Assembly (NCBI GenBank): GCA_009691045.1 | Contig: SHWC01000008.1 | Coordinates: 1-62,761 of the forward strand | Direction: 5' to 3' | Source of the DNA: Alphaproteobacteria bacterium | GTDB taxonomy: Bacteria > Pseudomonadota > Alphaproteobacteria > UBA828 | Length of the DNA: 62,761 bases | Shown here: piece by piece, positions 1-62,761 of the stretch | Layout: each line of letters opens with the position of its first letter | How positions within the stretch are numbered: position 1 is the stretch's first letter | Made by a program: the position numbers and the translations under genes | The notes under the pieces: model-generated | What the model was told of the DNA's origin: nothing | Seen by the model: only the letters and a program-made list of their open reading frames with translations | Database searches by the model: none

Positions 1-411
1 ATAGATCGCACTGGCATCAGGCCCGTCGCCATAACGCTCGAGCCAGTCGACCAATTCGGCATAGCTGGATTTATAACCGGGCGACAAATAACGCGCGGCC
101 AGCAGGTCGCCGACCAAAATAGGGTCGGCCAGTGCCGGCATAAGCTTATCCGCCTCGGCGTGGTTGCCTTTGCCCACCAGCGCGAACAGACGACGATAAA
201 GAGCACGATCGGCCTCGGACAGCACGGTCGGCAGGGCGGTCGGCCAGTTCATTTGGGCGGCGCCGGGGTCGAGCGCGGCGGTGGTCAATTCCTTCGAGGG
301 CTTGCTGGGCGAGCCGGGATGGGCTTCCCCGGCCCCAATCAGGGCAGCAAGGAAGGCCAGGGCGAAAACGCCCAGGCGCGCAAATCCAGTTCGCGGTCTT
401 GCTGCCGCCAT
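1..411 (-). CDS. Lytic murein transglycosylase, N-terminal part (cut by window edge)
   Basis: 137 codons read leftwards from an ATG at 411 and stay open to base 1, so the catalytic part lies outside the window. Residues 1-26 look like a Sec signal peptide (basic start, Ala/Leu/Phe-rich core). The following helical segment, with DRALYRRLFALV and later LLAARYLSPGYKS, resembles the N-terminal superhelical region of soluble lytic transglycosylases (SLT family) of Rhodospirillales, which cleave peptidoglycan glycan strands in the periplasm. The SLT domain itself is not visible, so the call rests on the N-terminal pattern only. It follows the glycosylase gene on the same strand after about 170 bases. 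Confidence 0.6.
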   Translation of the reverse strand, partial: MAAARPRTGFARLGVFALAFLAALIGAGEAHPGSPSKPSKELTTAALDPGAAQMNWPTALPTVLSEADRALYRRLFALVGKGNHAEADKLMPALADPILVGDLLAARYLSPGYKSSYAELVDWLERYGDGPDASAIY

Positions 412-579
412 CCTGAGGCTACCTGACTTTCTGTTTTGATCCCCCCGCCGGCGATGTTCTTGTGACCCGCCTTGGGAGGCCTTCTAGCGGACAGCTTGGC
501 CTCGGGCAACCTGGCAAATGCGTCACGAACCGAGGGGCGAGCTGTCGCATCATTGCCACACCCCTAGAGTCGAGTAAAA

Positions 580-1446
580 TCAGGCTAAAATTCGATGAAT
601 ATGGGCTTCGATGTCCAAAAGGTCGCGCCAGGCCTCGCGCTTGGCGGCGCTCTGGCGGAGCAAATAGGCCGGGTGGAAGACCGCAATCGTGGGGGTAGGG
701 GTGGCCAAACCGGGTCGGTGGTAGTCGAACCAGCGACCGCGGAGGCGGGTGATCCCCTCGCCCGTATTGAGGAGCGCCTTGGCCGAGATGCCACCAACGA
801 GGATCAGAATTTTGGGTGCAATCAGTTCGATCTGACGCTCGACAAAGGGCTGGCAGGTGGCGATTTCATCGGCGGTTGGCGTTCGGTTGCCGGGAGGCCG
901 CCAGGGCAACACGTTGGTGATATAGACCTTGGTGCGATCGAGCCCGATGGAGCCCAACATGCGGTCCAAGAGCTGGCCGGCCGGCCCGACAAAAGGCAGG
1001 CCCCGGCGGTCTTCTTCCGCGCCGGGCGCCTCGCCGACCAGCACGATGGTGGCGTGCGGATTGCCATCACCGATCACGGTGGTGGTCGCGGTGCGTTTGA
1101 GCGGGCAGGCATCGAAACGGCCCAGCGCGGCACGGAGCTCGTCGAGATTGGCGCAGGCGGCGGCAATCTCGCGGGCGCTCAAGGCGGCATCGCTCAATGC
1201 GATTGGCGCCGCCGGTGCGGCCGTGGCGGGCGCCATCGAGACCGGTGGGCGTGGTGCTGGCGCTGGGCTTGGCGCAGCGGGCGTTCCCACGTTCTGTTCG
1301 CTCGGTTGAGCAACGGGAATCCGGGCTGGTTGCGGCGGCGGGGCGCTCGCGCTCAGCCAATCGATCGGCGTCTCGCCGACCGCCATATCGACCCCGGCCT
1401 CGACATAAAATGCGAGCAGTGCCCGGTGGTCTTGCGCCATTGTCAT
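580..1446 (-). CDS. Uracil-DNA glycosylase, family 4-like
   Basis: 288 residues. The C-terminal half carries the family 4/5 active-site motif [20 protein letters not shown] (about residues 138-157), [11 protein letters not shown], and near the end HPAYLLRQ, the second catalytic loop. The enzyme removes uracil from DNA in base-excision repair. The first 100 residues are a Pro/Ala-rich, low-complexity extension. Only one Cys (in ACPL) is seen where classical iron-sulfur family-4 enzymes have a CxxC pair, as in the alphaproteobacterial 'SPO1 polymerase-like' branch. An alternative start is the ATG two codons later (1440). It is divergent from the ETF-QO gene, leaving a 140-base shared upstream region. 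Confidence 0.88.
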
Positions 1447-1586
1447 GGCCGGTGGCTTCGGGGTGGAACAGGTCCCATCGTTCTTAGATACGCTCGATTG
1501 ACCGCTTTCGGCAATCGGACCATAAGTGCGCCCGATGGAACGCTGATCGCGCCGTTCCAGAGGCTTGAGCGCCGCGGAGGGCCAGG

Positions 1587-3224
1587 ATGAGCCGCGAGTC
1601 GATGAGCTACGATGTGGTCGTGGTGGGCGGCGGGCCGGCGGGGCTCGCGGCGGCGATCAAACTTAAGCAATTGGCTCAGGCGGCCGGGCGTGAGCTTGCC
1701 GTCACGGTGGTTGAGAAAGGCTCCGAAATCGGCGCCCATATTCTTTCGGGCGCCGTGTTCGAGACCAAGGCGCTGGATGAGCTGATTCCTGATTGGAAGG
1801 CCAAAGGCGCGCCGCTCAAGACCCAGGTCAACGCCGAAGAGTTCAGCGTGCTGACCAAACGGCGCCGGTTCACCTTTCCGGCCTGGATGCTGCCGCCCCA
1901 ATTGCACAATAAAGGCAATTACATCATCAGCCTGGGCGAGCTTTGTCGCTGGCTGGCCCAAGAGGCCGAGGCGCTCGGGGTTGAGATTTATCCGGGCTTC
2001 GCGGCGGCCGAGGTGCTCTATCACCAGGATGGCAGCGTCAAAGGCGTTGCAACCGGCGATATGGGCGTCTCGCGCGAGGGGGCGCACAAATCCAGCTATC
2101 AGCCGGGCATGGAACTCCATGCCAAATACACGCTGTTCGCCGAGGGCGCGCGGGGCTCGCTATCGAAAGAGCTGATCGAGCGCTTCAAGCTGCGCGCCGA
2201 TGCGGCGCCGCAGACCTACGGCATCGGTATCAAAGAGATCTGGGAGGTCGAGCCGGCCAAGCATCGGCCCGGCCTCATTCAGCATAGTTTCGGCTGGCCG
2301 CTCGATTCGCGCACCTATGGCGGTAGTTTTCTCTATCACTTCGACACGAATCTGGTGTCGGTCGGTTTTGTCGTCGCGCTCGACTATCAGAACCCCTACC
2401 TCTCGCCGTTTGACGAGTTTCAGCGCTTCAAGACCCATCCCGCGATCCGTCCAACGTTCGAAGGCGGTAAGCGCATTGTCTATGGCGCGCGGGCGATCAA
2501 TGAGGGCGGCTGGCAATCGATTCCGAAGCTCAGCTTTCCGGGTGGTGCACTCATCGGTTGTGCCGCCGGCTTCGTCAACGTGCCCAAGATCAAGGGCAGC
2601 CACAATGCGATGAAGACCGGCATGTTGGCCGCCGAGGCCGTGTTCGCGGCGTCGCAAGCCGGGCGGGACGGTCATGACGAACTCGTCGATCTAACCAAAA
2701 CCGTGCGCCGCTCGTGGGTTGGGCGCGAGTTGCGCGAGGTGCGCAATTGCCGCCCGGCCTATCGGTTCGGCCTCGTGCTCGGCACGCTCATTAGCGGTTT
2801 CGAACTCTGGTCGCGCGGCGTTTTGCCATGGACGCTCGGGCACCATGAAGACCATCGCGCGCTCAAGCCGGCGGCGCGGAGCCGGAGAATCGACTATCCG
2901 AAGCCCGATGGCGTGGTCAGTTTCGACAAGCTCTCCTCGGTGTTCATTTCGAACACCAATCACGAGGAAGATCAGCCGGTACATTTGAAGCTGCGCGATC
3001 CAAGTGTGGCGATTCGCCTCAATTTGTCGCTTTATGACGCGCCCGAGCAGCGCTATTGCCCTGCCGGCGTTTACGAAATCGTTACTGAAGCCGCGGGGCC
3101 GAGGCTGCAAATCAACGCGCAAAACTGCGTGCACTGCAAAACCTGTGATATCAAAGACCCGAGTCAAAACATTAATTGGACGGTTCCCGAGGGCGGCGGC
3201 GGCCCAAATTATCCCAATATGTGA
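1587..3224 (+). CDS. etfD: Electron transfer flavoprotein-ubiquinone oxidoreductase (ETF-QO)
   Basis: 545 residues, normal family length. The FAD dinucleotide motif [17 protein letters not shown] lies at residues 10-26. The C-terminal 4Fe-4S ferredoxin-like region shows CPAGVYE, then [13 protein letters not shown] close to the end, giving the four cluster cysteines. The membrane-associated enzyme takes electrons from ETF (etfAB at 12339-14053 in this window) and reduces ubiquinone. A second in-frame ATG at 1602 is an alternative start. It is followed by the TPR lipoprotein gene after about 90 bases. Confidence 0.96.
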
Positions 3225-3313
3225 GCCGCATTTTGGTAAGAACCTGTGATTACAATTTTTGTCGCGCGCCCTTCGGCGTGCCCGTTGCCTTTGCTGTGAG
3301 CTGATCTAGGATC

Positions 3314-5140
3314 ATGGACGTGACCCCACGACTTCCCCCGTCTGTCGCTCAGGCGCCCCGCCATGGATTGCGTTGGTTGCGCCTGTCGGGCCTCGCCGCG
3401 CTTTGCGCGGTGATGGCTGTCGCGATCGTCGGCGCGTGTGCGCAAAGCGATTCGGCGAGCGAGAAAAAAACCGCCGAGGCGATCTCAAGCGAAGAGGTGA
3501 TTACCCACAAAGAAGTGGTATCGGGCTTCGGCAATTATCTTGCCGGTCGATTTGCCTATGCGAGCCATGACATCGGCTCGGCCGCCGAATATATGCGCAA
3601 AGCGCTCGATGATGATCCGGGCGATCGGAGCTTGTTGCAGCGAACCGTAACGCTCTTGGTTGCCGATGGGCGTATTGATGACGCCGTCGCGCTGGCGCCG
3701 CGCTTGATCAAGGCGGAGCCATCGGCGCGCATCGCGCATTTGCTGCTGGCGCTCGACAACATAGGTCGCGGTCGCCGCGAGGCGGCAAAGACCAATCTGA
3801 CCAGCATTCCGCGCGATGGCGTCTACGTCTTGTTGGTGCCGGCGATCGAGGCCTGGGTGGCGTTCGCCAATGGCGATAGCAAGGGCGCCTTCGACTTGCT
3901 TGCACCATTGTCACAGCGCCACGCCTATAGCGGCTTTTACAGCTTTCAGGCCGGTTTGATCGCCGATGCGGCGGGCGACGCCAAAACGGCCGAGGCGCAC
4001 TATAAGAAGGCCATCGAGGCGACACCCGGCGGCTCGCTGAGAACGGTGGAAGCCTATGGCGCGCTGTTGGAGCGCGCGAGCCGGCTGGACGAAGCACGAA
4101 AAATCTACGACGCCTATCTCGCTGAGAACGAAGAATCGGTCTGGCTTGAGACCGTGCAAGAGCGCCTTGCGCACGGTGAAAAGCCTGGGCCCGCGTTGAG
4201 CGATCCCTTGGATGGCATTGCCGAAGCGTTGTTCGATGCGGCGAGCGCGGTGCCGCAAGAAAGCGGCAATGATGCGGGCCTCCTCTATGCACGCTTGGCG
4301 CTCGACATAAGGCCGGATTTCGACGTCGCGCGGATTCTTATCGGTGAAACGTTCGAGGCTTTGAGGCGGTTCGACGACGCCTATGCGATCTATCGCGCGG
4401 TCTCGCCGGAATCAGCGTTCTCGTGGACCGCGCGGCTGCGTGCCGCCGGGAGCCTGGCTGAGATCGGGCGGGTCGATGAGGCCATCGCGGATTTGCGCGT
4501 CGCTATGGCCGAACGGCCGGACCGCTCTGATGGCGCCGTTACGCTCGGCGATGTGCTGCGTCAAGCCGAGCGCTATGGTGATGCCGCCGAGGCCTATGAT
4601 TTGGCCTTCGCACGGATCAAGACGATTGAACCGCACCATTGGTCGCTCTTCTATGTGCGCGGGATATGCTTCGAACGCATCAAGAATTGGCCGCGTGCCG
4701 AAGCGGATTTTCTCAAGGCGTTGGAACTCGAACCCGAGCAGCCGCTGGTGCTCAATTATCTCGGTTACTCATGGGTTGAGCAGGGCACCAATCTTAAGAA
4801 AGCGCTCGACATGATCGAGCGGGCGGTCGAGCTGCGCCCCAATGATCCCTATATTGTCGATAGTCTCGGTTGGGCGCTGTACCAGACCGGCGATTATTCA
4901 GGCGCTATCTACAATCTCGAAAAGTCGGTCGAGTTGCTTTCGAACGATCCGGTCATCAATGACCATTTGGGCGACGCGTATTGGCAGGCCGGACGCAAGA
5001 CGGAAGCGCGCTTCCAATGGGAGCGTTCGCTGAATCTGAATCCTCAGGACGATATGGCGGCGAAGATTCGGTTGAAGCTCAATCGTGGCCTCGCGGCAGA
5101 GGCCGAAACCGATACAACGCGCCAGACCAAGACCGAGTGA
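3314..5140 (+). CDS. TPR-repeat lipoprotein
   Basis: 608 residues. An N-terminal hydrophobic stretch (about residues 20-42) ends in VGAC, a plausible lipobox, so the protein may be lipid-anchored in the periplasm or outer membrane. The rest is tetratricopeptide repeats, clearest in the last third (LNYLGYSWVEQG, VDSLGWALYQTGDY, NDHLGDAYWQAGR). Such proteins are scaffolds; no catalytic domain is seen. Its stop overlaps the GTG start of ispE, so the two are translationally coupled. The same ETF-QO/TPR/ispE order is known in Rhodospirillales, but the partner of the TPR protein is unknown. Confidence 0.85.
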   Translation: MDVTPRLPPSVAQAPRHGLRWLRLSGLAALCAVMAVAIVGACAQSDSASEKKTAEAISSEEVITHKEVVSGFGNYLAGRFAYASHDIGSAAEYMRKALDDDPGDRSLLQRTVTLLVADGRIDDAVALAPRLIKAEPSARIAHLLLALDNIGRGRREAAKTNLTSIPRDGVYVLLVPAIEAWVAFANGDSKGAFDLLAPLSQRHAYSGFYSFQAGLIADAAGDAKTAEAHYKKAIEATPGGSLRTVEAYGALLERASRLDEARKIYDAYLAENEESVWLETVQERLAHGEKPGPALSDPLDGIAEALFDAASAVPQESGNDAGLLYARLALDIRPDFDVARILIGETFEALRRFDDAYAIYRAVSPESAFSWTARLRAAGSLAEIGRVDEAIADLRVAMAERPDRSDGAVTLGDVLRQAERYGDAAEAYDLAFARIKTIEPHHWSLFYVRGICFERIKNWPRAEADFLKALELEPEQPLVLNYLGYSWVEQGTNLKKALDMIERAVELRPNDPYIVDSLGWALYQTGDYSGAIYNLEKSVELLSNDPVINDHLGDAYWQAGRKTEARFQWERSLNLNPQDDMAAKIRLKLNRGLAAEAETDTTRQTKTE

Positions 5141-6042
5141 GCGCGGCGTCTCTTGCCGGCGCGGTACGTATCGCCGCGCCTGCCAAGCTGAATTTGTTTC
5201 TCCATGTCGTCGGCCGTCGGCCCGATGGCTATCATTTGCTCGATAGCCTGATCGCTTTTGCCTCGGTGCATGACACGCTGGTCGTTGCACCGGCGCACCA
5301 ACTTACATTGACGCTCGATGGACCGTTCGGCGCCGATCTTGACGGCGCGGGCGATGATAATTTGGTGTTGAAGGCGGCGCGGGCCTTGGCCGAGGTGGCC
5401 GGTCAACCGGCGCAGGGCGTGCTCAGATTGACCAAGCGCCTACCCGTTGCGTCGGGTATCGGGGGCGGCAGCGCCGATGCGGCGGCGGCCATCAAGGCGC
5501 TGGTGAAATTATGGCGGCTGACACCAACGCCAGAGCAGCTATCAAGCATTGCCTTGTCGCTTGGCGCGGACGTTCCAGTTTGCCTTGCGGGTCATGTAGC
5601 ACGCGTTGGCGGTATTGGTGAGGGCATCGCGACGGTTGGTCGGTTACCGAATTGTGGGCTTGTGCTGGTCAACCCGAGAGTGCCGCTCGCAACAGCTGCG
5701 GTGTTCAAGGCCCGGCAAGGCGTCTTCTCTCGGCCGGCGTCCTTTGATCGCATACCAAACGATGTTGCGGGTTTGGCCGCCGCGCTTCGTAACACGAACA
5801 ATGATCTCGAAGCGCCGGCGCGGGCTCTCTTGCCCTTGATCGATGACGTGCTGGAGGCGATCGCAGGGCTCAAGGGCTGTCTGATCGCTCGCATGTCAGG
5901 TAGCGGGGCGACGTGTTTCGGTTTGTTCGCTGATGAACGAGCGGCGCAATCGGCCAGTGCCGATTTGGCGGCGCGGTATCAAGGTTGGTGGGTTGCGCCA
6001 GGTCGATTATTGAACGCGACCGACGATCTCGTCCCGCTCTGA
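5137..6042 (+). CDS. ispE: 4-diphosphocytidyl-2-C-methyl-D-erythritol kinase
   Basis: 301 residues from a GTG at 5137 that overlaps the upstream TGA as GTGA. GHMP-kinase motifs are visible: APAKLNLFLHVVGRRPDGYH at the N-terminus, then the glycine-rich ATP loop PVASGIGGGSADAAAA, and RMSGSGATCFGLF near the C-terminus. It phosphorylates CDP-methylerythritol in the MEP isoprenoid pathway. The reading frame stays open upstream of the GTG, but homology begins only at AAPAKLN, so the short start was chosen. Confidence 0.95.
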   Translation: MSAASLAGAVRIAAPAKLNLFLHVVGRRPDGYHLLDSLIAFASVHDTLVVAPAHQLTLTLDGPFGADLDGAGDDNLVLKAARALAEVAGQPAQGVLRLTKRLPVASGIGGGSADAAAAIKALVKLWRLTPTPEQLSSIALSLGADVPVCLAGHVARVGGIGEGIATVGRLPNCGLVLVNPRVPLATAAVFKARQGVFSRPASFDRIPNDVAGLAAALRNTNNDLEAPARALLPLIDDVLEAIAGLKGCLIARMSGSGATCFGLFADERAAQSASADLAARYQGWWVAPGRLLNATDDLVPL

Positions 6043-6048
6043 TCGTTT

Positions 6049-7383
6049 CTACAATTCCCAACGACGCATGCCGGGTGGGAGCGCGACATTTCGCCAAATG
6101 CCCTTGAGGTCGGCGACCAAGCCACTTGGCGCGACCAAGCGGCCGAAGGTCGCGCTTTCGAATGTGGTGTAGAGCCGGTGCGCCACGGCGCCGAGCACAC
6201 AGGCATAGCCGTTCAAGCCATCGAGGCTCTTGACCAGTGTGATCCCATAAAAGCGCGCTGCCTCGCCCGGATCGGCGAGCGGGTCGTGCACATCGACGCG
6301 GTAGCCCCGCCCATTCAGCCGCGTCACGATATCGACGACGCGGGTATTGCGTAGATCGGGCACGTTTTCCTTGAAGGTGAGGCCGAGCACGAGAATGGAT
6401 CGCTCGGCGGGCTGACCCAAGGAATCGGCGAGCGAATCCGCGATGAACGCGCCCATGGCATCGTTCAGCCGACGCCCCGCCAAAATGATCTCTGGGTTGT
6501 GGCCGATCTCGACCGCGCGGTGCGCCAGATAATAGGGGTCGACGCCAATGCAGTGACCGCCAACGAGGCCCGGCTTGAAGTCGAGGAAATTCCACTTCGT
6601 GCGTGCAGCCGCCAACACATCGTGCGTCGCGATGCCCAATTTGTGGAAGATCTGCGAAACCTCATTGATGAAGGCGATGTTGATGTCGCGCTGCGCGTTT
6701 TCGATGACTTTGGCGGCCTCTGCGGTTTTGATATCGCGCGCGATGAACACGCCGCCTGACGTGACGGAGCCATAAAGGGCGCCGAGCCGCGCGGCGATCT
6801 CAGGCTTTTGCGCCGCCACCACCTTGGTGATGGTCTCGACACGATGCTCGCGATCGCCGGGGTTGATGCGCTCCGGCGAGTAGCCAAGCTCGAAATCGAC
6901 GCCGGCCCGGAGGCCCGAGGCGCGGGCCAGGACCGGCGCGCAAATCTCTTCGGTGACGCCGGGCCAGACCGTGCTCTCGAACACCACGATGGCGCCCTTG
7001 GAAAGGGCGCGCCCAACCGTTTCCGACGCTGAAATGACGGCCGATAGATCTGGCTTGTTCTGTTCGTCGACCGGGGTGGGGACGGTGACGATGTAAAACT
7101 CGGCGCCCTTTATCGCCGTGGGATCATCGCTGAGCTCGAGCGCGCTTGTCTTGAGCGCCTGGCCGTCCACTTCGCGCGTCCGATCATGCCCGGCGCGGAG
7201 TTCGGCAATGCGCGAGCGGTCTATATCAAAGCCGATGACCCGATGATGCCGTGCCATGGCGACCGCGAGCGGCAGGCCGACATAGCCGAGGCCGACAATC
7301 ACGACATTGGTGCGGTGGAGCTGGGCGGGCAAGGCGATCGGACGCTTTTGTGGGGTTGGCTGGCGCCGAGCTAATCGCCTCAA
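6049..7383 (-). CDS. Nucleotide-sugar 6-dehydrogenase, TviB/WbpO type
   Basis: 444 residues from a TTG at 7383. The NAD motif VVIVGLGYVGLPLAVAMA lies at about residues 27-44. The middle matches the TviB-type UDP-GlcNAc/UDP-GalNAc dehydrogenase subfamily (YSPERINPGD, NAQRDINIAFINE, KWNFLDFKPGLVGGHCIGVD with the catalytic Cys, and AGRRLNDAMG). It oxidises the C6 hydroxyl of a UDP-sugar to a uronic acid for capsule, O-antigen or exopolysaccharide. It is convergent with ispE and divergent from the epimerase at 7471. UDP-glucose as substrate is less likely on motif grounds but not excluded. A later start around residue 18 is possible. Confidence 0.88.
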   Translation of the reverse strand: MRRLARRQPTPQKRPIALPAQLHRTNVVIVGLGYVGLPLAVAMARHHRVIGFDIDRSRIAELRAGHDRTREVDGQALKTSALELSDDPTAIKGAEFYIVTVPTPVDEQNKPDLSAVISASETVGRALSKGAIVVFESTVWPGVTEEICAPVLARASGLRAGVDFELGYSPERINPGDREHRVETITKVVAAQKPEIAARLGALYGSVTSGGVFIARDIKTAEAAKVIENAQRDINIAFINEVSQIFHKLGIATHDVLAAARTKWNFLDFKPGLVGGHCIGVDPYYLAHRAVEIGHNPEIILAGRRLNDAMGAFIADSLADSLGQPAERSILVLGLTFKENVPDLRNTRVVDIVTRLNGRGYRVDVHDPLADPGEAARFYGITLVKSLDGLNGYACVLGAVAHRLYTTFESATFGRLVAPSGLVADLKGIWRNVALPPGMRRWEL

Positions 7384-7470
7384 ATAGCGCCCATGTCAAC
7401 CGGCGCGCGGTGGATTTTCGACGACCGAGCTTGCGGAGCGGGCCGCAGCCGTCTATAGCCGGGCCCCAGA

Positions 7471-8451
7471 ATGTCCACCCTGGTCACTGGCGCCGCCGGC
7501 TTTATTGGTTATCACCTTTCCGAGGCGTTGCTCGCCCGCGGCGAAGCCGTGATCGGCGTAGACAATCTGAACGATTATTATTCGGTGAAGCTCAAGGAAA
7601 GCCGGCTTGAGCGGCTGAAGCGCCACAAGGCGTTTCGTTTTCTCAACGCCGATATTGCCGAGCGCGAGGCCTTCGCCTCGGCCCTACCCGAGAAGGCGAC
7701 GATCACCGCCATCGTTCACATGGCGGCGCAAGCGGGCGTTCGCTATTCGTTGGACCACCCAGACGCCTATATTCGATCAAACGTCTTGGGTCAGCTTTCG
7801 ATCCTTGAACTGTGCCGCGTGCTTCCGGCCCTGAAGCATCTGGTCTATGCGTCGACCAGTTCGGTCTATGGCGGCAATACCAAGCAGCCATTCTCGGAGG
7901 ACGATCGGGTTGATGATCCGATTTCGCTTTATGCGGCGACCAAGAAATCGGCCGAGTTGATGAGCCATGTCTATGCGCGGCTCTTTGGCATTCCGAGCAC
8001 CGGGCTTCGTTTCTTCACGGTCTATGGGCCATGGGGGCGACCCGATATGTCCGCCTATTTGTTCGCGGATGCGATTTTCGCCGGTCGCCCGATCGAGCTT
8101 TTCAATGGCGGCGATATGCGGCGCGATTTCACTTATGTCGATGATATTGTCGATGGCGTGGTGCGTGTGCTCGACGGCCCGCCGGTTGCGCGGGACGGCC
8201 GACCGCCCGAGCGGATTTACAACATTGGCAATCATCGGCCCGAACAATTGACGCATTATGTGAGCGTGCTCGAGCGGGCGATCGGCAAGAAGGCGATTAT
8301 CGAACTCGCGCCGATGCAGCCGGGCGATGTTAAGGAAACCTACGCTGACATTTCGGCGATCCAGCGCGATTTCGGCTTTCAGCCCAAGACCTCGATCGAA
8401 GAGGGTGTGCCTCGTTTCGTTGCCTGGTTCAAAGCCTATCACGGGGTTTAG
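7471..8451 (+). CDS. NAD-dependent epimerase, UDP-glucuronate 4-epimerase family
   Basis: 326 residues, extended SDR. The Rossmann motif TGAAGFIGYHLSEALL is at the N-terminus, followed by the CapI/LpsL-type signature VDNLNDYYSVKLKESRL. Catalytic residues lie in STSSVYGG and the YxxxK of YAATKK. RFFTVYGPWGRPDMS and RRDFTYVDDIVDGV complete the family pattern. It probably inverts C4 of a UDP-hexuronic acid (UDP-GlcA to UDP-GalA). It is divergently paired with the UDP-sugar dehydrogenase that could supply its substrate and is followed by a glycosyltransferase. Confidence 0.9.
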   Translation: MSTLVTGAAGFIGYHLSEALLARGEAVIGVDNLNDYYSVKLKESRLERLKRHKAFRFLNADIAEREAFASALPEKATITAIVHMAAQAGVRYSLDHPDAYIRSNVLGQLSILELCRVLPALKHLVYASTSSVYGGNTKQPFSEDDRVDDPISLYAATKKSAELMSHVYARLFGIPSTGLRFFTVYGPWGRPDMSAYLFADAIFAGRPIELFNGGDMRRDFTYVDDIVDGVVRVLDGPPVARDGRPPERIYNIGNHRPEQLTHYVSVLERAIGKKAIIELAPMQPGDVKETYADISAIQRDFGFQPKTSIEEGVPRFVAWFKAYHGV

Positions 8452-8484
8452 ACCGGGCGTTCGCAGCAAGAAGAGTCGCGCTGA

Positions 8485-9864
8485 ATGAGCGGTGATCAGG
8501 CGGGACCCAAATCGTTGGCCGCTGAGCGCTTTAATGAAGCGGCGGCGCGCCATGCCAGCGGGCAAATGGCCGAGGCCGAGGCGCTCTATCGCGCGGCGCT
8601 GGAGCTACAGCCCGACCATGTCGAGGCGCTCGGTAATCTAGCCGCCATTTGTGCCCAAACCGGTCGGGTCGATGAGGCGGAGACGCAGTGCCGCCGCGCG
8701 CTTGCGCTAAGGCCTCATTTCACGCCGGCGCTCAATACGCTCGGGATTGTGCTTCGCCGGCTCAATCGCTTGGATGAGGCGGTTGAGCATTATCAGCGCG
8801 CCGTCGCGCTCGATAGCCGCTATGCCGAGGCCTTCACCAATCTCGGTCTGTCATTGCGGGCGCTTGGGCAGCACGATGAGGCGATCGCAGCGATGCGTCG
8901 TGTCGTGACCTTGCAGCCGGAATCGGCTGATGCCCATATGAGCCTCGCCTCGACTCTGCTGATGACCGGTGATTTTGCCGAGGGCTGGCGCGAGTATGAG
9001 TGGCGTTGGAAATTGGAGCGTCTGCCGCCACCGCCGGTGCTCGCGCCGCCTTGGACGCTCGATGCGCCGAGGGGAAGTTCCGTGTTGCTCAATACCAAGC
9101 AAGGCTTCGGCGATACCATTCAATTCACGCGCTTCGCGCCTCTCCTCGTCGAACGTGGCCACCGCGTGGTGCTTGAAGTGCGCGAGCCGCTGTGCCGATT
9201 GCTCGAAGGTGCGTTGCCCGGCGTTGAGATCATTGTGCGGGGCGCGAAGATCGGGCCGGTCGATCGCCAGATCGCGCTGATGAGCGTGCCTCGCGTTTTG
9301 GGAACAACGCTCAATACCATTCCCGCAAATGTGCCCTATTTGGCCGCCGATGCTGGCGCGGTCGCGCGTTGGCGCGCGCGGCTCGATCACAAGCGATCGA
9401 AAATAGGTCTAGTGTGGCGCGGTAGTGCGACGCACGGCAAGGACCGCGCCCGTTCGCTCGATCCGGCATTGCTCGCGCCAATATTTGGAGTGGATGGGGT
9501 GCAGCTCGTCAGCCTGCAAAAAGTGCCGCGACCCGGGGACCTCGATGTTATCCCGCGGCTCGGTCGGCTCGAGGATTGGACGGCAGAACTTGACGATTTC
9601 GCGGAGACCGCCGCGCTCATCGCCGCGCTTGATCTGGTGATCACGGTCGATACGTCGGTCGCGCATCTGGCAGGCGCCTTGGCCAAGCCGTTCTGGGTCA
9701 TGCTGCCGCACGTGCCCGATTGGCGTTGGCTTCTGGCGCGTGAGGATAGCCCGTGGTACCCGACCGCGCGGCTGTTTCGCCAAACCCGCCTGGATGATTG
9801 GGAGGGCGTTATTCAACGGGTTGGCACGGCGCTGATCGAGTGGTGGGGAAAGCGCGCGCCCTAA
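8485..9864 (+). CDS. TPR-containing glycosyltransferase
   Basis: 459 residues. Residues about 10-165 are four to five TPR units (for example ALYRAALELQPDHVEALGNL and VEHYQRAVALDSRYAEAFTN). The C-terminal half has the GT9-like pattern with LLNTKQGFGDTIQFTRFAPL, GLVWRGSATHGKDRARSL and ITVDTSVAHLAGALAKP. It likely transfers a sugar to a glycan or protein in the cytoplasm; acceptor and donor are not readable. It starts 33 bases after the epimerase gene in the same direction, which supports a role with that sugar pathway. Confidence 0.83.
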   Translation: MSGDQAGPKSLAAERFNEAAARHASGQMAEAEALYRAALELQPDHVEALGNLAAICAQTGRVDEAETQCRRALALRPHFTPALNTLGIVLRRLNRLDEAVEHYQRAVALDSRYAEAFTNLGLSLRALGQHDEAIAAMRRVVTLQPESADAHMSLASTLLMTGDFAEGWREYEWRWKLERLPPPPVLAPPWTLDAPRGSSVLLNTKQGFGDTIQFTRFAPLLVERGHRVVLEVREPLCRLLEGALPGVEIIVRGAKIGPVDRQIALMSVPRVLGTTLNTIPANVPYLAADAGAVARWRARLDHKRSKIGLVWRGSATHGKDRARSLDPALLAPIFGVDGVQLVSLQKVPRPGDLDVIPRLGRLEDWTAELDDFAETAALIAALDLVITVDTSVAHLAGALAKPFWVMLPHVPDWRWLLAREDSPWYPTARLFRQTRLDDWEGVIQRVGTALIEWWGKRAP

Positions 9865-9888
9865 TACGATTCAGGCTAAGATGCATGC

Positions 9889-10629
9889 ATGAGAGACTTC
9901 GTCGAGATCGTTGTGCTGCCGCCGACCAGCCTGTTCATTTTGGGCGCGCTTGGTCTCGTGCTGCTGGTCTTTCGTGTTCGCTTCGGCAGATTTCTTTGCG
10001 TGCTCGCCCTCATTCTGCTCTATGCGCTTTCGACCCCGGCCGTGGCACGCGCGATTGGCATGCCACTCAATGCGGCGCCCGCGCTCGAGCCGGCGCGCTT
10101 CGAGGATGATGTTGGCGCCATCGTGATTCTGGGTGCCGGGCGCTATGCCCAGGCGCCCGAATATGGCGGCGATACCATCAGCGGCAATGGGCTCGAGCGC
10201 GTGCGCTATGGGGCGTGGCTGCATCGCAAGACGGGTCGGCCCATTTTGGTCAGCGGGGGCGACCCCGATATGGCTGGCATCCCCGAGGCGACCTTGATGA
10301 AACGCGCGCTCGAAAGCGAATTCGGCGTGACCGTGGCGTGGATCGAGGCGGCCTCGGCCAACACCGCCGAAAACGCTAGCCTCAGCCAGGCGATTCTTGA
10401 GAAAGCGGGCATCAAGAAGATTTATCTGGTTACCCACGCCCAGCATATGCGCCGCGCGATCGAGGCGTTCGAGCGGACCGGGCTTCTTGTCGTGCCGGCG
10501 CCGACGATCCTGCCCCGGCAACGCGGCCTTGCGCCCGCAGACTTCATCCCCACGGGCGGCGCCATGAGCACGAGCGCGCGCGTGGTCCATGAATGGCTCG
10601 GCCGCGCCTGGTACGCGCTGGCGGAGTGA
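9889..10629 (+). CDS. YdcF/ElyC family (DUF218) membrane protein
   Basis: 246 residues. Two N-terminal hydrophobic segments (about 10-27 and 33-52) are followed by the DUF218 fold: AIVILGAGR, GLERVRYGAWLHRKTGRPILVSGG, then IYLVTHAQHMRRAIEAFERTGL. E. coli ElyC and SanA of this family affect cell-envelope integrity and lipid-carrier metabolism; the biochemical activity is unsettled. It is 24 bases downstream of the TPR-glycosyltransferase and probably co-transcribed. Confidence 0.85.
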   Translation: MRDFVEIVVLPPTSLFILGALGLVLLVFRVRFGRFLCVLALILLYALSTPAVARAIGMPLNAAPALEPARFEDDVGAIVILGAGRYAQAPEYGGDTISGNGLERVRYGAWLHRKTGRPILVSGGDPDMAGIPEATLMKRALESEFGVTVAWIEAASANTAENASLSQAILEKAGIKKIYLVTHAQHMRRAIEAFERTGLLVVPAPTILPRQRGLAPADFIPTGGAMSTSARVVHEWLGRAWYALAE

Positions 10630-10658
10630 CAAGCGCCATGTTAGAGAGGCGGCGCCAA

Positions 10659-10732
10659 TGGGGCGTGGCCAAGCGGTAAGGCAACGGTTTTTGGTACCGT
10701 GATCCCAGGTTCGAATCCTGGCGCCCCAACCA
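10659..10732 (+). tRNA. tRNA-Gln (anticodon TTG)
   Basis: A complete 74-base cloverleaf including an encoded CCA. The acceptor stem TGGGGCG pairs with CGCCCCA, with discriminator A then CCA at 10730-10732. The anticodon stem ACGGT/ACCGT holds a 7-base loop TTTTGGT giving anticodon TTG. The T arm contains GGTTCGAATCC. The D arm with AAGCGGTAAGGCA matches bacterial tRNA-Gln. It sits between the ydcF-like gene and gmhA on the same strand. No clear terminator follows before gmhA. Confidence 0.97.
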
Positions 10733-10766
10733 TTTCCTCGGTCGACCGTGAAAAGGAATGACGGGC

Positions 10767-11411
10767 ATGTCAGCCAAGACGACCCTGCCCATTCGCAGTG
10801 CCGATTCCGGGTGCGCCGCCGCGGAGCAGGTGCGGGCCTTGCTGCGGCGTTCCATTGCGGTGAAAGAGAGTTTGATCGCCGGCCATGCCGAGCGTGTGGT
10901 CGAGATCGCCGAGCTGTGCGCCGCCGCGCTTGCCGCCGGCGGCAAATTGATGTTCTGCGGCAATGGCGGATCGGCCGCCGATGCCCAGCACCTCGCGGCC
11001 GAACTTTTGATTCGGCTACGCTCGGAGGTCAATCGCCAGGGCCTGCCGGCGCTCGCGCTCGCCACCGATTCCTCGTCGCTCACCGCGTGCGGCAATGACT
11101 ATGACTTCGAAACCTATTATGCCCGCATGGCCGAAACCTTGGGCCGACCGGGCGATGTGCTGATCGCGATCACGACCTCGGGCCGCTCGCCCAATATCGT
11201 GCGCGCGCTGCAAGCGGTGCGAACAAAGGGCATCAAGACGATCGGCTTGCTTGGCAATGATGGCGGGCCGGCGCTGGCCGAATGCGATCTCGCGCTGATC
11301 GTGCCGTCAAAGGAAACCGGGCGCATCCAAGAAGCCCATATCGCGATCGGTCACGCGGTGATGGAGCTGATCGAGGACCGCCTGCTGGCGGCCGGCTTGA
11401 TTAAGAGCTGA
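10767..11411 (+). CDS. gmhA: Phosphoheptose isomerase (SIS domain)
   Basis: 214 residues from the ATG at 10767, chosen because an AGGA at 10754-10757 sits nine bases before it; an in-frame ATG at 10758 abuts that AGGA. SIS-fold motifs are clear: LMFCGNGGSAADAQHLAAEL, then AITTSGRSPNIVRAL, and the C-terminal QEAHIAIGHAVMELIE with catalytic Glu and His. It converts sedoheptulose 7-phosphate to D-glycero-D-manno-heptose 7-phosphate, the first step to the ADP-heptose used in LPS core. The DnaA-interacting homologue DiaA is similar but lacks these active-site residues. Confidence 0.92.
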   Translation: MSAKTTLPIRSADSGCAAAEQVRALLRRSIAVKESLIAGHAERVVEIAELCAAALAAGGKLMFCGNGGSAADAQHLAAELLIRLRSEVNRQGLPALALATDSSSLTACGNDYDFETYYARMAETLGRPGDVLIAITTSGRSPNIVRALQAVRTKGIKTIGLLGNDGGPALAECDLALIVPSKETGRIQEAHIAIGHAVMELIEDRLLAAGLIKS

Positions 11412-11421
11412 CTCGGCGCCC

Positions 11422-12294
11422 CTACCGCGTCGGAACCGGCACCGGCCCGCTGTAATTGTAAAACCCCTTGCCGGTCTTGCGGCCGAGCCAACCGGCCTCG
11501 ACATATTTGGCGAGCAGCGGGCAGGGGCGGTATTTGCTATCGGCCAGGCCCTCATAGAGCACCTGCATGATGGCATGACAGGTGTCGAGCCCGATGAAAT
11601 CGGCCAGCTCCAGAGGGCCCATCGGGTGATGCGCGCCGAGCTTCATGGCCGTGTCGATATTCTGCACCGAGCCGACGCCCTCATAGAGCGCATAGATCGC
11701 CTCGTTGATCATCGGCAACAGGATGCGGTTGACGATGAAGGCGGGGAAATCCTCGGCGGTGGCCGAGGTCTTGCCGAGCTTCAAGGTCAATTCATGGATC
11801 GTTTTATAGACCGTCTCATCGGTCGCGATACCGCGCACCAACTCAACCAATTCCATGCGTGGCACGGGGTTCATGAAATGCATGCCCATGAAGCGCTCGG
11901 GCCGATCGGTCGCCGCGGCAAGCCGCGTGATCGAGATCGACGAGGTGTTCGAACAGATGATCGCCTCGGGCTTCAGCACGCCCTTCAATTTGGCGTAGAT
12001 GGCTTTTTTGATCACTTCGTTTTCGGCGGCGGCCTCGATCACGAGATCGACATTCTTGAGCGCGTCAACGTCAATGGCGGGCTTGATCAGCGCCAGCGCG
12101 GCGGTCTTCTGTTCGGTCTTGATCAGGCCTTTATTGACCTGCCGGCCGAGACTTTGCTCGATCGTCGCAAGGCCCTTTTTGATCTGCTCTTGCGAGATAT
12201 CAGAGAGCAACACCTCGAAGCCTTTGAGCGCGAACACATGGGCAATGCCATTGCCCATTTGGCCCGCGCCGATGATGGCGATCGTTTTGATCAT
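11422..12294 (-). CDS. 3-hydroxybutyryl-CoA dehydrogenase
   Basis: 290 residues, typical length. The NAD motif IAIIGAGQMGNGIAHVFAL is at the N-terminus. SNTSSISITRLAAATDRPER and GMHFMNPVPRMELVE carry the catalytic Ser and His. The C-terminal domain includes NRILLPMINEAIYALYEGVG and GAHHPMGPLELADFIGLD. It interconverts 3-hydroxybutyryl-CoA and acetoacetyl-CoA. It lies 44 bases downstream of etfA and is likely the third gene of an etfB-etfA-hbd operon, as in other alphaproteobacteria. It ends close to gmhA, tail to tail. Confidence 0.94.
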   Translation of the reverse strand: MIKTIAIIGAGQMGNGIAHVFALKGFEVLLSDISQEQIKKGLATIEQSLGRQVNKGLIKTEQKTAALALIKPAIDVDALKNVDLVIEAAAENEVIKKAIYAKLKGVLKPEAIICSNTSSISITRLAAATDRPERFMGMHFMNPVPRMELVELVRGIATDETVYKTIHELTLKLGKTSATAEDFPAFIVNRILLPMINEAIYALYEGVGSVQNIDTAMKLGAHHPMGPLELADFIGLDTCHAIMQVLYEGLADSKYRPCPLLAKYVEAGWLGRKTGKGFYNYSGPVPVPTR

Positions 12295-12338
12295 GGACGT
12301 TCTCTCGCCGCGCGGGGGTGGCGCGGCGCCTCCTCATC

Positions 12339-13304
12339 TCAGCTTGATGGCTTGTTCTTCGATAGGCCCTGCTTGTCGAGTTCGGCCGCAAGCTCGGGCA
12401 GTGCTTTGAACAAATCGGCGACCAGACCGTAATCGGCAACCTGAAAGATCGGCGCCTCGGCATCTTTGTTGATGGCGACGATCACCTTCGAATCCTTCAT
12501 GCCGGCGAGATGCTGAATGGCACCCGAAATACCGACCGCGACATAGAGATCAGGCGCCACCACCTTGCCGGTTTGCCCGACCTGATAGTCGTTCGGCACA
12601 AAGCCGGCATCGACAGCCGCGCGAGAGGCCCCAACGCCGGCGCCCAAGCGATCGGCGATCGCCTCGATTAGCTTGAAATTTTCACCGCTTTGCATGCCGC
12701 GTCCACCAGAGACGATAATCCGCGCGCTGGTCAGCTCCGGGCGGCCGGTATTGGCGAGCTCGGCTTTGACAAAGCGCGATAGGCCTTTATCGCCCGCGCC
12801 GCTCGCGGCCTCGATCGTGGCGTTGCCGCCATCGGCCGCGGCCGGCTCAAAGGCCGTCGCGCGCACCGTAATGACACGCTTGGCATCGAGGCTTTGCACC
12901 GTTGCCATTGCATTGCCGGCATAGGTCGGCCGTACAAAGGTATCGGGTGAAATGATTTGGGAGATTTCGGAAATCTGCGCGACGTCCAAGAGCGCGGCAA
13001 TGCGCGGCATCAAGTTTTTGCCGAAAGTGGTGGCGGTTGCGAGCAGATGCGTATAGCCGCCAGCCAGCCCAACCGCGAGCGGCGCCATATTTTCGGCGAG
13101 GCCATGGCCATAGGCCGGGTCATCGGCGTGTAAAACTTTGCGCACACCGGCCACTTTGGCGGCCTGGGCGGCGACACCTTGCGCGCCGGCGCCGGCGACC
13201 AGTAGATCGACCTCGCCGCCAAGCGCCTTGGCCGCCGTCACCGCGTGAAGCGTCGCGCGCTTCAGCGATTTGTTGTCGTGTTCGGCAATGACGAGCGCGC
13301 TCAT
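12339..13304 (-). CDS. etfA: Electron transfer flavoprotein alpha subunit
   Basis: 321 residues. The C-terminal FAD-binding region is diagnostic: [60 protein letters not shown] and [19 protein letters not shown]. With EtfB it forms the soluble heterodimer that carries electrons from acyl-CoA dehydrogenases to ETF-QO (gene at 1587). The start overlaps the etfB stop by four bases, so the two are coupled. Confidence 0.97.
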
Positions 13305-14053
13305 CCGATCACCTTCGCTTCGGAGCGGAGTTTGCTGACCAATTCGGCGACATCGGCGACCTTGACGCCGCCTTTGCGCCGCGCCGGCTCTTCAACCTTC
13401 AACACATTGAGGCGTGGGGTCACGTCGACGCCTAGATCTTCCGGCTTCAGCGTGTCGATGGTTTTCTTTTTCGCCTTCATGATATTGGGCAGCGAGGCAT
13501 AGCGCGGCTCATTGAGCCGCAAATCGGTCGTTACGATCGCGGGCAGTTTGATCGCGATCGTCTCGAGCCCGCCATCGACCTCGCGCGTGACCTCGGCGTC
13601 ATCGCCCTCGATCTTTAGCTTCGAGGCAAAGGTTGCTTGCGGCCAATCCAAGAGCGCGGCCAGCATTTGGCCGGTCTGGTTGTTGTCGTCATCGATCGCT
13701 TGCTTGCCGAGGATAATAAGCTTCGGTTGTTCCTTGGCCGCGATCGCCCTCAAAAGTTTTGCGATGGCGAGCGGCTGCAAGGCAACGTCCGTCACCACAT
13801 GAATGGCGCGGTCGGCACCAATCGCGAGCGCCGAGCGTAACGTTTCCTGCACGGCCTGCGGGCCGGCTGAAACCGCGATCACTTCGCTCGCAATATTCGC
13901 TTCGCGTAATCGCACGGCCTCTTCGATCGCGATTTCGCAAAACGGATTCATCGCCATTTTTACATTCGCGGTCTCGACGCCCGTGCCGTCCGCCTTGACG
14001 CGAACTTTCACATTGGCATCGATTGTGCGCTTTACCGCGACCAGCACCTTCAT
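13301..14053 (-). CDS. etfB: Electron transfer flavoprotein beta subunit
   Basis: 250 residues, normal for the family. Seen motifs are [58 protein letters not shown] and the C-terminal [20 protein letters not shown]. It binds AMP and partners with EtfA. First gene of the minus-strand etf operon, with a good sigma70-like promoter about 130 bases upstream (14183-14212). Confidence 0.97.
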
Positions 14054-14182
14054 TGTTGTTCGTCCCTCATTTGCTCAAGGCCCCGACAGGCCGCAATATG
14101 GCTGGCGGCGCCCTATTCTAGGCGACCCGCGGCACATTCCTTCGCAAATGCAATAGAACCGATGCGCGGACTTCGCAGACGC

Positions 14183-14212
14183 ACCATAGGCGGGCGACCT
14201 TTGTGAAGTCAA
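14183..14212 (-). promoter_or_regulatory. Sigma70-like promoter of the etfB-etfA-hbd operon
   Basis: Read on the minus strand: a -35 hexamer TTGACT (14207-14212), an 18-base spacer and a -10 hexamer TATGGT (14183-14188). It lies in the 177-base gap upstream of etfB and points at it. The predicted leader is roughly 120 bases. Confidence 0.5.
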
Positions 14213-14230
14213 CGCCGCCACTGGCGCGGG

Positions 14231-14785
14231 TTATCGGTTGGCGCCGGGGACCCAGAGGACGTCGCGGGCGCCCTTGTCGTTCAGGTCGCGGCCGAGCACA
14301 AAAAGGTGGTCGGACAGGCGGTTGAGATAGACGACCGCGAGGGGATTGACGGTGTCGTTTCGGGCGAGGGCGACGGTCAAACGTTCGGCCCGCCGCACGA
14401 TGGTGCGGGCCAAATGGAAATAGGCCGAGGCCGCCGTGCCGCCCGGCAGAATGAACGACTCAAGCGGCTTCAATTCGGCGTTCATGGTGTCGATCTCGTG
14501 CTCGAGTCGGTCGATCTGCGCCTGCACGATTTGCAGCGCGCCGGGCTTCGGCTTCGGGTTGCAGAGATCGGCGCCAAGGTCGAACAAATCGTTTTGAATA
14601 CGCCCGAGCATGGCATCGGCCGCGCCTTCGGTATGGAGACGCGCGAGGCCGATCGCGGCATTCGCCTCATCGACCGTGCCGAAGCTCTCGACCCTGAGAT
14701 CGTCCTTCGGCGTGCGCGAGCCATCGCCGAGCGAGGTTTCGCCCTTATCGCCGCCTCGCGTGTAGATGCGCGTCAGACGAACCAT
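14231..14785 (-). CDS. Cob(I)yrinic acid a,c-diamide adenosyltransferase (PduO type)
   Basis: 184 residues. The PduO-type ATP-binding N-terminus is visible (YTRGGDKGETSLGDGSRTPK), then VESFGTVDEANAAIGLARL, and the helical core with FILPGGTAASAYFHLARTIV and RRAERLTVAL. It transfers the adenosyl group of ATP to cob(I)alamin to make coenzyme B12. No cobalamin-dependent enzyme is present in this window. It lies just downstream of the HIG1 gene on the same strand, seven bases apart. Confidence 0.94.
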   Translation of the reverse strand: MVRLTRIYTRGGDKGETSLGDGSRTPKDDLRVESFGTVDEANAAIGLARLHTEGAADAMLGRIQNDLFDLGADLCNPKPKPGALQIVQAQIDRLEHEIDTMNAELKPLESFILPGGTAASAYFHLARTIVRRAERLTVALARNDTVNPLAVVYLNRLSDHLFVLGRDLNDKGARDVLWVPGANR

Positions 14786-14792
14786 GGCCGGC

Positions 14793-14987
14793 CTATTTCT
14801 TGAAGACGAAAACGAGGATCGCGAGCAACGCGACCGCGGCCAATTGCAAACCGACGCGCCAGCGCATCAACCGATTGCCGCGATTGCCATCCTTGCCGCC
14901 CTTGCCGATCGTGCCGAGCCCCATGAACAGCACGACAACCGTTCCGGCCATGGCGACATAGACCAAGATTTGAACGACCGTGCTCAT
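14793..14987 (-). CDS. HIG1-domain small membrane protein
   Basis: 64 residues from the ATG at 14987; a longer frame to 15074 exists but its extra residues are basic and unlike the family. Two hydrophobic helices (about residues 4-22 and 42-62) flank a short basic loop with GKGGKDGNRGNRLMRWRVGLQ, the HIG1 hairpin signature (LMRxRVxxQ). Mitochondrial HIG1 proteins (Rcf1/Rcf2) bind cytochrome c oxidase; bacterial members have been linked to terminal oxidases. It is coupled to the adenosyltransferase gene. Function here is inferred only from the domain. Confidence 0.75.
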   Translation of the reverse strand: MSTVVQILVYVAMAGTVVVLFMGLGTIGKGGKDGNRGNRLMRWRVGLQLAAVALLAILVFVFKK

Positions 14988-15099
14988 GGTTCCAGACTCG
15001 GTGATGCCTATTCTACGCCGACGTAGGCCGGCCCGTTCGGCTAAAGGCGTGACATTCAGCCCGGCAATGGTCAAGTCAAACCGCGATCATGGGCCCGGC

Positions 15100-15128
15100 T
15101 TGCCGGCCGGGGTGTCCTTGGGTATTCT
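15100..15128 (+). promoter_or_regulatory. Sigma70-like promoter upstream of the ACT gene
   Basis: A -35 hexamer TTGCCG (15100-15105), exactly 17 bases, and a -10 hexamer TATTCT (15123-15128). Each matches four of six consensus positions. The expected start (about 15135) coincides with an ATG that opens a 44-codon frame ending at 15269. Confidence 0.4.
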
Positions 15129-15184
15129 AGGTTTATGGACCTGGAGCAACCGATCCGCAGCCTGTGCGCGGCGCGAATTACGGA

Positions 15185-15215
15185 CCCGGCGCTTATCAAG
15201 CGCCGGGCTTCTTTG
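15185..15215 (+). terminator. Strong hairpin with T-rich tail in the ACT gene leader
   Basis: A perfect 10-bp stem, CCCGGCGCTT (15185-15194) with AAGCGCCGGG (15198-15207), closes on a 3-base loop and is followed by the T-rich CTTCTTTG. It has intrinsic-terminator form but lies about 50 bases before a plus-strand gene, with no plus-strand gene behind it for several kb. It is therefore a candidate attenuator, or the terminator of an RNA of about 80 nt. Confidence 0.5.
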
Positions 15216-15255
15216 ATTTGCCCCCTCAGTCCTGCTTTATCGGAGTTGCTCCGCC

Positions 15256-15567
15256 ATGTCGTATTCTAACGAATCGCCCTATTCACCCCCCTTCGCCGTT
15301 ACCAGCTTTTCGGTTCAGACCGACGCCGGGCCAACCACGCTGGCCCGCGTGCTCGAAGTTTTCGCTTTGCGCGAGGTGATGCCGGCTCGCTTCCACAGCG
15401 TCGTCGACCCACTGCCGCTCAATGAGCCGAACACGGGCCGCCTCAATGTCGATATCGAAGTCGCCGGGTTGGCGCCCGAGGCCGCCGAAGCCATCGCGCG
15501 TAAGCTTGGGGCGGTGATCGGGGTGCGTTCGGTGTTGACCGAAGGGCCGGCCGAGGGCTCTGGCTGA
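15256..15567 (+). CDS. Small ACT-like domain protein
   Basis: 103 residues. The pattern FSVQTDAGPTTLARVLEVFA followed by REVMPARFHSVV, NVDIEVAGL and ARKLGAVIGVRSVLTE fits one beta-alpha-beta-beta-alpha-beta ACT unit like those of small acetolactate-synthase-type regulators. ACT domains usually bind amino acids and control enzymes. No enzyme partner is adjacent: the neighbours are the HIG1 gene (divergent) and gluQRS (convergent). A promoter and hairpin precede it. The role is unknown. Confidence 0.65.
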   Translation: MSYSNESPYSPPFAVTSFSVQTDAGPTTLARVLEVFALREVMPARFHSVVDPLPLNEPNTGRLNVDIEVAGLAPEAAEAIARKLGAVIGVRSVLTEGPAEGSG

Positions 15568-15572
15568 GCCAA

Positions 15573-16451
15573 TCAGCCCGTCAATAGCGGGTCGAGTCTG
15601 CCGGTTTCCAGCGCGGCGATGATCGCCTCCGGCGCGACGCCACGCTCACGCAATGCGGCCAAATTAAGCGCCTTGTCGCGTTTGGCGAAGCGCCGGCCGC
15701 TCGAATCCGTGATCAGCCGATGGTGCGCGTAGGCTGGCGTGTCGAGCCCGAGCAGGGCCTGAAGCAAACGGTGAATGTGGGTGGCTTCGAACAAATCTTC
15801 GCCGCGCGTGACCAAGTTTACGCCCTGCACATGATCGTCGAGCGTTGCCGCCAAATGATAGCTCGTGGGCATTTCCTTGCGCGCGATGACGATATCGCCG
15901 AAGCGTTCGGGCCGGGCCTTGATGCGTCCCCGGTTGCGGTCGTGCCAATCGAGCGGGCCAGTTTGGGTCAACGCCGCTTGGACATTAAGGCGCAGCGCAA
16001 AAACCTCGCCGTGCGCGATGCGTGCCGCGCGTTCGGCGGCGGACAACGTGCGGCAGATGCCAGGATAGATCGGCTCGGGTTGTTCGTTTGATAGGTGCGG
16101 CGCCGCGCCGGCGCGCGCGATCTCGGCCTTGATCGCGGCGCGCGTGCAGAAACAGGGATAGATCAAACCCGCTTGTTCGAGGCGTGCGAGGGCGGCCGCA
16201 TAATCCGCCATATGTTCGGATTGGCGGCGTAGCGGGCCATCCCAAACGAGGCCGAGCCAGGCGAGATCGTGTTGGAGCGCGGTGTCGAACTCAGCCTTGC
16301 AGCGGGTTGGATCGATGTCTTCGATACGCAGCAAGAAGCGACCATCTTCGGTTTTGGCCGCGCGCCAGGCCGTGAAGGCCGCAAAGGCATGGCCGAGATG
16401 CAGAAGGCCGGTTGGGCTCGGCGCAAAGCGTGTGACGGTTCGCCGCGTCAT
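15573..16451 (-). CDS. gluQ: Glutamyl-Q tRNA(Asp) synthetase
   Basis: 292 residues, short for a GluRS because the anticodon-binding domain is missing, as in GluQRS. The class I signature appears as RFAPSPTGLLHLGHAFAA (HLGH). The KMSKS counterpart is FAKRDKALNL. The Zn-binding insertion YPCFCTRAAI is present. The enzyme charges glutamate onto queuosine at position 34 of tRNA-Asp. It is convergent with the ACT gene, with only five bases between them. Confidence 0.93.
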   Translation of the reverse strand: MTRRTVTRFAPSPTGLLHLGHAFAAFTAWRAAKTEDGRFLLRIEDIDPTRCKAEFDTALQHDLAWLGLVWDGPLRRQSEHMADYAAALARLEQAGLIYPCFCTRAAIKAEIARAGAAPHLSNEQPEPIYPGICRTLSAAERAARIAHGEVFALRLNVQAALTQTGPLDWHDRNRGRIKARPERFGDIVIARKEMPTSYHLAATLDDHVQGVNLVTRGEDLFEATHIHRLLQALLGLDTPAYAHHRLITDSSGRRFAKRDKALNLAALRERGVAPEAIIAALETGRLDPLLTG

Positions 16452-16528
16452 GGCGGGTGACCTTGAAGCGATGAGCGCGAAGCCCCATCATCAATCGGTC
16501 TCAATGATGCACTATGAAGGATGAGCCC

Positions 16529-17197
16529 ATGAGCGGTGGCACCCCGCGCCTTGACGGTCCTGAACTGCCGCCGCAGAGCGGGGGAAAAGCGCGGCAATTG
16601 ATCGTGTTTCTGCACGGCCTCGGCGCCGATGGCAATGATTTGATCGGCCTGGCCGATCATTGGGCGGCGCTGTTGCCAAACGCGCATTTCGCCTCGCCGC
16701 ACGCGCCCGAGCCATGCGACATGGCGCCGATGGGCCGGCAATGGTTCTCGCTGCAACGGCGCGACGAGGCGGCCTTGTTGAACGGCGTCAGTCGCTTGGC
16801 ACCACTGTTGAATGAATATCTCGATGCGCGGCTCGCGGCCTTGGGCCTCAGCGCGCAATCCCTCGCGCTGGTCGGCTTCAGCCAGGGCACCATGACCTCG
16901 CTCTATGTCGCCTATCGTCGGCCGATGGGCGTCGGCGCGGTGCTCGGTTATTCGGGCCGGATCATCGGGGCCGAGCGCCTGGCCGAGGAAGCCCGCGCCA
17001 AGCCGCCGACCATGCTGATTCACGGCGATGCCGATGAGATCGTACCCGTGGGCGCGATCTTCGAGGCGGCGCAGGCCTTGGGCGCCGCCGACATTCCGGC
17101 GCAATGGCATATCAGCGAAGACCTCGGCCACGGCATCGCGCCCGATGGGCTCGAAATCGGCGGCAAATTCCTGCTCGATACGGTCGGGCGGGTTTGA
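16529..17197 (+). CDS. Carboxylesterase/phospholipase, YpfH-like alpha/beta hydrolase
   Basis: 222 residues from the ATG at 16529, which has an AGGA seven bases upstream; an in-frame ATG at 16514 is the alternative. VFLHGLGADGNDLIGLA marks the oxyanion region. The nucleophile motif is GFSQGTM. The acid lies in IHGDADEIVPV and the His in DLGHGIAPDG. Relatives hydrolyse short-chain esters or lysophospholipids; no substrate can be read. It is divergent from gluQ. Confidence 0.87.
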   Translation: MSGGTPRLDGPELPPQSGGKARQLIVFLHGLGADGNDLIGLADHWAALLPNAHFASPHAPEPCDMAPMGRQWFSLQRRDEAALLNGVSRLAPLLNEYLDARLAALGLSAQSLALVGFSQGTMTSLYVAYRRPMGVGAVLGYSGRIIGAERLAEEARAKPPTMLIHGDADEIVPVGAIFEAAQALGAADIPAQWHISEDLGHGIAPDGLEIGGKFLLDTVGRV

Positions 17198-17223
17198 AAT
17201 TTTCACGAGAGTTGATTGTGGTC

Positions 17224-17703
17224 ATGAAACGATTTGCCGTTTCGGTGTGCTTTGTTCTGGCTGTTTCGATCGCCGCGCTCGGCCACGCGCATGACTATAG
17301 CTTTGGTGACATCAAAATCACCCATCCCTGGGCGCGCTTCACGCCGCCCGGTGCGCCGAATGGCGCGGCCTATTTAGTGATCGAGAACAAGAGCGCCGCG
17401 CCTGACCGGCTGATCGGCGCCGCGACACCGCGCGCGGCCAAGGTTGAGTTCCATGGCCACGAGATGGAGGGCGAGATGATGGCCATGCGTCAGCGCGAGG
17501 CGATCGACCTCGCCGCGAAGGACATCGTCGCGTTCGAGCCCGGCGGCCTTCATTTGATGCTGCTTAAGCTCACCGCGCCACTTAAAGACGGCGAGCGCTT
17601 TCCGCTCACGCTTCGGTTCGAAAACGCCGGCGACATATCGATCGAGGTGGTGGTTGAGCGTGGGACCGAAACAAAGTCGGGCACGCACCATCAGATGAAA
17701 TAA
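17224..17703 (+). CDS. PCuAC-type periplasmic copper chaperone
   Basis: 159 residues from the ATG at 17224. Residues 1-21 form a signal peptide ending near ALGHA. The Cu(I)-binding PCuAC pattern is visible: ITHPWARFTPPGAPNGAAYL, then VEFHGHEMEGEMMAMRQ and, about 20 residues on, GGLHLMLLKL (the His/Met ligands). These proteins deliver copper to cytochrome c oxidase in the periplasm. It ends tail to tail with the methyltransferase, with no gap. Confidence 0.92.
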   Translation: MKRFAVSVCFVLAVSIAALGHAHDYSFGDIKITHPWARFTPPGAPNGAAYLVIENKSAAPDRLIGAATPRAAKVEFHGHEMEGEMMAMRQREAIDLAAKDIVAFEPGGLHLMLLKLTAPLKDGERFPLTLRFENAGDISIEVVVERGTETKSGTHHQMK

Positions 17704-18471
17704 TCAGCGCGGCCTTGGCGCGTCGCCGCGGAGCGTGTTGCGGGCGCCGATGGCGACCGCCGGGCCCGGCATCGGCACCAGCACGCGGCGGCGCACGCGC
17801 TTCGCGACGGGGCGCGCGCCATAAACCTGCTTGGTCGCCTCGACCAACACCACGCCGCCAAACGGCTTGCCGAAAATCGGCCCAAGGCGCTGCCAGAGCG
17901 CGCTCGTGCGTAAGATGAGCCGCGCCTGAATGGGCGGCAGATAGAGCGCGCCTTCATGGCGCACGGGGTCGAAATGATTGTCGCGCAACAGCCGCGTCAG
18001 CTGCGAGCCGCTGAACGGGCGGCCATGGCCGAAGGGCGTGCGCTCAACGCGCGCCCAAAGGCTGCGCCGGTTCGGCACCAGCGCGAGCAGGCGCCCGCCG
18101 GGCCTCAGCACGCGCCAGACCTCGCGCATTAAGGGTTCGGTCTGCTCGGCGAATTCGATCGCGTGCACGAGCAAAATCCGATCGATCGATTCATCGGGCA
18201 GCGGCAAATCACCTTCCTCGGTGATCGCGACCAGGCGCTTGCCATCGCTCGGCCAAGCGAGCACGCCTTGGCCCGCCGGCATGAACGCGATGGTGCGCAC
18301 GGCCTCCTCGCGAAAGAGGCCGAGAAAGGGCGTCGCATAGCCGAGCCCAAGCACGGATTCGCCGGTCACCTTCGGCCACAAAGCGCGCAGCTCGCGCCTG
18401 ATCACGCGCCGCGCCACCTGGCCAAGGTGCGAGTCATAGAAGGCATTCAGATCGACGACGTCGGGGCGCAT
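17704..18471 (-). CDS. Class I SAM-dependent methyltransferase
   Basis: 255 residues. The Rossmann SAM region is degenerate but recognisable: ESVLGLGYATPFLGLF, then EGDLPLPDESIDRILLVHAI and the motif VWRVLRPGGRLLALVPNRRS. The C-terminal 100 residues are basic. It resembles alphaproteobacterial methyltransferases often found beside gloB. The substrate cannot be inferred. Confidence 0.8.
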   Translation of the reverse strand: MRPDVVDLNAFYDSHLGQVARRVIRRELRALWPKVTGESVLGLGYATPFLGLFREEAVRTIAFMPAGQGVLAWPSDGKRLVAITEEGDLPLPDESIDRILLVHAIEFAEQTEPLMREVWRVLRPGGRLLALVPNRRSLWARVERTPFGHGRPFSGSQLTRLLRDNHFDPVRHEGALYLPPIQARLILRTSALWQRLGPIFGKPFGGVVLVEATKQVYGARPVAKRVRRRVLVPMPGPAVAIGARNTLRGDAPRPR

Positions 18472-18608
18472 GGGGGAATGCTAGCACGAAATTGGTGGTT
18501 CTCGGCGAGCCGCACAAAAGCAGATGAGACCGCAAGATACTGTAACGTCCGCGAATTCAGAACGATCGCGTATGGACAAATCTATTGAATCCCACTCGCC
18601 TTCACATT

Positions 18609-18636
18609 CCCTCTCCGCCCCTGGGGGCGGAGAGGG
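18609..18636. repeat. CCCTCTCCGCCCC palindrome
   Basis: Arms CCCTCTCCGCCCC and GGGGCGGAGAGGG, 13 bp each with a 2-base centre. The same core (CCCTCTCCGCC with GGCGGAGAGGG) recurs at 41550-41576, so it belongs to a dispersed intergenic family. Confidence 0.75.
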
Positions 18637-18658
18637 CCAGGGTGAGGTGGGGGTCCGT

Positions 18659-18733
18659 CAAAGCCCGCAGCGCGAGCCACAACACCGCTTCGGCTTCGGT
18701 CGCCTCCCGTCGCAAGCGCCTAGCACGGAGGGT
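18659..18733 (-). pseudogene. DUF559-like endonuclease remnant
   Basis: Minus-strand translation gives RARRLRREATEAEAVLWLAL, which resembles the N-terminal helix of DUF559 (Vsr-like endonuclease fold) proteins. The frame on both sides is repeat-derived and the rest of the domain, including catalytic residues, is missing. About 25 codons remain, embedded in palindromic repeats. Confidence 0.45.
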
Positions 18734-18786
18734 GCCTGGCCGAAGTGTCAATCCCCACCTCACCCGGCGCGCTGAGGCGCGCCACC

Positions 18787-18806
18787 CGGGAACGCATGCG
18801 TTCCCG
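18787..18806. repeat. 20-base perfect palindrome
   Basis: Self-complementary over 20 bases with no loop, centred on GCATGC, next to the DUF559 relic. Probably part of the same mobile or degenerate intergenic repeat. Confidence 0.55.
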
Positions 18807-18984
18807 CCGCCCCACTGGCGGAGAGGGTATGTGGCAATGCCCGCTTTCTTCTGTCCATTTGAGATTGCCCTGCTCTCAAGGGGAGAGGAGATCAGAAGAT
18901 GTGCACTCAGCATCTTGCCCGCTACGACCTCGACGGGGGAGGGTTGGGGTGGGGGTGATTGCGAAAGCGACTTAATGCCCCGCC

Positions 18985-19710
18985 TCAATACATATGCGTG
19001 CCGCCGTTCATGGTGACGGTCGAGCCCGTGGTCCAGGCCGCCTTGTCATCGACCAGGAACAGCACCGCGTGGGCGACTTCTTCGGGCAGGCCGAAGCGAC
19101 GCACGGGCGATTTATCCAAAATCTTCTCGCGAATGCGCGCCGGGGCGTCGCGCATCATGTAGGTGTCGAGATAGCCGGGCGCGATGTTGTTGACCGTGAT
19201 GCCGTATTTCGCGGCCTCGAGCGCGAGCCCCTTGGTGAAGCCGTGCATGCCGGCCTTGGCCGCGACGTAATTCACCTGGTTGAGTTGGCCCGCCTGGCCG
19301 TTCATCGAGCCGATATTGACGATGCGGCCCCAGCGCTTCTCGATCATCGCGGGGTAAACCTGCTTGCACATGTAGAACACCGAACCGAGATCGATGCGGA
19401 TCACTTTGTGCCATTGCTCGACGGTCATGTTCTCGAACTTGGCTTCCGAGACCGCGCCGGCGTTGTTGACCAGAATGTCGATCGCGCCCAAATCCTTCAC
19501 CACTTGGGCATGGCCGCGCGCGCAGGCATCGAAATCCCCAACATCCCATTTATAGGCCTTGATGCCGGTCTCGGCGCTGAAGGCCTTCGCGAAATTATCG
19601 TCGCTCGCATAATTGACCGCGACTTTATGGCCGGCGGCCTTCAACGCCACCGCGATCGCCGCGCCTATGCCGCGGCTGCCGCCCGTAACAAGTGCAACAT
19701 GTGAGCTCAT
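18985..19710 (-). CDS. Acetoacetyl-CoA reductase paralogue (PhaB-like SDR)
   Basis: 241 residues. SDR motifs: VALVTGGSRGIGAAIAVAL, NNAG at about 90, and the triad in SMNGQAGQLNQVNYVAAK. The HMY C-terminus and the MNGG/QHMY-type ending match PhaB. It reduces acetoacetyl-CoA to (R)-3-hydroxybutyryl-CoA with NADPH in polyhydroxyalkanoate synthesis. It is 27 bases downstream of a second phaB and clearly diverged from it: the stretch after NNAG reads AVSEAKFENMT instead of the usual ITRDxxFxxMT, so substrate preference may differ. Confidence 0.88.
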   Translation of the reverse strand: MSSHVALVTGGSRGIGAAIAVALKAAGHKVAVNYASDDNFAKAFSAETGIKAYKWDVGDFDACARGHAQVVKDLGAIDILVNNAGAVSEAKFENMTVEQWHKVIRIDLGSVFYMCKQVYPAMIEKRWGRIVNIGSMNGQAGQLNQVNYVAAKAGMHGFTKGLALEAAKYGITVNNIAPGYLDTYMMRDAPARIREKILDKSPVRRFGLPEEVAHAVLFLVDDKAAWTTGSTVTMNGGTHMY

Positions 19711-19737
19711 CGTTCTCTTACTCTTTTTGTTCGTCGA

Positions 19738-20460
19738 TCAATACATGTGCTGGCCGCCATTCACCGATACCGTCGAGCCGGTGATGAAATCGGCGTCGTC
19801 GGCCACCAGGAACAGCACGGTGCGTGCGATATCGTCGGCGCGGCCCAAACGCCCGACCGGAATGCGCGCGACGATTTTTTCCAGAATATCAACCGGAACG
19901 GCGCGCACCATGTCGGTGTCGACATAGCCGGGCGCCACCGCGTTCGCGGTAATGTTGAAGCGCGCGCCTTCTTGCGCGAGCGCCTTGGTGAAGCCGTGAA
20001 TGCCCGATTTCGCGGCGGCGTAATTGACTTGGCCATATTGGCCGGCCTGGCCGTTGATCGAGCCGATATTGACGATGCGGCCGAATTTTTTCTCGCGCAT
20101 GCCGTTCACGACAAGGCTGCATAGATTGAAGCACGAGCTCAGATTGGTATCGAGCACCGCGCGCCATTGCTCGGGCGTCATGCGGAAGATCGTCGAATCG
20201 CGCGTGATGCCGGCGTTGTTGACCAGAATTTCAACCGGCCCGAGCTCGGCCGTGATTTTGGCGATGCCGGCTTTGCAGGCGTCGTAATCGGCGACGTCCC
20301 ACTTATATGTTTTGATTCCGGTCTCGGCGTTGAAGCGCTTTGCCGCCTCGTCATTGCCGGCATAAGTCGCGGCAACCTTGTAGCCGGCTTCGTACAAGCG
20401 GCGTGAGATCGCTTCGCCAATGCCTCGTGTGCCGCCGGTGACCAATGCGACCCGTGCCAT
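19738..20460 (-). CDS. phaB: Acetoacetyl-CoA reductase
   Basis: 240 residues, canonical PhaB. TGGTRGIGEAIS binds the cofactor. NNAGITRDSTIFRMTPEQW is the family signature. Catalytic Ser/Tyr/Lys lie in SINGQAGQYGQVNYAAAK. APGYVDTDMVRAVP and GGQHMY complete the match. It makes (R)-3-hydroxybutyryl-CoA for PHA. A GGAGG ribosome-binding site precedes the ATG. No thiolase (phaA) is in this window. Confidence 0.93.
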   Translation of the reverse strand: MARVALVTGGTRGIGEAISRRLYEAGYKVAATYAGNDEAAKRFNAETGIKTYKWDVADYDACKAGIAKITAELGPVEILVNNAGITRDSTIFRMTPEQWRAVLDTNLSSCFNLCSLVVNGMREKKFGRIVNIGSINGQAGQYGQVNYAAAKSGIHGFTKALAQEGARFNITANAVAPGYVDTDMVRAVPVDILEKIVARIPVGRLGRADDIARTVLFLVADDADFITGSTVSVNGGQHMY

Positions 20461-20544
20461 GATGGCCTCCTGGATAGACCCGCCTCGCGGCGATGTGAAT
20501 TTGTGCTTTAGATTTGGACTCGGCGAGCGCGGCCTCGCAAGCGG

Positions 20545-21696
20545 TCATTTCGCTGTTTCGAGAATCCAGCGCGCGAGTGGGCCGTAAAGCGCGGTGTTGG
20601 CGCGTGGGCTCGCGATCATGCCGATATGACCAAGTGGTGGGCGCATGGCGCGGGCGCCTGGAATCGAATGAGCGAGCACTTCGGCCGTCGGCGGCGGCAC
20701 GATGCGGTCTTCCTCTGGAACGACCACGAGCGTGGGCATGGCAAGGCGCTCAGGGCGCACCGCCTCGCCGCCGACCCTATAGGTGCCACGTCCCGGTTGG
20801 TTTTCGTCATACCAGCCGGTCAAACATTCGCGCGCTACCGGGCCGGCGAGCGGCACGCCGTCATTCAGCCAGTCCTCGAGCGCGACGAAACCTTTCGCCG
20901 CCTCGCTCATGGGGTCGAGCGTCGCGAAGCGCACAAATTTGCGCGCGGCCAAGAGGGGGTCGAGCCCGGTGAATAGGCTTTGAATGAGATCGGTCGGCAG
21001 AAGACCAAAAAGGTTGATCGCGTTGTCGAGCATGGCGCGATGCGCCTGCAGGAGAGTGCGCTGGGTGCCGCCATCGGCCGCGAAATCCCACGGCGTCGCC
21101 AAGAGCCCGAGCGCGTTCACCTTATCAGGCGCGCGGAGCGCCAGCGGCAGGGTCAACAGCCCGCCCATGCAATAGCCGATCAAGGGCATGGAACCGCCAT
21201 AAGCGGCGACCGCCGCATCGAGTGCCTTGGCGAGCCGGCCGAGGATGTAGTCGTCCAGCGAAAAGCGTTGCTCGACCGCGCCAGGTGCCGCCCAATCGAG
21301 CAGGAAGCATCTGATGCCGTCGCGGTTGAGGGCGCGCATCAGGCTGCGCTCGGGCGCGAGATCGAGAATATAGGCGCGGTTGATCAGGGACGGCACGAAG
21401 AGCGCGGCTGCCTTGGTCGGCCCGGCTGGCCGGTAATCGAGCAAACGCGAGGTGCCCTCGGCCCACAGCACGGGCGGGTCGATCAGGCTTCGGCGATAGG
21501 GATGGGCGCGGTAGGCCGCGATGCCGTCGAGAAAGAGCCCAAAGCGCCGTCTGGTTTCGCGCTCCAGAGCCGTGAGCAGGGCATCGGGCGGCGCCTTGGC
21601 CAGGGCGTCGGCGAGCGCGGTCGCGTCAGAAGCCAGCTCGTTTTTCCAATTGATCGAGTTGCTCTTCGCAAGCGGCAAGGCGCCGAGTGAGCTCAT
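20545..21696 (-). CDS. Short PhaC-like PHA synthase (alpha/beta fold)
   Basis: 383 residues from the ATG at 21696; the frame is open to an ATG at 21792, but that would deepen the overlap with the upstream gene from 71 to 167 bases. The nucleophile elbow is GYCMGG with Cys, as in PHA synthases (G-x-C-x-G) rather than lipases. The acid lies in VVPEEDRIVPP and the His in LGHIGM. Upstream, YRAHPYRR and LLDYRP match the N-terminal part of class III PhaC. Length fits class III/IV synthases (about 355-390) rather than class I (about 590). It probably polymerises hydroxyacyl-CoA. It overlaps a PhaE-like gene and is followed by two phaB genes. Some relatives are annotated only as alpha/beta hydrolases. 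Confidence 0.78.
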   Translation of the reverse strand: MSSLGALPLAKSNSINWKNELASDATALADALAKAPPDALLTALERETRRRFGLFLDGIAAYRAHPYRRSLIDPPVLWAEGTSRLLDYRPAGPTKAAALFVPSLINRAYILDLAPERSLMRALNRDGIRCFLLDWAAPGAVEQRFSLDDYILGRLAKALDAAVAAYGGSMPLIGYCMGGLLTLPLALRAPDKVNALGLLATPWDFAADGGTQRTLLQAHRAMLDNAINLFGLLPTDLIQSLFTGLDPLLAARKFVRFATLDPMSEAAKGFVALEDWLNDGVPLAGPVARECLTGWYDENQPGRGTYRVGGEAVRPERLAMPTLVVVPEEDRIVPPPTAEVLAHSIPGARAMRPPLGHIGMIASPRANTALYGPLARWILETAK

Positions 21697-22075
21697 CCAT
21701 GTGGCGCTCGCCAGCATGAGGTGCAACGGGAGGGGCCTCGGTCCTTGCCGGGGGGCCAGGGTTGGCGCGGCGTGGCTGGTCATGCGGCGCACCGGGTCCG
21801 GGGCCCGGTTGGGGGCCGGGGTCGGGTTTGGGTTTGGGCTCGGCGGCGGGTCCGGGTTTGGGCCATAAAGTGGTGACCTGGCTTGCCTTCAAGAATGCCT
21901 GCGCCGCGCCGATCTGGCTTTCGATCAGCTGGCCGAGCAAGCGATTGGTCTCGGGGTCGCTGGCCAACGCGGCCACGTGGCTTTGCCACAGATCGAGGAA
22001 CCGGCGCGCCAACGCCTCCAGGCTGGGTGGCTCGCCCGTTGGGGAGGTATCCGAATCGGTTTTGGCGGTGGCCAT
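21626..22075 (-). CDS. Putative PhaE-like accessory subunit of the PHA synthase
   Basis: 149 residues. Residues 17-70 are an amphipathic helical segment (FLDLWQSHVAALASDPETNR, then LIESQIGAAQAFL). Residues 72-120 are a Pro/Gly/Lys-rich linker. The last 24 residues, MDELTRRLAACEEQLDQLEK, form a short coiled coil. This order resembles class III PhaE and phasin-like partners of short PhaC proteins, though at less than half the PhaE length. Its 3' end overlaps the phaC start, which implies coupled translation. Assignment as a PhaE-like subunit is inference from architecture and context; no catalytic motif is expected or seen. Confidence 0.6.
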   Translation of the reverse strand: MATAKTDSDTSPTGEPPSLEALARRFLDLWQSHVAALASDPETNRLLGQLIESQIGAAQAFLKASQVTTLWPKPGPAAEPKPKPDPGPQPGPGPGAPHDQPRRANPGPPARTEAPPVAPHAGERHMDELTRRLAACEEQLDQLEKRAGF

Positions 22076-22150
22076 GAGGGCAAGATAACGGCAAGCCCAC
22101 GGCCTGATCCAGCCCCAAGGGAGCGGCTTTGCCGCGCCGCACTGTCAAAT

Positions 22151-22163
22151 TTGCGCGTTGCAG
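22151..22163. promoter_or_regulatory. Candidate PhaR operator upstream of phaR
   Basis: TTGC and GCAG half-sites with a 5-base spacer, in the divergent gap between the PhaE-like gene and phaR. Alphaproteobacterial PhaR is known to bind TGC-rich palindromes and to regulate its own gene. The 10-mer GCGTTGCAGC is shared exactly with the site at 25042. Confidence 0.4.
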
Positions 22164-22176
22164 CATTTCCTGCCAG

Positions 22177-22190
22177 ACTAAGTCCTTAGT
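22177..22190. promoter_or_regulatory. ACTAAG/CTTAGT inverted repeat
   Basis: Arms of 6 bp separated by TC, about 40 bases before the phaR start codon. It could be an operator or a small leader hairpin; no specific regulator is recognised. Confidence 0.3.
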
Positions 22191-22230
22191 TAGGAGGGGG
22201 CGCCCTCCGCCCCGGGAAGGATTGCGCCAG

Positions 22231-22851
22231 ATGAGCGATACAAGCACCAGCGCCACGCCGCCCGGCGAAACCATCGTGATCAAGAAATACGCGAATCGCC
22301 GTCTCTATAACACGGCGAGTTCAAGCTATGTGACGCTTGAGCATCTCGCCCAGATGGTGCGCGATGGTCAGGAGTTCGTGGTTCAAGATGCGAAGACCGG
22401 CGATAACATCACCCATCAGGTGTTGACTCAGATCATCGTCGAAGAAGAGGCCAAGGGCCATACCATGTTGCCGATCGGCTTTCTGCGACAGCTGATCCGG
22501 CTCTATGGCGATTCATTGCAGGCCTTCGTGCCGCGCTATCTGGAAACCTCGATGGATAATTTCTCGAAGAATCAGGGCCAGATTCGCGAGCAGATCGAAC
22601 GCACCTTCGGCGGCATTTTTCCGTTCGGCGAAATCGAACGCCTGAGCCGGCAGAACCTCGGCGTGTTTCAGCGCGCCATGAGCATGTTCACGCCCTTCGC
22701 CACTACCCAGGCCGGCAAGGCGGCGAGCAATGGCGCGGACAGCGCCCCGGCCGAGGAGCGCGAGCGCGAAGATATTTCGACGCTCAAAGATCGCATGAAC
22801 CAGATGCAGGCCGAGCTCGATCGCTTGGTCCGCCGACGCGAGAGCGAATAG
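22231..22851 (+). CDS. phaR: Polyhydroxyalkanoate synthesis repressor PhaR
   Basis: 206 residues from the ATG at 22231; an upstream extension to 22129 exists but lacks family similarity. The PHB/PHA-accumulation DNA-binding domain is at residues 15-75 (VIKKYANRRLYNTASSSYVT, then HLAQMVRDGQEFVVQDAKTG). The PHB-binding region follows (ITHQVLTQIIVEEEAKGH, LRQLIRLYGDSLQAFVPRYL). The C-terminus is a charged coiled coil. PhaR binds PHA granules and represses phasin and its own gene. It is divergent from the phaC-side operon. A TATTTTT run right after the stop may end transcription. Confidence 0.95.
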   Translation: MSDTSTSATPPGETIVIKKYANRRLYNTASSSYVTLEHLAQMVRDGQEFVVQDAKTGDNITHQVLTQIIVEEEAKGHTMLPIGFLRQLIRLYGDSLQAFVPRYLETSMDNFSKNQGQIREQIERTFGGIFPFGEIERLSRQNLGVFQRAMSMFTPFATTQAGKAASNGADSAPAEEREREDISTLKDRMNQMQAELDRLVRRRESE

Positions 22852-22868
22852 GGGGAGGCCCTATTTTT

Positions 22869-22898
22869 GTCTCGATGATCGAGGCCGATCATCGAGAC
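22869..22898. repeat. 13-bp-arm perfect hairpin after phaR
   Basis: GTCTCGATGATCG and its exact complement surround the loop AGGC, in the 186-base gap between convergent phaR and the amidase gene. A T-run precedes it on the plus strand and none follows in either direction, so it is not a textbook terminator. Confidence 0.6.
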
Positions 22899-22925
22899 GC
22901 CCTCAGACGCCGGGCGCGCGTGTGT

Positions 22926-22942
22926 CGCGCGCTTTGCGCGCG
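22926..22942. repeat. CGCGCGC/GCGCGCG hairpin
   Basis: A 7-bp stem with a TTT loop, in the very GC-rich spacer between phaR and the amidase gene. Function unknown. Confidence 0.4.
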
Positions 22943-23037
22943 CAGGGCGCACGACGCGCTTGGCTTACGCCGCTCACGCGGCGCGGCGCGGTCGCGCCGT
23001 GTAGATCCTTTCGATATTTGATCCCAAATCCCCTGCC

Positions 23038-24567
23038 TTACATCTCCTTCCAATCGGTCGCGGCTTCGAAGGCCTGCGCGAATTGCAAGACGGTCGCGTC
23101 GTCATAGCGTTTGCCGATGATCATCATGCCGATCGGCAAATCATCCGACACGCTGCAGGGGATCGTTAGCGCCGGGTGGCCCGAGCAATCGAACGGCGCG
23201 GTGTTGCGCAGCATGTTGAGCGCGGTGTCGACGTACTCCTCGCGCGAGCAATCGGGCGCCGGTAGTTTGGTGGCGCGGAACGGAATGGTCGGCATGACCA
23301 AGACGTCATATTCAGCCAGAGCCGCGTCATAGGCGTCGCGCAAGAGGCGCGAGAGGTTCTGCGCCTTGGCATAGAAGCGGCCATGATAATTCCGGTGCAT
23401 GAACTCGCCGGTCATCATCACGAGCTTGACGGTTTCCGACAGATCGTTCGGGCGTGCGCGCCAACCGCGGGCATAGGCATCCAAGAGCGAGGTGTTGTAA
23501 TAGCCCTCCCAATTCCAGCCCATGCCATTGCCCTTGAGCATTTGGGCAGTGGCGCCTTCGGTCGCGATTGGGGTCCAAATATCGAGGCCGTGCAAATGCC
23601 AGGGCACTGAAATTTGCTTCACCTCGGCGCCGAGTTTCTTGAACACATCGGCCGCTGCCTTGACCTTGGAATCGGTCACGCGCTCGCTCTCGGGATGGCC
23701 GAAGCCCTCTTTGACCACGCCGACCTTCAAGCCCTTCACGCCCTTCTCCAGCGCCGCGACATAATTTTGCGTCTTGGTGCCGATCTGGCGCGGATCATAA
23801 CCATCGACACCCGCGATCACTTGAAGAAGCGTCGCGGTATCGCGCACCGTGCCGGCCATCGGGCCGCAATGATCGAGCGTCGCCTCGATTGGAAAAACAC
23901 CGGTATAGGGCACCAGGCCATGGGTCGGTTTGTGGCCGACAATGCCCGACCACGCGCCCGGCATGCGGACCGAGCCGCCTTGATCGCCGCCCAAGGCCAT
24001 GTCGGCCTCGCCGGTCACGATGACGACCGCGCTACCGGCCGAGGAACCGCCGGATGAATGACCGGGCTTGCGCGGGTTCTCGACCATGCCGGTCGCGGTC
24101 GTGGCGCTACCGCCATCGAAACAAAGATAGGTGTTGGCGGCCTTGCCGATGATCGTGCCGCCGGCATCCAATATGCGCGTGACCACGGTCGCGTCGATAT
24201 CGGGCACAAAACCTTCGAGCACGCTCGCGCCGTTCATCATCGGCACGCCGGCGAGGCAGATATTATCTTTGAGCGCGATGCGCTTGCCGGCGAGCGGGCC
24301 GTTCTTCTTGCCCTTCACCTCGCAGCGCCAATACCACTGATTATATTTATTGTCGGCCGGTTGCGGCCGATGACCGGGATCGCGCGGATATTTCACCGGC
24401 AGTTTGACGTCGGGCAATTCATCGAGCCGGCTATAAACTGCGGCGGTGCCCGCCATCATTTTGCGAAAGGATTCGGCGTCTTCGATCGTGAGCGTCAGGC
24501 CGTAGGAATCGGCGATGTCGAGCACCTCCTCGACCTTGGGCGCGCGAACGGTGGGAAATTTGGCCAT
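23038..24567 (-). CDS. Amidase (amidase-signature family)
   Basis: 509 residues. The amidase-signature triad is visible: Lys in GKRIALKDNICLAGVPMM, the Gly/Ser loop GHSSGGSSAGSAV, and the nucleophile segment GGDQGGSVRMPGAW. VGHKPTHGLVPYTGVFPIE and the N-terminal 90 residues resemble the Rhodococcus enantioselective amidase group (aliphatic and aromatic amides). Those enzymes often sit beside nitrile hydratase, which is absent here. The downstream side faces phaR; upstream lies a small monooxygenase gene, 47 bases away and in the same direction. The natural substrate is unknown. Confidence 0.88.
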   Translation of the reverse strand: MAKFPTVRAPKVEEVLDIADSYGLTLTIEDAESFRKMMAGTAAVYSRLDELPDVKLPVKYPRDPGHRPQPADNKYNQWYWRCEVKGKKNGPLAGKRIALKDNICLAGVPMMNGASVLEGFVPDIDATVVTRILDAGGTIIGKAANTYLCFDGGSATTATGMVENPRKPGHSSGGSSAGSAVVIVTGEADMALGGDQGGSVRMPGAWSGIVGHKPTHGLVPYTGVFPIEATLDHCGPMAGTVRDTATLLQVIAGVDGYDPRQIGTKTQNYVAALEKGVKGLKVGVVKEGFGHPESERVTDSKVKAAADVFKKLGAEVKQISVPWHLHGLDIWTPIATEGATAQMLKGNGMGWNWEGYYNTSLLDAYARGWRARPNDLSETVKLVMMTGEFMHRNYHGRFYAKAQNLSRLLRDAYDAALAEYDVLVMPTIPFRATKLPAPDCSREEYVDTALNMLRNTAPFDCSGHPALTIPCSVSDDLPIGMMIIGKRYDDATVLQFAQAFEAATDWKEM

Positions 24568-24614
24568 GGTCTCCTCCCTGAGATTTTTGGGCCTTGAGGT
24601 TTTTGGTCCCGTTG

Positions 24615-24917
24615 TTAGCTGTGCTTGGCGGCGGTCTCATGCCCGATATAGCGCACGAGATCGCCATCGATCAGCGCGCCATAAAGCGCGACCCATTGGT
24701 CGCGATAGGCCGACGTGTTGTGAGCCTCGAGCGCGGCGCGATCGACAAACCGTTCATAGGTGATGAAGCGCGATGGGTCCTCGCCATCGCGACAGACATA
24801 AAACCCCGCCGTGCCCGGCTCGTTTTGAATGACATGGGCGGTCATTTCACCGAGCGCCGCCTGAAGCGCATCGCCCTTGCCGGGCTTGGCGCGAAAGATC
24901 GCATTGAGAAAAATCAT
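24615..24917 (-). CDS. Putative quinol monooxygenase (ABM family)
   Basis: 100 residues from the ATG at 24917. FLNAIFRAKPGKGDALQAAL, then NEPGTAGFYVCRD, FITYERFVDRAALEAHNTSA and a C-terminal strand give the ferredoxin-like antibiotic-biosynthesis-monooxygenase fold (as in YgiN). Members oxidise quinols or aromatic compounds without cofactor, or act as stress proteins. It probably shares a transcript with the amidase gene. A second ABM protein is at 58059. Confidence 0.82.
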   Translation of the reverse strand: MIFLNAIFRAKPGKGDALQAALGEMTAHVIQNEPGTAGFYVCRDGEDPSRFITYERFVDRAALEAHNTSAYRDQWVALYGALIDGDLVRYIGHETAAKHS

Positions 24918-25041
24918 GGGCCCTCGGTCGAATGGCGAGCGGCCGCGCCGCCCTTGCAGAAGCAGTTTTGGCCGTGGCTTGGCGCGCTTGTCAAACCGGC
25001 CCACCCCGATGAACCGAATTTTCGCGTTGCAAAACAGTATG

Positions 25042-25052
25042 TTGCGTTGCAG
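25042..25052. promoter_or_regulatory. Candidate PhaR operator upstream of the MaoC gene
   Basis: TTGC, 3 bases, GCAG: close to the CTGC-N3-GCAG type reported for alphaproteobacterial PhaR. An additional TTGC lies at 25027-25030. It shares the 10-mer GCGTTGCAGC with the phaR upstream region. Confidence 0.4.
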
Positions 25053-25126
25053 CGGACGGCCCGTAAGTCGTCATTAAGGTCAATTCATCCAGATGTTTTA
25101 ATGATTTAGCATAAAACTTCAAACGC

Positions 25127-25155
25127 TTGCCGGGTTCCGGGCGGGTCCCTATAGT
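25127..25155 (+). promoter_or_regulatory. Sigma70-like promoter of the MaoC gene
   Basis: A -35 hexamer TTGCCG (25127-25132), a 17-base spacer and a -10 hexamer TATAGT (25150-25155), followed by the MaoC gene 91 bases on. An AT-rich upstream stretch could act as an UP element. Confidence 0.55.
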
Positions 25156-25164
25156 CCGCCGTCA

Positions 25165-25175
25165 TTGCAACGCAC
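25165..25175. promoter_or_regulatory. Candidate operator over the transcription start
   Basis: TTGC, 3 bases, GCAC: a weaker version of the same motif placed 10 bases after the -10 box, where a bound repressor would block initiation. Confidence 0.3.
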
Positions 25176-25246
25176 AAAGAGCGCCGCAACACCGATCGAC
25201 CGACCGCGCGGCGGGTCCCCGCAAGCGGCCTGTGTGGGAGCCAAAG

Positions 25247-25696
25247 ATGCAGCCGAGTCGTTATATCGAGGGATTGCCGGCCTATTACTTCGAAGATTTG
25301 GCCATTGGCATGATAGGCGAATATAGCCGGGTCATCAGCCAAGCCGAAGTTGCCCGGTTCGCGGAGCTCTCGGGCGATTTCAATCCGCTGCATTTCAGCC
25401 CTGAATTCACCAAGGGTACCATCTTCAAGAGCCCGATCGTGCACGGTATGCTGACCGCGGCCATGATCTCGACCGTGATCGGCAGCCGGATGCCGGGGCC
25501 AGGCTGTATCTATATTAACCAGGATTTGCGCTTTAAGGCGCCGGTCCGCGCCGGTGACTATGTGACCGCGCGCGCCGTGGTCGAGACCCTGCACGCCGAA
25601 AAGAAGCGCGTCACCTTCCGCACCACCTGCGCGGTTGGCGATAAATTGGTGGTCGACGGCCAGGCCCTAATCCAAGTGCCCTCGCGCGAGTCGTAA
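25247..25696 (+). CDS. MaoC-family (R)-enoyl-CoA hydratase, PhaJ-like
   Basis: 149 residues from the ATG at 25247, with GGGAG six bases upstream; the frame is open further upstream but without similarity. The hot-dog hydratase motif is FAELSGDFNPLHFSPEF (catalytic Asp and His), followed by PIVHGMLTAAMISTVIGSRM. PhaJ-type enzymes hydrate enoyl-CoA to (R)-3-hydroxyacyl-CoA, linking beta-oxidation to PHA synthesis. It is monocistronic with its own promoter. Other MaoC roles (fatty acid or mesaconyl-type dehydration) cannot be excluded; TGC motifs upstream favour the PHA link. Confidence 0.85.
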   Translation: MQPSRYIEGLPAYYFEDLAIGMIGEYSRVISQAEVARFAELSGDFNPLHFSPEFTKGTIFKSPIVHGMLTAAMISTVIGSRMPGPGCIYINQDLRFKAPVRAGDYVTARAVVETLHAEKKRVTFRTTCAVGDKLVVDGQALIQVPSRES

Positions 25697-25794
25697 AAGC
25701 GGGGTGCCATCGCCGCTTCTCAAGCCGAAGCGCACCGCCTATTCTCAGGCCCGCGTCCACCGGACCGGGTGCCGACCCTCGCGCGAGGCTTGAA

Positions 25795-26790
25795 TTGCTC
25801 ATCATTCGCGGTCATGCCGGCCTAGCGCCGTCGCAACGAGGCGCTGTGGTTGCCATCGGTAATTTCGATGGCGTGCATCGTGGGCACCGCGCGGTGATCG
25901 AGGCAACCGCCGCGATCGCGCGGGCCGAACGGGCGCCGCTCGGCGTGCTGACCTTCGAGCCCCATCCGCGGGCGGTGCTCGGCGCGCCGGCCGCGCCCTT
26001 TCGCCTAACGCCCCTTCGAATCAAGGCGCACGCGTTCAAATCGCTCGGCGTCGAGCGGCTGCATCTCCTTCATTTCACGCGCGCGCTCGCGGCCAAGACG
26101 CCCGAACAATTCGTGCGCGAGGTGTTGATCGAGGGCGTTGGCGCCGAACATCTGGTGGTCGGTCAGGATTTTGCCTTCGGCAAGTCGCGGGCCGGCAATC
26201 CGGCGCTGCTGCGCCAGGTCGCCGGCGCGGCCGGGGTTGGCGTCACGGTGATTGCGCCGCAGGGCGAGGGCCAGGGCAAATATTCGTCGAGCGATGCGCG
26301 GCGCTTGGTCGGCGAGGGCAGGATCGCGGACGCCGCGCGCATTCTTGGCCGGTGGTTCGAGCTTGAGGGCCGCGTTGCCAAAGGCGATCAGCGCGGGCGC
26401 ACGCTCGGCTTCCCAACCGCGAATATCGGCCTGAAGGGCCTCTTGCACCCGGTGGCGGGGGTCTATGCGCTTTATGCCGGCGTCGATGGTGGGGCGGGCA
26501 CGGTCTGGCACAGAGCGGTTGGCAATCTCGGCAAACGCCCGACTTTCGCCGGGCAAGAAGAGCGGCTTGAAGTGCATTTGTTCGATTTCGCGGGCGACCT
26601 CTATGGCCGGCGCCTTTGCTTCCGCTTCGTCGCCAAATTACGCCCGGAACGAAAATTCGACGGGCTTGAGGCCTTGAAGGCGCAGATCGCGCTTGATTGT
26701 CGCGAGGCGCGCGCCATTCTCGCGCGCGAGCGGCCGGAGGGTCCGAGCCTCGAGCGCGCCGAGACCATGGTTGAGCAGGCTTCGACATGA
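25795..26790 (+). CDS. ribF: Bifunctional riboflavin kinase/FAD synthetase
   Basis: 331 residues from a TTG at 25795. The FAD synthetase N-domain has VVAIGNFDGVHRGHRAVIEA and VGQDFAFGKSRAGN. The kinase C-domain has GRTLGFPTANIGL, AVGNLGKRPTF and VHLFDFAGDLYGRRL. It makes FMN and FAD, needed by ETF and ETF-QO. It overlaps ileS by ATGA (26787-26790) and heads a ribF-ileS-lspA-DUF3035 run. Confidence 0.94.
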   Translation: MLIIRGHAGLAPSQRGAVVAIGNFDGVHRGHRAVIEATAAIARAERAPLGVLTFEPHPRAVLGAPAAPFRLTPLRIKAHAFKSLGVERLHLLHFTRALAAKTPEQFVREVLIEGVGAEHLVVGQDFAFGKSRAGNPALLRQVAGAAGVGVTVIAPQGEGQGKYSSSDARRLVGEGRIADAARILGRWFELEGRVAKGDQRGRTLGFPTANIGLKGLLHPVAGVYALYAGVDGGAGTVWHRAVGNLGKRPTFAGQEERLEVHLFDFAGDLYGRRLCFRFVAKLRPERKFDGLEALKAQIALDCREARAILARERPEGPSLERAETMVEQAST

Positions 26791-29660
26791 CGACCGATTA
26801 CAAAGCCACTGTATTCCTGCCGCGTACGGCGTTCGCCATGAAGGCCGATTTGCCGAAGCGCGAGCCTGAGTTCCTCGCCCTCTGGGAGCGCTTGGGTCTT
26901 TATCAGCGGTTGCGGGCGGACTCGAAGGGGCGCGAGAAATTCGTGCTGCATGATGGCCCGCCCTATGCCAATGGCCATCTCCATATCGGCCACGCGCTGA
27001 ATAAGATTTTGAAGGACGTCATCGTTCGCTCGCAGCAAATGCTCGGCAAGGATGCCGTCTATGTGCCGGGTTGGGATTGCCATGGCCTGCCGATCGAATG
27101 GCAGATCGAACAAAATTATCGCAAGGCCGGCAAAGACAAAGACGCCGTGCCGGTGCCGCAATTCCGTGCCGAGTGCCGCGCCTTCGCCGAACATTGGATC
27201 GATGTGCAGAGGGCCGAGTTCAAGCGCCTCGGCATCATCGGCGATTGGGAGAATCCGTATACGACGATGAGCCGCGATGCCGAGGCGCAGATCGTGCGCG
27301 AGGTCGGCAAGTTTCTGGTCAATGGCAGCCTCTATCGCGGCAAGCGACCGGTGATGTGGTCGGTCGTGGAAAAGACCGCGCTCGCCGAGGCCGAGGTCGA
27401 ATATCACGATCACAATTCGACGACGATTTGGGTGCGCTTCAAGGTGATCAAGCCGGGCGCGCCGGCGCTCGATGGCGCGTCGGTCTTGATTTGGACGACG
27501 ACGCCTTGGACCATTCCGGGCAATCGCGCGATCGCCTATGGGCCTTCGATCGCGTATCAGGTGATCGCGATTGAGGCGGTGGCGGAAGGCAGTCTCGCGC
27601 GCGTGGGCGAAAAGCTCGTGGTCGCGGCGGAATTGCTTGGCCAGATCGCGAAAGATCTCAAGATCGAGCGCTACAAGGTGGTGGCGGGCGAGGTGCCGGG
27701 AGCGGCGCTCGCCGAAACCTTGTGTGCGCATCCTTGGCGCGGCAAGGGCTATGAGTTCGATGTGCCACTCTTGTCCGGCGATCATGTCACGATCGAGCAG
27801 GGCACTGGTTTCGTGCATACCGCGCCCGGCCATGGCGCGGAGGATTTTGAAGTCGTGCGCCTGCACAATGCGGGTGCCGCGGTCAAAGCCGGTCAGAAGA
27901 ACCGCATCGAGGTGCCCGATACGGTCGACGATGGCGGCAGCTTTTTGCCGCTGGTACCGTTGGTCGCGGGCCTTCATGTGTTCAAGGCCGACGAACGGGT
28001 CGCCGAGCTTCTGGCCGAGGTCGGGGCGCTGGCCGCCAAGGGCAAACTGACGCATTCCTATCCGCACTCCTGGCGCTCCAAGGCCCCGCTGATTTTTCGC
28101 GCCACGCCGCAATGGTTCATCTCAATGTCGACGACGGGCTTGCGCGAAACCGCGTTGGCCGCGATCGACCAGGTGCGGTGGGTGCCGGCCTCGGGCCGCC
28201 AACGCATTCGCGCCATGATCGAACAGCGCCCCGATTGGGTGATCTCGCGCCAACGCATTTGGGGCGTGCCGATCACCGTCTTCGTCGACAAGCAATCGGG
28301 CGAGCCTTTGCGCGACCCCAAGGTGGTAGAGCGCGTTGCCGAGGCGGTTCGTAAGGAGGGCGTCGAAGCGTGGTTCACCGCCGATCCGAAAGACTTTCTT
28401 GGGCCCGATTACGATGCCGCGCGGTTCGAGCGCGTCACAGATATTCTCGATGTCTGGTTCGAATCGGGGTCGAGCCACGCCTTCGTGCTCGAGCAGCGGC
28501 CCGACCTTGCGTGGCCGGCCTCGCTTTATCTCGAAGGCTCGGACCAGCATCGCGGCTGGTTCCATTCCTCGTTGCTTGAATCATGCGGCACACGCGGCCG
28601 CGCGCCCTATGAAGCGGTGCTGACGCACGGTTTCGTGGTCGATGGCGAAGGGCGCAAAATGTCGAAATCGCTCGGCAATGTGGTGGCGCCGCAGACCGTG
28701 ATCGACCAATACGGCGCCGATATCTTGCGGCTTTGGGTCGTTAGCACCGACTATTCCGACGACCTTCGCATCAGTCAGGATATTTTACGCTATCAGGCCG
28801 ATTCCTATCGACGGTTGCGCAATACCTTGCGGTATCTCTTGGGAAGCCTCGAAGGCTTCAGCGAGGCCGAGCGCCTGCCGGTGGCCGAAATGCCGCCGCT
28901 TGAGCGCTATGTTCTGCACCGCCTCAACCGCCTTGATGCCGATTTGTGCGGTCGGTTGGAGGCGTTCGACTTCCATACCATCTTCAGCACGCTGCATAAT
29001 TTTTGCGCGGTTGAATTGTCGGCGCTCTATTTCGACATTCGGAAAGATTCGCTCTATTGTGATCGGCGCGATTCAAAGCGCCGGCGCGCGGTGCGAACCG
29101 TGCTCGACCATTTGTTCGGTTTTCTGACCGCCTGGTTCGCGCCGCTTATTCCGTTCACCGCGGAGGAAGCCTGGCGCACACGCCATAACGCGCCGGATGA
29201 GAGCGTTCATCGCCGTGGCTTTCCTGTTATTCCTGAGGCGTGGCGCGACGATGCGCTGGCCGGGAAGATGGAAAAATTGCTCGGCGTTCGACGCGTGATC
29301 ACCAAGGCGCTTGAGCTCGCGCGCGCGGAAAAGAAGATTGGCGCCTCGCTTGAGGCATGGCCGGAATTGTTCATCGACGAGGGGTATGGCGACGTGCTCA
29401 ATCTGCCGGGGCTCACTTTGCCCGAGCTTGGCATCATGTCGGGTGTCGTCGTGCGTCCCTTTGCCGAGGCCAAGGGCGAAAGCGGGCTTGAAACCCTGCC
29501 CGATGTGCCGGGTGTCGCGGTGCGCTTCAAGCCCTCGCCGCACTCGAAGTGCGGGCGTTGTTGGCAGCTTGTGCCCGATGTCGGTCAGAATGCGGCCCAC
29601 GCCGATTTGTGTGGCCGGTGCGCCGATGCGGTCGATGCGTTTCGTGCCGCGGCCGAATAG
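26787..29660 (+). CDS. ileS: Isoleucine--tRNA ligase
   Basis: 957 residues. The class I motif is PYANGHLHIGHALNKILKD near residue 60. GWDCHGLPIEW follows. The KMSKS motif is GRKMSKSLGNVV. The C-terminal Zn finger shows CGRCWQLVP and LCGRC, as in type-1 (mupirocin-sensitive type) bacterial IleRS. Coupled to ribF by a 4-base overlap and followed by lspA, a common bacterial arrangement. Confidence 0.97.
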   Translation: MTTDYKATVFLPRTAFAMKADLPKREPEFLALWERLGLYQRLRADSKGREKFVLHDGPPYANGHLHIGHALNKILKDVIVRSQQMLGKDAVYVPGWDCHGLPIEWQIEQNYRKAGKDKDAVPVPQFRAECRAFAEHWIDVQRAEFKRLGIIGDWENPYTTMSRDAEAQIVREVGKFLVNGSLYRGKRPVMWSVVEKTALAEAEVEYHDHNSTTIWVRFKVIKPGAPALDGASVLIWTTTPWTIPGNRAIAYGPSIAYQVIAIEAVAEGSLARVGEKLVVAAELLGQIAKDLKIERYKVVAGEVPGAALAETLCAHPWRGKGYEFDVPLLSGDHVTIEQGTGFVHTAPGHGAEDFEVVRLHNAGAAVKAGQKNRIEVPDTVDDGGSFLPLVPLVAGLHVFKADERVAELLAEVGALAAKGKLTHSYPHSWRSKAPLIFRATPQWFISMSTTGLRETALAAIDQVRWVPASGRQRIRAMIEQRPDWVISRQRIWGVPITVFVDKQSGEPLRDPKVVERVAEAVRKEGVEAWFTADPKDFLGPDYDAARFERVTDILDVWFESGSSHAFVLEQRPDLAWPASLYLEGSDQHRGWFHSSLLESCGTRGRAPYEAVLTHGFVVDGEGRKMSKSLGNVVAPQTVIDQYGADILRLWVVSTDYSDDLRISQDILRYQADSYRRLRNTLRYLLGSLEGFSEAERLPVAEMPPLERYVLHRLNRLDADLCGRLEAFDFHTIFSTLHNFCAVELSALYFDIRKDSLYCDRRDSKRRRAVRTVLDHLFGFLTAWFAPLIPFTAEEAWRTRHNAPDESVHRRGFPVIPEAWRDDALAGKMEKLLGVRRVITKALELARAEKKIGASLEAWPELFIDEGYGDVLNLPGLTLPELGIMSGVVVRPFAEAKGESGLETLPDVPGVAVRFKPSPHSKCGRCWQLVPDVGQNAAHADLCGRCADAVDAFRAAAE

Positions 29661-29693
29661 ACGCGTGGCCATCCAAACGGGCGGGGCCGCCGC

Positions 29694-30164
29694 GTGATCA
29701 AACTCGGTCTGCCCATCGCAGCCATCGTCATCGTGCTCGACCAGTTGACCAAGTGGCTTGCCCGCGACGCGCTGTGGGATCCGCCCAGCCGGGTTGAGGT
29801 TTTTTCCTTCTTCAATTTGGTCGCGGTCGAAAACCACGGCATCAGCTTTGGGATGCTGGAAAGCGATTCCGGCTTCGGTCCCTGGTTGATTGCTGGGGTT
29901 GCGCTTGCGATTGCCGCGGCGCTGGTGGTTTGGCTGGCGCGAACCAAGCGACATCTGCCGGCCATCGCGCTTGGGCTCATTGTTGGCGGCGCGGTCGGCA
30001 ATGTGATCGATCGGGCACGCCTGGGCTGGGTGATCGACTTCATCGATCTCCACGTGGGCGATTATCATTGGCCGGCGTTCAATATCGCGGATGCTGGAAT
30101 CACGGTCGGTGTGGGTCTTCTGTTGATCGACGCCTTGTTCCGACCGAGCCGCCCTGCTAGATAA
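29694..30164 (+). CDS. lspA: Lipoprotein signal peptidase
   Basis: 156 residues from a GTG at 29694. Four membrane helices are predicted by eye. The aspartic protease residues lie in GGAVGNVIDRARLGWVIDFI and FNIADAGITVGV. VLDQLTKWLARDAL is the N-terminal family motif. It removes signal peptides from prolipoproteins; the next gene encodes one. Confidence 0.96.
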   Translation: MIKLGLPIAAIVIVLDQLTKWLARDALWDPPSRVEVFSFFNLVAVENHGISFGMLESDSGFGPWLIAGVALAIAAALVVWLARTKRHLPAIALGLIVGGAVGNVIDRARLGWVIDFIDLHVGDYHWPAFNIADAGITVGVGLLLIDALFRPSRPAR

Positions 30165-30170
30165 GAGAGT

Positions 30171-30764
30171 ATGCAGTCTGTGAAATTGCCCTTTGGCGGT
30201 CGGGCGTTCCGAGCGCTGGCCGTGATGCTGGTCGGGGGCGGATTCCTGCTCGCGATGAATGCCTGCGAGGGCATTAAGGGCTCGCTAGGCCTGTCGAAAT
30301 CGTCACCCGACGAGTTCGCGGTCGTGCCGAGTCTGCCATTGTCGGTGCCGCCCGATTTCCAATTGCGGCCGCCGGGCACCGGTGGGCCGGGCCTGCAAGA
30401 GCGCCCGGTGCGTGAAAAAGCGGCGGAAAGCGTGTTTGGCGCCGAAGCCGGTCAGGGCGCCGAGCCCGATGTCGGGTTCGCGCAGGGCGAAGCGGCGCTG
30501 CTTCGATCCGCCGGCGCCACCACCATCGAGCCCAATATCCGCGACGTTATCGATCGCGAGTTCTCGATTTATGCTAAAAATGATCAAGGCTTCCTGACCA
30601 ATCTGATGTTTTGGCGCGCCGAGCCGGAGCCAGGCGAGCCTTTGGATCCAAACGCCGAGGCCAAGCGCCTGAAAGAAAATGCGGCGCTCGGCAAGCCGGT
30701 GACCGAAGGCGAAACGCCGGTCATCAAGCGGCGTGAAAAAGGCATGCTGGAAGGCATCTTCTAG
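30171..30764 (+). CDS. DUF3035 lipoprotein
   Basis: 197 residues. An N-terminal hydrophobic segment ends at a lipobox-like AMNAC (about residue 32). SSPDEFAVVPSLPLSVPPDF followed by LRPP is the DUF3035 hallmark. The rest is acidic and low in hydrophobic residues. DUF3035 proteins are conserved in alphaproteobacteria between lspA and M16 peptidase genes; function unknown. It begins six bases after lspA. Confidence 0.85.
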   Translation: MQSVKLPFGGRAFRALAVMLVGGGFLLAMNACEGIKGSLGLSKSSPDEFAVVPSLPLSVPPDFQLRPPGTGGPGLQERPVREKAAESVFGAEAGQGAEPDVGFAQGEAALLRSAGATTIEPNIRDVIDREFSIYAKNDQGFLTNLMFWRAEPEPGEPLDPNAEAKRLKENAALGKPVTEGETPVIKRREKGMLEGIF

Positions 30765-30866
30765 GCTGACTACCTGTTTTCAGTCGATTTCCCCGTCGGG
30801 GCTCCCGATCATCACAGCCTTTCCCCCCAGATTAATTCGGTTTCACCCGTCTTGCCGACCATTGCG

Positions 30867-30881
30867 TTAACTATACTTAAC
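30867..30881 (+). promoter_or_regulatory. TTAA-N6-TTAAC element (possible CtrA-type site)
   Basis: Two TTAA half-sites with a 6-base spacer, in the 223-base gap before the M16 genes. The CtrA consensus has a 7-base spacer, so the match is imperfect. TATACT inside it could serve as a -10 box. Confidence 0.3.
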
Positions 30882-30987
30882 GATCTGCGGCCGCACGCTA
30901 ATGGCGCCATGGGGTGGCGCTTTGTCGCATGCGGCACGATGGCGCAGCGCGACGGTGTCGCGTGATGACAGTCGAAGGGAATAGCGG

Positions 30988-32340
30988 ATGAAACGGGCTT
31001 TTGGTTTCGGTGTTATCGCGAGTCTCGTTGCGTTCGTCTTGCTGTTGTTGCCGGCTGCGCCAGTGCGCGCCGAATTGTTTCCGGCCGAGAGCTTCATGCT
31101 CGCGAATGGCATGCAGGTTGTTGTGCTGCCGAACCATCGGGCGCCGGTTGTCGTGCATATGGTTTGGTATCGCGTCGGCGCGGCCGATGATCCGCCCGGT
31201 AAATCAGGGGGCGCGCATTTCCTCGAACATCTGATGTTCAAGGGCACGGCCAAACATGGGCCGGGTGAATTCTCGCGAATGGTCGCAGACAATGGCGGTT
31301 CGGAAAACGCGTTCACCTCGGCTGACTACACCGGATATTTCCAAAAGGTCGCGCGCGATCGGCTCGAGATGGTGATGGAATTGGAAGCCGATCGGATGCG
31401 CAATCTGATCCTTACCGACGCCGTCATCACGCCCGAGCGGCAGGTCATCATCGAAGAGCGCAATAGCCGAATCGACAACGATCCCTCGGCGCTCCTGCAG
31501 GAGCAGATGGAGGCCGCGCTCTATGTGCGTCATCCCTTCGGCTCGCCCAATATCGGCTGGCGCGTTGAAATGGAGGGGCTCGATCGGGAGACCGCGTTGA
31601 GCGTTTATCGCCAGTATTACGCGCCGGACAATGCGATCCTGATTGTCGCGGGCGATATCACGGCAGCTGAATTGAAGCCGCTAGCCGAAAAATACTATGG
31701 TGTTATCAAACCCAGCGGCATTGAGGCGCGTCAACGCCTGGCTGAGCCGACGCCCTTGGCCGAGCGCCGCGTCATTTTGCGTGATGCGCGTGTTACCCAG
31801 CCCTCCTTGATGCGTGCTTATTTGGCGCCAAGCGCCGCCTCGAACGACCGTGAAACGGCGACCGCGCTTTCAGTGTTGTCGGATATTCTCGGCAGCAACA
31901 CGACGAGCCGGCTCTATCGCTCGCTCACCGTCGAACAGAAAAAGGCGACCTATGCTGGATCGAGCTATGACTCGCTCGCGCTCGATTGGTCGGGCTTCTA
32001 TGTTTATGCGGCGCCGCTGCCTGAAACGTCGATGACCGAGCTCGAAGTGGCGCTTGATGCCGCGATTGCCGATCTTTTGAAAAACGGCGTTACTGAGACT
32101 GAACTTAAAGAATCGGTGACGCGCATGAAGGCGCGCGCGATCTATGCGCTCGACGACCCCCAGGCGATCGCCAATATTTTTGGGTCGGTGCTCGCGATCG
32201 GCCTTACCGTTGATGACATCCAAAATTGGCCCATGCGTCTTGATGCGGTGACGGTGGACAGGATCAACGCCGCGGCGCGCGCGATTCTGAAGCTGGAGCG
32301 TTCGGTCACGGGGCAACTCCTGCCCAAGACGGAGGGCTAG
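30988..32340 (+). CDS. M16 metallopeptidase, catalytic subunit
   Basis: 450 residues. A signal peptide (residues 1-26, ending near VRA) sends it to the periplasm. The inverted zinc motif HxxEH is in GGAHFLEHLMFKGTAKHG, with the distal Glu in the ENAFTSADYTGYF to MELEADRM stretch. It is followed after 3 bases by a second M16 protein lacking HxxEH. Such pairs (for example in Sphingomonas sp. A1, and MPP in mitochondria) form heterodimers with one catalytic and one substrate-binding subunit. The physiological substrate is unknown. Confidence 0.93.
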   Translation: MKRAFGFGVIASLVAFVLLLLPAAPVRAELFPAESFMLANGMQVVVLPNHRAPVVVHMVWYRVGAADDPPGKSGGAHFLEHLMFKGTAKHGPGEFSRMVADNGGSENAFTSADYTGYFQKVARDRLEMVMELEADRMRNLILTDAVITPERQVIIEERNSRIDNDPSALLQEQMEAALYVRHPFGSPNIGWRVEMEGLDRETALSVYRQYYAPDNAILIVAGDITAAELKPLAEKYYGVIKPSGIEARQRLAEPTPLAERRVILRDARVTQPSLMRAYLAPSAASNDRETATALSVLSDILGSNTTSRLYRSLTVEQKKATYAGSSYDSLALDWSGFYVYAAPLPETSMTELEVALDAAIADLLKNGVTETELKESVTRMKARAIYALDDPQAIANIFGSVLAIGLTVDDIQNWPMRLDAVTVDRINAAARAILKLERSVTGQLLPKTEG

Positions 32341-32343
32341 GCC

Positions 32344-33690
32344 ATGCGGTGGTTTGCCAAACGCCCTGTCTCGGCCGCCCTCGCATTGATTGTTCTGGTG
32401 CTCGGTATGGCGAGCGCGATGCCCGCCAGCGCCACGACCATGGTTGAAGAAATCAAAACGCCAAAGGGTTTCACCCTTTGGTATGTCCGGGAGGCGACGA
32501 TCCCGGTGATTTCGCTGCAACTCTATTTCAAGGGCGGCGCGGCGCTCGATCCGGCCGGGAAAAATGGTTTGGCGCGCTTCGCCTCGAGCCTGTTCGATGA
32601 GGGGGCCGGCGATCTCGATTCGCAAACCTTTCAGCGCCGCATCACCAATTTGGCGATCGGCCTGAAGTTCGACGCCGGGCTCGATTCTTTTTCCGTCGAT
32701 CTGCAGACGTTGACCGAGAACCGCGAGGAGGCATTTCAATTGGCGGGGCTCGCGCTTTCATCACCGCGCTTCGATCAAGATGCTGTTGAGCGCGTGCGGG
32801 CGCAGTTCCTTCATATTATTCGCGAGGGCGAACAAGACCCGGCTAAGCGTTCCGCGCAAGGCTGGTTTCGCGAGGCCTTTGGCGATCATCCCTATGCCGC
32901 GCCGAGCGATGGCACCAAAGCGAGCATCACAAGTATCACCATCGATGATCTCAAGGTCTTCGCGCGGGATCGCCTGGCGCGCGACAATGTGGTGATTGGT
33001 GCGTCAGGCGATGTGTCATCGGACGAAATCGCACGGCTGGTCGATTTGGTGCTTGGCAAGCTACCGGAGAAGGCCGTCGCGGCGACGCTGCCCGACGTCG
33101 CATTGCCGGCAGCCGGTCTCATGCGGATCGAACAACTTGATGTGCCGCAAAGCGTGGTCTCGTTTGGGCTCAATGGGTTTAAGCGTGATAACCCCGATTT
33201 TTATGCCGCCTATGTGATGAACCATGTGCTGGGTGGCGGCGGTTTCACGTCGCGGCTCTATGCCGAGGTGCGTGAAAAGCGCGGCCTTGCCTATTCGGTC
33301 TATAGCTATTTGCAGCCGATGCGGGCGGCGGGCCTTTTTATGGGTGGTGTTGCGACGCAAAATGACCGAGTGGCCGAATCGATTGCGCTCATTCGGGCCG
33401 AAATCGCGCGCATGGCAAAGGATGGCGTGACCGAGGCGGAGCTCGCGGCGGCCAAGCGCCATCTCACCGGCGCCTTTCCGCTTAATTTCGATACGGGCGA
33501 CCAGATTGCCGACATGCTGGTTGGCATGCAGGTGGATCGCCTGGGCATCGATTATTTCGTGAAACGTAATGCGTATCTCAACGCTGTAACGGTCGCGGAT
33601 GTCGCACGCGTCGCCAAACAATTGCTCGATCCGGAAAAGCTGGTCATCGTCGTTGCGGGAAATCCGGTTGGGCTCGTTGCGACGCCCTAG
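32344..33690 (+). CDS. M16 family protein, non-catalytic partner
   Basis: 448 residues, with an N-terminal signal peptide (about 1-30). The zinc motif is lost: the matching stretch reads LARFASSLFDEGAGD. The C-terminal R/Y motif used for substrate binding is kept in GGFTSRLYAEVREKRGLAYSV. It is therefore the expected partner of the preceding HxxEH protein. Its stop overlaps the stop of the convergent ligase-fusion gene by four bases. Confidence 0.9.
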   Translation: MRWFAKRPVSAALALIVLVLGMASAMPASATTMVEEIKTPKGFTLWYVREATIPVISLQLYFKGGAALDPAGKNGLARFASSLFDEGAGDLDSQTFQRRITNLAIGLKFDAGLDSFSVDLQTLTENREEAFQLAGLALSSPRFDQDAVERVRAQFLHIIREGEQDPAKRSAQGWFREAFGDHPYAAPSDGTKASITSITIDDLKVFARDRLARDNVVIGASGDVSSDEIARLVDLVLGKLPEKAVAATLPDVALPAAGLMRIEQLDVPQSVVSFGLNGFKRDNPDFYAAYVMNHVLGGGGFTSRLYAEVREKRGLAYSVYSYLQPMRAAGLFMGGVATQNDRVAESIALIRAEIARMAKDGVTEAELAAAKRHLTGAFPLNFDTGDQIADMLVGMQVDRLGIDYFVKRNAYLNAVTVADVARVAKQLLDPEKLVIVVAGNPVGLVATP

Positions 33691-35954
33691 ACCGTTTCTT
33701 TACGTGATAAAAGAGAGCGGTTTTTCAAGGCGCGTCTGAGCGCGTCGGGGCGGGCGATCAACGCACCGATGAGCAGCCAAAAGACGCGCTGATAGGCGAC
33801 GTCGTGCGTCAGCGAGACGACGGCGAAAACCACAATGCATGCCAAGGCGGTGACGCTGGATTCGTCGCTCACCCAGCGAGGCTTTCGAAGGGTGTATACA
33901 ACGATTAGGCCTAGAGCCGAGAGGAACGTGATCAGGCCGACCGCGCCAAACTCAGCCATCAGCCAAAGGAATGTGTTGTGAATGACGAGCGGTGCGCCGG
34001 TCTTTGCAGTCCAATCGTGCATGAACGCACCGAGGCCGGCGCCGAAGATGGGGTAATCAAACCACATCCGCAAGCCGCCCGCGAGGCTGTCCATACGATC
34101 GGCTTGAATAAAGCCATAGCGTTCGACCGTTCGCAGACCCCAGCCGAATTGCATATTGGCGACCGAACCGCTCGCCGGTTCCGACACCGCGTTGCCAAAA
34201 GAGAATATGCCGGTAATGAGGGCCGCGCCGAAAGCCACATGCAAAAGGGGCTTCCGACATTTTGGGATCGCCGCGAGGAAGATCAACACAGCAAGCGCCG
34301 CCACGCCGACGCCACGCGAGCCGGTGAGATAGATCCCCCAAGCGAGTAAGCCAAGAACGACGCCCTGCAATACGGCACCGCGCCGACGATGCCATAGCTG
34401 GCGTCCGCTTACCGCAACTGCAAGGACAAGCAGGAGCACCATGGCAAAGGCATTCCGATTGCCGATCAGGCCGCTGAATTGAGTGGAGTACCAACCCATC
34501 GACTTTAGGGCCACTTCCGCGCTGAGAATGTAGGCCCCAACCCATTCGGTGAGCACGACCCCCGCACAGGCGATTACAAGCGCTCGAAAAAGGCTCCGCG
34601 TTCCGACTTGGCCAGCGGCGGCGGTGGCCAGCGCACCGGTCAATAAATAGGCGAGTACAATGCCAAGCCCGACCAAACGGTTATAAAGCGCCCAGTCGGT
34701 CAAACCGAACCGAATCCAACCGTGGAAAAATCCGGCGACCAGCGTTGCGCCCATGAGGCCGAGTGCAAGATTGAAGTGAGGAATCCGCCATAACGTTCTC
34801 GCCACGGAGTCGCGTAGAACGAAGAGCAACATGGTGAGCCCGGCGACGATCACGATCGGATCGGCAAGGTTCGCGGAGACCGAACTTTTGGTTGTCGGCA
34901 ATTGAACCTGAACATTGACGAGAATTGCGGCCAGCGCCGGGGCGAGCCAAGCCAAGGCGCGTATGGCGCGGCTGGTTCGCCGTTGACTTTCTCCGATGCC
35001 CGCATCGATCGCGCGCTGCGGTCGCGCGTTGACGAAGAACGCGATCGCCACATTGAGCAGAACGGCGATCAGGCTCAGAAGGCCAATGGTGAGGCCCATG
35101 GTAACGCCGATTTCCGAGGGTAGATTGCCGGCCTCGAAGACATAGCTGGCGGTGAGTTCTCGAATGCCCCAGCCGCCAAAGCTGATCGGGAACGATGCCG
35201 CCATCATCACGATGGTCGACGCAGCGACCAGTTTGGCGCTGAATGCAGCGTGGATGAGATTGGCGGCCACGGTGAGATAGGCCAAAATCATGCAGGCATG
35301 CATGGCAAAGGTAATGCCGAGAATCCGCCACCCGAGCGGTCCGATCGCTACCGAAAAAATCAGCCTGAGCTCGCGTTGCTGCTTGCGCCCAAAGGCCAAT
35401 TTAGTCGCCGTCACGAGAATGAAAGCCAGGATGGAGACAAAGACAGCCAGCATCGTGCCGGGTTTTTCGGCGATACTCAGCCCGCCCAAGGCAAGCAAGG
35501 TGCTGATGATCGCCAGCAAAAGAAGCATCGCCAATGAGGAGACGCGTTCGACGGCGGTGATGAGGAAGACGGTCGACGTCACGCTACGGCTATCGGCCAT
35601 AAGGGCGGCACGCGTCGCGCCTTGCCCAATAAAATTCATGAACGCCAAGCCACCCACAATCGACATGGTGTTGACGTAGAACGAACGTCTGAGTGACTGC
35701 GCGACGCCGAATTCCGATGCCAAATAGTGGAAGCGGAGACTGCTCATTATTTGATTGGCGAGAATGAGCGCGGTAGCGATGACAAATGTCCAGACCGAGA
35801 GGCCGCTGAACAAATTGCCGAGGCGTTGGTGGTCGTTGCTTAGAAAAACCGCGGCCAAAAGGCCGATCGCGACGGCGATCTGAACAGCGCGGTGCCGGCC
35901 AATGCGGACCGACAAAAAGCCGCTTGAGCGAACTTCAGGATTGCTTGCTGTCAC
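33687..35954 (-). CDS. Fusion: flippase-like (LPG-synthase TM) domain plus O-antigen ligase domain
   Basis: 755 residues from a GTG at 35954; about 18-20 hydrophobic segments. Residues about 20-335 match the lysylphosphatidylglycerol-synthase TM/UPF0104 flippase-like family, with the diagnostic SFPISFGGWGIRELTA (255-270). Residues about 360-745 match Wzy_C/O-antigen ligase proteins: GLIGNRNAFAMVLLL (495-509), LTGSRGVGVAALAVL (543-557) and, in the large loop, HNTFLWLMAEFG (659-670) holding the His expected for ligases. WaaL-type ligases join lipid-linked glycans to lipid A or another acceptor in the periplasm. A charged junction (310-330) separates the halves. There is no internal stop or frameshift, so the fusion looks genuine. 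It stands alone, convergent with the M16 gene. Confidence 0.82.
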   Translation of the reverse strand: MTASNPEVRSSGFLSVRIGRHRAVQIAVAIGLLAAVFLSNDHQRLGNLFSGLSVWTFVIATALILANQIMSSLRFHYLASEFGVAQSLRRSFYVNTMSIVGGLAFMNFIGQGATRAALMADSRSVTSTVFLITAVERVSSLAMLLLLAIISTLLALGGLSIAEKPGTMLAVFVSILAFILVTATKLAFGRKQQRELRLIFSVAIGPLGWRILGITFAMHACMILAYLTVAANLIHAAFSAKLVAASTIVMMAASFPISFGGWGIRELTASYVFEAGNLPSEIGVTMGLTIGLLSLIAVLLNVAIAFFVNARPQRAIDAGIGESQRRTSRAIRALAWLAPALAAILVNVQVQLPTTKSSVSANLADPIVIVAGLTMLLFVLRDSVARTLWRIPHFNLALGLMGATLVAGFFHGWIRFGLTDWALYNRLVGLGIVLAYLLTGALATAAAGQVGTRSLFRALVIACAGVVLTEWVGAYILSAEVALKSMGWYSTQFSGLIGNRNAFAMVLLLVLAVAVSGRQLWHRRRGAVLQGVVLGLLAWGIYLTGSRGVGVAALAVLIFLAAIPKCRKPLLHVAFGAALITGIFSFGNAVSEPASGSVANMQFGWGLRTVERYGFIQADRMDSLAGGLRMWFDYPIFGAGLGAFMHDWTAKTGAPLVIHNTFLWLMAEFGAVGLITFLSALGLIVVYTLRKPRWVSDESSVTALACIVVFAVVSLTHDVAYQRVFWLLIGALIARPDALRRALKNRSLLSRKETV

Positions 35955-36209
35955 GCGGAATGCACCACCGAATTCTTTGTCCGCTTTTAGAAGTGCCGCT
36001 GGTCGGCCTCTCGCCAGAACAATCGAGGTTCCGCCGCACCGGCGTGGGGAACGCCCGATTCGCAGCGGGCACTCTATCGTGGCCGTCGGATAAAGCCCAA
36101 GGCGGATTGCGGGTCAAGGCTCGTCCGCCTGCCTTGCGGTCCGGGAGTCTCGCGCGGTCTTGCGCTGGGCGTGACGATCGAACATCGGCCATGCTAGCGT
36201 TTGTCGCCC

Positions 36210-37502
36210 ATGTCATTTCAGCTCAATTTCACCAAGAACTCGATTATCCGCGCCGAAGGGGGTGCGTCGGCATTCCAGCGCACGCTCGGCGAGGGCCAGC
36301 GGGCGCTGGCCGATTTGTGTGGCGCCGAGTTGGGCGAGCCTCGTGTTCGGGCGATTCTCGGCCTTCCCGGACGCACGGACGATCTGGACGGGCTTGATCG
36401 CCTCGCCGCTGCGCTCCGAGCACGATTCAAACGTCTTTTTGTGCTCGGCACCGGCGGCTCGAGCCTTGGTGGTCAGGCGATCATGGGGGCCTTGGCGCCA
36501 ACGGGCGCGCGCGACGGCCGAAGCCTGGTTTTTCTCGACAATGTCGATCCTGCGTCGTTTGCCGCTGCGTTCGAGGGCGTCGATTTGCGCGAGGCTGGGT
36601 TCTTGTCGATCAGCAAATCGGGTTCGACTGACGAGACCGTGGCGCAGACGCTGATAGCGTTTGATCGCGTATCGAGCGTGGTAGGTTCCGAGCGAGCCGG
36701 CGAACACTTCACCTTTATCGTCGAACCCGGCGATAGCCCGCTCCGGCGGTTCGCTGCCCGCTTGAAGTTGGTCACGCTCGACCACGATGCCAATTTGGGC
36801 GGTCGCTTCTCGGTGCTTTCATCGGTCGGGCTGTTGCCGGCGCTTTATCTTGGCGTCGATGCGCGCGCTTTGCGGGCTGGTGCGGCCGCCATGCTGCGCG
36901 ACGCGCAAGGCTCGAGCGAAAAGCAGCCGGCGAGTGTCGTCAAATCCGCCGTGCTCTCGGCCACGCTCATGAAGGAAGGGTGTGCCGGCGCGGTGCTCAT
37001 GAGCTATGGCGATGCGCTACAGCCTTTGGCGCGCTGGTGGCAACAATTGGTTGCCGAGTCGCTTGGCAAGGATGGTCGCGGGCTCACGCCTCAATTGGCG
37101 CGTGGGGCAACCGATCAGCACAGCCTGTTGCAGCTCTATCTGGCGGGCCCGGCTGACAAATTCTTCACGATCCTTGGGCCTGTGCCGGGGGCCGGGGGCA
37201 CCGTCATTGAGCCCTCGCTCGCGACGGCGATCGGAATCCCCTACCTTGGCGGGCGTACGCTTGAGGCGTTGTTCGCGGCGGAAACGGATGCAACCGCGGC
37301 GGCGCTCGAAGAGGCCGGTCGCTCGGTGCGCCGCATCGCGTTGCCGGCGCTCGATGCCGCGACGCTGGGTGGGTTGTTCATGCATTTCATGGTGGAAACG
37401 ATTTTGATCGCGACGCTCATTGGCGTCGATCCGTTCGGTCAGCCGGCGGTTGAATGCGCCAAGATGCGCACGCGGCAAATCCTCGAAGGACGAACGCCAT
37501 GA
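36210..37502 (+). CDS. pgi: Glucose-6-phosphate isomerase
   Basis: 430 residues from the ATG at 36210 (a TTG at 36201 is also in frame). SIS-type sugar-binding motifs: [38 protein letters not shown], and the C-terminal catalytic region with [12 protein letters not shown] and [14 protein letters not shown]. It is shorter than E. coli PGI (549) and belongs to the compact bacterial form. Its TGA overlaps the mutL ATG (ATGA). Confidence 0.9.
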
Positions 37503-39307
37503 CCATTCGCTTATTGCCTGAGGGCGTGGTCAATCGCATCGCGGCGGGCGAGGTGATCGAACGGCCCGCCTCGGTGGTCAAGGAATTGGTCGAAAACGCA
37601 CTCGATGCCGGTGCGACGCGTATCGAGATCGCAGTGGAGGATGGCGGCCGCGCGCTGGTGCGCGTATCGGATGACGGCGAAGGCATCGCGGCCGAGGAAT
37701 TGCCGCTTGCGCTCGCGCGTCACGCCACCTCGAAGCTCGCTGATGATGACGATCTCTTGGCGATCCACTCGCTCGGTTTTCGCGGTGAGGCGCTGCCCTC
37801 GATCGCGGCGGTCAGCCGGCTTGCGATCGTCAGTCGGCGCAAGGGCGCCGATACGGCGTTTGAGATCGTGGTCGAGGCGGGGGCCATGGGCTCGGTGCGG
37901 CCCGCCGCGCGAGCACGCGGCACCGAATTGATCGTGCGCGATCTTTTTTTCGCGACGCCCGCGCGGCTCAAATTCCTCAAGAGCGCGCGCTCTGAAATGC
38001 TGGCGATCGGCGAGATGGTCGATCGGTTGGCGATGGCGAATCCACTTGTCGGTTTCGTGCTCACGGCGGATGGCCGTCTGGCGCGGCGCTTCGAGCCCGA
38101 TCTCGGGCCCGGCGGGCTCGCGCGCTTGGCGGCGATCATGGGCCGCCCGTTCGCCGACAACGCGCTCGCGATCGATGCCGAGCGCGAGGGTATTCGCCTC
38201 ACCGGCTTCGCCGGCGTGCCGACCGAGCATCGCGCGAGCGCGCAACACCAATATCTGTTCGTCAATCGCCGGCCGGTGCGCGACCGTTTGGTTCACGGTG
38301 CTGTCCGCGCGGCCTATCAGGATTTGGTCGCCGGTGGGCGTCATCCGATGCTCGCGCTGTTCCTCGAGCTCGATCCGCACGAGGTCGATGTCAATGTGCA
38401 TCCGACCAAGGCCGAGGTGCGCTTTCGCGATGCCGGGCTGGTGCGCGGGCTGATCATCGGCGCGTTGAAGGTGGCGCTTGCGGGTGCCGGCCATCGGGCC
38501 TCATCGAGTGTCAGCAGTGCCGCGCTCGGGGCGTTTCGTCCCGGTGGGGATCATGGATCTGGCGGTTCACGCCAATTGCCGCTCGCGCCGCATGGGGGCG
38601 GTGGTTTTTCCTATGAACGGCCCTCGTCTATGCCGCCGCGTGGGCTGGCCGAAAGCGCCGCGAGTTTTCAAGCGCCGTACGATGCCGCGCGGGATAACGC
38701 GGCCGATGCGGATGAAAATTCCGATGCGGCGCCGCTTGGCCATGCGCGCGCGCAAGTGCACGGCACCTATATCGTGGCGCAAACAACAGACGGCCTCATC
38801 ATCGTCGATCAGCACGCCGCGCATGAGCGCATCGTGTTCGAGCGTATGAAGGCCGCGCTCGGCGATGGCAGCGTCAAGCGCCAGATGTTGCTGGTGCCTG
38901 AGATCGTCGAGCTCGATGAGGCGGCGATCGAGCGGTTGATGGAGCGGGGCGGCGAACTTGCCGAACTTGGCTTGGTGATCGAACGTTTCGGGTCGGGCGC
39001 CATGATCGTGCGCGAAGTGCCGGCGTTGCTCGGCCAAGCGGATGTAAAAAGCCTGGTGCGCGATTTGGCCGATGAATTGGCCGAGCTTGGTCACGCGGTC
39101 GCGCTGAAAGAAAAGCTCGGTGAAATTTGCGCGACGCTCGCTTGTCATTCGAGCATCCGCGCTGGCCGTCGGCTGAGCGCGGCTGAGATGGACGCATTGT
39201 TGCGGCAGATGGAATCAACGCCGCATGCCGGCCAGTGCAATCACGGCCGGCCGACTTATGTCGAGCTCAAGCTTGCCGACATCGAGCGCCTGTTTGGGCG
39301 ACGGTGA
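37499..39307 (+). CDS. mutL: DNA mismatch repair protein MutL
   Basis: 602 residues from the ATG at 37499. GHKL ATPase motifs: [41 protein letters not shown] and the loop with [10 protein letters not shown]. The Pro/Gly-rich linker (about 350-420) precedes the C-terminal dimerisation domain ([13 protein letters not shown], then [16 protein letters not shown] and [12 protein letters not shown]). QCNHGRPT is the typical C-terminal motif. Translationally coupled to pgi. Confidence 0.97.
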
Positions 39308-39314
39308 GAAGAGG

Positions 39315-39380
39315 TTTCACCACAAAGACACGAAGGCACAAAGTCGATTCTTCTTCGTGCCTTGGCGCCTTTGTGGTTCA
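39315..39380. repeat. ACCACAAAG imperfect inverted repeat
   Basis: Fills the 70-base gap between convergent mutL and rsmD. The left arm contains ACCACAAAGACACGAAGG; the right arm contains CCTTTGTGGT. It can fold into a long imperfect hairpin. Similar CCACAAAG palindromes occur between genes in many environmental bacteria. The rsmD stop overlaps its right edge. Confidence 0.6.
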
Positions 39381-39944
39381 ACGTTTTTCTTTGAAGCGCA
39401 GGAACAGGATACGTGCCGCGCCGTAGCGGCGTTCGTCGAGCAACGAAAAACCAGTGGGCGGCGTGAACGCATCTTGGCGCCCGAGTTCGAGCACGCAAAG
39501 CGCGCCGTCCTTCAACCAGCCGCGCGCGCCGAGCACCTGAAGCGCGGGCGCGGCCAAATCCTCGCCATAGGGCGGATCGAGAAAGGCAAAATCGGCGGGT
39601 GTATTGCTGTGCGCGAGGCTCACCGCGTTGCCCTGCAGCACACGCGCCTCTGAGGGGCCGAGGCCGCAGGCCTTGAGATTGGCCTCGAGGGCGGCCAGCG
39701 CCGCGCGATTGTGCTCGACAAAAGTGCAATGCGCCGCGCCGCGCGAGAGTGCCTCGATACCGAGCGCGCCGGTGCCGGCAAAAACATCGAGCACGCGCGC
39801 GCCATCGAGCGTCTGGTCGGTCAGCGTGCCGTGCTCGATGATGTTGAAGATCGCCTGACGCGCTTTATCGGCGGTGGGGCGAATGTCGCGCCCTTCTGGG
39901 GCGTCGAGTCGGCGGCCCTTAAGCCGCCCGGCGACGACGCGCAT
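39378..39944 (-). CDS. rsmD: 16S rRNA (guanine(966)-N(2))-methyltransferase
   Basis: 188 residues. RVVAGRLKGRRLDAPEG and RPTADKARQAIFNII are RsmD hallmarks. The SAM motif is LDVFAGTGALGIEALSRGA and the catalytic motif is FLDPPYGED. It methylates G966 of 16S rRNA. It overlaps the 3' end of the pseudouridine synthase gene upstream by 26 bases. Confidence 0.95.
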   Translation of the reverse strand: MRVVAGRLKGRRLDAPEGRDIRPTADKARQAIFNIIEHGTLTDQTLDGARVLDVFAGTGALGIEALSRGAAHCTFVEHNRAALAALEANLKACGLGPSEARVLQGNAVSLAHSNTPADFAFLDPPYGEDLAAPALQVLGARGWLKDGALCVLELGRQDAFTPPTGFSLLDERRYGAARILFLRFKEKR

Positions 39945-40770
39945 CGGAACCGCCGGTCTTGGGCGGCATTTTTTTGCCGAGCTGCTCGCGCATCACCTTG
40001 GGCTGCACGCGCTCAAGCTCGCCGCGTTTGAGCTTGCCGAGTTGGAACGGCCCATAGGCGGTGCGGATCAAGCGGTTCACCTTGAGGCCCAAATGCGCAA
40101 ACACGCGGCGCACCTCGCGGTTCTTGCCCTCGGCGAGCGCGACCGTGAGCCAGACATTGTCGCGCTTCGCCGAATCGATGCTGGCCTCGATCGGGCCATA
40201 GCGCACGCCCTCGATCGTGATGCCGTCTTTCAGGGCAGCGAGCGCGGCGTGGTCGGGTTTGCCATAGACGCGCACGCGATAGCGCCTGATCCACCCCGTG
40301 GAGGGCAGCTCGAGCGCGCGGGCGAGCGCGCCATCATTGGTCAGCAGCAACAGGCCTTCGGAGGCGTAATCGAGCCGCCCGATCGAAATGACGCGGCCGA
40401 TGTCGCGCGGCAGGGCCTCGAACACGGTGCGGCGCCCTTCGGGGTCGCGGTGCGTGGTGATCAGGCCGTCGGGTTTGTGATAGCGCCAGAGCGCACTTGG
40501 CCGCGCGCCCTCGACCACCCTTCCATCGACGGTGAGGATTTGCTCGCGCGTCACCTTGGTTCCCGGCGCGGTGACGACCACGCCATCGAGCTTGACGCGA
40601 CCATCGGCGATCAGCCGCTCGGCATCGCGGCGCGAGGCAACGCCCGCGCGCGCCAAAACTTTTGCGATGCGCTCGGGGGCGAGCGACGGCGCGATGCGCT
40701 CAGTGGCGAGTGGTGTCGCGCTCGGCTCAGGTGTGAGCCCTTTGGCGACGCGCGGGGGCGCGTCGGTCAC
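39919..40770 (-). CDS. RsuA/RluB-family pseudouridine synthase
   Basis: 283 residues from the GTG at 40770, which overlaps the upstream stop as GTGA; a longer frame to 40842 lacks similarity. An S4 domain (IAKVLARAGVASRRDAERLI) is followed by the catalytic GRLDYASEGLLLLTNDG with the active Asp. The C-terminal 35 residues are basic. It isomerises uridine in 23S (RluB-type) or 16S rRNA. The operon GATase/pseudouridine synthase/rsmD is tightly packed. Confidence 0.93.
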   Translation of the reverse strand: MTDAPPRVAKGLTPEPSATPLATERIAPSLAPERIAKVLARAGVASRRDAERLIADGRVKLDGVVVTAPGTKVTREQILTVDGRVVEGARPSALWRYHKPDGLITTHRDPEGRRTVFEALPRDIGRVISIGRLDYASEGLLLLTNDGALARALELPSTGWIRRYRVRVYGKPDHAALAALKDGITIEGVRYGPIEASIDSAKRDNVWLTVALAEGKNREVRRVFAHLGLKVNRLIRTAYGPFQLGKLKRGELERVQPKVMREQLGKKMPPKTGGSDARRRRAA

Positions 40771-41495
40771 TGGCGGCACGCGGCGATGAGGGCGGTGAAA
40801 AGTTTGGCGTCGCCCGGATCGATCGAAAATTCGGGGTGCCATTGCACGCCGATGAAATAGCGCCGCGTCGGGTCTTCAATGCCCTCGATCACGCCATCGG
40901 GCGCGACCGCGTTGATGACAAGCCCGGCTGGCACCGTCTTGACCGCTTGGTGATGCGCGCTGTTCACGTTCATGGTGAGCGCCGGCACGATCGCGGCGAG
41001 CCTGCTGCCGCGCGTGACCGCGACCGCGTGGCCCGGTTCATCGCGCGGGTTCGGCTGCTCATGGGCGAGCGGGTTTTTGATTTCGTCCGGGATGTGCTGG
41101 ATCAACGTGCCGCCGAGCGCCACGTTCATCAGCTGTTGGCCACCGCATATGCCGAGGCTCGGCAGATCGGCCCGGTGCGCCTCGCGGCAAATGGCGAGCT
41201 CGAAGGCGGTGCGGCGGTCTTTGGTGGTCACGCTTGGGTGGCGCGCGCCGGCGCCGAACAGCGCGGGGTCGACATCGAAGGCGCCGCCGGTCACCACCAG
41301 TCCATCGACCAGCGCCAAATAATGCGCGGCCAAATCGGGCTCGTGCGGCAACGCGATGGGCAGGCCGCCGGCCGAAGCGATGGCGCTGAAATAGTTTTCG
41401 CGCAGCGCATACCAGGGGAATTTTGAATAGCCCCCGGGCGCCTCGGAATCGAGGCTGAGCCCGATCACGGGGCGATCATGGCGGGGTTTGGTCAT
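40767..41495 (-). CDS. Gamma-glutamyl-gamma-aminobutyrate hydrolase-like class I glutamine amidotransferase
   Basis: 242 residues from the ATG at 41495; an upstream frame to 41531 adds 12 unrelated residues. Peptidase C26 motifs: PVIGLSLD at the start, the nucleophile Cys in LGICGGQQLMNVALGGTLIQ, and the His/Glu in GVQWHPEF. PuuD-type enzymes cleave gamma-glutamyl-GABA in putrescine breakdown. No other putrescine gene is nearby, so the substrate is uncertain. Confidence 0.87.
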   Translation of the reverse strand: MTKPRHDRPVIGLSLDSEAPGGYSKFPWYALRENYFSAIASAGGLPIALPHEPDLAAHYLALVDGLVVTGGAFDVDPALFGAGARHPSVTTKDRRTAFELAICREAHRADLPSLGICGGQQLMNVALGGTLIQHIPDEIKNPLAHEQPNPRDEPGHAVAVTRGSRLAAIVPALTMNVNSAHHQAVKTVPAGLVINAVAPDGVIEGIEDPTRRYFIGVQWHPEFSIDPGDAKLFTALIAACRQ

Positions 41496-41549
41496 GGCGG
41501 GGAAGATAGGGGCGGGCGCGCGCCGAAGCAACCGCGTGGCGCTCTATAT

Positions 41550-41576
41550 CCCTCTCCGCCAGCGGGGCGGAGAGGG
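41550..41576. repeat. CCCTCTCCGCC palindrome
   Basis: 11-bp arms CCCTCTCCGCC/GGCGGAGAGGG with a 5-base loop, in the divergent gap between the amidotransferase and tadA genes. It is a second copy of the element at 18609-18636. Confidence 0.7.
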
Positions 41577-41627
41577 AACTCCTCGCTGTGGCTTGACGGG
41601 CGGGCGCCCATTGAAGAGTGTCGCGCC

Positions 41628-42101
41628 ATGACGGCCCCAGCCCTGACCCCCCAAGCCTTCACCCCTATGCAACGCGCTTTGGCCGAGGCCGAGGCGGCGG
41701 CCGCGCGCGGCGAGGTGCCGGTCGGCGCGGTGATCGTGGACGGCGAAACGGGGGCGGTGCTGGCGGCCTCGGGCAATCGCACCGAGGCGGACTGCGACCC
41801 AAGCGCGCATGCCGAGATGCTGGCGATTCGCGCGGCCGCGAAGCGCCTCGGCTCGGCTCGCCTGCCGGCGTGCGATCTCTATGTCACGCTCGAGCCCTGC
41901 GCGATGTGCGCGCAGGCGATTTCCTTCGCGCGCATCAGGCGGCTCTATTATGGCGCGCGCGATGCCAAGGGCGGCGGCGTCGAGCATGGCGCGCGGGTGT
42001 TTACGCACGCCACCTGCCACCACCGGCCGGAGATTTATGGTGGGATTGAGGAGGGGAGAGCTTCGGACCTGCTCAGAAGCTTTTTCCAACTGAGGCGGTG
42101 A
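41628..42101 (+). CDS. tadA: tRNA-specific adenosine deaminase
   Basis: 157 residues from the ATG at 41628. The zinc-deaminase motifs are HAEMLAIRAAAK (His and catalytic Glu) and PCAMCAQAISFARI (two Cys). VPVGAVIVDG precedes, and GAKG-type DAKGGGVEHGARVF follows. TadA converts A34 to inosine in tRNA-Arg. A generic nucleoside deaminase is the alternative. Divergent from the amidotransferase gene. Confidence 0.9.
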   Translation: MTAPALTPQAFTPMQRALAEAEAAAARGEVPVGAVIVDGETGAVLAASGNRTEADCDPSAHAEMLAIRAAAKRLGSARLPACDLYVTLEPCAMCAQAISFARIRRLYYGARDAKGGGVEHGARVFTHATCHHRPEIYGGIEEGRASDLLRSFFQLRR

Positions 42102-42104
42102 TCC

Positions 42105-42126
42105 CCCTTCCCCGCGAGGGGAAGGG
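42105..42126. repeat. CCCTTCCCC/GGGGAAGGG hairpin
   Basis: 9-bp arms around GCGA, three bases after the tadA stop. The right arm with its flank, GAGGGGAAGGG (42116-42126), recurs in inverted orientation at 44961-44971 on the far side of the AAA gene. Confidence 0.65.
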
Positions 42127-42267
42127 CCGGGGTTGGGGCGGACCTTCAAGGCGGCCGAAGGCGGCCCGGGGGAATAAATCCAACAATGCGTATTCTGATA
42201 GGTTAGATAAGAAAAATAAGCAGCCAATCACTCGGGTTGTACGGTGCAAATTGTCGTGGTGGCGCCG

Positions 42268-44568
42268 CTAGGCCCGCCGCGCGAACGCGAGAGCCCTTCG
42301 TGCGAAATGCAACAGCTGCTGGTCATTGATGACCTCGGTTTCCCACGCGGGGTTCGAGTCATGGTGGAACCTGTTGCCATAGTAGAGAAGGTCTCGCAGC
42401 TCCGTTATGTCCTGGGCAGCCAGGAGCTGACTGGCCGCGCCAAGCCTTTGCTGACAAGTATTGATGAAAGGGCCAAGCAAAGTGCCTGGAGAAAATGCCT
42501 CCGGATAGGCCACACGCATGAATGATTCCAGAATGGACCGCAAGGCTGCCGCGACTGCACGGTCATCAGCGGCGTTGCTGTTCTGTATATAGGCGGCAAC
42601 CGTCGCATGCCGCTTGTCATGCTCCGTGATTGAGTCCTGTCGTACATCCCAAACATTTAACGTCGAACCAGCTCCATCACGAGTGATCTTAATGGCGCTT
42701 CGCGTTGTTGTATCGGCACCGTCCCAAAGTGCGCAAAGAAATGGCTTCGAGTGGGAGAGAACAATCACCTGGCCCACCTTTGTAATTAGGCGCCGTATTT
42801 CCTGAATCGTGGTCAGTGAACGATGCTCGTCCAGACTGGTCATAGGGTCATCAATAACGACGGTCTTCTGTGCTAGCTGCCTATTGCGGTCGAGCGTGGC
42901 AAAGAAGAACGCGAGCGCCAATGTATTCCGGTCGCCTGAGCTGAGAGTGTTTCGGAAAGACGGCGCTCCTGCAGCTCCGGAGACAGACACCGAAACGTTG
43001 TTGATGAGAACGTTGTAGCTTGCCGCGGATCCCGCCCGCGTCTTCACCGACTCCATTCGGGCAAGCCGAAATCCTGCATTGAATTTGACCAGGTAATCGT
43101 TGATTGCCGCTTCGTAGGCCGGGAATACCTGCTGTCGGTAATGATCCAGTGCGACTCTGGCCTGTTCACGCAGCACTTCCGTGGCTGCCTTGGCGGCTAC
43201 CTCATCAAGATATGCCTGACATAGAGGGGCGATCGCCGCGCTACGGCGCGTCTCGACAGCGTGAAGTTTGGCGAGATCGGTGGTAAGCGCGGCCACATTC
43301 GCTACTGCCGCCCGTTCTTTCACGATTGCAATCGACTCGTTAGCACATTGCAGCGCGTCAGAAATTGCGGCGATGCTGACGCGAACCTCCTCAAAACCGG
43401 CATTTACGTTCCAAGCTTCGTCAGAGAGCCCGGCGAGATCGAGTGGAGCGGCTTGCTTTGCTCGGAGTGCTGTGAGTATCGCGTCTCGCGTTGCACTCCA
43501 GGCGCGGATGACTGCCGCCGTGTCGACCGAGATGTCCGGCATATCGGTGAAGGCCTTCCAGAACTCCCGGCGCTGTATCGCTACGCGGATGGCGCGTTCA
43601 AACGCCACCGGGATATCACCTCCGTGGTTCTCGATAACTGCTGCGACCTGATCGGTGATGGCCTGTTTGAGATTCTCATAGGCGTCGCTGAAATAGGCGC
43701 GATAGTGACCTATCACAGGTGATAGGCGAACGTCTTGGCTGCAGAAGGGGCAGACCTCATGTTCCGTGGCCGCCGACGCGGCGGCGATGCGATTGACCCC
43801 GTCGGCGACCCAATTCTCGCCTTTCGGCCCGAGTATCGCGAAATGCGCTTGCACTTTGGCAGCTGCTTCGGCTTCCAGCCCGGGCAGGTCGCGCCGCAGC
43901 AACGTGTCGATTGCAGCCATATCAAACGTGGGCAACGCCAGTGGCCCGAAAACTTGCTCCCTCTGGACCGTCTCAGCGGAGCGGGCGGCCGCAAGACCAC
44001 GCTCGGCTTCCCGAATCTTCTGAGCGATGTCGGGGTCAGCATTAAGCGCACAGAACGCTTCTACGCTTATTGCGCCACGTGCTGCGGCAGGAATCGCATC
44101 AGCGCGAGTCCGCAAGGCCCGATTGTGCTGTTCGATCGCGGTTACGCATGTCTGAAGCGATGCGTTCAGCGTGACGCCTTGGGCACCAAGAATTAGTTCA
44201 TGTAGGTTTTGACGATGCTCGGTCTCAATATAGATCCCCGAGCAAACGTTTTGGGTGACAAAAAAATCATCAAAGACCGCAATGCGAGGATCGGTTGATG
44301 ATCAAGCTCCGTTCTGGAAAACGACCGACTTAGGCGCGCCATCAACCTCCAAGACAACGTGAGGAGAGTGTGCCGCCCCCAATCGATGCCGCTCTGTGAT
44401 CAACAAGGAATCGCCATTGCCAAGGGATCGCAGGATTGCAGCCAAAGTAGTCTTACCCCGGCCATTCTCCGCGTAGATCACAGTCAGTTTTGTCAGGCGC
44501 AATTGTGCGCCGGCAGTGACCGAATCGAACTGGCCGACACTACGCAAAAGTTGAAATCGCTCGACCAT
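42268..44568 (-). pseudogene. AAA_13 (PrrC/RloC-related) ATPase interrupted by an in-frame TGA
   Basis: Read from the ATG at 44568, one frame runs to 42268 (about 766 codons) with a single TGA at 44302-44304. Before it lies the Walker A region (VIYAENGRGKTTLAAILRSL). After it, same frame, the text continues as SSTDPRIAVFDDFFVTQNVC. Later come CPFC (zinc-hook-like), the ABC signature LSSGDRNTLALAFFFATL, Walker B KTVVIDDPMTSLDEH, the H-loop VIVLSHSKPF and a C-terminal RFHHDSN motif. The parts are 44302-44568 and 42268-44301 (the second has no ATG near its 5' end; a TTG is at 44115). Family members include anticodon nucleases and uncharacterised ATPases. With Walker A cut off, neither part should work alone. 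A sequencing error or recoding is possible. Confidence 0.72.
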
Positions 44569-44987
44569 TACGTCGCCTCGCGCCACTTCAATCAAAATTC
44601 ACCGATAAAGGAATACGTTCGCCGGAAATCCCGCAATTTCTTGCCCATCTGGCGCTCCGGCGGTCTTTGATTCCTATCAGAAAGCGCGGCTGCGGCGCCA
44701 ATACCTCGATACTGAGGCCAGTTCTTGTGGTGTGTTTCTCCAGCCTCCCTCCGGAATTCCATCTGAGTTTGTGCGAGGGGAGGGGGGGAGGATACGCCTG
44801 GAGCTCTTGGCAATTTCTGGTTTTCCGTGCCCCACTTCCGGACTTTTGCGATCAAACGTTAGCCAGAGTATAGCCCGAGGGTCGCCCGAGTGCCGAGACC
44901 TGATGGGCCGCTTATGTGTCGATCATGGTTGCGCGAGGGGCCATTTCACCCACTCCCGTCCCCTTCCCCTCTCAAAGGACGACGGAG
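44569..44987. other. Gap between the AAA gene and purD, no gene seen
   Basis: 419 bases. Frames on either strand have no recognisable similarity. It contains a GAGGGGAGGG run at about 44776 and the CCCTTCCCCTC motif at 44961-44971. The upstream signals of the AAA gene should lie here, but no convincing promoter was found. Confidence 0.5.
44961..44971. repeat. CCCTTCCCCTC, inverted copy of the 42116 motif
   Basis: Exact reverse complement of GAGGGGAAGGG at 42116-42126. Together they bracket the AAA gene as an 11-bp inverted repeat, 17 bases before the purD stop. Confidence 0.5.
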
Positions 44988-46259
44988 TTATCGCTTCACC
45001 GCTCGCCACCCAATATCTCTCCGGCAAAATCCCTCCGGCCAATCGATCCGCGCCACCGCCGCATAGGCCGCGTCTTGGGCGGCTTTGACGGTGGCGCCCT
45101 TGCCGACCACGTTGAGCACGCGGCCGCCATCGGATAGAAGCGCGCCATCGTCGCGACGTTTGGTGCCGGCGTGGAAGATCGTGACGTTGGGAATTTGCGC
45201 GGCGGCGTCGAGCCCCCTGATCACCGTGCCCTTCTGATAGGCGCCGGGATAGCCGTTGCTCGCCAGCACGACGCAAAGCGCCGCCTCATCATGCCAACGC
45301 AGGCTCACATGCTTTAACGCGCCATCGCGCGCGGCGATCAGTGCGGGCAGAGGGTCGGACATCAAACGCGGCATCAGTACCTGGGTTTCCGGGTCGCCGA
45401 AGCGGCAATTGATTTCAAGGAGCTTCGGGCCGTCGCGCGTTACCATGATGCCGGCGAACAACACGCCCTTATAGGGCACGCCTGCCTCGGCCAGGCCATC
45501 GACCAGTGGTTGCGCGATGCGCGCGCGGATTTGATCCTTGAGTGTTTGGGTTCCGAGCGGGGCCGGTGAATAGGCGCCCATGCCGCCGGTGTTCGGGCCC
45601 TGATCGCCATCGAAGACGCGCTTATGATCTTGCGCGGCGTCGAGCTCTAGAAGCGTCGTGCCATCCGCGAGCGCGAAATAGCTGAGCTCCTCGCCCGCCA
45701 TGAATTCCTCGATCACGACCTCGCGCCCGGCCGCGCCGAGGCCGCCTGAAAGCATGCCCGAAGCGGCCGCTTTGGCCGCTTCTCTTGTTTCCGCGATGAT
45801 GACGCCCTTGCCGGCGGCGAGGCCATCGGCCTTGACCACGATCGGCGGGTTTTGCGCGTCGATGAAGCGTGACGCGGCGTCGAGGTCGGTGAAGCGGCCG
45901 AACGCGGCGGTTGGAATGTTGTGGCGCGCGCAGAGCTCTTTCATGAACGCCTTGGAGCCTTCGAGGCGCGCCGCGCTCTTATTCGGGCCGAAGGCGGCGA
46001 TGCCATTGGCTTCAAGGTGGTCGACAATGCCGGCGCAGAGCGGCGCCTCGGGCCCGACCATGACAAAGCCGATTCGCTCGTCTTTGCAGAATTGGGTGAT
46101 CCGCGCGAAATCCATCACGTCGAAGGGCAGGCAGGTGGCCTCTTCCGCGATGCCGGCATTGCCCGGCGCGGCATAGAGCTTGTCGACCAGAGGCGAGGCG
46201 GCGAGCGACCAGGCGAGGGCATGTTCCCGCCCGCCCGCGCCGAGCACGAGGACTTTCAT
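44988..46259 (-). CDS. purD: Phosphoribosylamine--glycine ligase
   Basis: 423 residues. MKVLVLGAGGREHALAW opens the protein. The ATP-grasp core has FGPNKSAARLEGSKAFMKEL, VVKADGLAAGKGVI, GEELSYFALADGTT, DGDQGPNTGGMGAYSPAP and LEINCRFGDPETQ. It makes GAR in purine synthesis. It is divergent from xseA, about 70 bases apart. Confidence 0.97.
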   Translation of the reverse strand: MKVLVLGAGGREHALAWSLAASPLVDKLYAAPGNAGIAEEATCLPFDVMDFARITQFCKDERIGFVMVGPEAPLCAGIVDHLEANGIAAFGPNKSAARLEGSKAFMKELCARHNIPTAAFGRFTDLDAASRFIDAQNPPIVVKADGLAAGKGVIIAETREAAKAAASGMLSGGLGAAGREVVIEEFMAGEELSYFALADGTTLLELDAAQDHKRVFDGDQGPNTGGMGAYSPAPLGTQTLKDQIRARIAQPLVDGLAEAGVPYKGVLFAGIMVTRDGPKLLEINCRFGDPETQVLMPRLMSDPLPALIAARDGALKHVSLRWHDEAALCVVLASNGYPGAYQKGTVIRGLDAAAQIPNVTIFHAGTKRRDDGALLSDGGRVLNVVGKGATVKAAQDAAYAAVARIDWPEGFCRRDIGWRAVKR

Positions 46260-46331
46260 GCGAGGCTAAATCCTTCAAAACCGCTATGCTGGCGCCTTTG
46301 TAACACAGGGCCAAGGCTTGGCAACGCCGCG

Positions 46332-47822
46332 ATGGACGAGACCGATCCCCTTCCCGAACCGAGCGCCAATGCCGGCGTTTATTCCGTCAGCGAGCTCTCG
46401 GTCGCGCTCAAGCGCGCGCTCGAAGAGGGCTTCGGCTTTGTGCGCGTGCGGGGCGAGATTTCGGGCTTCAAGCGCCATGCCTCGGGGCACCTTTATTTCG
46501 CGCTGAAGGATCAGGAGGCGGTGCTGGATGCCGTGTGCTGGCGCGGCGCGGCCGGGCGGCTCGGCCTTTCGCCGGAAGACGGCATGGAGGTGATCGCGTC
46601 TGGGCGCATCACTACTTATCCCGGCCGTTCGAAATATCAAATCGTGATCGATCGGTTGGAGCTCGCGGGCGTTGGCGCGCTCTTGAAACTATTGGAGGAG
46701 CGCAAGAAGAAGCTCGCCGCCGAAGGGCTGTTCGAGCCAGCGCGTAAAAAGCCGCTGCCCTATTTGCCCGAGGTGATCGGGGTGATCACCTCGCCGACCG
46801 GCGCGGTGATTCGCGATATCCTGCATCGCATCGCCGAGCGCTTTCCGCGTCATATTTTGGTCTGGCCGGTGTTGGTGCAGGGCGAGGGCGCGGCCGAGCA
46901 AATCGCGCGCGCGATCGACGGGTTCAATGCGCTGCCTGAGCGGGGCAAAATACCGCGCCCCGATCTGCTCATTGTTGCGCGCGGCGGCGGCAGTCTTGAA
47001 GACCTCTGGGCGTTCAATGAAGAGATCGTCGTGCGCGCGGCGGCTGCGAGCGGCATACCGCTCATTTCAGCGGTCGGCCATGAGACCGACACGACGCTGA
47101 TCGATTTTGCCGCCGATCGTCGCGCGCCGACGCCAAGTGCCGCGGCCGAAATGGCGGTGCCGGTGCGTGCCGATATTCAACGCGATGTGCTGGCGAGACA
47201 AGCGCGTGCGGTCGGCGCGTTCGACCGGCTGTTGCACGGCCGGCGCGAGCGCGTCTCAAGCCTCGCGCGCGGGCTCAATGTCGTGCCGGGTCTCGTGCAG
47301 CATGCCGGCCAGCGGCTCGACGATCGGGGCGACCGGTTGGAGAGCGCGTTGCATGCGCGCCTGCGCCGGCTCGATGCCAGGTTGTCGGCGACGCGCGTGC
47401 CGCACCCGCGTCATGTGCTCGCGGTCAAACGCGGGCGGTTTGACGCGGCGACCAAAGGGCTCGCGCGCGTGCACCCTGCGCTCGGGTTCACCCCGAGGTC
47501 GGAAGCTTTGGCGCGGCTCAGCGCGCAATTGCCGCGTTTGTTCGCGCTCAATGTCAAACGCCAAGAGGCGCGGCTTGAGCTCGCCTCGCGCTTGCTCGAA
47601 AGCCATTCCTATAAGGGCGTGTTGGCGCGCGGTTATGTCGTGGTGCGCGATGAGCATGGAAAACCAATTCGCGCGGCGGCCTCCATTCACGCGGGTGATG
47701 CGCTTGGGCTTGAATTTGCCGATGGCACAGTCGGCGCCAAAGCGACCGAAGGGCCTGCGCCCACACCGGCGCCCAAGCGCGCGCAAAAGGGTGGCGACGG
47801 CCGTCAGGGCTCGCTGCTCTGA
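46332..47822 (+). CDS. xseA: Exodeoxyribonuclease VII large subunit
   Basis: 496 residues from the ATG at 46332; a longer frame runs antisense to purD and is spurious. An OB-fold N-domain (FVRVRGEISGFKRHASGHLY, then FALKD) precedes the nuclease core (VIGVITSPTGAVIRDILHRI, RGGGSLEDLWAFNEE, SAVGHETDTTLIDFAADRRA) and a long helical region. GYVVVRD is typical of the C-terminus. It works with XseB (not in this window) in repair of single-stranded DNA. Confidence 0.95.
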   Translation: MDETDPLPEPSANAGVYSVSELSVALKRALEEGFGFVRVRGEISGFKRHASGHLYFALKDQEAVLDAVCWRGAAGRLGLSPEDGMEVIASGRITTYPGRSKYQIVIDRLELAGVGALLKLLEERKKKLAAEGLFEPARKKPLPYLPEVIGVITSPTGAVIRDILHRIAERFPRHILVWPVLVQGEGAAEQIARAIDGFNALPERGKIPRPDLLIVARGGGSLEDLWAFNEEIVVRAAAASGIPLISAVGHETDTTLIDFAADRRAPTPSAAAEMAVPVRADIQRDVLARQARAVGAFDRLLHGRRERVSSLARGLNVVPGLVQHAGQRLDDRGDRLESALHARLRRLDARLSATRVPHPRHVLAVKRGRFDAATKGLARVHPALGFTPRSEALARLSAQLPRLFALNVKRQEARLELASRLLESHSYKGVLARGYVVVRDEHGKPIRAAASIHAGDALGLEFADGTVGAKATEGPAPTPAPKRAQKGGDGRQGSLL

Positions 47823-47851
47823 TGAGAATAGACTGTGCCGTCATCCTCTGT

Positions 47852-47929
47852 CGTCATGCCCGGCCTTGAGCCGGGCATCCAGGCTCAACTCAAAGATTGG
47901 AGGGCCGGGTCAAGCCCGGCCATGACGAT
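47852..47929. repeat. Nested palindromic REP-like element (TCATGCCCGG family)
   Basis: The outer arms TCGTCATG and CATGACGA enclose two inner hairpins, GCCCGGC/GCCGGGC and GCCGGG/CCCGGC. It occupies the gap between convergent xseA and lpxL. The TGCCCGG...CATGACG layout is a common alphaproteobacterial intergenic repeat. Confidence 0.75.
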
Positions 47930-47970
47930 GAAAAAAAGATCCATCGCCCAGCGCCCGATTGAGGGCTGCA

Positions 47971-48852
47971 TCAATCCGGCCAGCGTTTGTGGACCCAGAG
48001 CCATTGCGCGGGTCGTTCGCGAATCCACACTTCAAGCATTTGGTTGATCTGCAGCATCACGGCCGTGACGTCGGCGCTACGATCGCCCGTGTGTACGAGT
48101 ACGAGTTTTGGAAAAATGGTGATCCGAAAGCGCGCGCCTTCAAGCCGCTCGACGCGCACCGGATTGACCGGCACGTCATATTTGAGCGCGAGTTCGGCGA
48201 GCGCGGGCGCGGTCATCGCGTCGCGACCAAAGAAGGGGACCGCGATGCCGTCGTTCATTTTCTGGTCGATCAGCATGGCGAGATGTTTGCCCTGCTTGAG
48301 CCAAACCAAGAGATTGCGGATGCTGGCCGGACCCTTGGGCACGCGATATTTCGCGACCGGGCCCCGGCAATAGCGAATCAGAAGATCGACGATCGGGTTG
48401 TTGGGCGCGCGATAGATCAACGCCACCGGAATGCCGCGCCCCTCGACCGCGAGCGCGCCGATTTCCCAATTGCCAACATGAGCGGAAAAGAAAATACCGC
48501 CCTTGCTTTCGGCCTTGGCGTCATCGAGATGCTCGATGCCCACCACCTCGGTGCGGCTATTCGCGCGGTAGGGCGCGAAGCGACCGAGATGCGGATATTC
48601 CGCCGTCACGCGGCCGAGATTGTCCCACATCGCGCGTAGTATTTCGCGGCGCTGCTTGGGCGTGAGGTCGGGCAGCGCCTGCGCCAAATTGCGCTTGGCG
48701 CGTTGGTGGACCGGGACAAGCGGCCCGAGGCCACGCGCGAGCCAGCCGCCGAACGCCGATGCCCAAGCGACCGGCAATAGGCGTAGGACCACGAACAGGC
48801 CCAGTGTCGCCATGCCTTCAAGCGTGTGTCTGACCGGCCGACGGCTAGCCAT
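47971..48852 (-). CDS. Lipid A biosynthesis acyltransferase (LpxL/HtrB family)
   Basis: 293 residues. The acyltransferase HX4E motif is in FFSAHVGNWEIGAL. One N-terminal membrane segment (about 14-35) anchors it. ALIYRAPNNPIVDLLI and MLIDQKMNDGIAVPFFGRDA are typical. It adds a secondary acyl chain to Kdo-lipid A. Last gene of the lipid A operon; its ATG overlaps the lpxK stop by 8 bases. Confidence 0.92.
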   Translation of the reverse strand: MASRRPVRHTLEGMATLGLFVVLRLLPVAWASAFGGWLARGLGPLVPVHQRAKRNLAQALPDLTPKQRREILRAMWDNLGRVTAEYPHLGRFAPYRANSRTEVVGIEHLDDAKAESKGGIFFSAHVGNWEIGALAVEGRGIPVALIYRAPNNPIVDLLIRYCRGPVAKYRVPKGPASIRNLLVWLKQGKHLAMLIDQKMNDGIAVPFFGRDAMTAPALAELALKYDVPVNPVRVERLEGARFRITIFPKLVLVHTGDRSADVTAVMLQINQMLEVWIRERPAQWLWVHKRWPD

Positions 48853-49855
48853 GATCGGTCGCCCTCTGGCGCGAGCGCTCGACCAGCGGCGCGATCAGAG
48901 CGCGCAGTGCCATCGGGTCGCGCCATTCGAGATCGACGCTCAAGACATCAACCATCAGACGCGCCTCGGGCGGCAGGCGCATATAATCTTTCGTCGTCGT
49001 CACGGGCTTATTGCCATGGTGGCTGGCCGCTTCGCACAGGCGCATGATTTCATCCGGCGTGTAGCGATGATGATCGGCAAAACCATGACGTTCAACAAGG
49101 ACCGCGCCTGTGGCCGTGAGCGTTTCGAAAAACTTAGCCGGTCGTCCTATGCCGGCAAAAGCGACAATCGGCTGATCGCGAAATCTCAAGGCTTCCGGTC
49201 CCGGGACGAGTTCCGCCGTGAAGACTGGTCGGGCGAATGTTTTTAGCCGGTCGGTTAGCCCGACACGGTCTGGGCCGATCATGACAATCGCATCGACGTG
49301 CGCCAGGCCGCGCGCCACCGGCTCGCGCAAGGGACCGGCCGGCAAGACCCGGCCATTGCCGAAGCCGAACCCGCCATCGATCACGACGAATGAGAGATCC
49401 TTGGTGAGCGAAGGGTTTTGCAAACCATCATCCATGATGACGAGACCCGCGCCACCGGCGGCGGCCGCGGCGGCGGCCGCGACCCGATCGGCCGAGCGCC
49501 AGGTCGGCGCCTCGGCCGCCAGCAACAAGGCTTCATCGCCAACGTCGTGCGCGGTGTGGCGCTCAGGGTCGACACGCAAGGGTTTTCCCGCCTGTCCGCC
49601 ATAGCCGCGCGTAAGAAAATGCGCGTTGCCGCCGAGCTCGCGCACGAGCCGGTTCAGCGCCAGCGCGGTCGGCGTTTTGCCGGCGCCGCCCGTGACGAGA
49701 TTGCCGACGCACATGATCGGGATCGCGGCGCGCGCCGGCTCGATCAACGCGCGACGCGCGGCGGCGACGCCGCGATAGATCAAGGCGAAGGGCGTGAGGG
49801 CCAGGGTGGCCGAGTGGTGCGCGCCACCTGGGCCCCAAAACTCAGGGGAGCGCAT
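48845..49855 (-). CDS. lpxK: Tetraacyldisaccharide 4'-kinase
   Basis: 336 residues from the ATG at 49855; the frame extends to 49993 but inside waaA and without similarity. MRSPEFWGPGGA and the Walker A PIMCVGNLVTGGAGKTPTAL are LpxK hallmarks. VIMDDGLQNPSL holds catalytic Asp residues. LTRGYGG is present. It phosphorylates the lipid A disaccharide. Overlaps waaA by 14 bases. Confidence 0.95.
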   Translation of the reverse strand: MRSPEFWGPGGAHHSATLALTPFALIYRGVAAARRALIEPARAAIPIMCVGNLVTGGAGKTPTALALNRLVRELGGNAHFLTRGYGGQAGKPLRVDPERHTAHDVGDEALLLAAEAPTWRSADRVAAAAAAAAGGAGLVIMDDGLQNPSLTKDLSFVVIDGGFGFGNGRVLPAGPLREPVARGLAHVDAIVMIGPDRVGLTDRLKTFARPVFTAELVPGPEALRFRDQPIVAFAGIGRPAKFFETLTATGAVLVERHGFADHHRYTPDEIMRLCEAASHHGNKPVTTTKDYMRLPPEARLMVDVLSVDLEWRDPMALRALIAPLVERSRQRATDHG

Positions 49856-51155
49856 GAGCCGTCTTCCTCGCGCCATTGTCTGGCCGCAGCAGTGGCCAGA
49901 TCTGCTCAAGCGTGCGGTCGAGCGCGCCGCCGAGCGAGGTCGCGATTCGTTGCGCCGCCGCGGCGCGCGCCGCGATTGTTTGAGGGTCGGCAAGCAAGCC
50001 TTCGATCGCGTCGGCTAGGGAGGCGGCGTCGCGCACCGTCATGAGCGCGCCACCGGCGCGGAGCGTGGATTGAAGTTCGGCGAAATTCTTCATGTCGGGC
50101 CCGGTTATCAACGCGCAATCGAGGCGCGCGGGTTCGAGCGCATTATGCCCGCCGACCGGGGTCAATGAGCCGCCTATAAAAACAATCGGCGCGAGCGCAT
50201 AGAACAGGCCGAGTTCGCCCAGCGAATCGGCCAAATAAATCGCCGTCTCGGGCGTGATCGGTTCGCCTCGGCTGCGCTGCGCGATCGTCAGACCCCTGGA
50301 TTTGGCGAAGCGGGCGATGGCGTCGCCGCGTTTTGGATGACGCGGTGCGATGATGGTGAGAATGGAGGGCCGACGCGCTGAGAGCCGATCATGAGCGTTG
50401 AGCGCGATGATCTCCTCGCCATCGTGCGTGCTGGAGGCCAGCCAAAGGGGGCGGTCGCCAATGTCGCTTTTGAGGGCGCGCAAGGCGCTTTCGTCATAAT
50501 CGAGTGGCGGGGCCTCGTATTTAAGATTGCCGATCGTATGAACGGTGGTTGCGCCGAGGACGCGATAACGCGAGGCGTCGTCTTCGGTCTGGGCCAAGAC
50601 AGCGCGGAACGAGGCAAGCATCGGGCGGATCAGTTTTGGAAAGTGGGCCCAATTTTTGGCCGAAGCCTCGGACATGCGACCATTGATGAGAACCATCGGC
50701 ACGCCATGCGCGGCGGTCTCGAACACGAGATTGGGCCACAATTCGGATTCAACCCAGAGCGCGATGTTGGGCCGCCAATGGGCTAGAAAGCGGCGCGTGG
50801 GTCCGAGCCGATCGATCGGTACATAGTGATGGATCGCATGCGGCGGCAGTCGGGCGGCGAGGAGCGCCGCCGAGGTCGGCGTGCCGCTCGTCACCAGCAC
50901 GCGCACATCGGGCCGCTCGCGCGCCAAGGCTGCGATGAGCGGCAGGAGCGTTATTGATTCGCCGACACTCGCGGCGTGGGCCCAAAGCAAGACACCACCG
51001 GGTCTGGCACGAGAGGGATGGCCGAGACGTTCCTTGAAGCGCGCGTGATCTTCTTTGCCCCGCGTGCGGCGGCGGGCGAGATAGAGGTTGATCGCAGGCC
51101 CGGCCAATTGGCTCACCGCGCGATAGAGCCCTGGCGTTACGAAATCGCCGATCAT
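49842..51155 (-). CDS. waaA: 3-deoxy-D-manno-octulosonic acid transferase
   Basis: 437 residues. The N-terminal membrane anchor is followed by LLWAHAASVGESITLLPLIA (catalytic Glu), VTSGTPTSAALLAARLP, ALWVESELWPNLVFET and GNLKYEAPPL. The C-terminal donor domain shows FIGGSLTPVGGHNALEPARL. It attaches Kdo to lipid IVA. Overlaps the DUF374 gene by four bases. Confidence 0.95.
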   Translation of the reverse strand: MIGDFVTPGLYRAVSQLAGPAINLYLARRRTRGKEDHARFKERLGHPSRARPGGVLLWAHAASVGESITLLPLIAALARERPDVRVLVTSGTPTSAALLAARLPPHAIHHYVPIDRLGPTRRFLAHWRPNIALWVESELWPNLVFETAAHGVPMVLINGRMSEASAKNWAHFPKLIRPMLASFRAVLAQTEDDASRYRVLGATTVHTIGNLKYEAPPLDYDESALRALKSDIGDRPLWLASSTHDGEEIIALNAHDRLSARRPSILTIIAPRHPKRGDAIARFAKSRGLTIAQRSRGEPITPETAIYLADSLGELGLFYALAPIVFIGGSLTPVGGHNALEPARLDCALITGPDMKNFAELQSTLRAGGALMTVRDAASLADAIEGLLADPQTIAARAAAAQRIATSLGGALDRTLEQIWPLLRPDNGARKTAHALP

Positions 51156-51874
51156 GCCTTGGCCTCGATCAGGGTTTCAGAATCAGGTTCGATCGGGGCA
51201 TGGCCCATCAGGCGATCGGCTTCCGCGCTCAACGCGTTCATGCGCCGCTCAAGCTCGCGCCGTAAAGTCTCGCGCGCCGCCGCATCGGCATCGCGCGGGA
51301 CGCTGAGCGGCTCGCCCCACAGGAACACGCCGCGCCCAAACGGCAGAGCGAGGATGAAGCGATCCCAAGAGCCAAGCACCCGCCGGCGCGCACATGAATA
51401 GGTCAGCGGCACGATCGGCGCGCCCGAGACGCTGGCCAAGGCAATCGCGCCCGGTTGCGCGCGCATGCGCGGGCCGCGCGGGCCATCCGGCGTAATGCCA
51501 ACATCATGGCCCGCTTCAAGGGCCTTCGCCATGGTGCGCAGCGCCGCGCTGCCGCCGCGCGATTTCGAGCCGCGCACTGTCTCAATGCCAAAATGCGCGA
51601 CCGTGCGCGCGATCAATTCGCCATCGCGGTGGGTCGAGATCAGCATCTTGATCGTTCGGCCGTTTGGCCACGGACATGGCGCCATCAAAATACGACCATG
51701 CCAGAACGCCAGAATGAACGGGCGTTTTTGTGCCAAAAGCAGGGCGATGTGCGCGCCGCCGCGTGTTTGCCACGAACCGCTATGGCGCACGAGCCGAATA
51801 TATTGAGCGGCGGACCAGCAAAGAAAGCCACGCATCGTCTCGCTGCGACCGATGCGCTTGATCAAACGGCGCAT
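51152..51874 (-). CDS. DUF374 lysophospholipid acyltransferase-like protein
   Basis: 240 residues. FILAFWHGRILMAPCPW, then RDGELIARTVAHFGIETVRG, DVGITPDGPRGPRM and SGAPIVPLTYSCARR fit the DUF374/LPLAT fold, with HGR in place of HX4D. The genes between msbA and waaA in alphaproteobacteria often encode this family; a role in lipid A or phospholipid acylation is inferred from that context. Confidence 0.88.
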   Translation of the reverse strand: MRRLIKRIGRSETMRGFLCWSAAQYIRLVRHSGSWQTRGGAHIALLLAQKRPFILAFWHGRILMAPCPWPNGRTIKMLISTHRDGELIARTVAHFGIETVRGSKSRGGSAALRTMAKALEAGHDVGITPDGPRGPRMRAQPGAIALASVSGAPIVPLTYSCARRRVLGSWDRFILALPFGRGVFLWGEPLSVPRDADAAARETLRRELERRMNALSAEADRLMGHAPIEPDSETLIEAKA

Positions 51875-51876
51875 GG

Positions 51877-53691
51877 TTATTCTCCCGCGGCCGCCTCGGC
51901 TTGAGGCGCGTGCGCGGGCAGCTCCTCGGTTGCGAATTGCATCGCATAGAGCCGCGCATAGGCGCCGCCTTTAGCAAGCAGCGCGGCGTGGGTGCCCGAC
52001 TCCACGACTTGGCCGGCCTCGATCACATGAATCACGTCGGCGTTCAACACGGTCGACAAGCGATGCGCGATCACCAACGAGGTGCGGCCCTTCATCAAGG
52101 TGTGAAGCGCGGTTTGGACTTGGCGCTCGGTTTCCGAATCGAGCGCCGAGGTCGCTTCATCAAGCAACAGGATGGGCGCGTCTTTCAACATCGCGCGGGC
52201 GATCAAGAGCCTTTGGCGCTGACCGCCCGATAGCTTGGCGCCATGTTCGCCGATGGTGGTGGCATAGCCTTGCGGCTGGGCCATGATGAAGTCGTGCGCC
52301 TCGGCGGCCTTGGCGGCATTTTCGATCTCGGTATCGCTCGCCTCGATCCGGCCATAGGCGATATTGGCCCGAATGCTGTCGTCGAACAGCACCGCCTCTT
52401 GGCTCACGAGCGCGATCGCCGCGCGCAGGCTTTCCAGCGTGACCGCGCGCGCATTCATGCCATCGATCATGACCGCGCCGCCGCTGGCGTCATAAAAGCG
52501 CGGGATCATATTGAGAATGGTCGATTTGCCGGCGCCTGAGGGGCCGACCAGCGCGGTCATCTTGCCGCCCGGTATATCAAGATTGATACCGCGCAGCACC
52601 TCCTTGCTCGGGCCATAGGCGAACGACACATTGAGGAAGCGAATCGCGCCGCCGGCCTGACGCAAAGCCTGCGCATCGGGCCGGTTGCGGATTTCGGGCT
52701 CGGAATCGAGCACCTCGAAAACCCGCTGGGCCGCCGCGAGGCCCTCCTGCATGTTGAGATTCAAATTCGCGAGCGATTTCATGGGCTGGTAGGCGAGCAT
52801 CATCGCGGTGATGAACGCGAAAAACTCGCCAGTCGTGAGCGCGCCCTCGATCACGCGAAGGCCGCCATAGCCGATGATCAAGGCGATGAAAATACCGCCC
52901 AGGCCTTCCATGATCGGCGGCGATGCCGCGCGCACTTTCAGCGCCTTGAAGATCAGCCGAAAGACATTCTCGACCAAGACCGATGTCCGCGCGGTTTCGA
53001 ACTCCTCGCGGCCATAAGCCTTGACGTGGCGCGCGCTTTGGAAGGCCTCGCTGAGGCGCGCGGTATAAACACCAAGCTCGGCGAGCGCGCGGCCCGATAC
53101 TTTGCGCATACGCCGCCCGATGCGGATGATCGGAAAGACCGCGATCGGAAACATCACGCAGGCGATCAGCGCGAGCGACCAATCCTTCTCGATCATCACG
53201 GCCGCAAGAAATAGCAGCGTGAGCGAATCCTTGACGAGCGAGGTGAGTGAGTTCGAGACCGCGCTGCGCATGGCATTGACGTCATTGGTCAGGCGCGAAA
53301 TCAACCGACCCGAGGCGGTGTCGTGGAAGAACGCAAGGTCGAGCCGCATGAGGTGGCCGAACACCTTGATTTGCAGATCGGCGATGATGCGCTGACCAAC
53401 CCAGGACATGATCACCGCCTGGCCATAGCTCGCGGCCCCTTTGACAAGGGTAATCGCGAGCACGACGAGCGGGATCGCGATCAACATCGTGCGATCGCCC
53501 TTGATGAAAATATCGTCAAGCACGGGCTGCATGACTTGCGCGAGCAGCGCGGTCGCGCCCGCGGTCACCACCATGCAAAGACCAGCCAGCCCAAGGCGGC
53601 CGAGATAGGGGCGCACATTGTCGCGCACCAGCCGCTTCAACAACCGCCAGGACCCGGTGGGTTTTGCCGCCTGTTCGTTCAGCGTCGACAC
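51877..53691 (-). CDS. msbA: Lipid A export ABC transporter, MsbA type
   Basis: 604 residues from a GTG at 53691. Six N-terminal membrane helices (about 35-330) are fused to one ATPase: Walker A VGPSGAGKSTILNMIPRFYD, signature LSGGQRQRLLIARAML, Walker B ILLLDEATSALDSETE and H-loop VIAHRLSTV. It flips the lipid A-core across the inner membrane. The waaA/lpxK/lpxL neighbours support MsbA over a drug exporter. Confidence 0.92.
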   Translation of the reverse strand: MSTLNEQAAKPTGSWRLLKRLVRDNVRPYLGRLGLAGLCMVVTAGATALLAQVMQPVLDDIFIKGDRTMLIAIPLVVLAITLVKGAASYGQAVIMSWVGQRIIADLQIKVFGHLMRLDLAFFHDTASGRLISRLTNDVNAMRSAVSNSLTSLVKDSLTLLFLAAVMIEKDWSLALIACVMFPIAVFPIIRIGRRMRKVSGRALAELGVYTARLSEAFQSARHVKAYGREEFETARTSVLVENVFRLIFKALKVRAASPPIMEGLGGIFIALIIGYGGLRVIEGALTTGEFFAFITAMMLAYQPMKSLANLNLNMQEGLAAAQRVFEVLDSEPEIRNRPDAQALRQAGGAIRFLNVSFAYGPSKEVLRGINLDIPGGKMTALVGPSGAGKSTILNMIPRFYDASGGAVMIDGMNARAVTLESLRAAIALVSQEAVLFDDSIRANIAYGRIEASDTEIENAAKAAEAHDFIMAQPQGYATTIGEHGAKLSGGQRQRLLIARAMLKDAPILLLDEATSALDSETERQVQTALHTLMKGRTSLVIAHRLSTVLNADVIHVIEAGQVVESGTHAALLAKGGAYARLYAMQFATEELPAHAPQAEAAAGE

Positions 53692-53773
53692 AATGGACCT
53701 TGAGCCTCGTTCGTCTGCGCGATCGGTCGGCCGAGCCGACGCCGCACAATAACACGGTGGATAGACGCGGGCG

Positions 53774-54595
53774 TCAGAGCAACGCCTCGTGGATGGCGGC
53801 GACCCGGCCGATCAGAGCCGCATGAAGCGTCGGATTGGCGGCCAGGCAGGTTGGGTGGCGCGGTTTCGGGCGGTTATAGGGGAGCGGCTGGCCGCGCATG
53901 GTGGTTATGAGGCCGCCAGCTTCGCGGACCAAAAGATCGCCGGCCGCGATATCCCAATCGCTTTTGGGCCAAGCGCTGCCGGCGGCGTCAAACCGGCCGG
54001 CGGCGACGAGCGCGAGCTTATAGGCGATCGAGCTGATCGGGTGGACTGTACCGGGGGGGAAGCGCTCGGGCCAACCATCCTCGCGGCACTCGGAGCGGCT
54101 GACCAAAAGGCTGAAGTGTGCCGGATCGGCCGCCGCGCTGACGTTGATGGTTACGCCGTTCAAGCGCGCGCCGCCACCTTGCGTGGCGTCAAACAATTCG
54201 GCCTTGGCTGGGTTAAAGACTCCGGCCGCGATCGTTTCATGGCCCTCGACCAGCGCGACCGAAATGGCGAATTCGGGAAGGCCGTTCAAATAGCTGTTGG
54301 TGCCGTCGATCGGATCGACCACCCAAAGGCGCGGACAGGCGAGGCGGTCGGCGTTGTCTTCGGTTTCCTCCGACAGCCAGCCATAGCTCGGCCGTGCGCC
54401 GAGCAAATGATCGTGGAGCAGCGTATCGACTTCGATATCGGCCTCGCAGGTGCGGTGCGCGCGGCCCTTTTGCCAGATGCGCTGTGCCTTGCCGAAGCGA
54501 CGCATTGCCAAGGCGCCCGCCAATGATACGGCCTCGAGCAAGAGCGCATGATCGTCGGCCAAATTTGCCGGCGGCTCCGACGAAGGCGCGCGCAT
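53774..54595 (-). CDS. Inositol monophosphatase/CysQ-family phosphatase
   Basis: 273 residues from the ATG at 54595; an upstream frame to 54760 lies inside pmbA. Li-sensitive phosphatase motifs: WLSEETED (metal-binding Glu), LWVVDPIDGTNSYLNGLPEF (DPxDGT) and SDWDIAAGDLLVREAGG (WD). 3'(2'),5'-bisphosphate nucleotidase or inositol phosphatase activity is likely. It starts in a TAATG overlap with the pmbA stop and precedes msbA by 82 bases. Confidence 0.9.
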   Translation of the reverse strand: MRAPSSEPPANLADDHALLLEAVSLAGALAMRRFGKAQRIWQKGRAHRTCEADIEVDTLLHDHLLGARPSYGWLSEETEDNADRLACPRLWVVDPIDGTNSYLNGLPEFAISVALVEGHETIAAGVFNPAKAELFDATQGGGARLNGVTINVSAAADPAHFSLLVSRSECREDGWPERFPPGTVHPISSIAYKLALVAAGRFDAAGSAWPKSDWDIAAGDLLVREAGGLITTMRGQPLPYNRPKPRHPTCLAANPTLHAALIGRVAAIHEALL

Positions 54596-55941
54596 TAGCG
54601 GCCGGCGACCGTCATGCCGTCGATCGCGAGCGTGGGCGCATCGATCCCGGCGCGGAACACCAAGTCGTTCGCTGGTCGAATGGCGCGGAACATGTCCTTC
54701 AAATTGCCGGCGACGGTGACCTCGTTGACCGGAAAGGCGAGCTCGCCATTCTCGATCCAAAAGCCGGCGGCGCCACGGCTGTAATCGCCGGTCACGCCGT
54801 TGACACCCATGCCAATCAACTCGGTGAGGTAAAGCCCACGGCCGATTTCCTTGATCAAGGCCTCGGGCGTGAGCGTGCCGGGCTCCAAATAAAGATTGGA
54901 GGCCGAGGGCGACGGCGGGCTGCTGGTGCCGCGCGAGGCATGGCCGGTGGTCGCGAGACCGAGTTGGCGCGCCGCGCGCGAATCGAGCAACCAGGTGGTC
55001 AGTACACCGTTTTCGATCAAGGCGCGGCGCATCGGGGCCACGCCCTCGCCATCAAAGAGGCGCGAGCGGAGGCCGCGTTTGCGGTTCGGATCGTCGATCA
55101 CATTGAGGCCGTCGGCAAATACGATCTGGCCCAGTTTCTCTTTCAGAAAACTTGTGCCGCGCGCGATCGCCGCGCCTGAAATCGCGCCCGCCAGATGGCC
55201 AAGCAGGCCGCCCGCGAGGCGCTGCTCATAGACCACCGGCACGCGTCCCGATTCGGCCTTGCGTGGATTGAGCCGGCGCACCGTGCGCTCGCCGGCATTG
55301 CGGCCGAGTTCGCCCGGGGCCTTCAGATCAGTCCGGTGAATCGCCACCGCGTAATCATAATCGCGCTGCATATCGAGCCCTTCGCCGGCCAGAACCGAGG
55401 CCGAAAGCGAATAGCGCGTCGAGGCGTAAGTGCCGAAAAATCCGTCGGAGGTCGCGAGCGTGATGGCGGAACGGCCGAAGCCGCAATCCGAGCCCTCGGA
55501 ATTGGTGATGCCCTTGACCGCGCGCGCGGCGTCTTCGGTCTCGCGCGCTAGGTCCAGAAGCCACTCGGTGCTGGGCTCGCCCTCATCGGCAAGGTCGAGG
55601 GCGGGTATATTTTTCGCGTGGCGCGCCGGGTCGGCCAGGCCGCAATAGGGATCCTCCGGCACGGCGCGCGCCATGGCGACCGCGCGCTCGGCCAATTTAT
55701 CGAGCGTCGCGCGATCGAAGTCGTTCGACGAGACGATCGCTTGGCGCTTGCCGACGAAGACGCGCAGGCCCAAATCGCGGCCCTCCGAGCGCTCGACTGT
55801 TTCGGTCGCGCCGAGGCGCACGCTGACGCTTTGCGAGATGCCGTGGGCGATGATGACGTCGGCGGCATCGGCGCCGGCCCGGCGGGCGGCGGCGAGCAAT
55901 GGCTCGGCAAGGCCCTCGGGCGCTGGGGCGGATTGTTTCAT
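54595..55941 (-). CDS. pmbA: TldD/PmbA-family metalloprotease (PmbA/TldE)
   Basis: 448 residues. The TldE-like N-domain has VEDRAL-type ETVERSEGRDLGLRVFVGKR. The C-domain has RVPVVYEQRLAGGLLGHLAG, GHASRGTSSPPSPSASNLYL and GVNGVTGDYSRGAAGFWIENG. PmbA pairs with TldD, which carries the zinc; TldD is not in this window. Pairs process small peptides such as microcins and degrade some proteins. First gene of the pmbA/IMPase/msbA/lpx series. Confidence 0.93.
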   Translation of the reverse strand: MKQSAPAPEGLAEPLLAAARRAGADAADVIIAHGISQSVSVRLGATETVERSEGRDLGLRVFVGKRQAIVSSNDFDRATLDKLAERAVAMARAVPEDPYCGLADPARHAKNIPALDLADEGEPSTEWLLDLARETEDAARAVKGITNSEGSDCGFGRSAITLATSDGFFGTYASTRYSLSASVLAGEGLDMQRDYDYAVAIHRTDLKAPGELGRNAGERTVRRLNPRKAESGRVPVVYEQRLAGGLLGHLAGAISGAAIARGTSFLKEKLGQIVFADGLNVIDDPNRKRGLRSRLFDGEGVAPMRRALIENGVLTTWLLDSRAARQLGLATTGHASRGTSSPPSPSASNLYLEPGTLTPEALIKEIGRGLYLTELIGMGVNGVTGDYSRGAAGFWIENGELAFPVNEVTVAGNLKDMFRAIRPANDLVFRAGIDAPTLAIDGMTVAGR

Positions 55942-56096
55942 CGTGGGGTGATATAGCGCGCGCCGCGCGGTCGCGCCAGTTCGGCGCGCTGGGGGTGGGC
56001 TTAGCGATTGGCCGGAATGGCGGCATGGAGCAGCTCTTCGCCCAGCAGGCGGCGGCGATCCCTTATCTCGCCGGGCTTGGCGGTTTGGCTCGGCCG

Positions 56097-56621
56097 CTAG
56101 CGCGCAGCGGGAAGGTGGCGGAGCGCCGCCAGAGCCTCATAGCCGGCGGCAAGGGCCGCGCAGGGGCCAAGTTTCGATGTCGGTCTACCCAGGCTGAGCC
56201 GATAGAGCGCGACCGCAGGCGGATCGCCGGGCCCGATCTCATAGAGGCGGGCGGCGAAGCCGTCGATCACCGAAGGGCCTGAGTCGCAGGGCCTACCCCG
56301 CTTCAAGCTGTCTCTGACCTGAGCGACGAGCGCGTCGTGCGTTGCCCGATCGAGCTTTGAGGACAGAAACCGAGTCTCAATCGGCCGGTAGCGCGGCCCG
56401 GTCTCGCCGAGCCGAAGGACCAGGCCATCATCATAGACGAACAGCTTGGTCGCGGTTTCGCCATCCATGCCGCCGCTGACGATGAGGGCAAACTGCAATC
56501 GCATGTCTGCCGCGGCGGCGTTAGCGCTGAGGGCAACACCAACGAGGCCCGCCAACGCCACGAGGAAAAAAATCAATCCGCGCGCGCCGCCGCGCCGTTT
56601 TGCCGGGGCATGGCGCGCCAC
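56097..56621 (-). CDS. Secreted protein of unknown function
   Basis: 174 residues. A basic N-terminus followed by a hydrophobic stretch (about 15-37, ending in ANAAAA) is a clear signal peptide. The mature part begins MRLQFALIVSGGMDGETATK, looks beta-rich, and has two Cys (in RPCDSG and GPCAAL) that could pair in the periplasm. I do not recognise a family. It begins 12 bases after the M24 peptidase gene on the same strand, so may be co-transcribed. Confidence 0.65.
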   Translation of the reverse strand: MARHAPAKRRGGARGLIFFLVALAGLVGVALSANAAAADMRLQFALIVSGGMDGETATKLFVYDDGLVLRLGETGPRYRPIETRFLSSKLDRATHDALVAQVRDSLKRGRPCDSGPSVIDGFAARLYEIGPGDPPAVALYRLSLGRPTSKLGPCAALAAGYEALAALRHLPAAR

Positions 56622-56633
56622 GCGGGGCGGCGC

Positions 56634-57938
56634 TCAATATTGGTTGGCGATCGGCAGTTCTTCCGACGGGAACAAGGTGATAACGCGGCAACCCTTGTCG
56701 GTGACGATCACTTCTTCCTCAATGCGGGCGCCGGAGAAGCCATCGGTCGCCGGGCAATAGGTTTCGAGCGCGAACACCATGCCTTCCTTGATCTCCAACG
56801 GATCTTTCATGGAGACAAGGCGCGAGATGATCGGCCGCTCGTGTAGGAAGAGGCCAAGGCCGTGGCCGAATTGCAGGCCGAAACATTCCATCTCATTGGC
56901 GAAGCCGAGTTGCTGAGCGGTCGGCCAGCAGGCCGCGACTTTGTCGGTGCTCATGCCAGGGCGGATCAAGGCGATCGCGGCATCAAGCCATTCGCGCGCT
57001 TTTTTGTAGGCATCGCGCTGCGGGTTGGTCGCGCGCCCGACATTGAAGGTGCGGTAATAGCAGGTGCGATAGCCCATATAGGATTGGATGATGTCGAAAA
57101 AGGCCTGATCACCCGGCCGGATCAAGCGGTCGGTGAAATTGTGCGGGTGCGGGTTGCCACGCTCGCCCGAAATCGCGTTGATCGCCTCGACCTGATCCGA
57201 CCCCATTTCATAAAGTTTCTTGGTCGCATTGGCGACCAGATCGACCTCGCGCACGCCGGGTTTCAGGTCTTCATAGATTTGTTGATAGACGCCATCGACC
57301 ATGGCGGCAGCCTGGTTGAGCAGGATCAGCTCGTCTATATTCTTGATTTCGCGCGCGTCCAAAAACGCTTGCTGGCCATCGACCACCTTGATGCCGGCGC
57401 GCTCAAGCTCATGCCACATCGGCGGCTCGACGAGATCGACGCCGACCGGCATGTTGCCGACGCCGTGTTCGTTGAGAATCGCCTTGATCTCCTCCGCCGC
57501 CTGTTTCATCAGGCCGGCCGAGGGCGGCACGGCGCCGCGCAAGCCCAGCATGCCGGCGTGGAAGTGCTTCGGGTCGGTCCACGGCATCGAGCGGCGATGG
57601 TGGGTCGCGGCCGAGCCAAAATCCCAGCTGTGCGGATCGCTATTGCCGGCGAGCAACGCGTAGCGGCTCATCTTGTCGCGCGACCATTCGCCGATCACGG
57701 TCGAGGTCAAATAGCGAATGTTGTTCGCATCGAACGTGAGCAGCGCGCCGAGGCCGGCCTTCGCCATGGCCTGACGCGCGCGCGCCACGCGGTAATTGTG
57801 CAAGCGGCGAAAATCGATGCGCTCCTCGAAATCGACCGCCATGTGGCCGGGCGCGGGGATGGCACGACCCCAATTGAATTTGGGCGCGATGTCCTCAGGC
57901 TTGATGAGGCGGGGCTCGACGCCCGGCATGTCGTTCAT
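56634..57938 (-). CDS. M24 family peptidase-like protein (aminopeptidase P/DddP fold)
   Basis: 434 residues from the ATG at 57938 (a longer frame to 57977 lacks similarity). The pita-bread domain fills the C-terminal half. Metal ligands by position: Asp282 in FFDIIQSY, His359 in FGHGLGLFLHERP, Glu392 in ALETYCP and a Glu in RIEEEVIV. The second Asp of the five is replaced: GYRTCYYRTF has Cys293 where GYxxDxTRTF is usual. Relatives include Xaa-Pro peptidases and the DMSP lyase DddP; a close alphaproteobacterial group is annotated only as aminopeptidase P family. Activity is uncertain. Confidence 0.82.
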   Translation of the reverse strand: MNDMPGVEPRLIKPEDIAPKFNWGRAIPAPGHMAVDFEERIDFRRLHNYRVARARQAMAKAGLGALLTFDANNIRYLTSTVIGEWSRDKMSRYALLAGNSDPHSWDFGSAATHHRRSMPWTDPKHFHAGMLGLRGAVPPSAGLMKQAAEEIKAILNEHGVGNMPVGVDLVEPPMWHELERAGIKVVDGQQAFLDAREIKNIDELILLNQAAAMVDGVYQQIYEDLKPGVREVDLVANATKKLYEMGSDQVEAINAISGERGNPHPHNFTDRLIRPGDQAFFDIIQSYMGYRTCYYRTFNVGRATNPQRDAYKKAREWLDAAIALIRPGMSTDKVAACWPTAQQLGFANEMECFGLQFGHGLGLFLHERPIISRLVSMKDPLEIKEGMVFALETYCPATDGFSGARIEEEVIVTDKGCRVITLFPSEELPIANQY

Positions 57939-57979
57939 GGCGTGTCTCCAATCAAAGCCGACTTGTAAGTGTCCCAACG

Positions 57980-58006
57980 CTCATGCTTCGACAAGCTCAG
58001 CATGAG
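57980..58006. repeat. CTCATGCT/AGCATGAG palindrome
   Basis: 8-bp arms with a TCGACAAGCTC centre, between the M24 and small monooxygenase genes. It belongs to the widespread 'CTTCGACAAGCTCAG' intergenic repeat class. Confidence 0.7.
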
Positions 58007-58021
58007 GTTTCCGTTACTTGT

Positions 58022-58050
58022 CCTCATCCTGAGCCAGTCGAAGGATGAGG
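58022..58050. repeat. CCTCATCCT/AGGATGAGG palindrome
   Basis: 9-bp arms with centre GAGCCAGTCGA, 15 bases after the previous palindrome and ending just before the monooxygenase stop codon. Same repeat class, second unit. Confidence 0.7.
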
Positions 58051-58058
58051 CCGAAGGG

Positions 58059-58367
58059 TCAGCGCGAGCGTTCGCTCAGCATGGTGAAAAAATGCAGCGG
58101 CACTTCGCCCTCGACCAATTCTGGGTGCAGCGCGAAGAAGGCGACCAAATGAGGCTTCTTCAGATGGTCGTCGAGATCCTGCCGCGTGCGCCAGTTTTCG
58201 TAAAACATGAACATGCGCGGATCATCGTCGCTGACGTGTAGATGATAGTCGATGCAGCCCGCTTCTTTCAGGGTCGGCCCGACCAGCCCCAACAACGTTT
58301 CCTTCAACTTGGCTTCCTTGCCGGGCTTCGCCTTGACATAGGCGACCAGCGTCGTCATTCCCGCCAC
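58059..58367 (-). CDS. Putative quinol monooxygenase (ABM family)
   Basis: 102 residues. TLVAYVKAKPGKEAKLKETL, then GCIDYHLHVSDDDPRMFMFY, ENWRTRQDLDDHLKKPHLVA give the ABM ferredoxin-like fold, similar to YgiN. An internal ATG (MTTLV) is an alternative start. It lies 57 bases after the dehydrogenase gene, in the same direction. Its last codons abut the palindromes at 57980-58050. Confidence 0.85.
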   Translation of the reverse strand: MAGMTTLVAYVKAKPGKEAKLKETLLGLVGPTLKEAGCIDYHLHVSDDDPRMFMFYENWRTRQDLDDHLKKPHLVAFFALHPELVEGEVPLHFFTMLSERSR

Positions 58368-58424
58368 GATCTACTCCCTGGGTTCTTGCGTGCGATCATC
58401 ATAGATAAACACGGGCGCCGTGGC

Positions 58425-59468
58425 CTAGGGAATCAGCACCGCGCGGCCCTTGATCTTGCCATGGTGCAGGTCATGGAGCGCCTTGTTGGCGTCTTTCAGC
58501 TTGTATTCCTTGGTCACGAGCGTAACCAGGCCGCGATCGGCCAGCGCCATCAATTCGACCAGCTCGGCATAGGTGCCAACCAGATTACCGATGATGTTCT
58601 TCTCGGTGATGATCATGGTGACGGCCGGAATCTCGATCTTGCCGCCATAGCCGACGATGTAATAACTGCCGGCATTGCGGGTCATGTTGAGGCCCTTTTC
58701 GATCGAGCCGCCTTCGCCAACAAAGTCGATCACCGCCTCGGCGCCTTTGCCCTTGGTCAGCTTCAGCACTTCGTCGAGCTCGCCGCCATCGGCCATCACG
58801 ACATGGTCGGCGCCGCATTCCTTGGCCAGGCCAAGCGCCATTTTGGAGCGATCGACCACGATGATTTCGGCCGCCGACAGCGCCTTCAACACCTGGATAC
58901 CGATATGGCCAAGCCCGCCCGCGCCGATCACCACGGCATATTCGCCGGGCAGCAAATGGCGCGAGGCCTTTTTGGCGGCGCGATAGGCGGTCAGGCCGGC
59001 GTCGGTATAGGGTGCGACGTCCTTTGGCGCGAGGGTCTTGGGCAGTTTGATCAGCGTGCGTTCGCCGGTGTGCAGATATTCGGCATAGCCGCCTGGTGCG
59101 TTGAGGCCGGGGAAGCTCGATTCCTCGGCCTGCATGTCATTGCCGCGTCGGCAGGCCAGGCAATGGCCGTTGGTGACCAAGGGATGGCACACCACCGGAT
59201 CGCCGACTTTGACGCTTTCGACCGCCTTGCCAACCGCCTCGACCCAGCCGGCGTTTTCATGGCCCATGATGTGCGGGAATTTGAGATCGATATTGCCGCG
59301 CCACACGCCTTCGACCAAATGCAAATCGGTGCGGCAGACGCCCGCGCCGCCAATGCGCACGATGACATCCGTCGGCTTGACGATTTTGGGATCGGCGACG
59401 GTTTCATAGCGTACGAATTCCGGCGCCTTGAGCTTGAGGTCGTATTTGTGCAGCACGGCGGCTTTCAT
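58425..59468 (-). CDS. Zinc-type alcohol dehydrogenase (MDR family)
   Basis: 347 residues. IGGAGVCRTDLHLVEG carries the catalytic-zinc Cys; GHENAGWVEAVG the His/Glu motif; VIGAGGLGHIGIQVLKAL the NAD(P) site. The structural-zinc loop is reduced: CLACRRGNDMQ has two Cys where four are usual. It oxidises an alcohol or reduces an aldehyde; substrate unknown. It starts 23 bases after the ABC ATPase gene, so it may act on what that system imports. Confidence 0.9.
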   Translation of the reverse strand: MKAAVLHKYDLKLKAPEFVRYETVADPKIVKPTDVIVRIGGAGVCRTDLHLVEGVWRGNIDLKFPHIMGHENAGWVEAVGKAVESVKVGDPVVCHPLVTNGHCLACRRGNDMQAEESSFPGLNAPGGYAEYLHTGERTLIKLPKTLAPKDVAPYTDAGLTAYRAAKKASRHLLPGEYAVVIGAGGLGHIGIQVLKALSAAEIIVVDRSKMALGLAKECGADHVVMADGGELDEVLKLTKGKGAEAVIDFVGEGGSIEKGLNMTRNAGSYYIVGYGGKIEIPAVTMIITEKNIIGNLVGTYAELVELMALADRGLVTLVTKEYKLKDANKALHDLHHGKIKGRAVLIP

Positions 59469-59491
59469 GATCGTCTCCTCTGTCCCAGTTC

Positions 59492-60550
59492 TTAATTCAG
59501 GCGCTGGCCTGATTCGATGTCGAACAAATGCAAGGAGCCGTCGCGCGGACGAAGCGTCAAGACATCACCTTCGACCGCACGCATATGGCGGGATACACGG
59601 ACGCAAAGATCGAGCTTCGCGCCGATCGAGCAAAGCAACAAGGTGTCGGCGCCGGTGGGCTCGGTCAGATTGACGCGGGCATGGAACGAACCCGCCGTGC
59701 CCACCGGCACGACCATCAAATCCTCTGGGCGCATGCCGGCGATGAGCGGTCCCCGGACCGGCGTCGAAGCGGCGAACCGCTCGCCGCCATCAAGGGCCAG
59801 AGAGCCATCAGCGCCATTGGCCGGGACCAAATTCATCGCGGGTGAGCCAATGAACCCGCCGACGAAAATATTGGCGGGGCGTGCGTAAAGCTCATCGGGC
59901 GCGCCAACCTGCTCGATCCGTCCACCGCGCAGCACGACGACACGATCGGCCAAGGTCATCGCCTCGATCTGATCGTGGGTGACGTAGACCGAGGTGCGCT
60001 GTAGCTCGCGGTGGAGGCGTTTGATTTCGGTCCGGAGGCGCGCGCGCAACTCGGCATCGAGATTGGAGAGCGGCTCGTCGAACAGGAAGACGCGCGGGTC
60101 ACGCACCAGCGCGCGGCCGATCGCGACGCGCTGGCGCTGGCCGCCCGACATCTGATGCGGACGGCGCTTCAACAGCTCGATGATCTCAAGCCGCGCCGCC
60201 ACCTCCTTGACCTTGACGTCGATCTGTTCTCTCGCAATGCCACGAATGCGCAAATTGAAGGCGAGATTGTCGTAGACGGTCATATGCGGGTAGAGCGCAT
60301 GGCTCTGGAACACCATGGCCACGTCGCGGTCCTTCGGTGCCACGCCCATCATCGGCTTGCCGTCGATCGCGATGGTGCCTTCGCTCGGAAAATCGAGCCC
60401 GGCGATGATGCGGAGAAGCGTGGATTTGCCACTGCCGGACGGCCCGACCAAAACGACGAATTCGCGGTCGCGCACAGTTAGGTCGATGGCGCTCAGCGCC
60501 TTGGTAACGCTGAAGCGTTTTTCGATCTTGTCGATCGTGATCTGGGCCAT
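59492..60550 (-). CDS. ABC importer ATP-binding protein (MalK/UgpC type)
   Basis: 352 residues from the ATG at 60550. Walker A VGPSGSGKSTLLRIIAGLD, Q-loop MVFQSHALYPHMTV, signature MSGGQRQRVAIGRAL, Walker B FLFDEPLSNLD and H-loop YVTHDQIEA. The C-terminal 115 residues form the regulatory OB (TOBE) domain of carbohydrate importers. It energises the two permeases upstream. Confidence 0.93.
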   Translation of the reverse strand: MAQITIDKIEKRFSVTKALSAIDLTVRDREFVVLVGPSGSGKSTLLRIIAGLDFPSEGTIAIDGKPMMGVAPKDRDVAMVFQSHALYPHMTVYDNLAFNLRIRGIAREQIDVKVKEVAARLEIIELLKRRPHQMSGGQRQRVAIGRALVRDPRVFLFDEPLSNLDAELRARLRTEIKRLHRELQRTSVYVTHDQIEAMTLADRVVVLRGGRIEQVGAPDELYARPANIFVGGFIGSPAMNLVPANGADGSLALDGGERFAASTPVRGPLIAGMRPEDLMVVPVGTAGSFHARVNLTEPTGADTLLLCSIGAKLDLCVRVSRHMRAVEGDVLTLRPRDGSLHLFDIESGQRLN

Positions 60551-60566
60551 CGCCGTCGCCTGTTTG

Positions 60567-61418
60567 CTATTTGAACGCGCGCGCGAGCCGTCCGCGCGAA
60601 AGATAACGCTCGAGGAAGAACGCGACGATGATGAGGGGGAGCACCGAGGCAAGCGCGGAGGCGCTCAGGCTCCACCATGGCATTTTGTTTGAATTCAAGA
60701 TCACCACGGTCGGAGGCAAGAGCTGCACGTTCGAGAAGGAGAGAGTCATGGCGAAGAAGAACTCGCTCCATGAAAAAATAATGCAGAGCAGCGTGGCGAC
60801 CACGAGGCCCGGGCCGCAATTCGGCAGCACGATGCGAAAAAATGTCTGCATCGGATTGCAGCCGTCGATCATGGCCGCCTCGTCAAGCTCGATCGGTACG
60901 GTGTTGAAAAAATCGACCATGACCCAGACGACGATCGGCAACAGCATCGTAGTGTAGACCATGACAATGCCGATATAGGTGTCGAGCAGAGCGGTGTTTT
61001 GCAGAAGAAGGAAATAGGGAATGGCCAGCACCGCCGGGGGCATGACGCGCTGCGAGATGAAGAAGAACGAGATATCGCTATTCTTCATCGGCCCCGCGCG
61101 GAAGCTGAAGCGCGACAGGCCATAGGCGGCCAGCGTGCCGAGCACGAGCGCGATGAAGGTTGACGCCGCGGTGACTAAGACGCTCGCGAGATACGGCTCC
61201 TGGATTTCGATGCCGCCTTGGGCGGGGTCGCGAAACAGCGTCGCCCAGCCCTCGAGCGTCGGCTCATATTCGAGCCAAGGAATATAGGTGGCGCCTTGCG
61301 TCACACCGTTGTCTGATTTGAACGAGGTCGTCAACGCCCATAGGAACGGCGCTACGACAAAGATAGACCAGAGGCCGAGCGCCACCCATTTGAGACCGAT
61401 GTAGAGGGACAAACGCAT
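60567..61418 (-). CDS. ABC importer permease (MalG type)
   Basis: 283 residues with six membrane segments. The EAA loop appears as ELDEAAMIDGCNPMQTFFRI. The N-terminus WALTTSFKSDNG and the C-terminal LERYLSRGRLARAFK fit MalG-type carbohydrate permeases. It starts at the stop of the MalF-type gene (1-base overlap). Confidence 0.93.
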   Translation of the reverse strand: MRLSLYIGLKWVALGLWSIFVVAPFLWALTTSFKSDNGVTQGATYIPWLEYEPTLEGWATLFRDPAQGGIEIQEPYLASVLVTAASTFIALVLGTLAAYGLSRFSFRAGPMKNSDISFFFISQRVMPPAVLAIPYFLLLQNTALLDTYIGIVMVYTTMLLPIVVWVMVDFFNTVPIELDEAAMIDGCNPMQTFFRIVLPNCGPGLVVATLLCIIFSWSEFFFAMTLSFSNVQLLPPTVVILNSNKMPWWSLSASALASVLPLIIVAFFLERYLSRGRLARAFK

Positions 61419-62296
61419 CAGCCTGTACTCGGGGCGATGCGCATCAGGCGCGTCATCGCCTTGGCGAACACGGTGAGCCCAAGCAGCATGATGACGAGAT
61501 AGAGCATCGACATCGAGGCGGTGTAGCCGATCTGGAATTCACGCAAGCCTCGAATGTAGAGCATGTAGCTCGTGGTCTCGGTTGATGAGCCGGGCCCGCC
61601 CGATGTGAGGGTGTAAATCGTGTCCATCAGTTTCGATGATTCGATCAAGCGGATGACAAGTGCGCCCAAGGTGATCGGCGCCATCAGTGGGAAGGTGACG
61701 TGAATGAAGGTGCGGATCGGCCCCGCGCCATCGATCTGCGCGGCTTCGAACGGCTCGTGCGGCAGCGACATCAGCCCCGCCAGCATCAAGATGAAAATGA
61801 ACGAGGTCCATTGCCAGACATCGATGATGATCACGGTGGCGAAGGCCGGCGCGGTGGTGGACAGCCAATTGACCGGCGGAATGCCGAACCAGCCGAGCAC
61901 GTCGTTCATGGGCCCGAGCGTCTCGTGGAAGATGGTGCGCCAGACCACCGCCATGATCACCGGCGTCACGCACATCGGCACAATGAAGAGAACGCGGAAG
62001 AAACGCCCAGCGCGCGACTGCTTCCATAAGAGGAGCGCGAGCGCGAAGCCCAGCACGTACTCGAACAGCACGCAGAGCGCCACCATGGTGTAGAGCGTGC
62101 CCATGGATTGCCAAAAGCGCGGATCGACGACGGCGCGCGCGTAATTGGCCCAACCGACCCAATTGAGGCCGATGCGGTTGACGCTCCAGCCCGAGAAGCT
62201 CAGCAGTACCGTATAGACGAGCGGAAAGATAATGACGGCCAAAAGCGCGAACAACGCCGGCCACAGGAAAACATATTTGTAACGCGACTGGAGCAT
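61418..62296 (-). CDS. ABC importer permease (MalF type)
   Basis: 292 residues, six membrane segments. The EAA loop reads HEPFEAAQIDGAGPIRTFIH. NRIGLNWVGWANY near the N-terminus and LTSGGPGSSTETTSYMLYIR near the C-terminus are typical of CUT1 sugar permeases. It lies about 100 bases downstream of the binding-protein gene, with two hairpins between. Confidence 0.93.
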   Translation of the reverse strand: MLQSRYKYVFLWPALFALLAVIIFPLVYTVLLSFSGWSVNRIGLNWVGWANYARAVVDPRFWQSMGTLYTMVALCVLFEYVLGFALALLLWKQSRAGRFFRVLFIVPMCVTPVIMAVVWRTIFHETLGPMNDVLGWFGIPPVNWLSTTAPAFATVIIIDVWQWTSFIFILMLAGLMSLPHEPFEAAQIDGAGPIRTFIHVTFPLMAPITLGALVIRLIESSKLMDTIYTLTSGGPGSSTETTSYMLYIRGLREFQIGYTASMSMLYLVIMLLGLTVFAKAMTRLMRIAPSTG

Positions 62297-62315
62297 GAGG
62301 GCTGCCGATCACGGC

Positions 62316-62340
62316 GCGACGGGCCCTAAGGGCCCGTCGC
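62316..62340 (-). terminator. Hairpin 1 between binding protein and permease genes
   Basis: 11-bp perfect stem GCGACGGGCCC/GGGCCCGTCGC with a 3-base loop. No T-run follows in the operon direction, so it more likely limits read-through or stabilises the upstream mRNA than ends transcription. Confidence 0.5.
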
Positions 62341-62351
62341 TAACCATGAGG

Positions 62352-62379
62352 CGGCCGCCCGGCGGTTGCCGGGCGGCCG
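62352..62379 (-). terminator. Hairpin 2 between binding protein and permease genes
   Basis: 12-bp perfect stem CGGCCGCCCGGC/GCCGGGCGGCCG with a 4-base loop, 15 bases after the binding-protein stop. With the first hairpin it is a typical device for high binding-protein and low permease expression. Confidence 0.55.
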
Positions 62380-62394
62380 TCGGTCCTTTGCCGC

Positions 62395-62760
62395 TTACTC
62401 GTTATCCTCGAGACGCACGACGTTCTTGTACGCCTCGCGGACCACATCGACGCCGATTTCCGCGGTGATGCGCTTCCACTCGGCCGCAGCCTCATCCATC
62501 GCCGCTTGCGGCTCCATCTGTCCCGCCATCGCCTTGGCGACGCTGATCATCATCGCAGTGTAGTACTGATTGACACCCGGCACGCGCAGGTCGAACACGC
62601 GGTTCTTGCTGGTGTCCATGCCCTTCAGCATGGTGACGAAGCTGTCCGCAACTTCCTGGCTCCAGTCCGCGCCCTTCATCCAGTATTTGGAATCCATGTG
62701 GCTGGTGCGGAACGGATTGACACCGAAGCGGCCGATCATCTCGTCATGGTTGGTGTTGGC
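62395..62760 (-). CDS. Extracellular solute-binding protein, C-terminal part (cut by window edge)
   Basis: 121 codons, open at the right edge, stop TAA at 62395-62397. The visible part (NPFRTSHMDSKYWMKGADW, then VPGVNQYYTAMMISVAKAMA and QAAMDEAAAEWKRITAEIG) matches the C-terminal lobe of family-1 (carbohydrate-type) binding proteins. It delivers substrate to the two permeases downstream. Signal peptide and ligand pocket lie outside the window, so the substrate is unknown. Confidence 0.85.
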   Translation of the reverse strand, partial: ANTNHDEMIGRFGVNPFRTSHMDSKYWMKGADWSQEVADSFVTMLKGMDTSKNRVFDLRVPGVNQYYTAMMISVAKAMAGQMEPQAAMDEAAAEWKRITAEIGVDVVREAYKNVVRLEDNE

Positions 62761-62761
62761 A

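Follow-up and report, generated by a model that had tools for sequence, protein, structure and literature searches.

A single 755-residue protein encoded in the window (the whole stretch of 62,761 nucleotides analysed here) joins a flippase-like N-terminal half to a C-terminal half of the O-antigen-ligase type, and comparison with its homologues indicates a genuine fusion of long standing that has been conserved in several Proteobacteria. Our preferred reading, to which we assign a probability of roughly 55%, is that the protein is a two-domain inner-membrane glycoconjugate transferase, in which the N-half would translocate a lipid, most likely a lipid-linked glycan, and the C-half would transfer the glycan in the periplasm.

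Table 1. Positions in the window of the fusion gene and of its domains, motifs and proposed active-site residues.
Feature	Position	Strand	Remarks
Two-domain gene, 755 aa	33687..35954	-	GTG start at 35954, stop 33687-33689
LPG_synthase_TM / UPF0104 (PplT, MprF-flippase-like) domain, residues 24-300	35055..35885	-	PF03706 E 7.6e-13
GGWGIRE motif, residues 260-266	35157..35177	-	P256, G261, G263, R265, E266 invariant
Wzy_C domain, residues 533-678	33921..34358	-	PF04932 E 8e-9; WaaL 7tpg profile match
N499-R500-N501	34452..34460	-	N499 and N501 invariant, 25/25 C-halves
GSRG, residues 545-548	34311..34322	-	R547 aligns with WaaL R191
R620, predicted large periplasmic loop (about 590-664)	34095..34097	-	aligns with WaaL R265; 25/25
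H659, proposed catalytic base	33978..33980	-	aligns with 7tpg H313; 24/25

The gene occupies the coordinates given in the preliminary description, which had omitted that it lies on the minus strand, and the frame is as clean as was claimed there: open over 755 residues from a GTG start. The quoted motifs (GGWGIRE, NRNAFA at residues 499–504, GSRG and the His of HNTFLW) all stand at the quoted residues. Both Pfam domains exceed their curated cut-offs, PF03706 with 49 bits against 33.4 over profile positions 3–300 of 302 and PF04932 with 35.9 bits against 31.7 over positions 2–149 of 149. By these matches the protein is a member of both families, which bears out the proposal that one chain joins flippase-like and O-antigen-ligase domains from two distinct, normally separate families. 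NCBIfam holds no model for it, and AlphaFold2, run on a five-sequence alignment, gave a low-confidence model only (mean pLDDT 40.8, pTM 0.38). Relative to a 66%-identical orthologue (locus L003), dN is 0.24 and dS 1.40, the two halves are conserved alike (65% and 67%), and the changes at the three codon positions number 211, 116 and 392, the third position changing most. The low dN relative to dS, together with the equal conservation of the halves, marks the gene as being under purifying selection over its whole length.

Full-length homologues are found well beyond this close relative. They occur in Thalassospira at 31–33% identity, and among 385 genomes of the class a five-member profile recovered them in 10, a count that includes the window's own genome and that of L003 (G001). 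With a wider profile, searched against genomes sampled from the phylum, two additional genomes of the class and two from a different class were recovered. Including Thalassospira, the total is 17 full-length proteins counting that of the window (16 further), beyond which there is one protein with a degenerate N-half (G125, L043). Among the 13 fusion members scanned against Pfam, PF03706 was recognised in all and PF04932 in 11; the plasmids searched held no homologue. In two genomes of one genus, G125 and G396, the architecture is extended to a triple fusion of LPG_synthase_TM, Wzy_C and a C-terminal GT4 domain (L042:8756-12124, 1122 aa; L044:7625-10927, 1100 aa), encoded in both cases within a glycan gene cluster. 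Other long frames of 638–766 aa (L080; G738:C5, G686:C3, G759:C1) were picked out by the N-half profile only; in these PF03706 is perhaps joined to a different partner.

The two halves also exist as separate neighbouring genes. In three genomes the flippase-like gene lies on the same strand directly upstream of the ligase-like gene, with a 4-bp overlap (G325), a 13-bp gap (G337) or a 4-bp overlap (G419) at the junction, and in G085 the halves are divergent neighbours. For three further relatives of the C-half no flippase-like gene was found alongside (two in G204, one of these at a contig end, and one in G034). At L054:340-2999, a relative of the C-half lacking such a partner adjoins a gene for a 446-aa membrane protein that appears Wzx-like by eye and has no Pfam match. 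Because the split C-halves were found with the C region alone as query, and the genomes counted hold only 1 to 4 PF03706 genes each, adjacency in four of the seven unfused cases is far above chance.

The two halves were placed in separate phylogenetic trees. One clade (100/100) of the N-half tree unites every fused N-half with the split N-half of G419, and the remaining three split N-halves group with stand-alone genes. In the C-half tree, G419 is again nested among the fused genes, next to G567 (100/100); the remaining split and solo genes form a group of their own (100/98). Several groupings are common to both trees, which we compared by eye and in which some deeper forks are weak: the window protein with L003 and Thalassospira (99/97 and 98/97), G567 with G419 (99/98 and 100/100), and also G390 with G645, G125 with G396, and G222 with G661. 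Given the single clade of fused N-halves and these common groupings, the simplest account of the sequences is an ancestral gene pair that was fused once and later split once (in G419), the halves having been inherited together. The functional coupling of the halves that the preliminary description had suggested thus gains support from both the adjacent split pairs and the groupings common to the two trees.

The C-halves are a subfamily distinct from the canonical Wzy_C proteins, since they score at least 245 bits where canonical Wzy_C proteins of the same genomes score at most 55, and the two sets are split in the C-half tree (91/86). Direct searches of PDB sequences with the single protein and with a 13-member profile gave nothing useful. 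A profile built from C-halves plus canonical Wzy_C proteins matched 7tpg, the WaaL ligase of C. metallidurans, at E 2.2e-17 and the oligosaccharyltransferase 9rmk at E 2.3e-13. In the WaaL alignment, R547, R620 and H659 fall opposite R191, R265 and H313 (7tpg numbering, counted along the printed alignment), which we take to be the active-site residues of WaaL. Across 25 C-halves R620 is present in all and H659 in 24, and position 547 is Arg in 21 and Lys in two; the WaaL-type active-site positions, two arginines and a histidine, are therefore kept. The conserved arginine of WaaL that holds Und-PP and its catalytic histidine have been described (PMC10449877), and the roles of the active-site residues are further supported by PMC12800693 taken with that work. 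The split C-half of G337 (L050:8330-9655) has Asp in place of the His, reading IDN for IHN.

The predicted membrane topology of the protein is consistent with such an active site. By averaged hydropathy, R620 and H659 share a single long loop with a net negative charge, and the C terminus that follows the final helix is positive, as for WaaL. The C-terminal GT4 domain of the triple fusions would need to lie on the cytoplasmic side, in agreement with this topology. WaaL uses lipid A-core as its acceptor, but the Wzy_C domain is common to Wzy polymerases and PglL/PglS transferases as well. Hence the C-half is best described as a predicted transferase, whether a ligase, a polymerase or a protein O-oligosaccharyltransferase.

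For the N-half, R74, R137, P256, G261, G263, R265 and E266 do not vary in any of the 20 sequences, fused and split, and are also found in stand-alone members of PF03706. Its motif is of the stand-alone UPF0104 type, P-x-x-x-x-G-W-G-x-R-E, and the split N-half genes match PF03706 with E values down to 4.7e-35. A search of PDB sequences with the N-half profile matched no MprF structure. Lipid translocation by this half would accord with what is known of the family. The MprF domain scrambles a wide range of lipids in vitro, among them a lipid whose head group is very large (PMC11980842), archaeal PF03706/UPF0104 relatives have been tied to glycosylation (PMC5898192), and in P. aeruginosa GpgF, a YbhN/UPF0104 protein in a glycolipid operon, is predicted to flip glucosaminyl-PG, its transport being still unproven (PMC12713373).

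Taken together, these features suggest the following mechanism, for which we infer the translocation, the C-half chemistry, the identity of the lipid, the acceptor and the membrane topology. The N-half (about residues 1–310) would be a polytopic PplT/UPF0104 domain that brings its lipid substrate, most likely the lipid-linked glycan donor, to the outer leaflet. The C-half (about 325–755), a Wzy_C-family protein, would act as a GT-C transferase in the manner of WaaL and take the glycan from undecaprenyl pyrophosphate at the periplasmic face, with R547 and R620 holding the pyrophosphate and H659 acting as base. Fusion might then provide selectivity by proximity, in that a promiscuous translocator feeds the transferase at its side. 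In the two GT4-bearing relatives, synthesis, translocation and transfer could all reside in one chain.

The genomic context of the family bears on this mechanism in both directions. Fusion genes or their split relatives lie among glycan genes in seven genomes (G125, G396, G111, G325, G419, G645 and G567), with neighbours (some named by eye) that include GT4, UDP-sugar dehydrogenase, cytidylyltransferase and asparagine-synthase-like genes, and in G567 a MurJ-like gene. The window gene is isolated from the glycan genes of the window, as the preliminary description stated; it stands alone, away from the glycan cluster, which counts against our reading. The relatives in three Thalassospira genomes are likewise apart from glycan genes. 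A further Wzy_C match accompanies the fusion or C-half relative in each of the 20 genomes searched. In the window's genome this is a canonical Wzy_C protein in a separate glycan cluster (L055, G000:C25:30000-49500), where by eye there are also a WecA-like transferase and a phosphonopyruvate-decarboxylase-like gene.

A more ambitious version of the mechanism is a single-chain assembly line for surface glycans, in which the UPF0104 domain would be a dedicated flippase for undecaprenyl-linked glycan, handing it directly to the fused transferase, and some members would add a cytoplasmic glycosyltransferase. One protein would then cover part of the Wzx/Wzy/WaaL route, and its flippase would not belong to the MOP superfamily. 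We regard this as tentative, with odds of being correct well below even. Wzx (PF01943) was not found in the window's genome (G000, 67% complete), and it is absent in the window's genus (G001, 100% complete) and in some other fusion genomes. Over the cut-off it is present in 8 of 14 fusion genomes; for the class the figure is 171 of 385. Wzx is thus not depleted, and the notion that the N-half simply replaces it is not supported.

Just as doubtful, in our judgement, is a reading in which the N-half moves another lipid, either an acceptor (a phospholipid or glycolipid glycosylated by the C-half at the outer face) or spent undecaprenyl phosphate on its way inward, and in which the product would be a periplasmic glycolipid rather than LPS. 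The characterised members of the domain do move phospholipids (PMC11980842), GpgF is predicted to act on glucosaminyl-PG (PMC12713373), and in fusion genomes Wzx is often retained and another Wzy_C protein is present in every case, the latter being the one that would handle O-antigen. On the other side, the sequence offers no pointer to a phospholipid acceptor, and several members lie in polysaccharide clusters of the Wzx/Wzy kind.

Less probable again is that transport has been lost from the N-half, which would instead act as a scaffold in the membrane, or as a regulator, for the Wzy_C transferase. The partnerless C-halves of G204 and G034 favour this idea, as does the second copy in G125 with its degenerate N-half; these cases imply that the C-half can do without the N-half. 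It is difficult to reconcile with the invariance, across 20 N-halves and in stand-alone proteins as well, of the arginines, glycines, proline and glutamate listed above. In the degenerate copy (L043:8960-11176), PF03706 is matched only at positions 118–289, below the cut-off, and the residue corresponding to R547 is Leu. Finally, the possibilities that the N-half consists simply of additional helices in a long ligase, or that the frame is an artefact of assembly or annotation, are ruled out, as two families rather than one were matched, PF03706 is recognised on its own and as separate genes in the split pairs, and isolates and MAGs from many families carry full-length homologues; we found nothing in their favour.

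In its own lineage the gene is probably a sporadic lone insertion. It ends convergently, with a 4-bp overlap, with an M16-type peptidase gene at 32344-33690, and is flanked by two M16-peptidase genes on one side and by a sugar-phosphate-isomerase-like gene followed by mutL on the other (neighbours named by eye). The orthologue L003:5255-7522, on a contig labelled Rhizobium sp. Q54, is in the same place with the same arrangement. By contrast, in one other genome of the genus (G002) and four of the family (G003, G005, G007, G010) the isomerase-like gene comes immediately after the M16 gene, and the spacer between them lacks the fusion gene (L129, L130, L131, L132 and L133). When 20 other genomes from the genus and family were searched, one proved to have a homologue, and this, with the empty site, points to an insertion, possibly acquired horizontally.

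How a lipid-linked glycan passes from its flippase to the polymerase or ligase is little understood, since these are separate enzymes. A fusion provided by nature, whose halves are elsewhere natural operon neighbours, offers one purifiable protein in which to test the coupling of translocation to transfer, and also whether UPF0104/PplT domains move glycan-bearing prenyl lipids. In the literature searched we found no experimental work on such a fusion protein.

The domain architecture itself is already known and not new here: a sentence in a 2025 study of MprF (PMC11980842), citing a preprint by Hauser et al. 2022 (doi 10.1101/2022.03.11.483950), names O-antigen ligases and glycosyltransferases as frequent fusion partners of the MprF transport domain. 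The likeness of our protein to these PplT-domain/O-antigen-ligase fusions, the same two domains in one protein, is drawn from that sentence. Subject to the content of the preprint, the present work adds the split pairs, the groupings common to the two half-trees, the mapping of the active site and the triple fusion. Among characterised systems, WaaL itself (7tpg) aligns with the C-half and lacks a flippase-like domain. In AglD of Haloferax, which belongs to a glycosylation pathway, PF03706 is likewise joined to a glycosyltransferase (PMC5898192), but AglD is archaeal and the partner domain is a cytoplasmic glycosyltransferase, as opposed to the periplasmic Wzy_C transferase predicted here. MprF, the lysyl/alanyl-phosphatidylglycerol synthase and flippase, similarly has an N-terminal PF03706 translocator fused to the enzyme that handles its lipid, and the P, G, G and E of its P..GG.G..E motif align with the N-half of the window protein. 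Its enzyme, however, is a cytoplasmic aminoacyl transferase (PF09924), for which the window protein has no match. Of the MprF Glu-Arg pair between the GG.G..E motif and TM8, the fusion N-half keeps the Glu (E266) and, in alignment with the MprF of G567, lacks the TM8 Arg, which in that MprF stands in a YRLLY stretch. In the fusion family R265 stands beside E266 (GWG.RE), as it does in stand-alone UPF0104 proteins.
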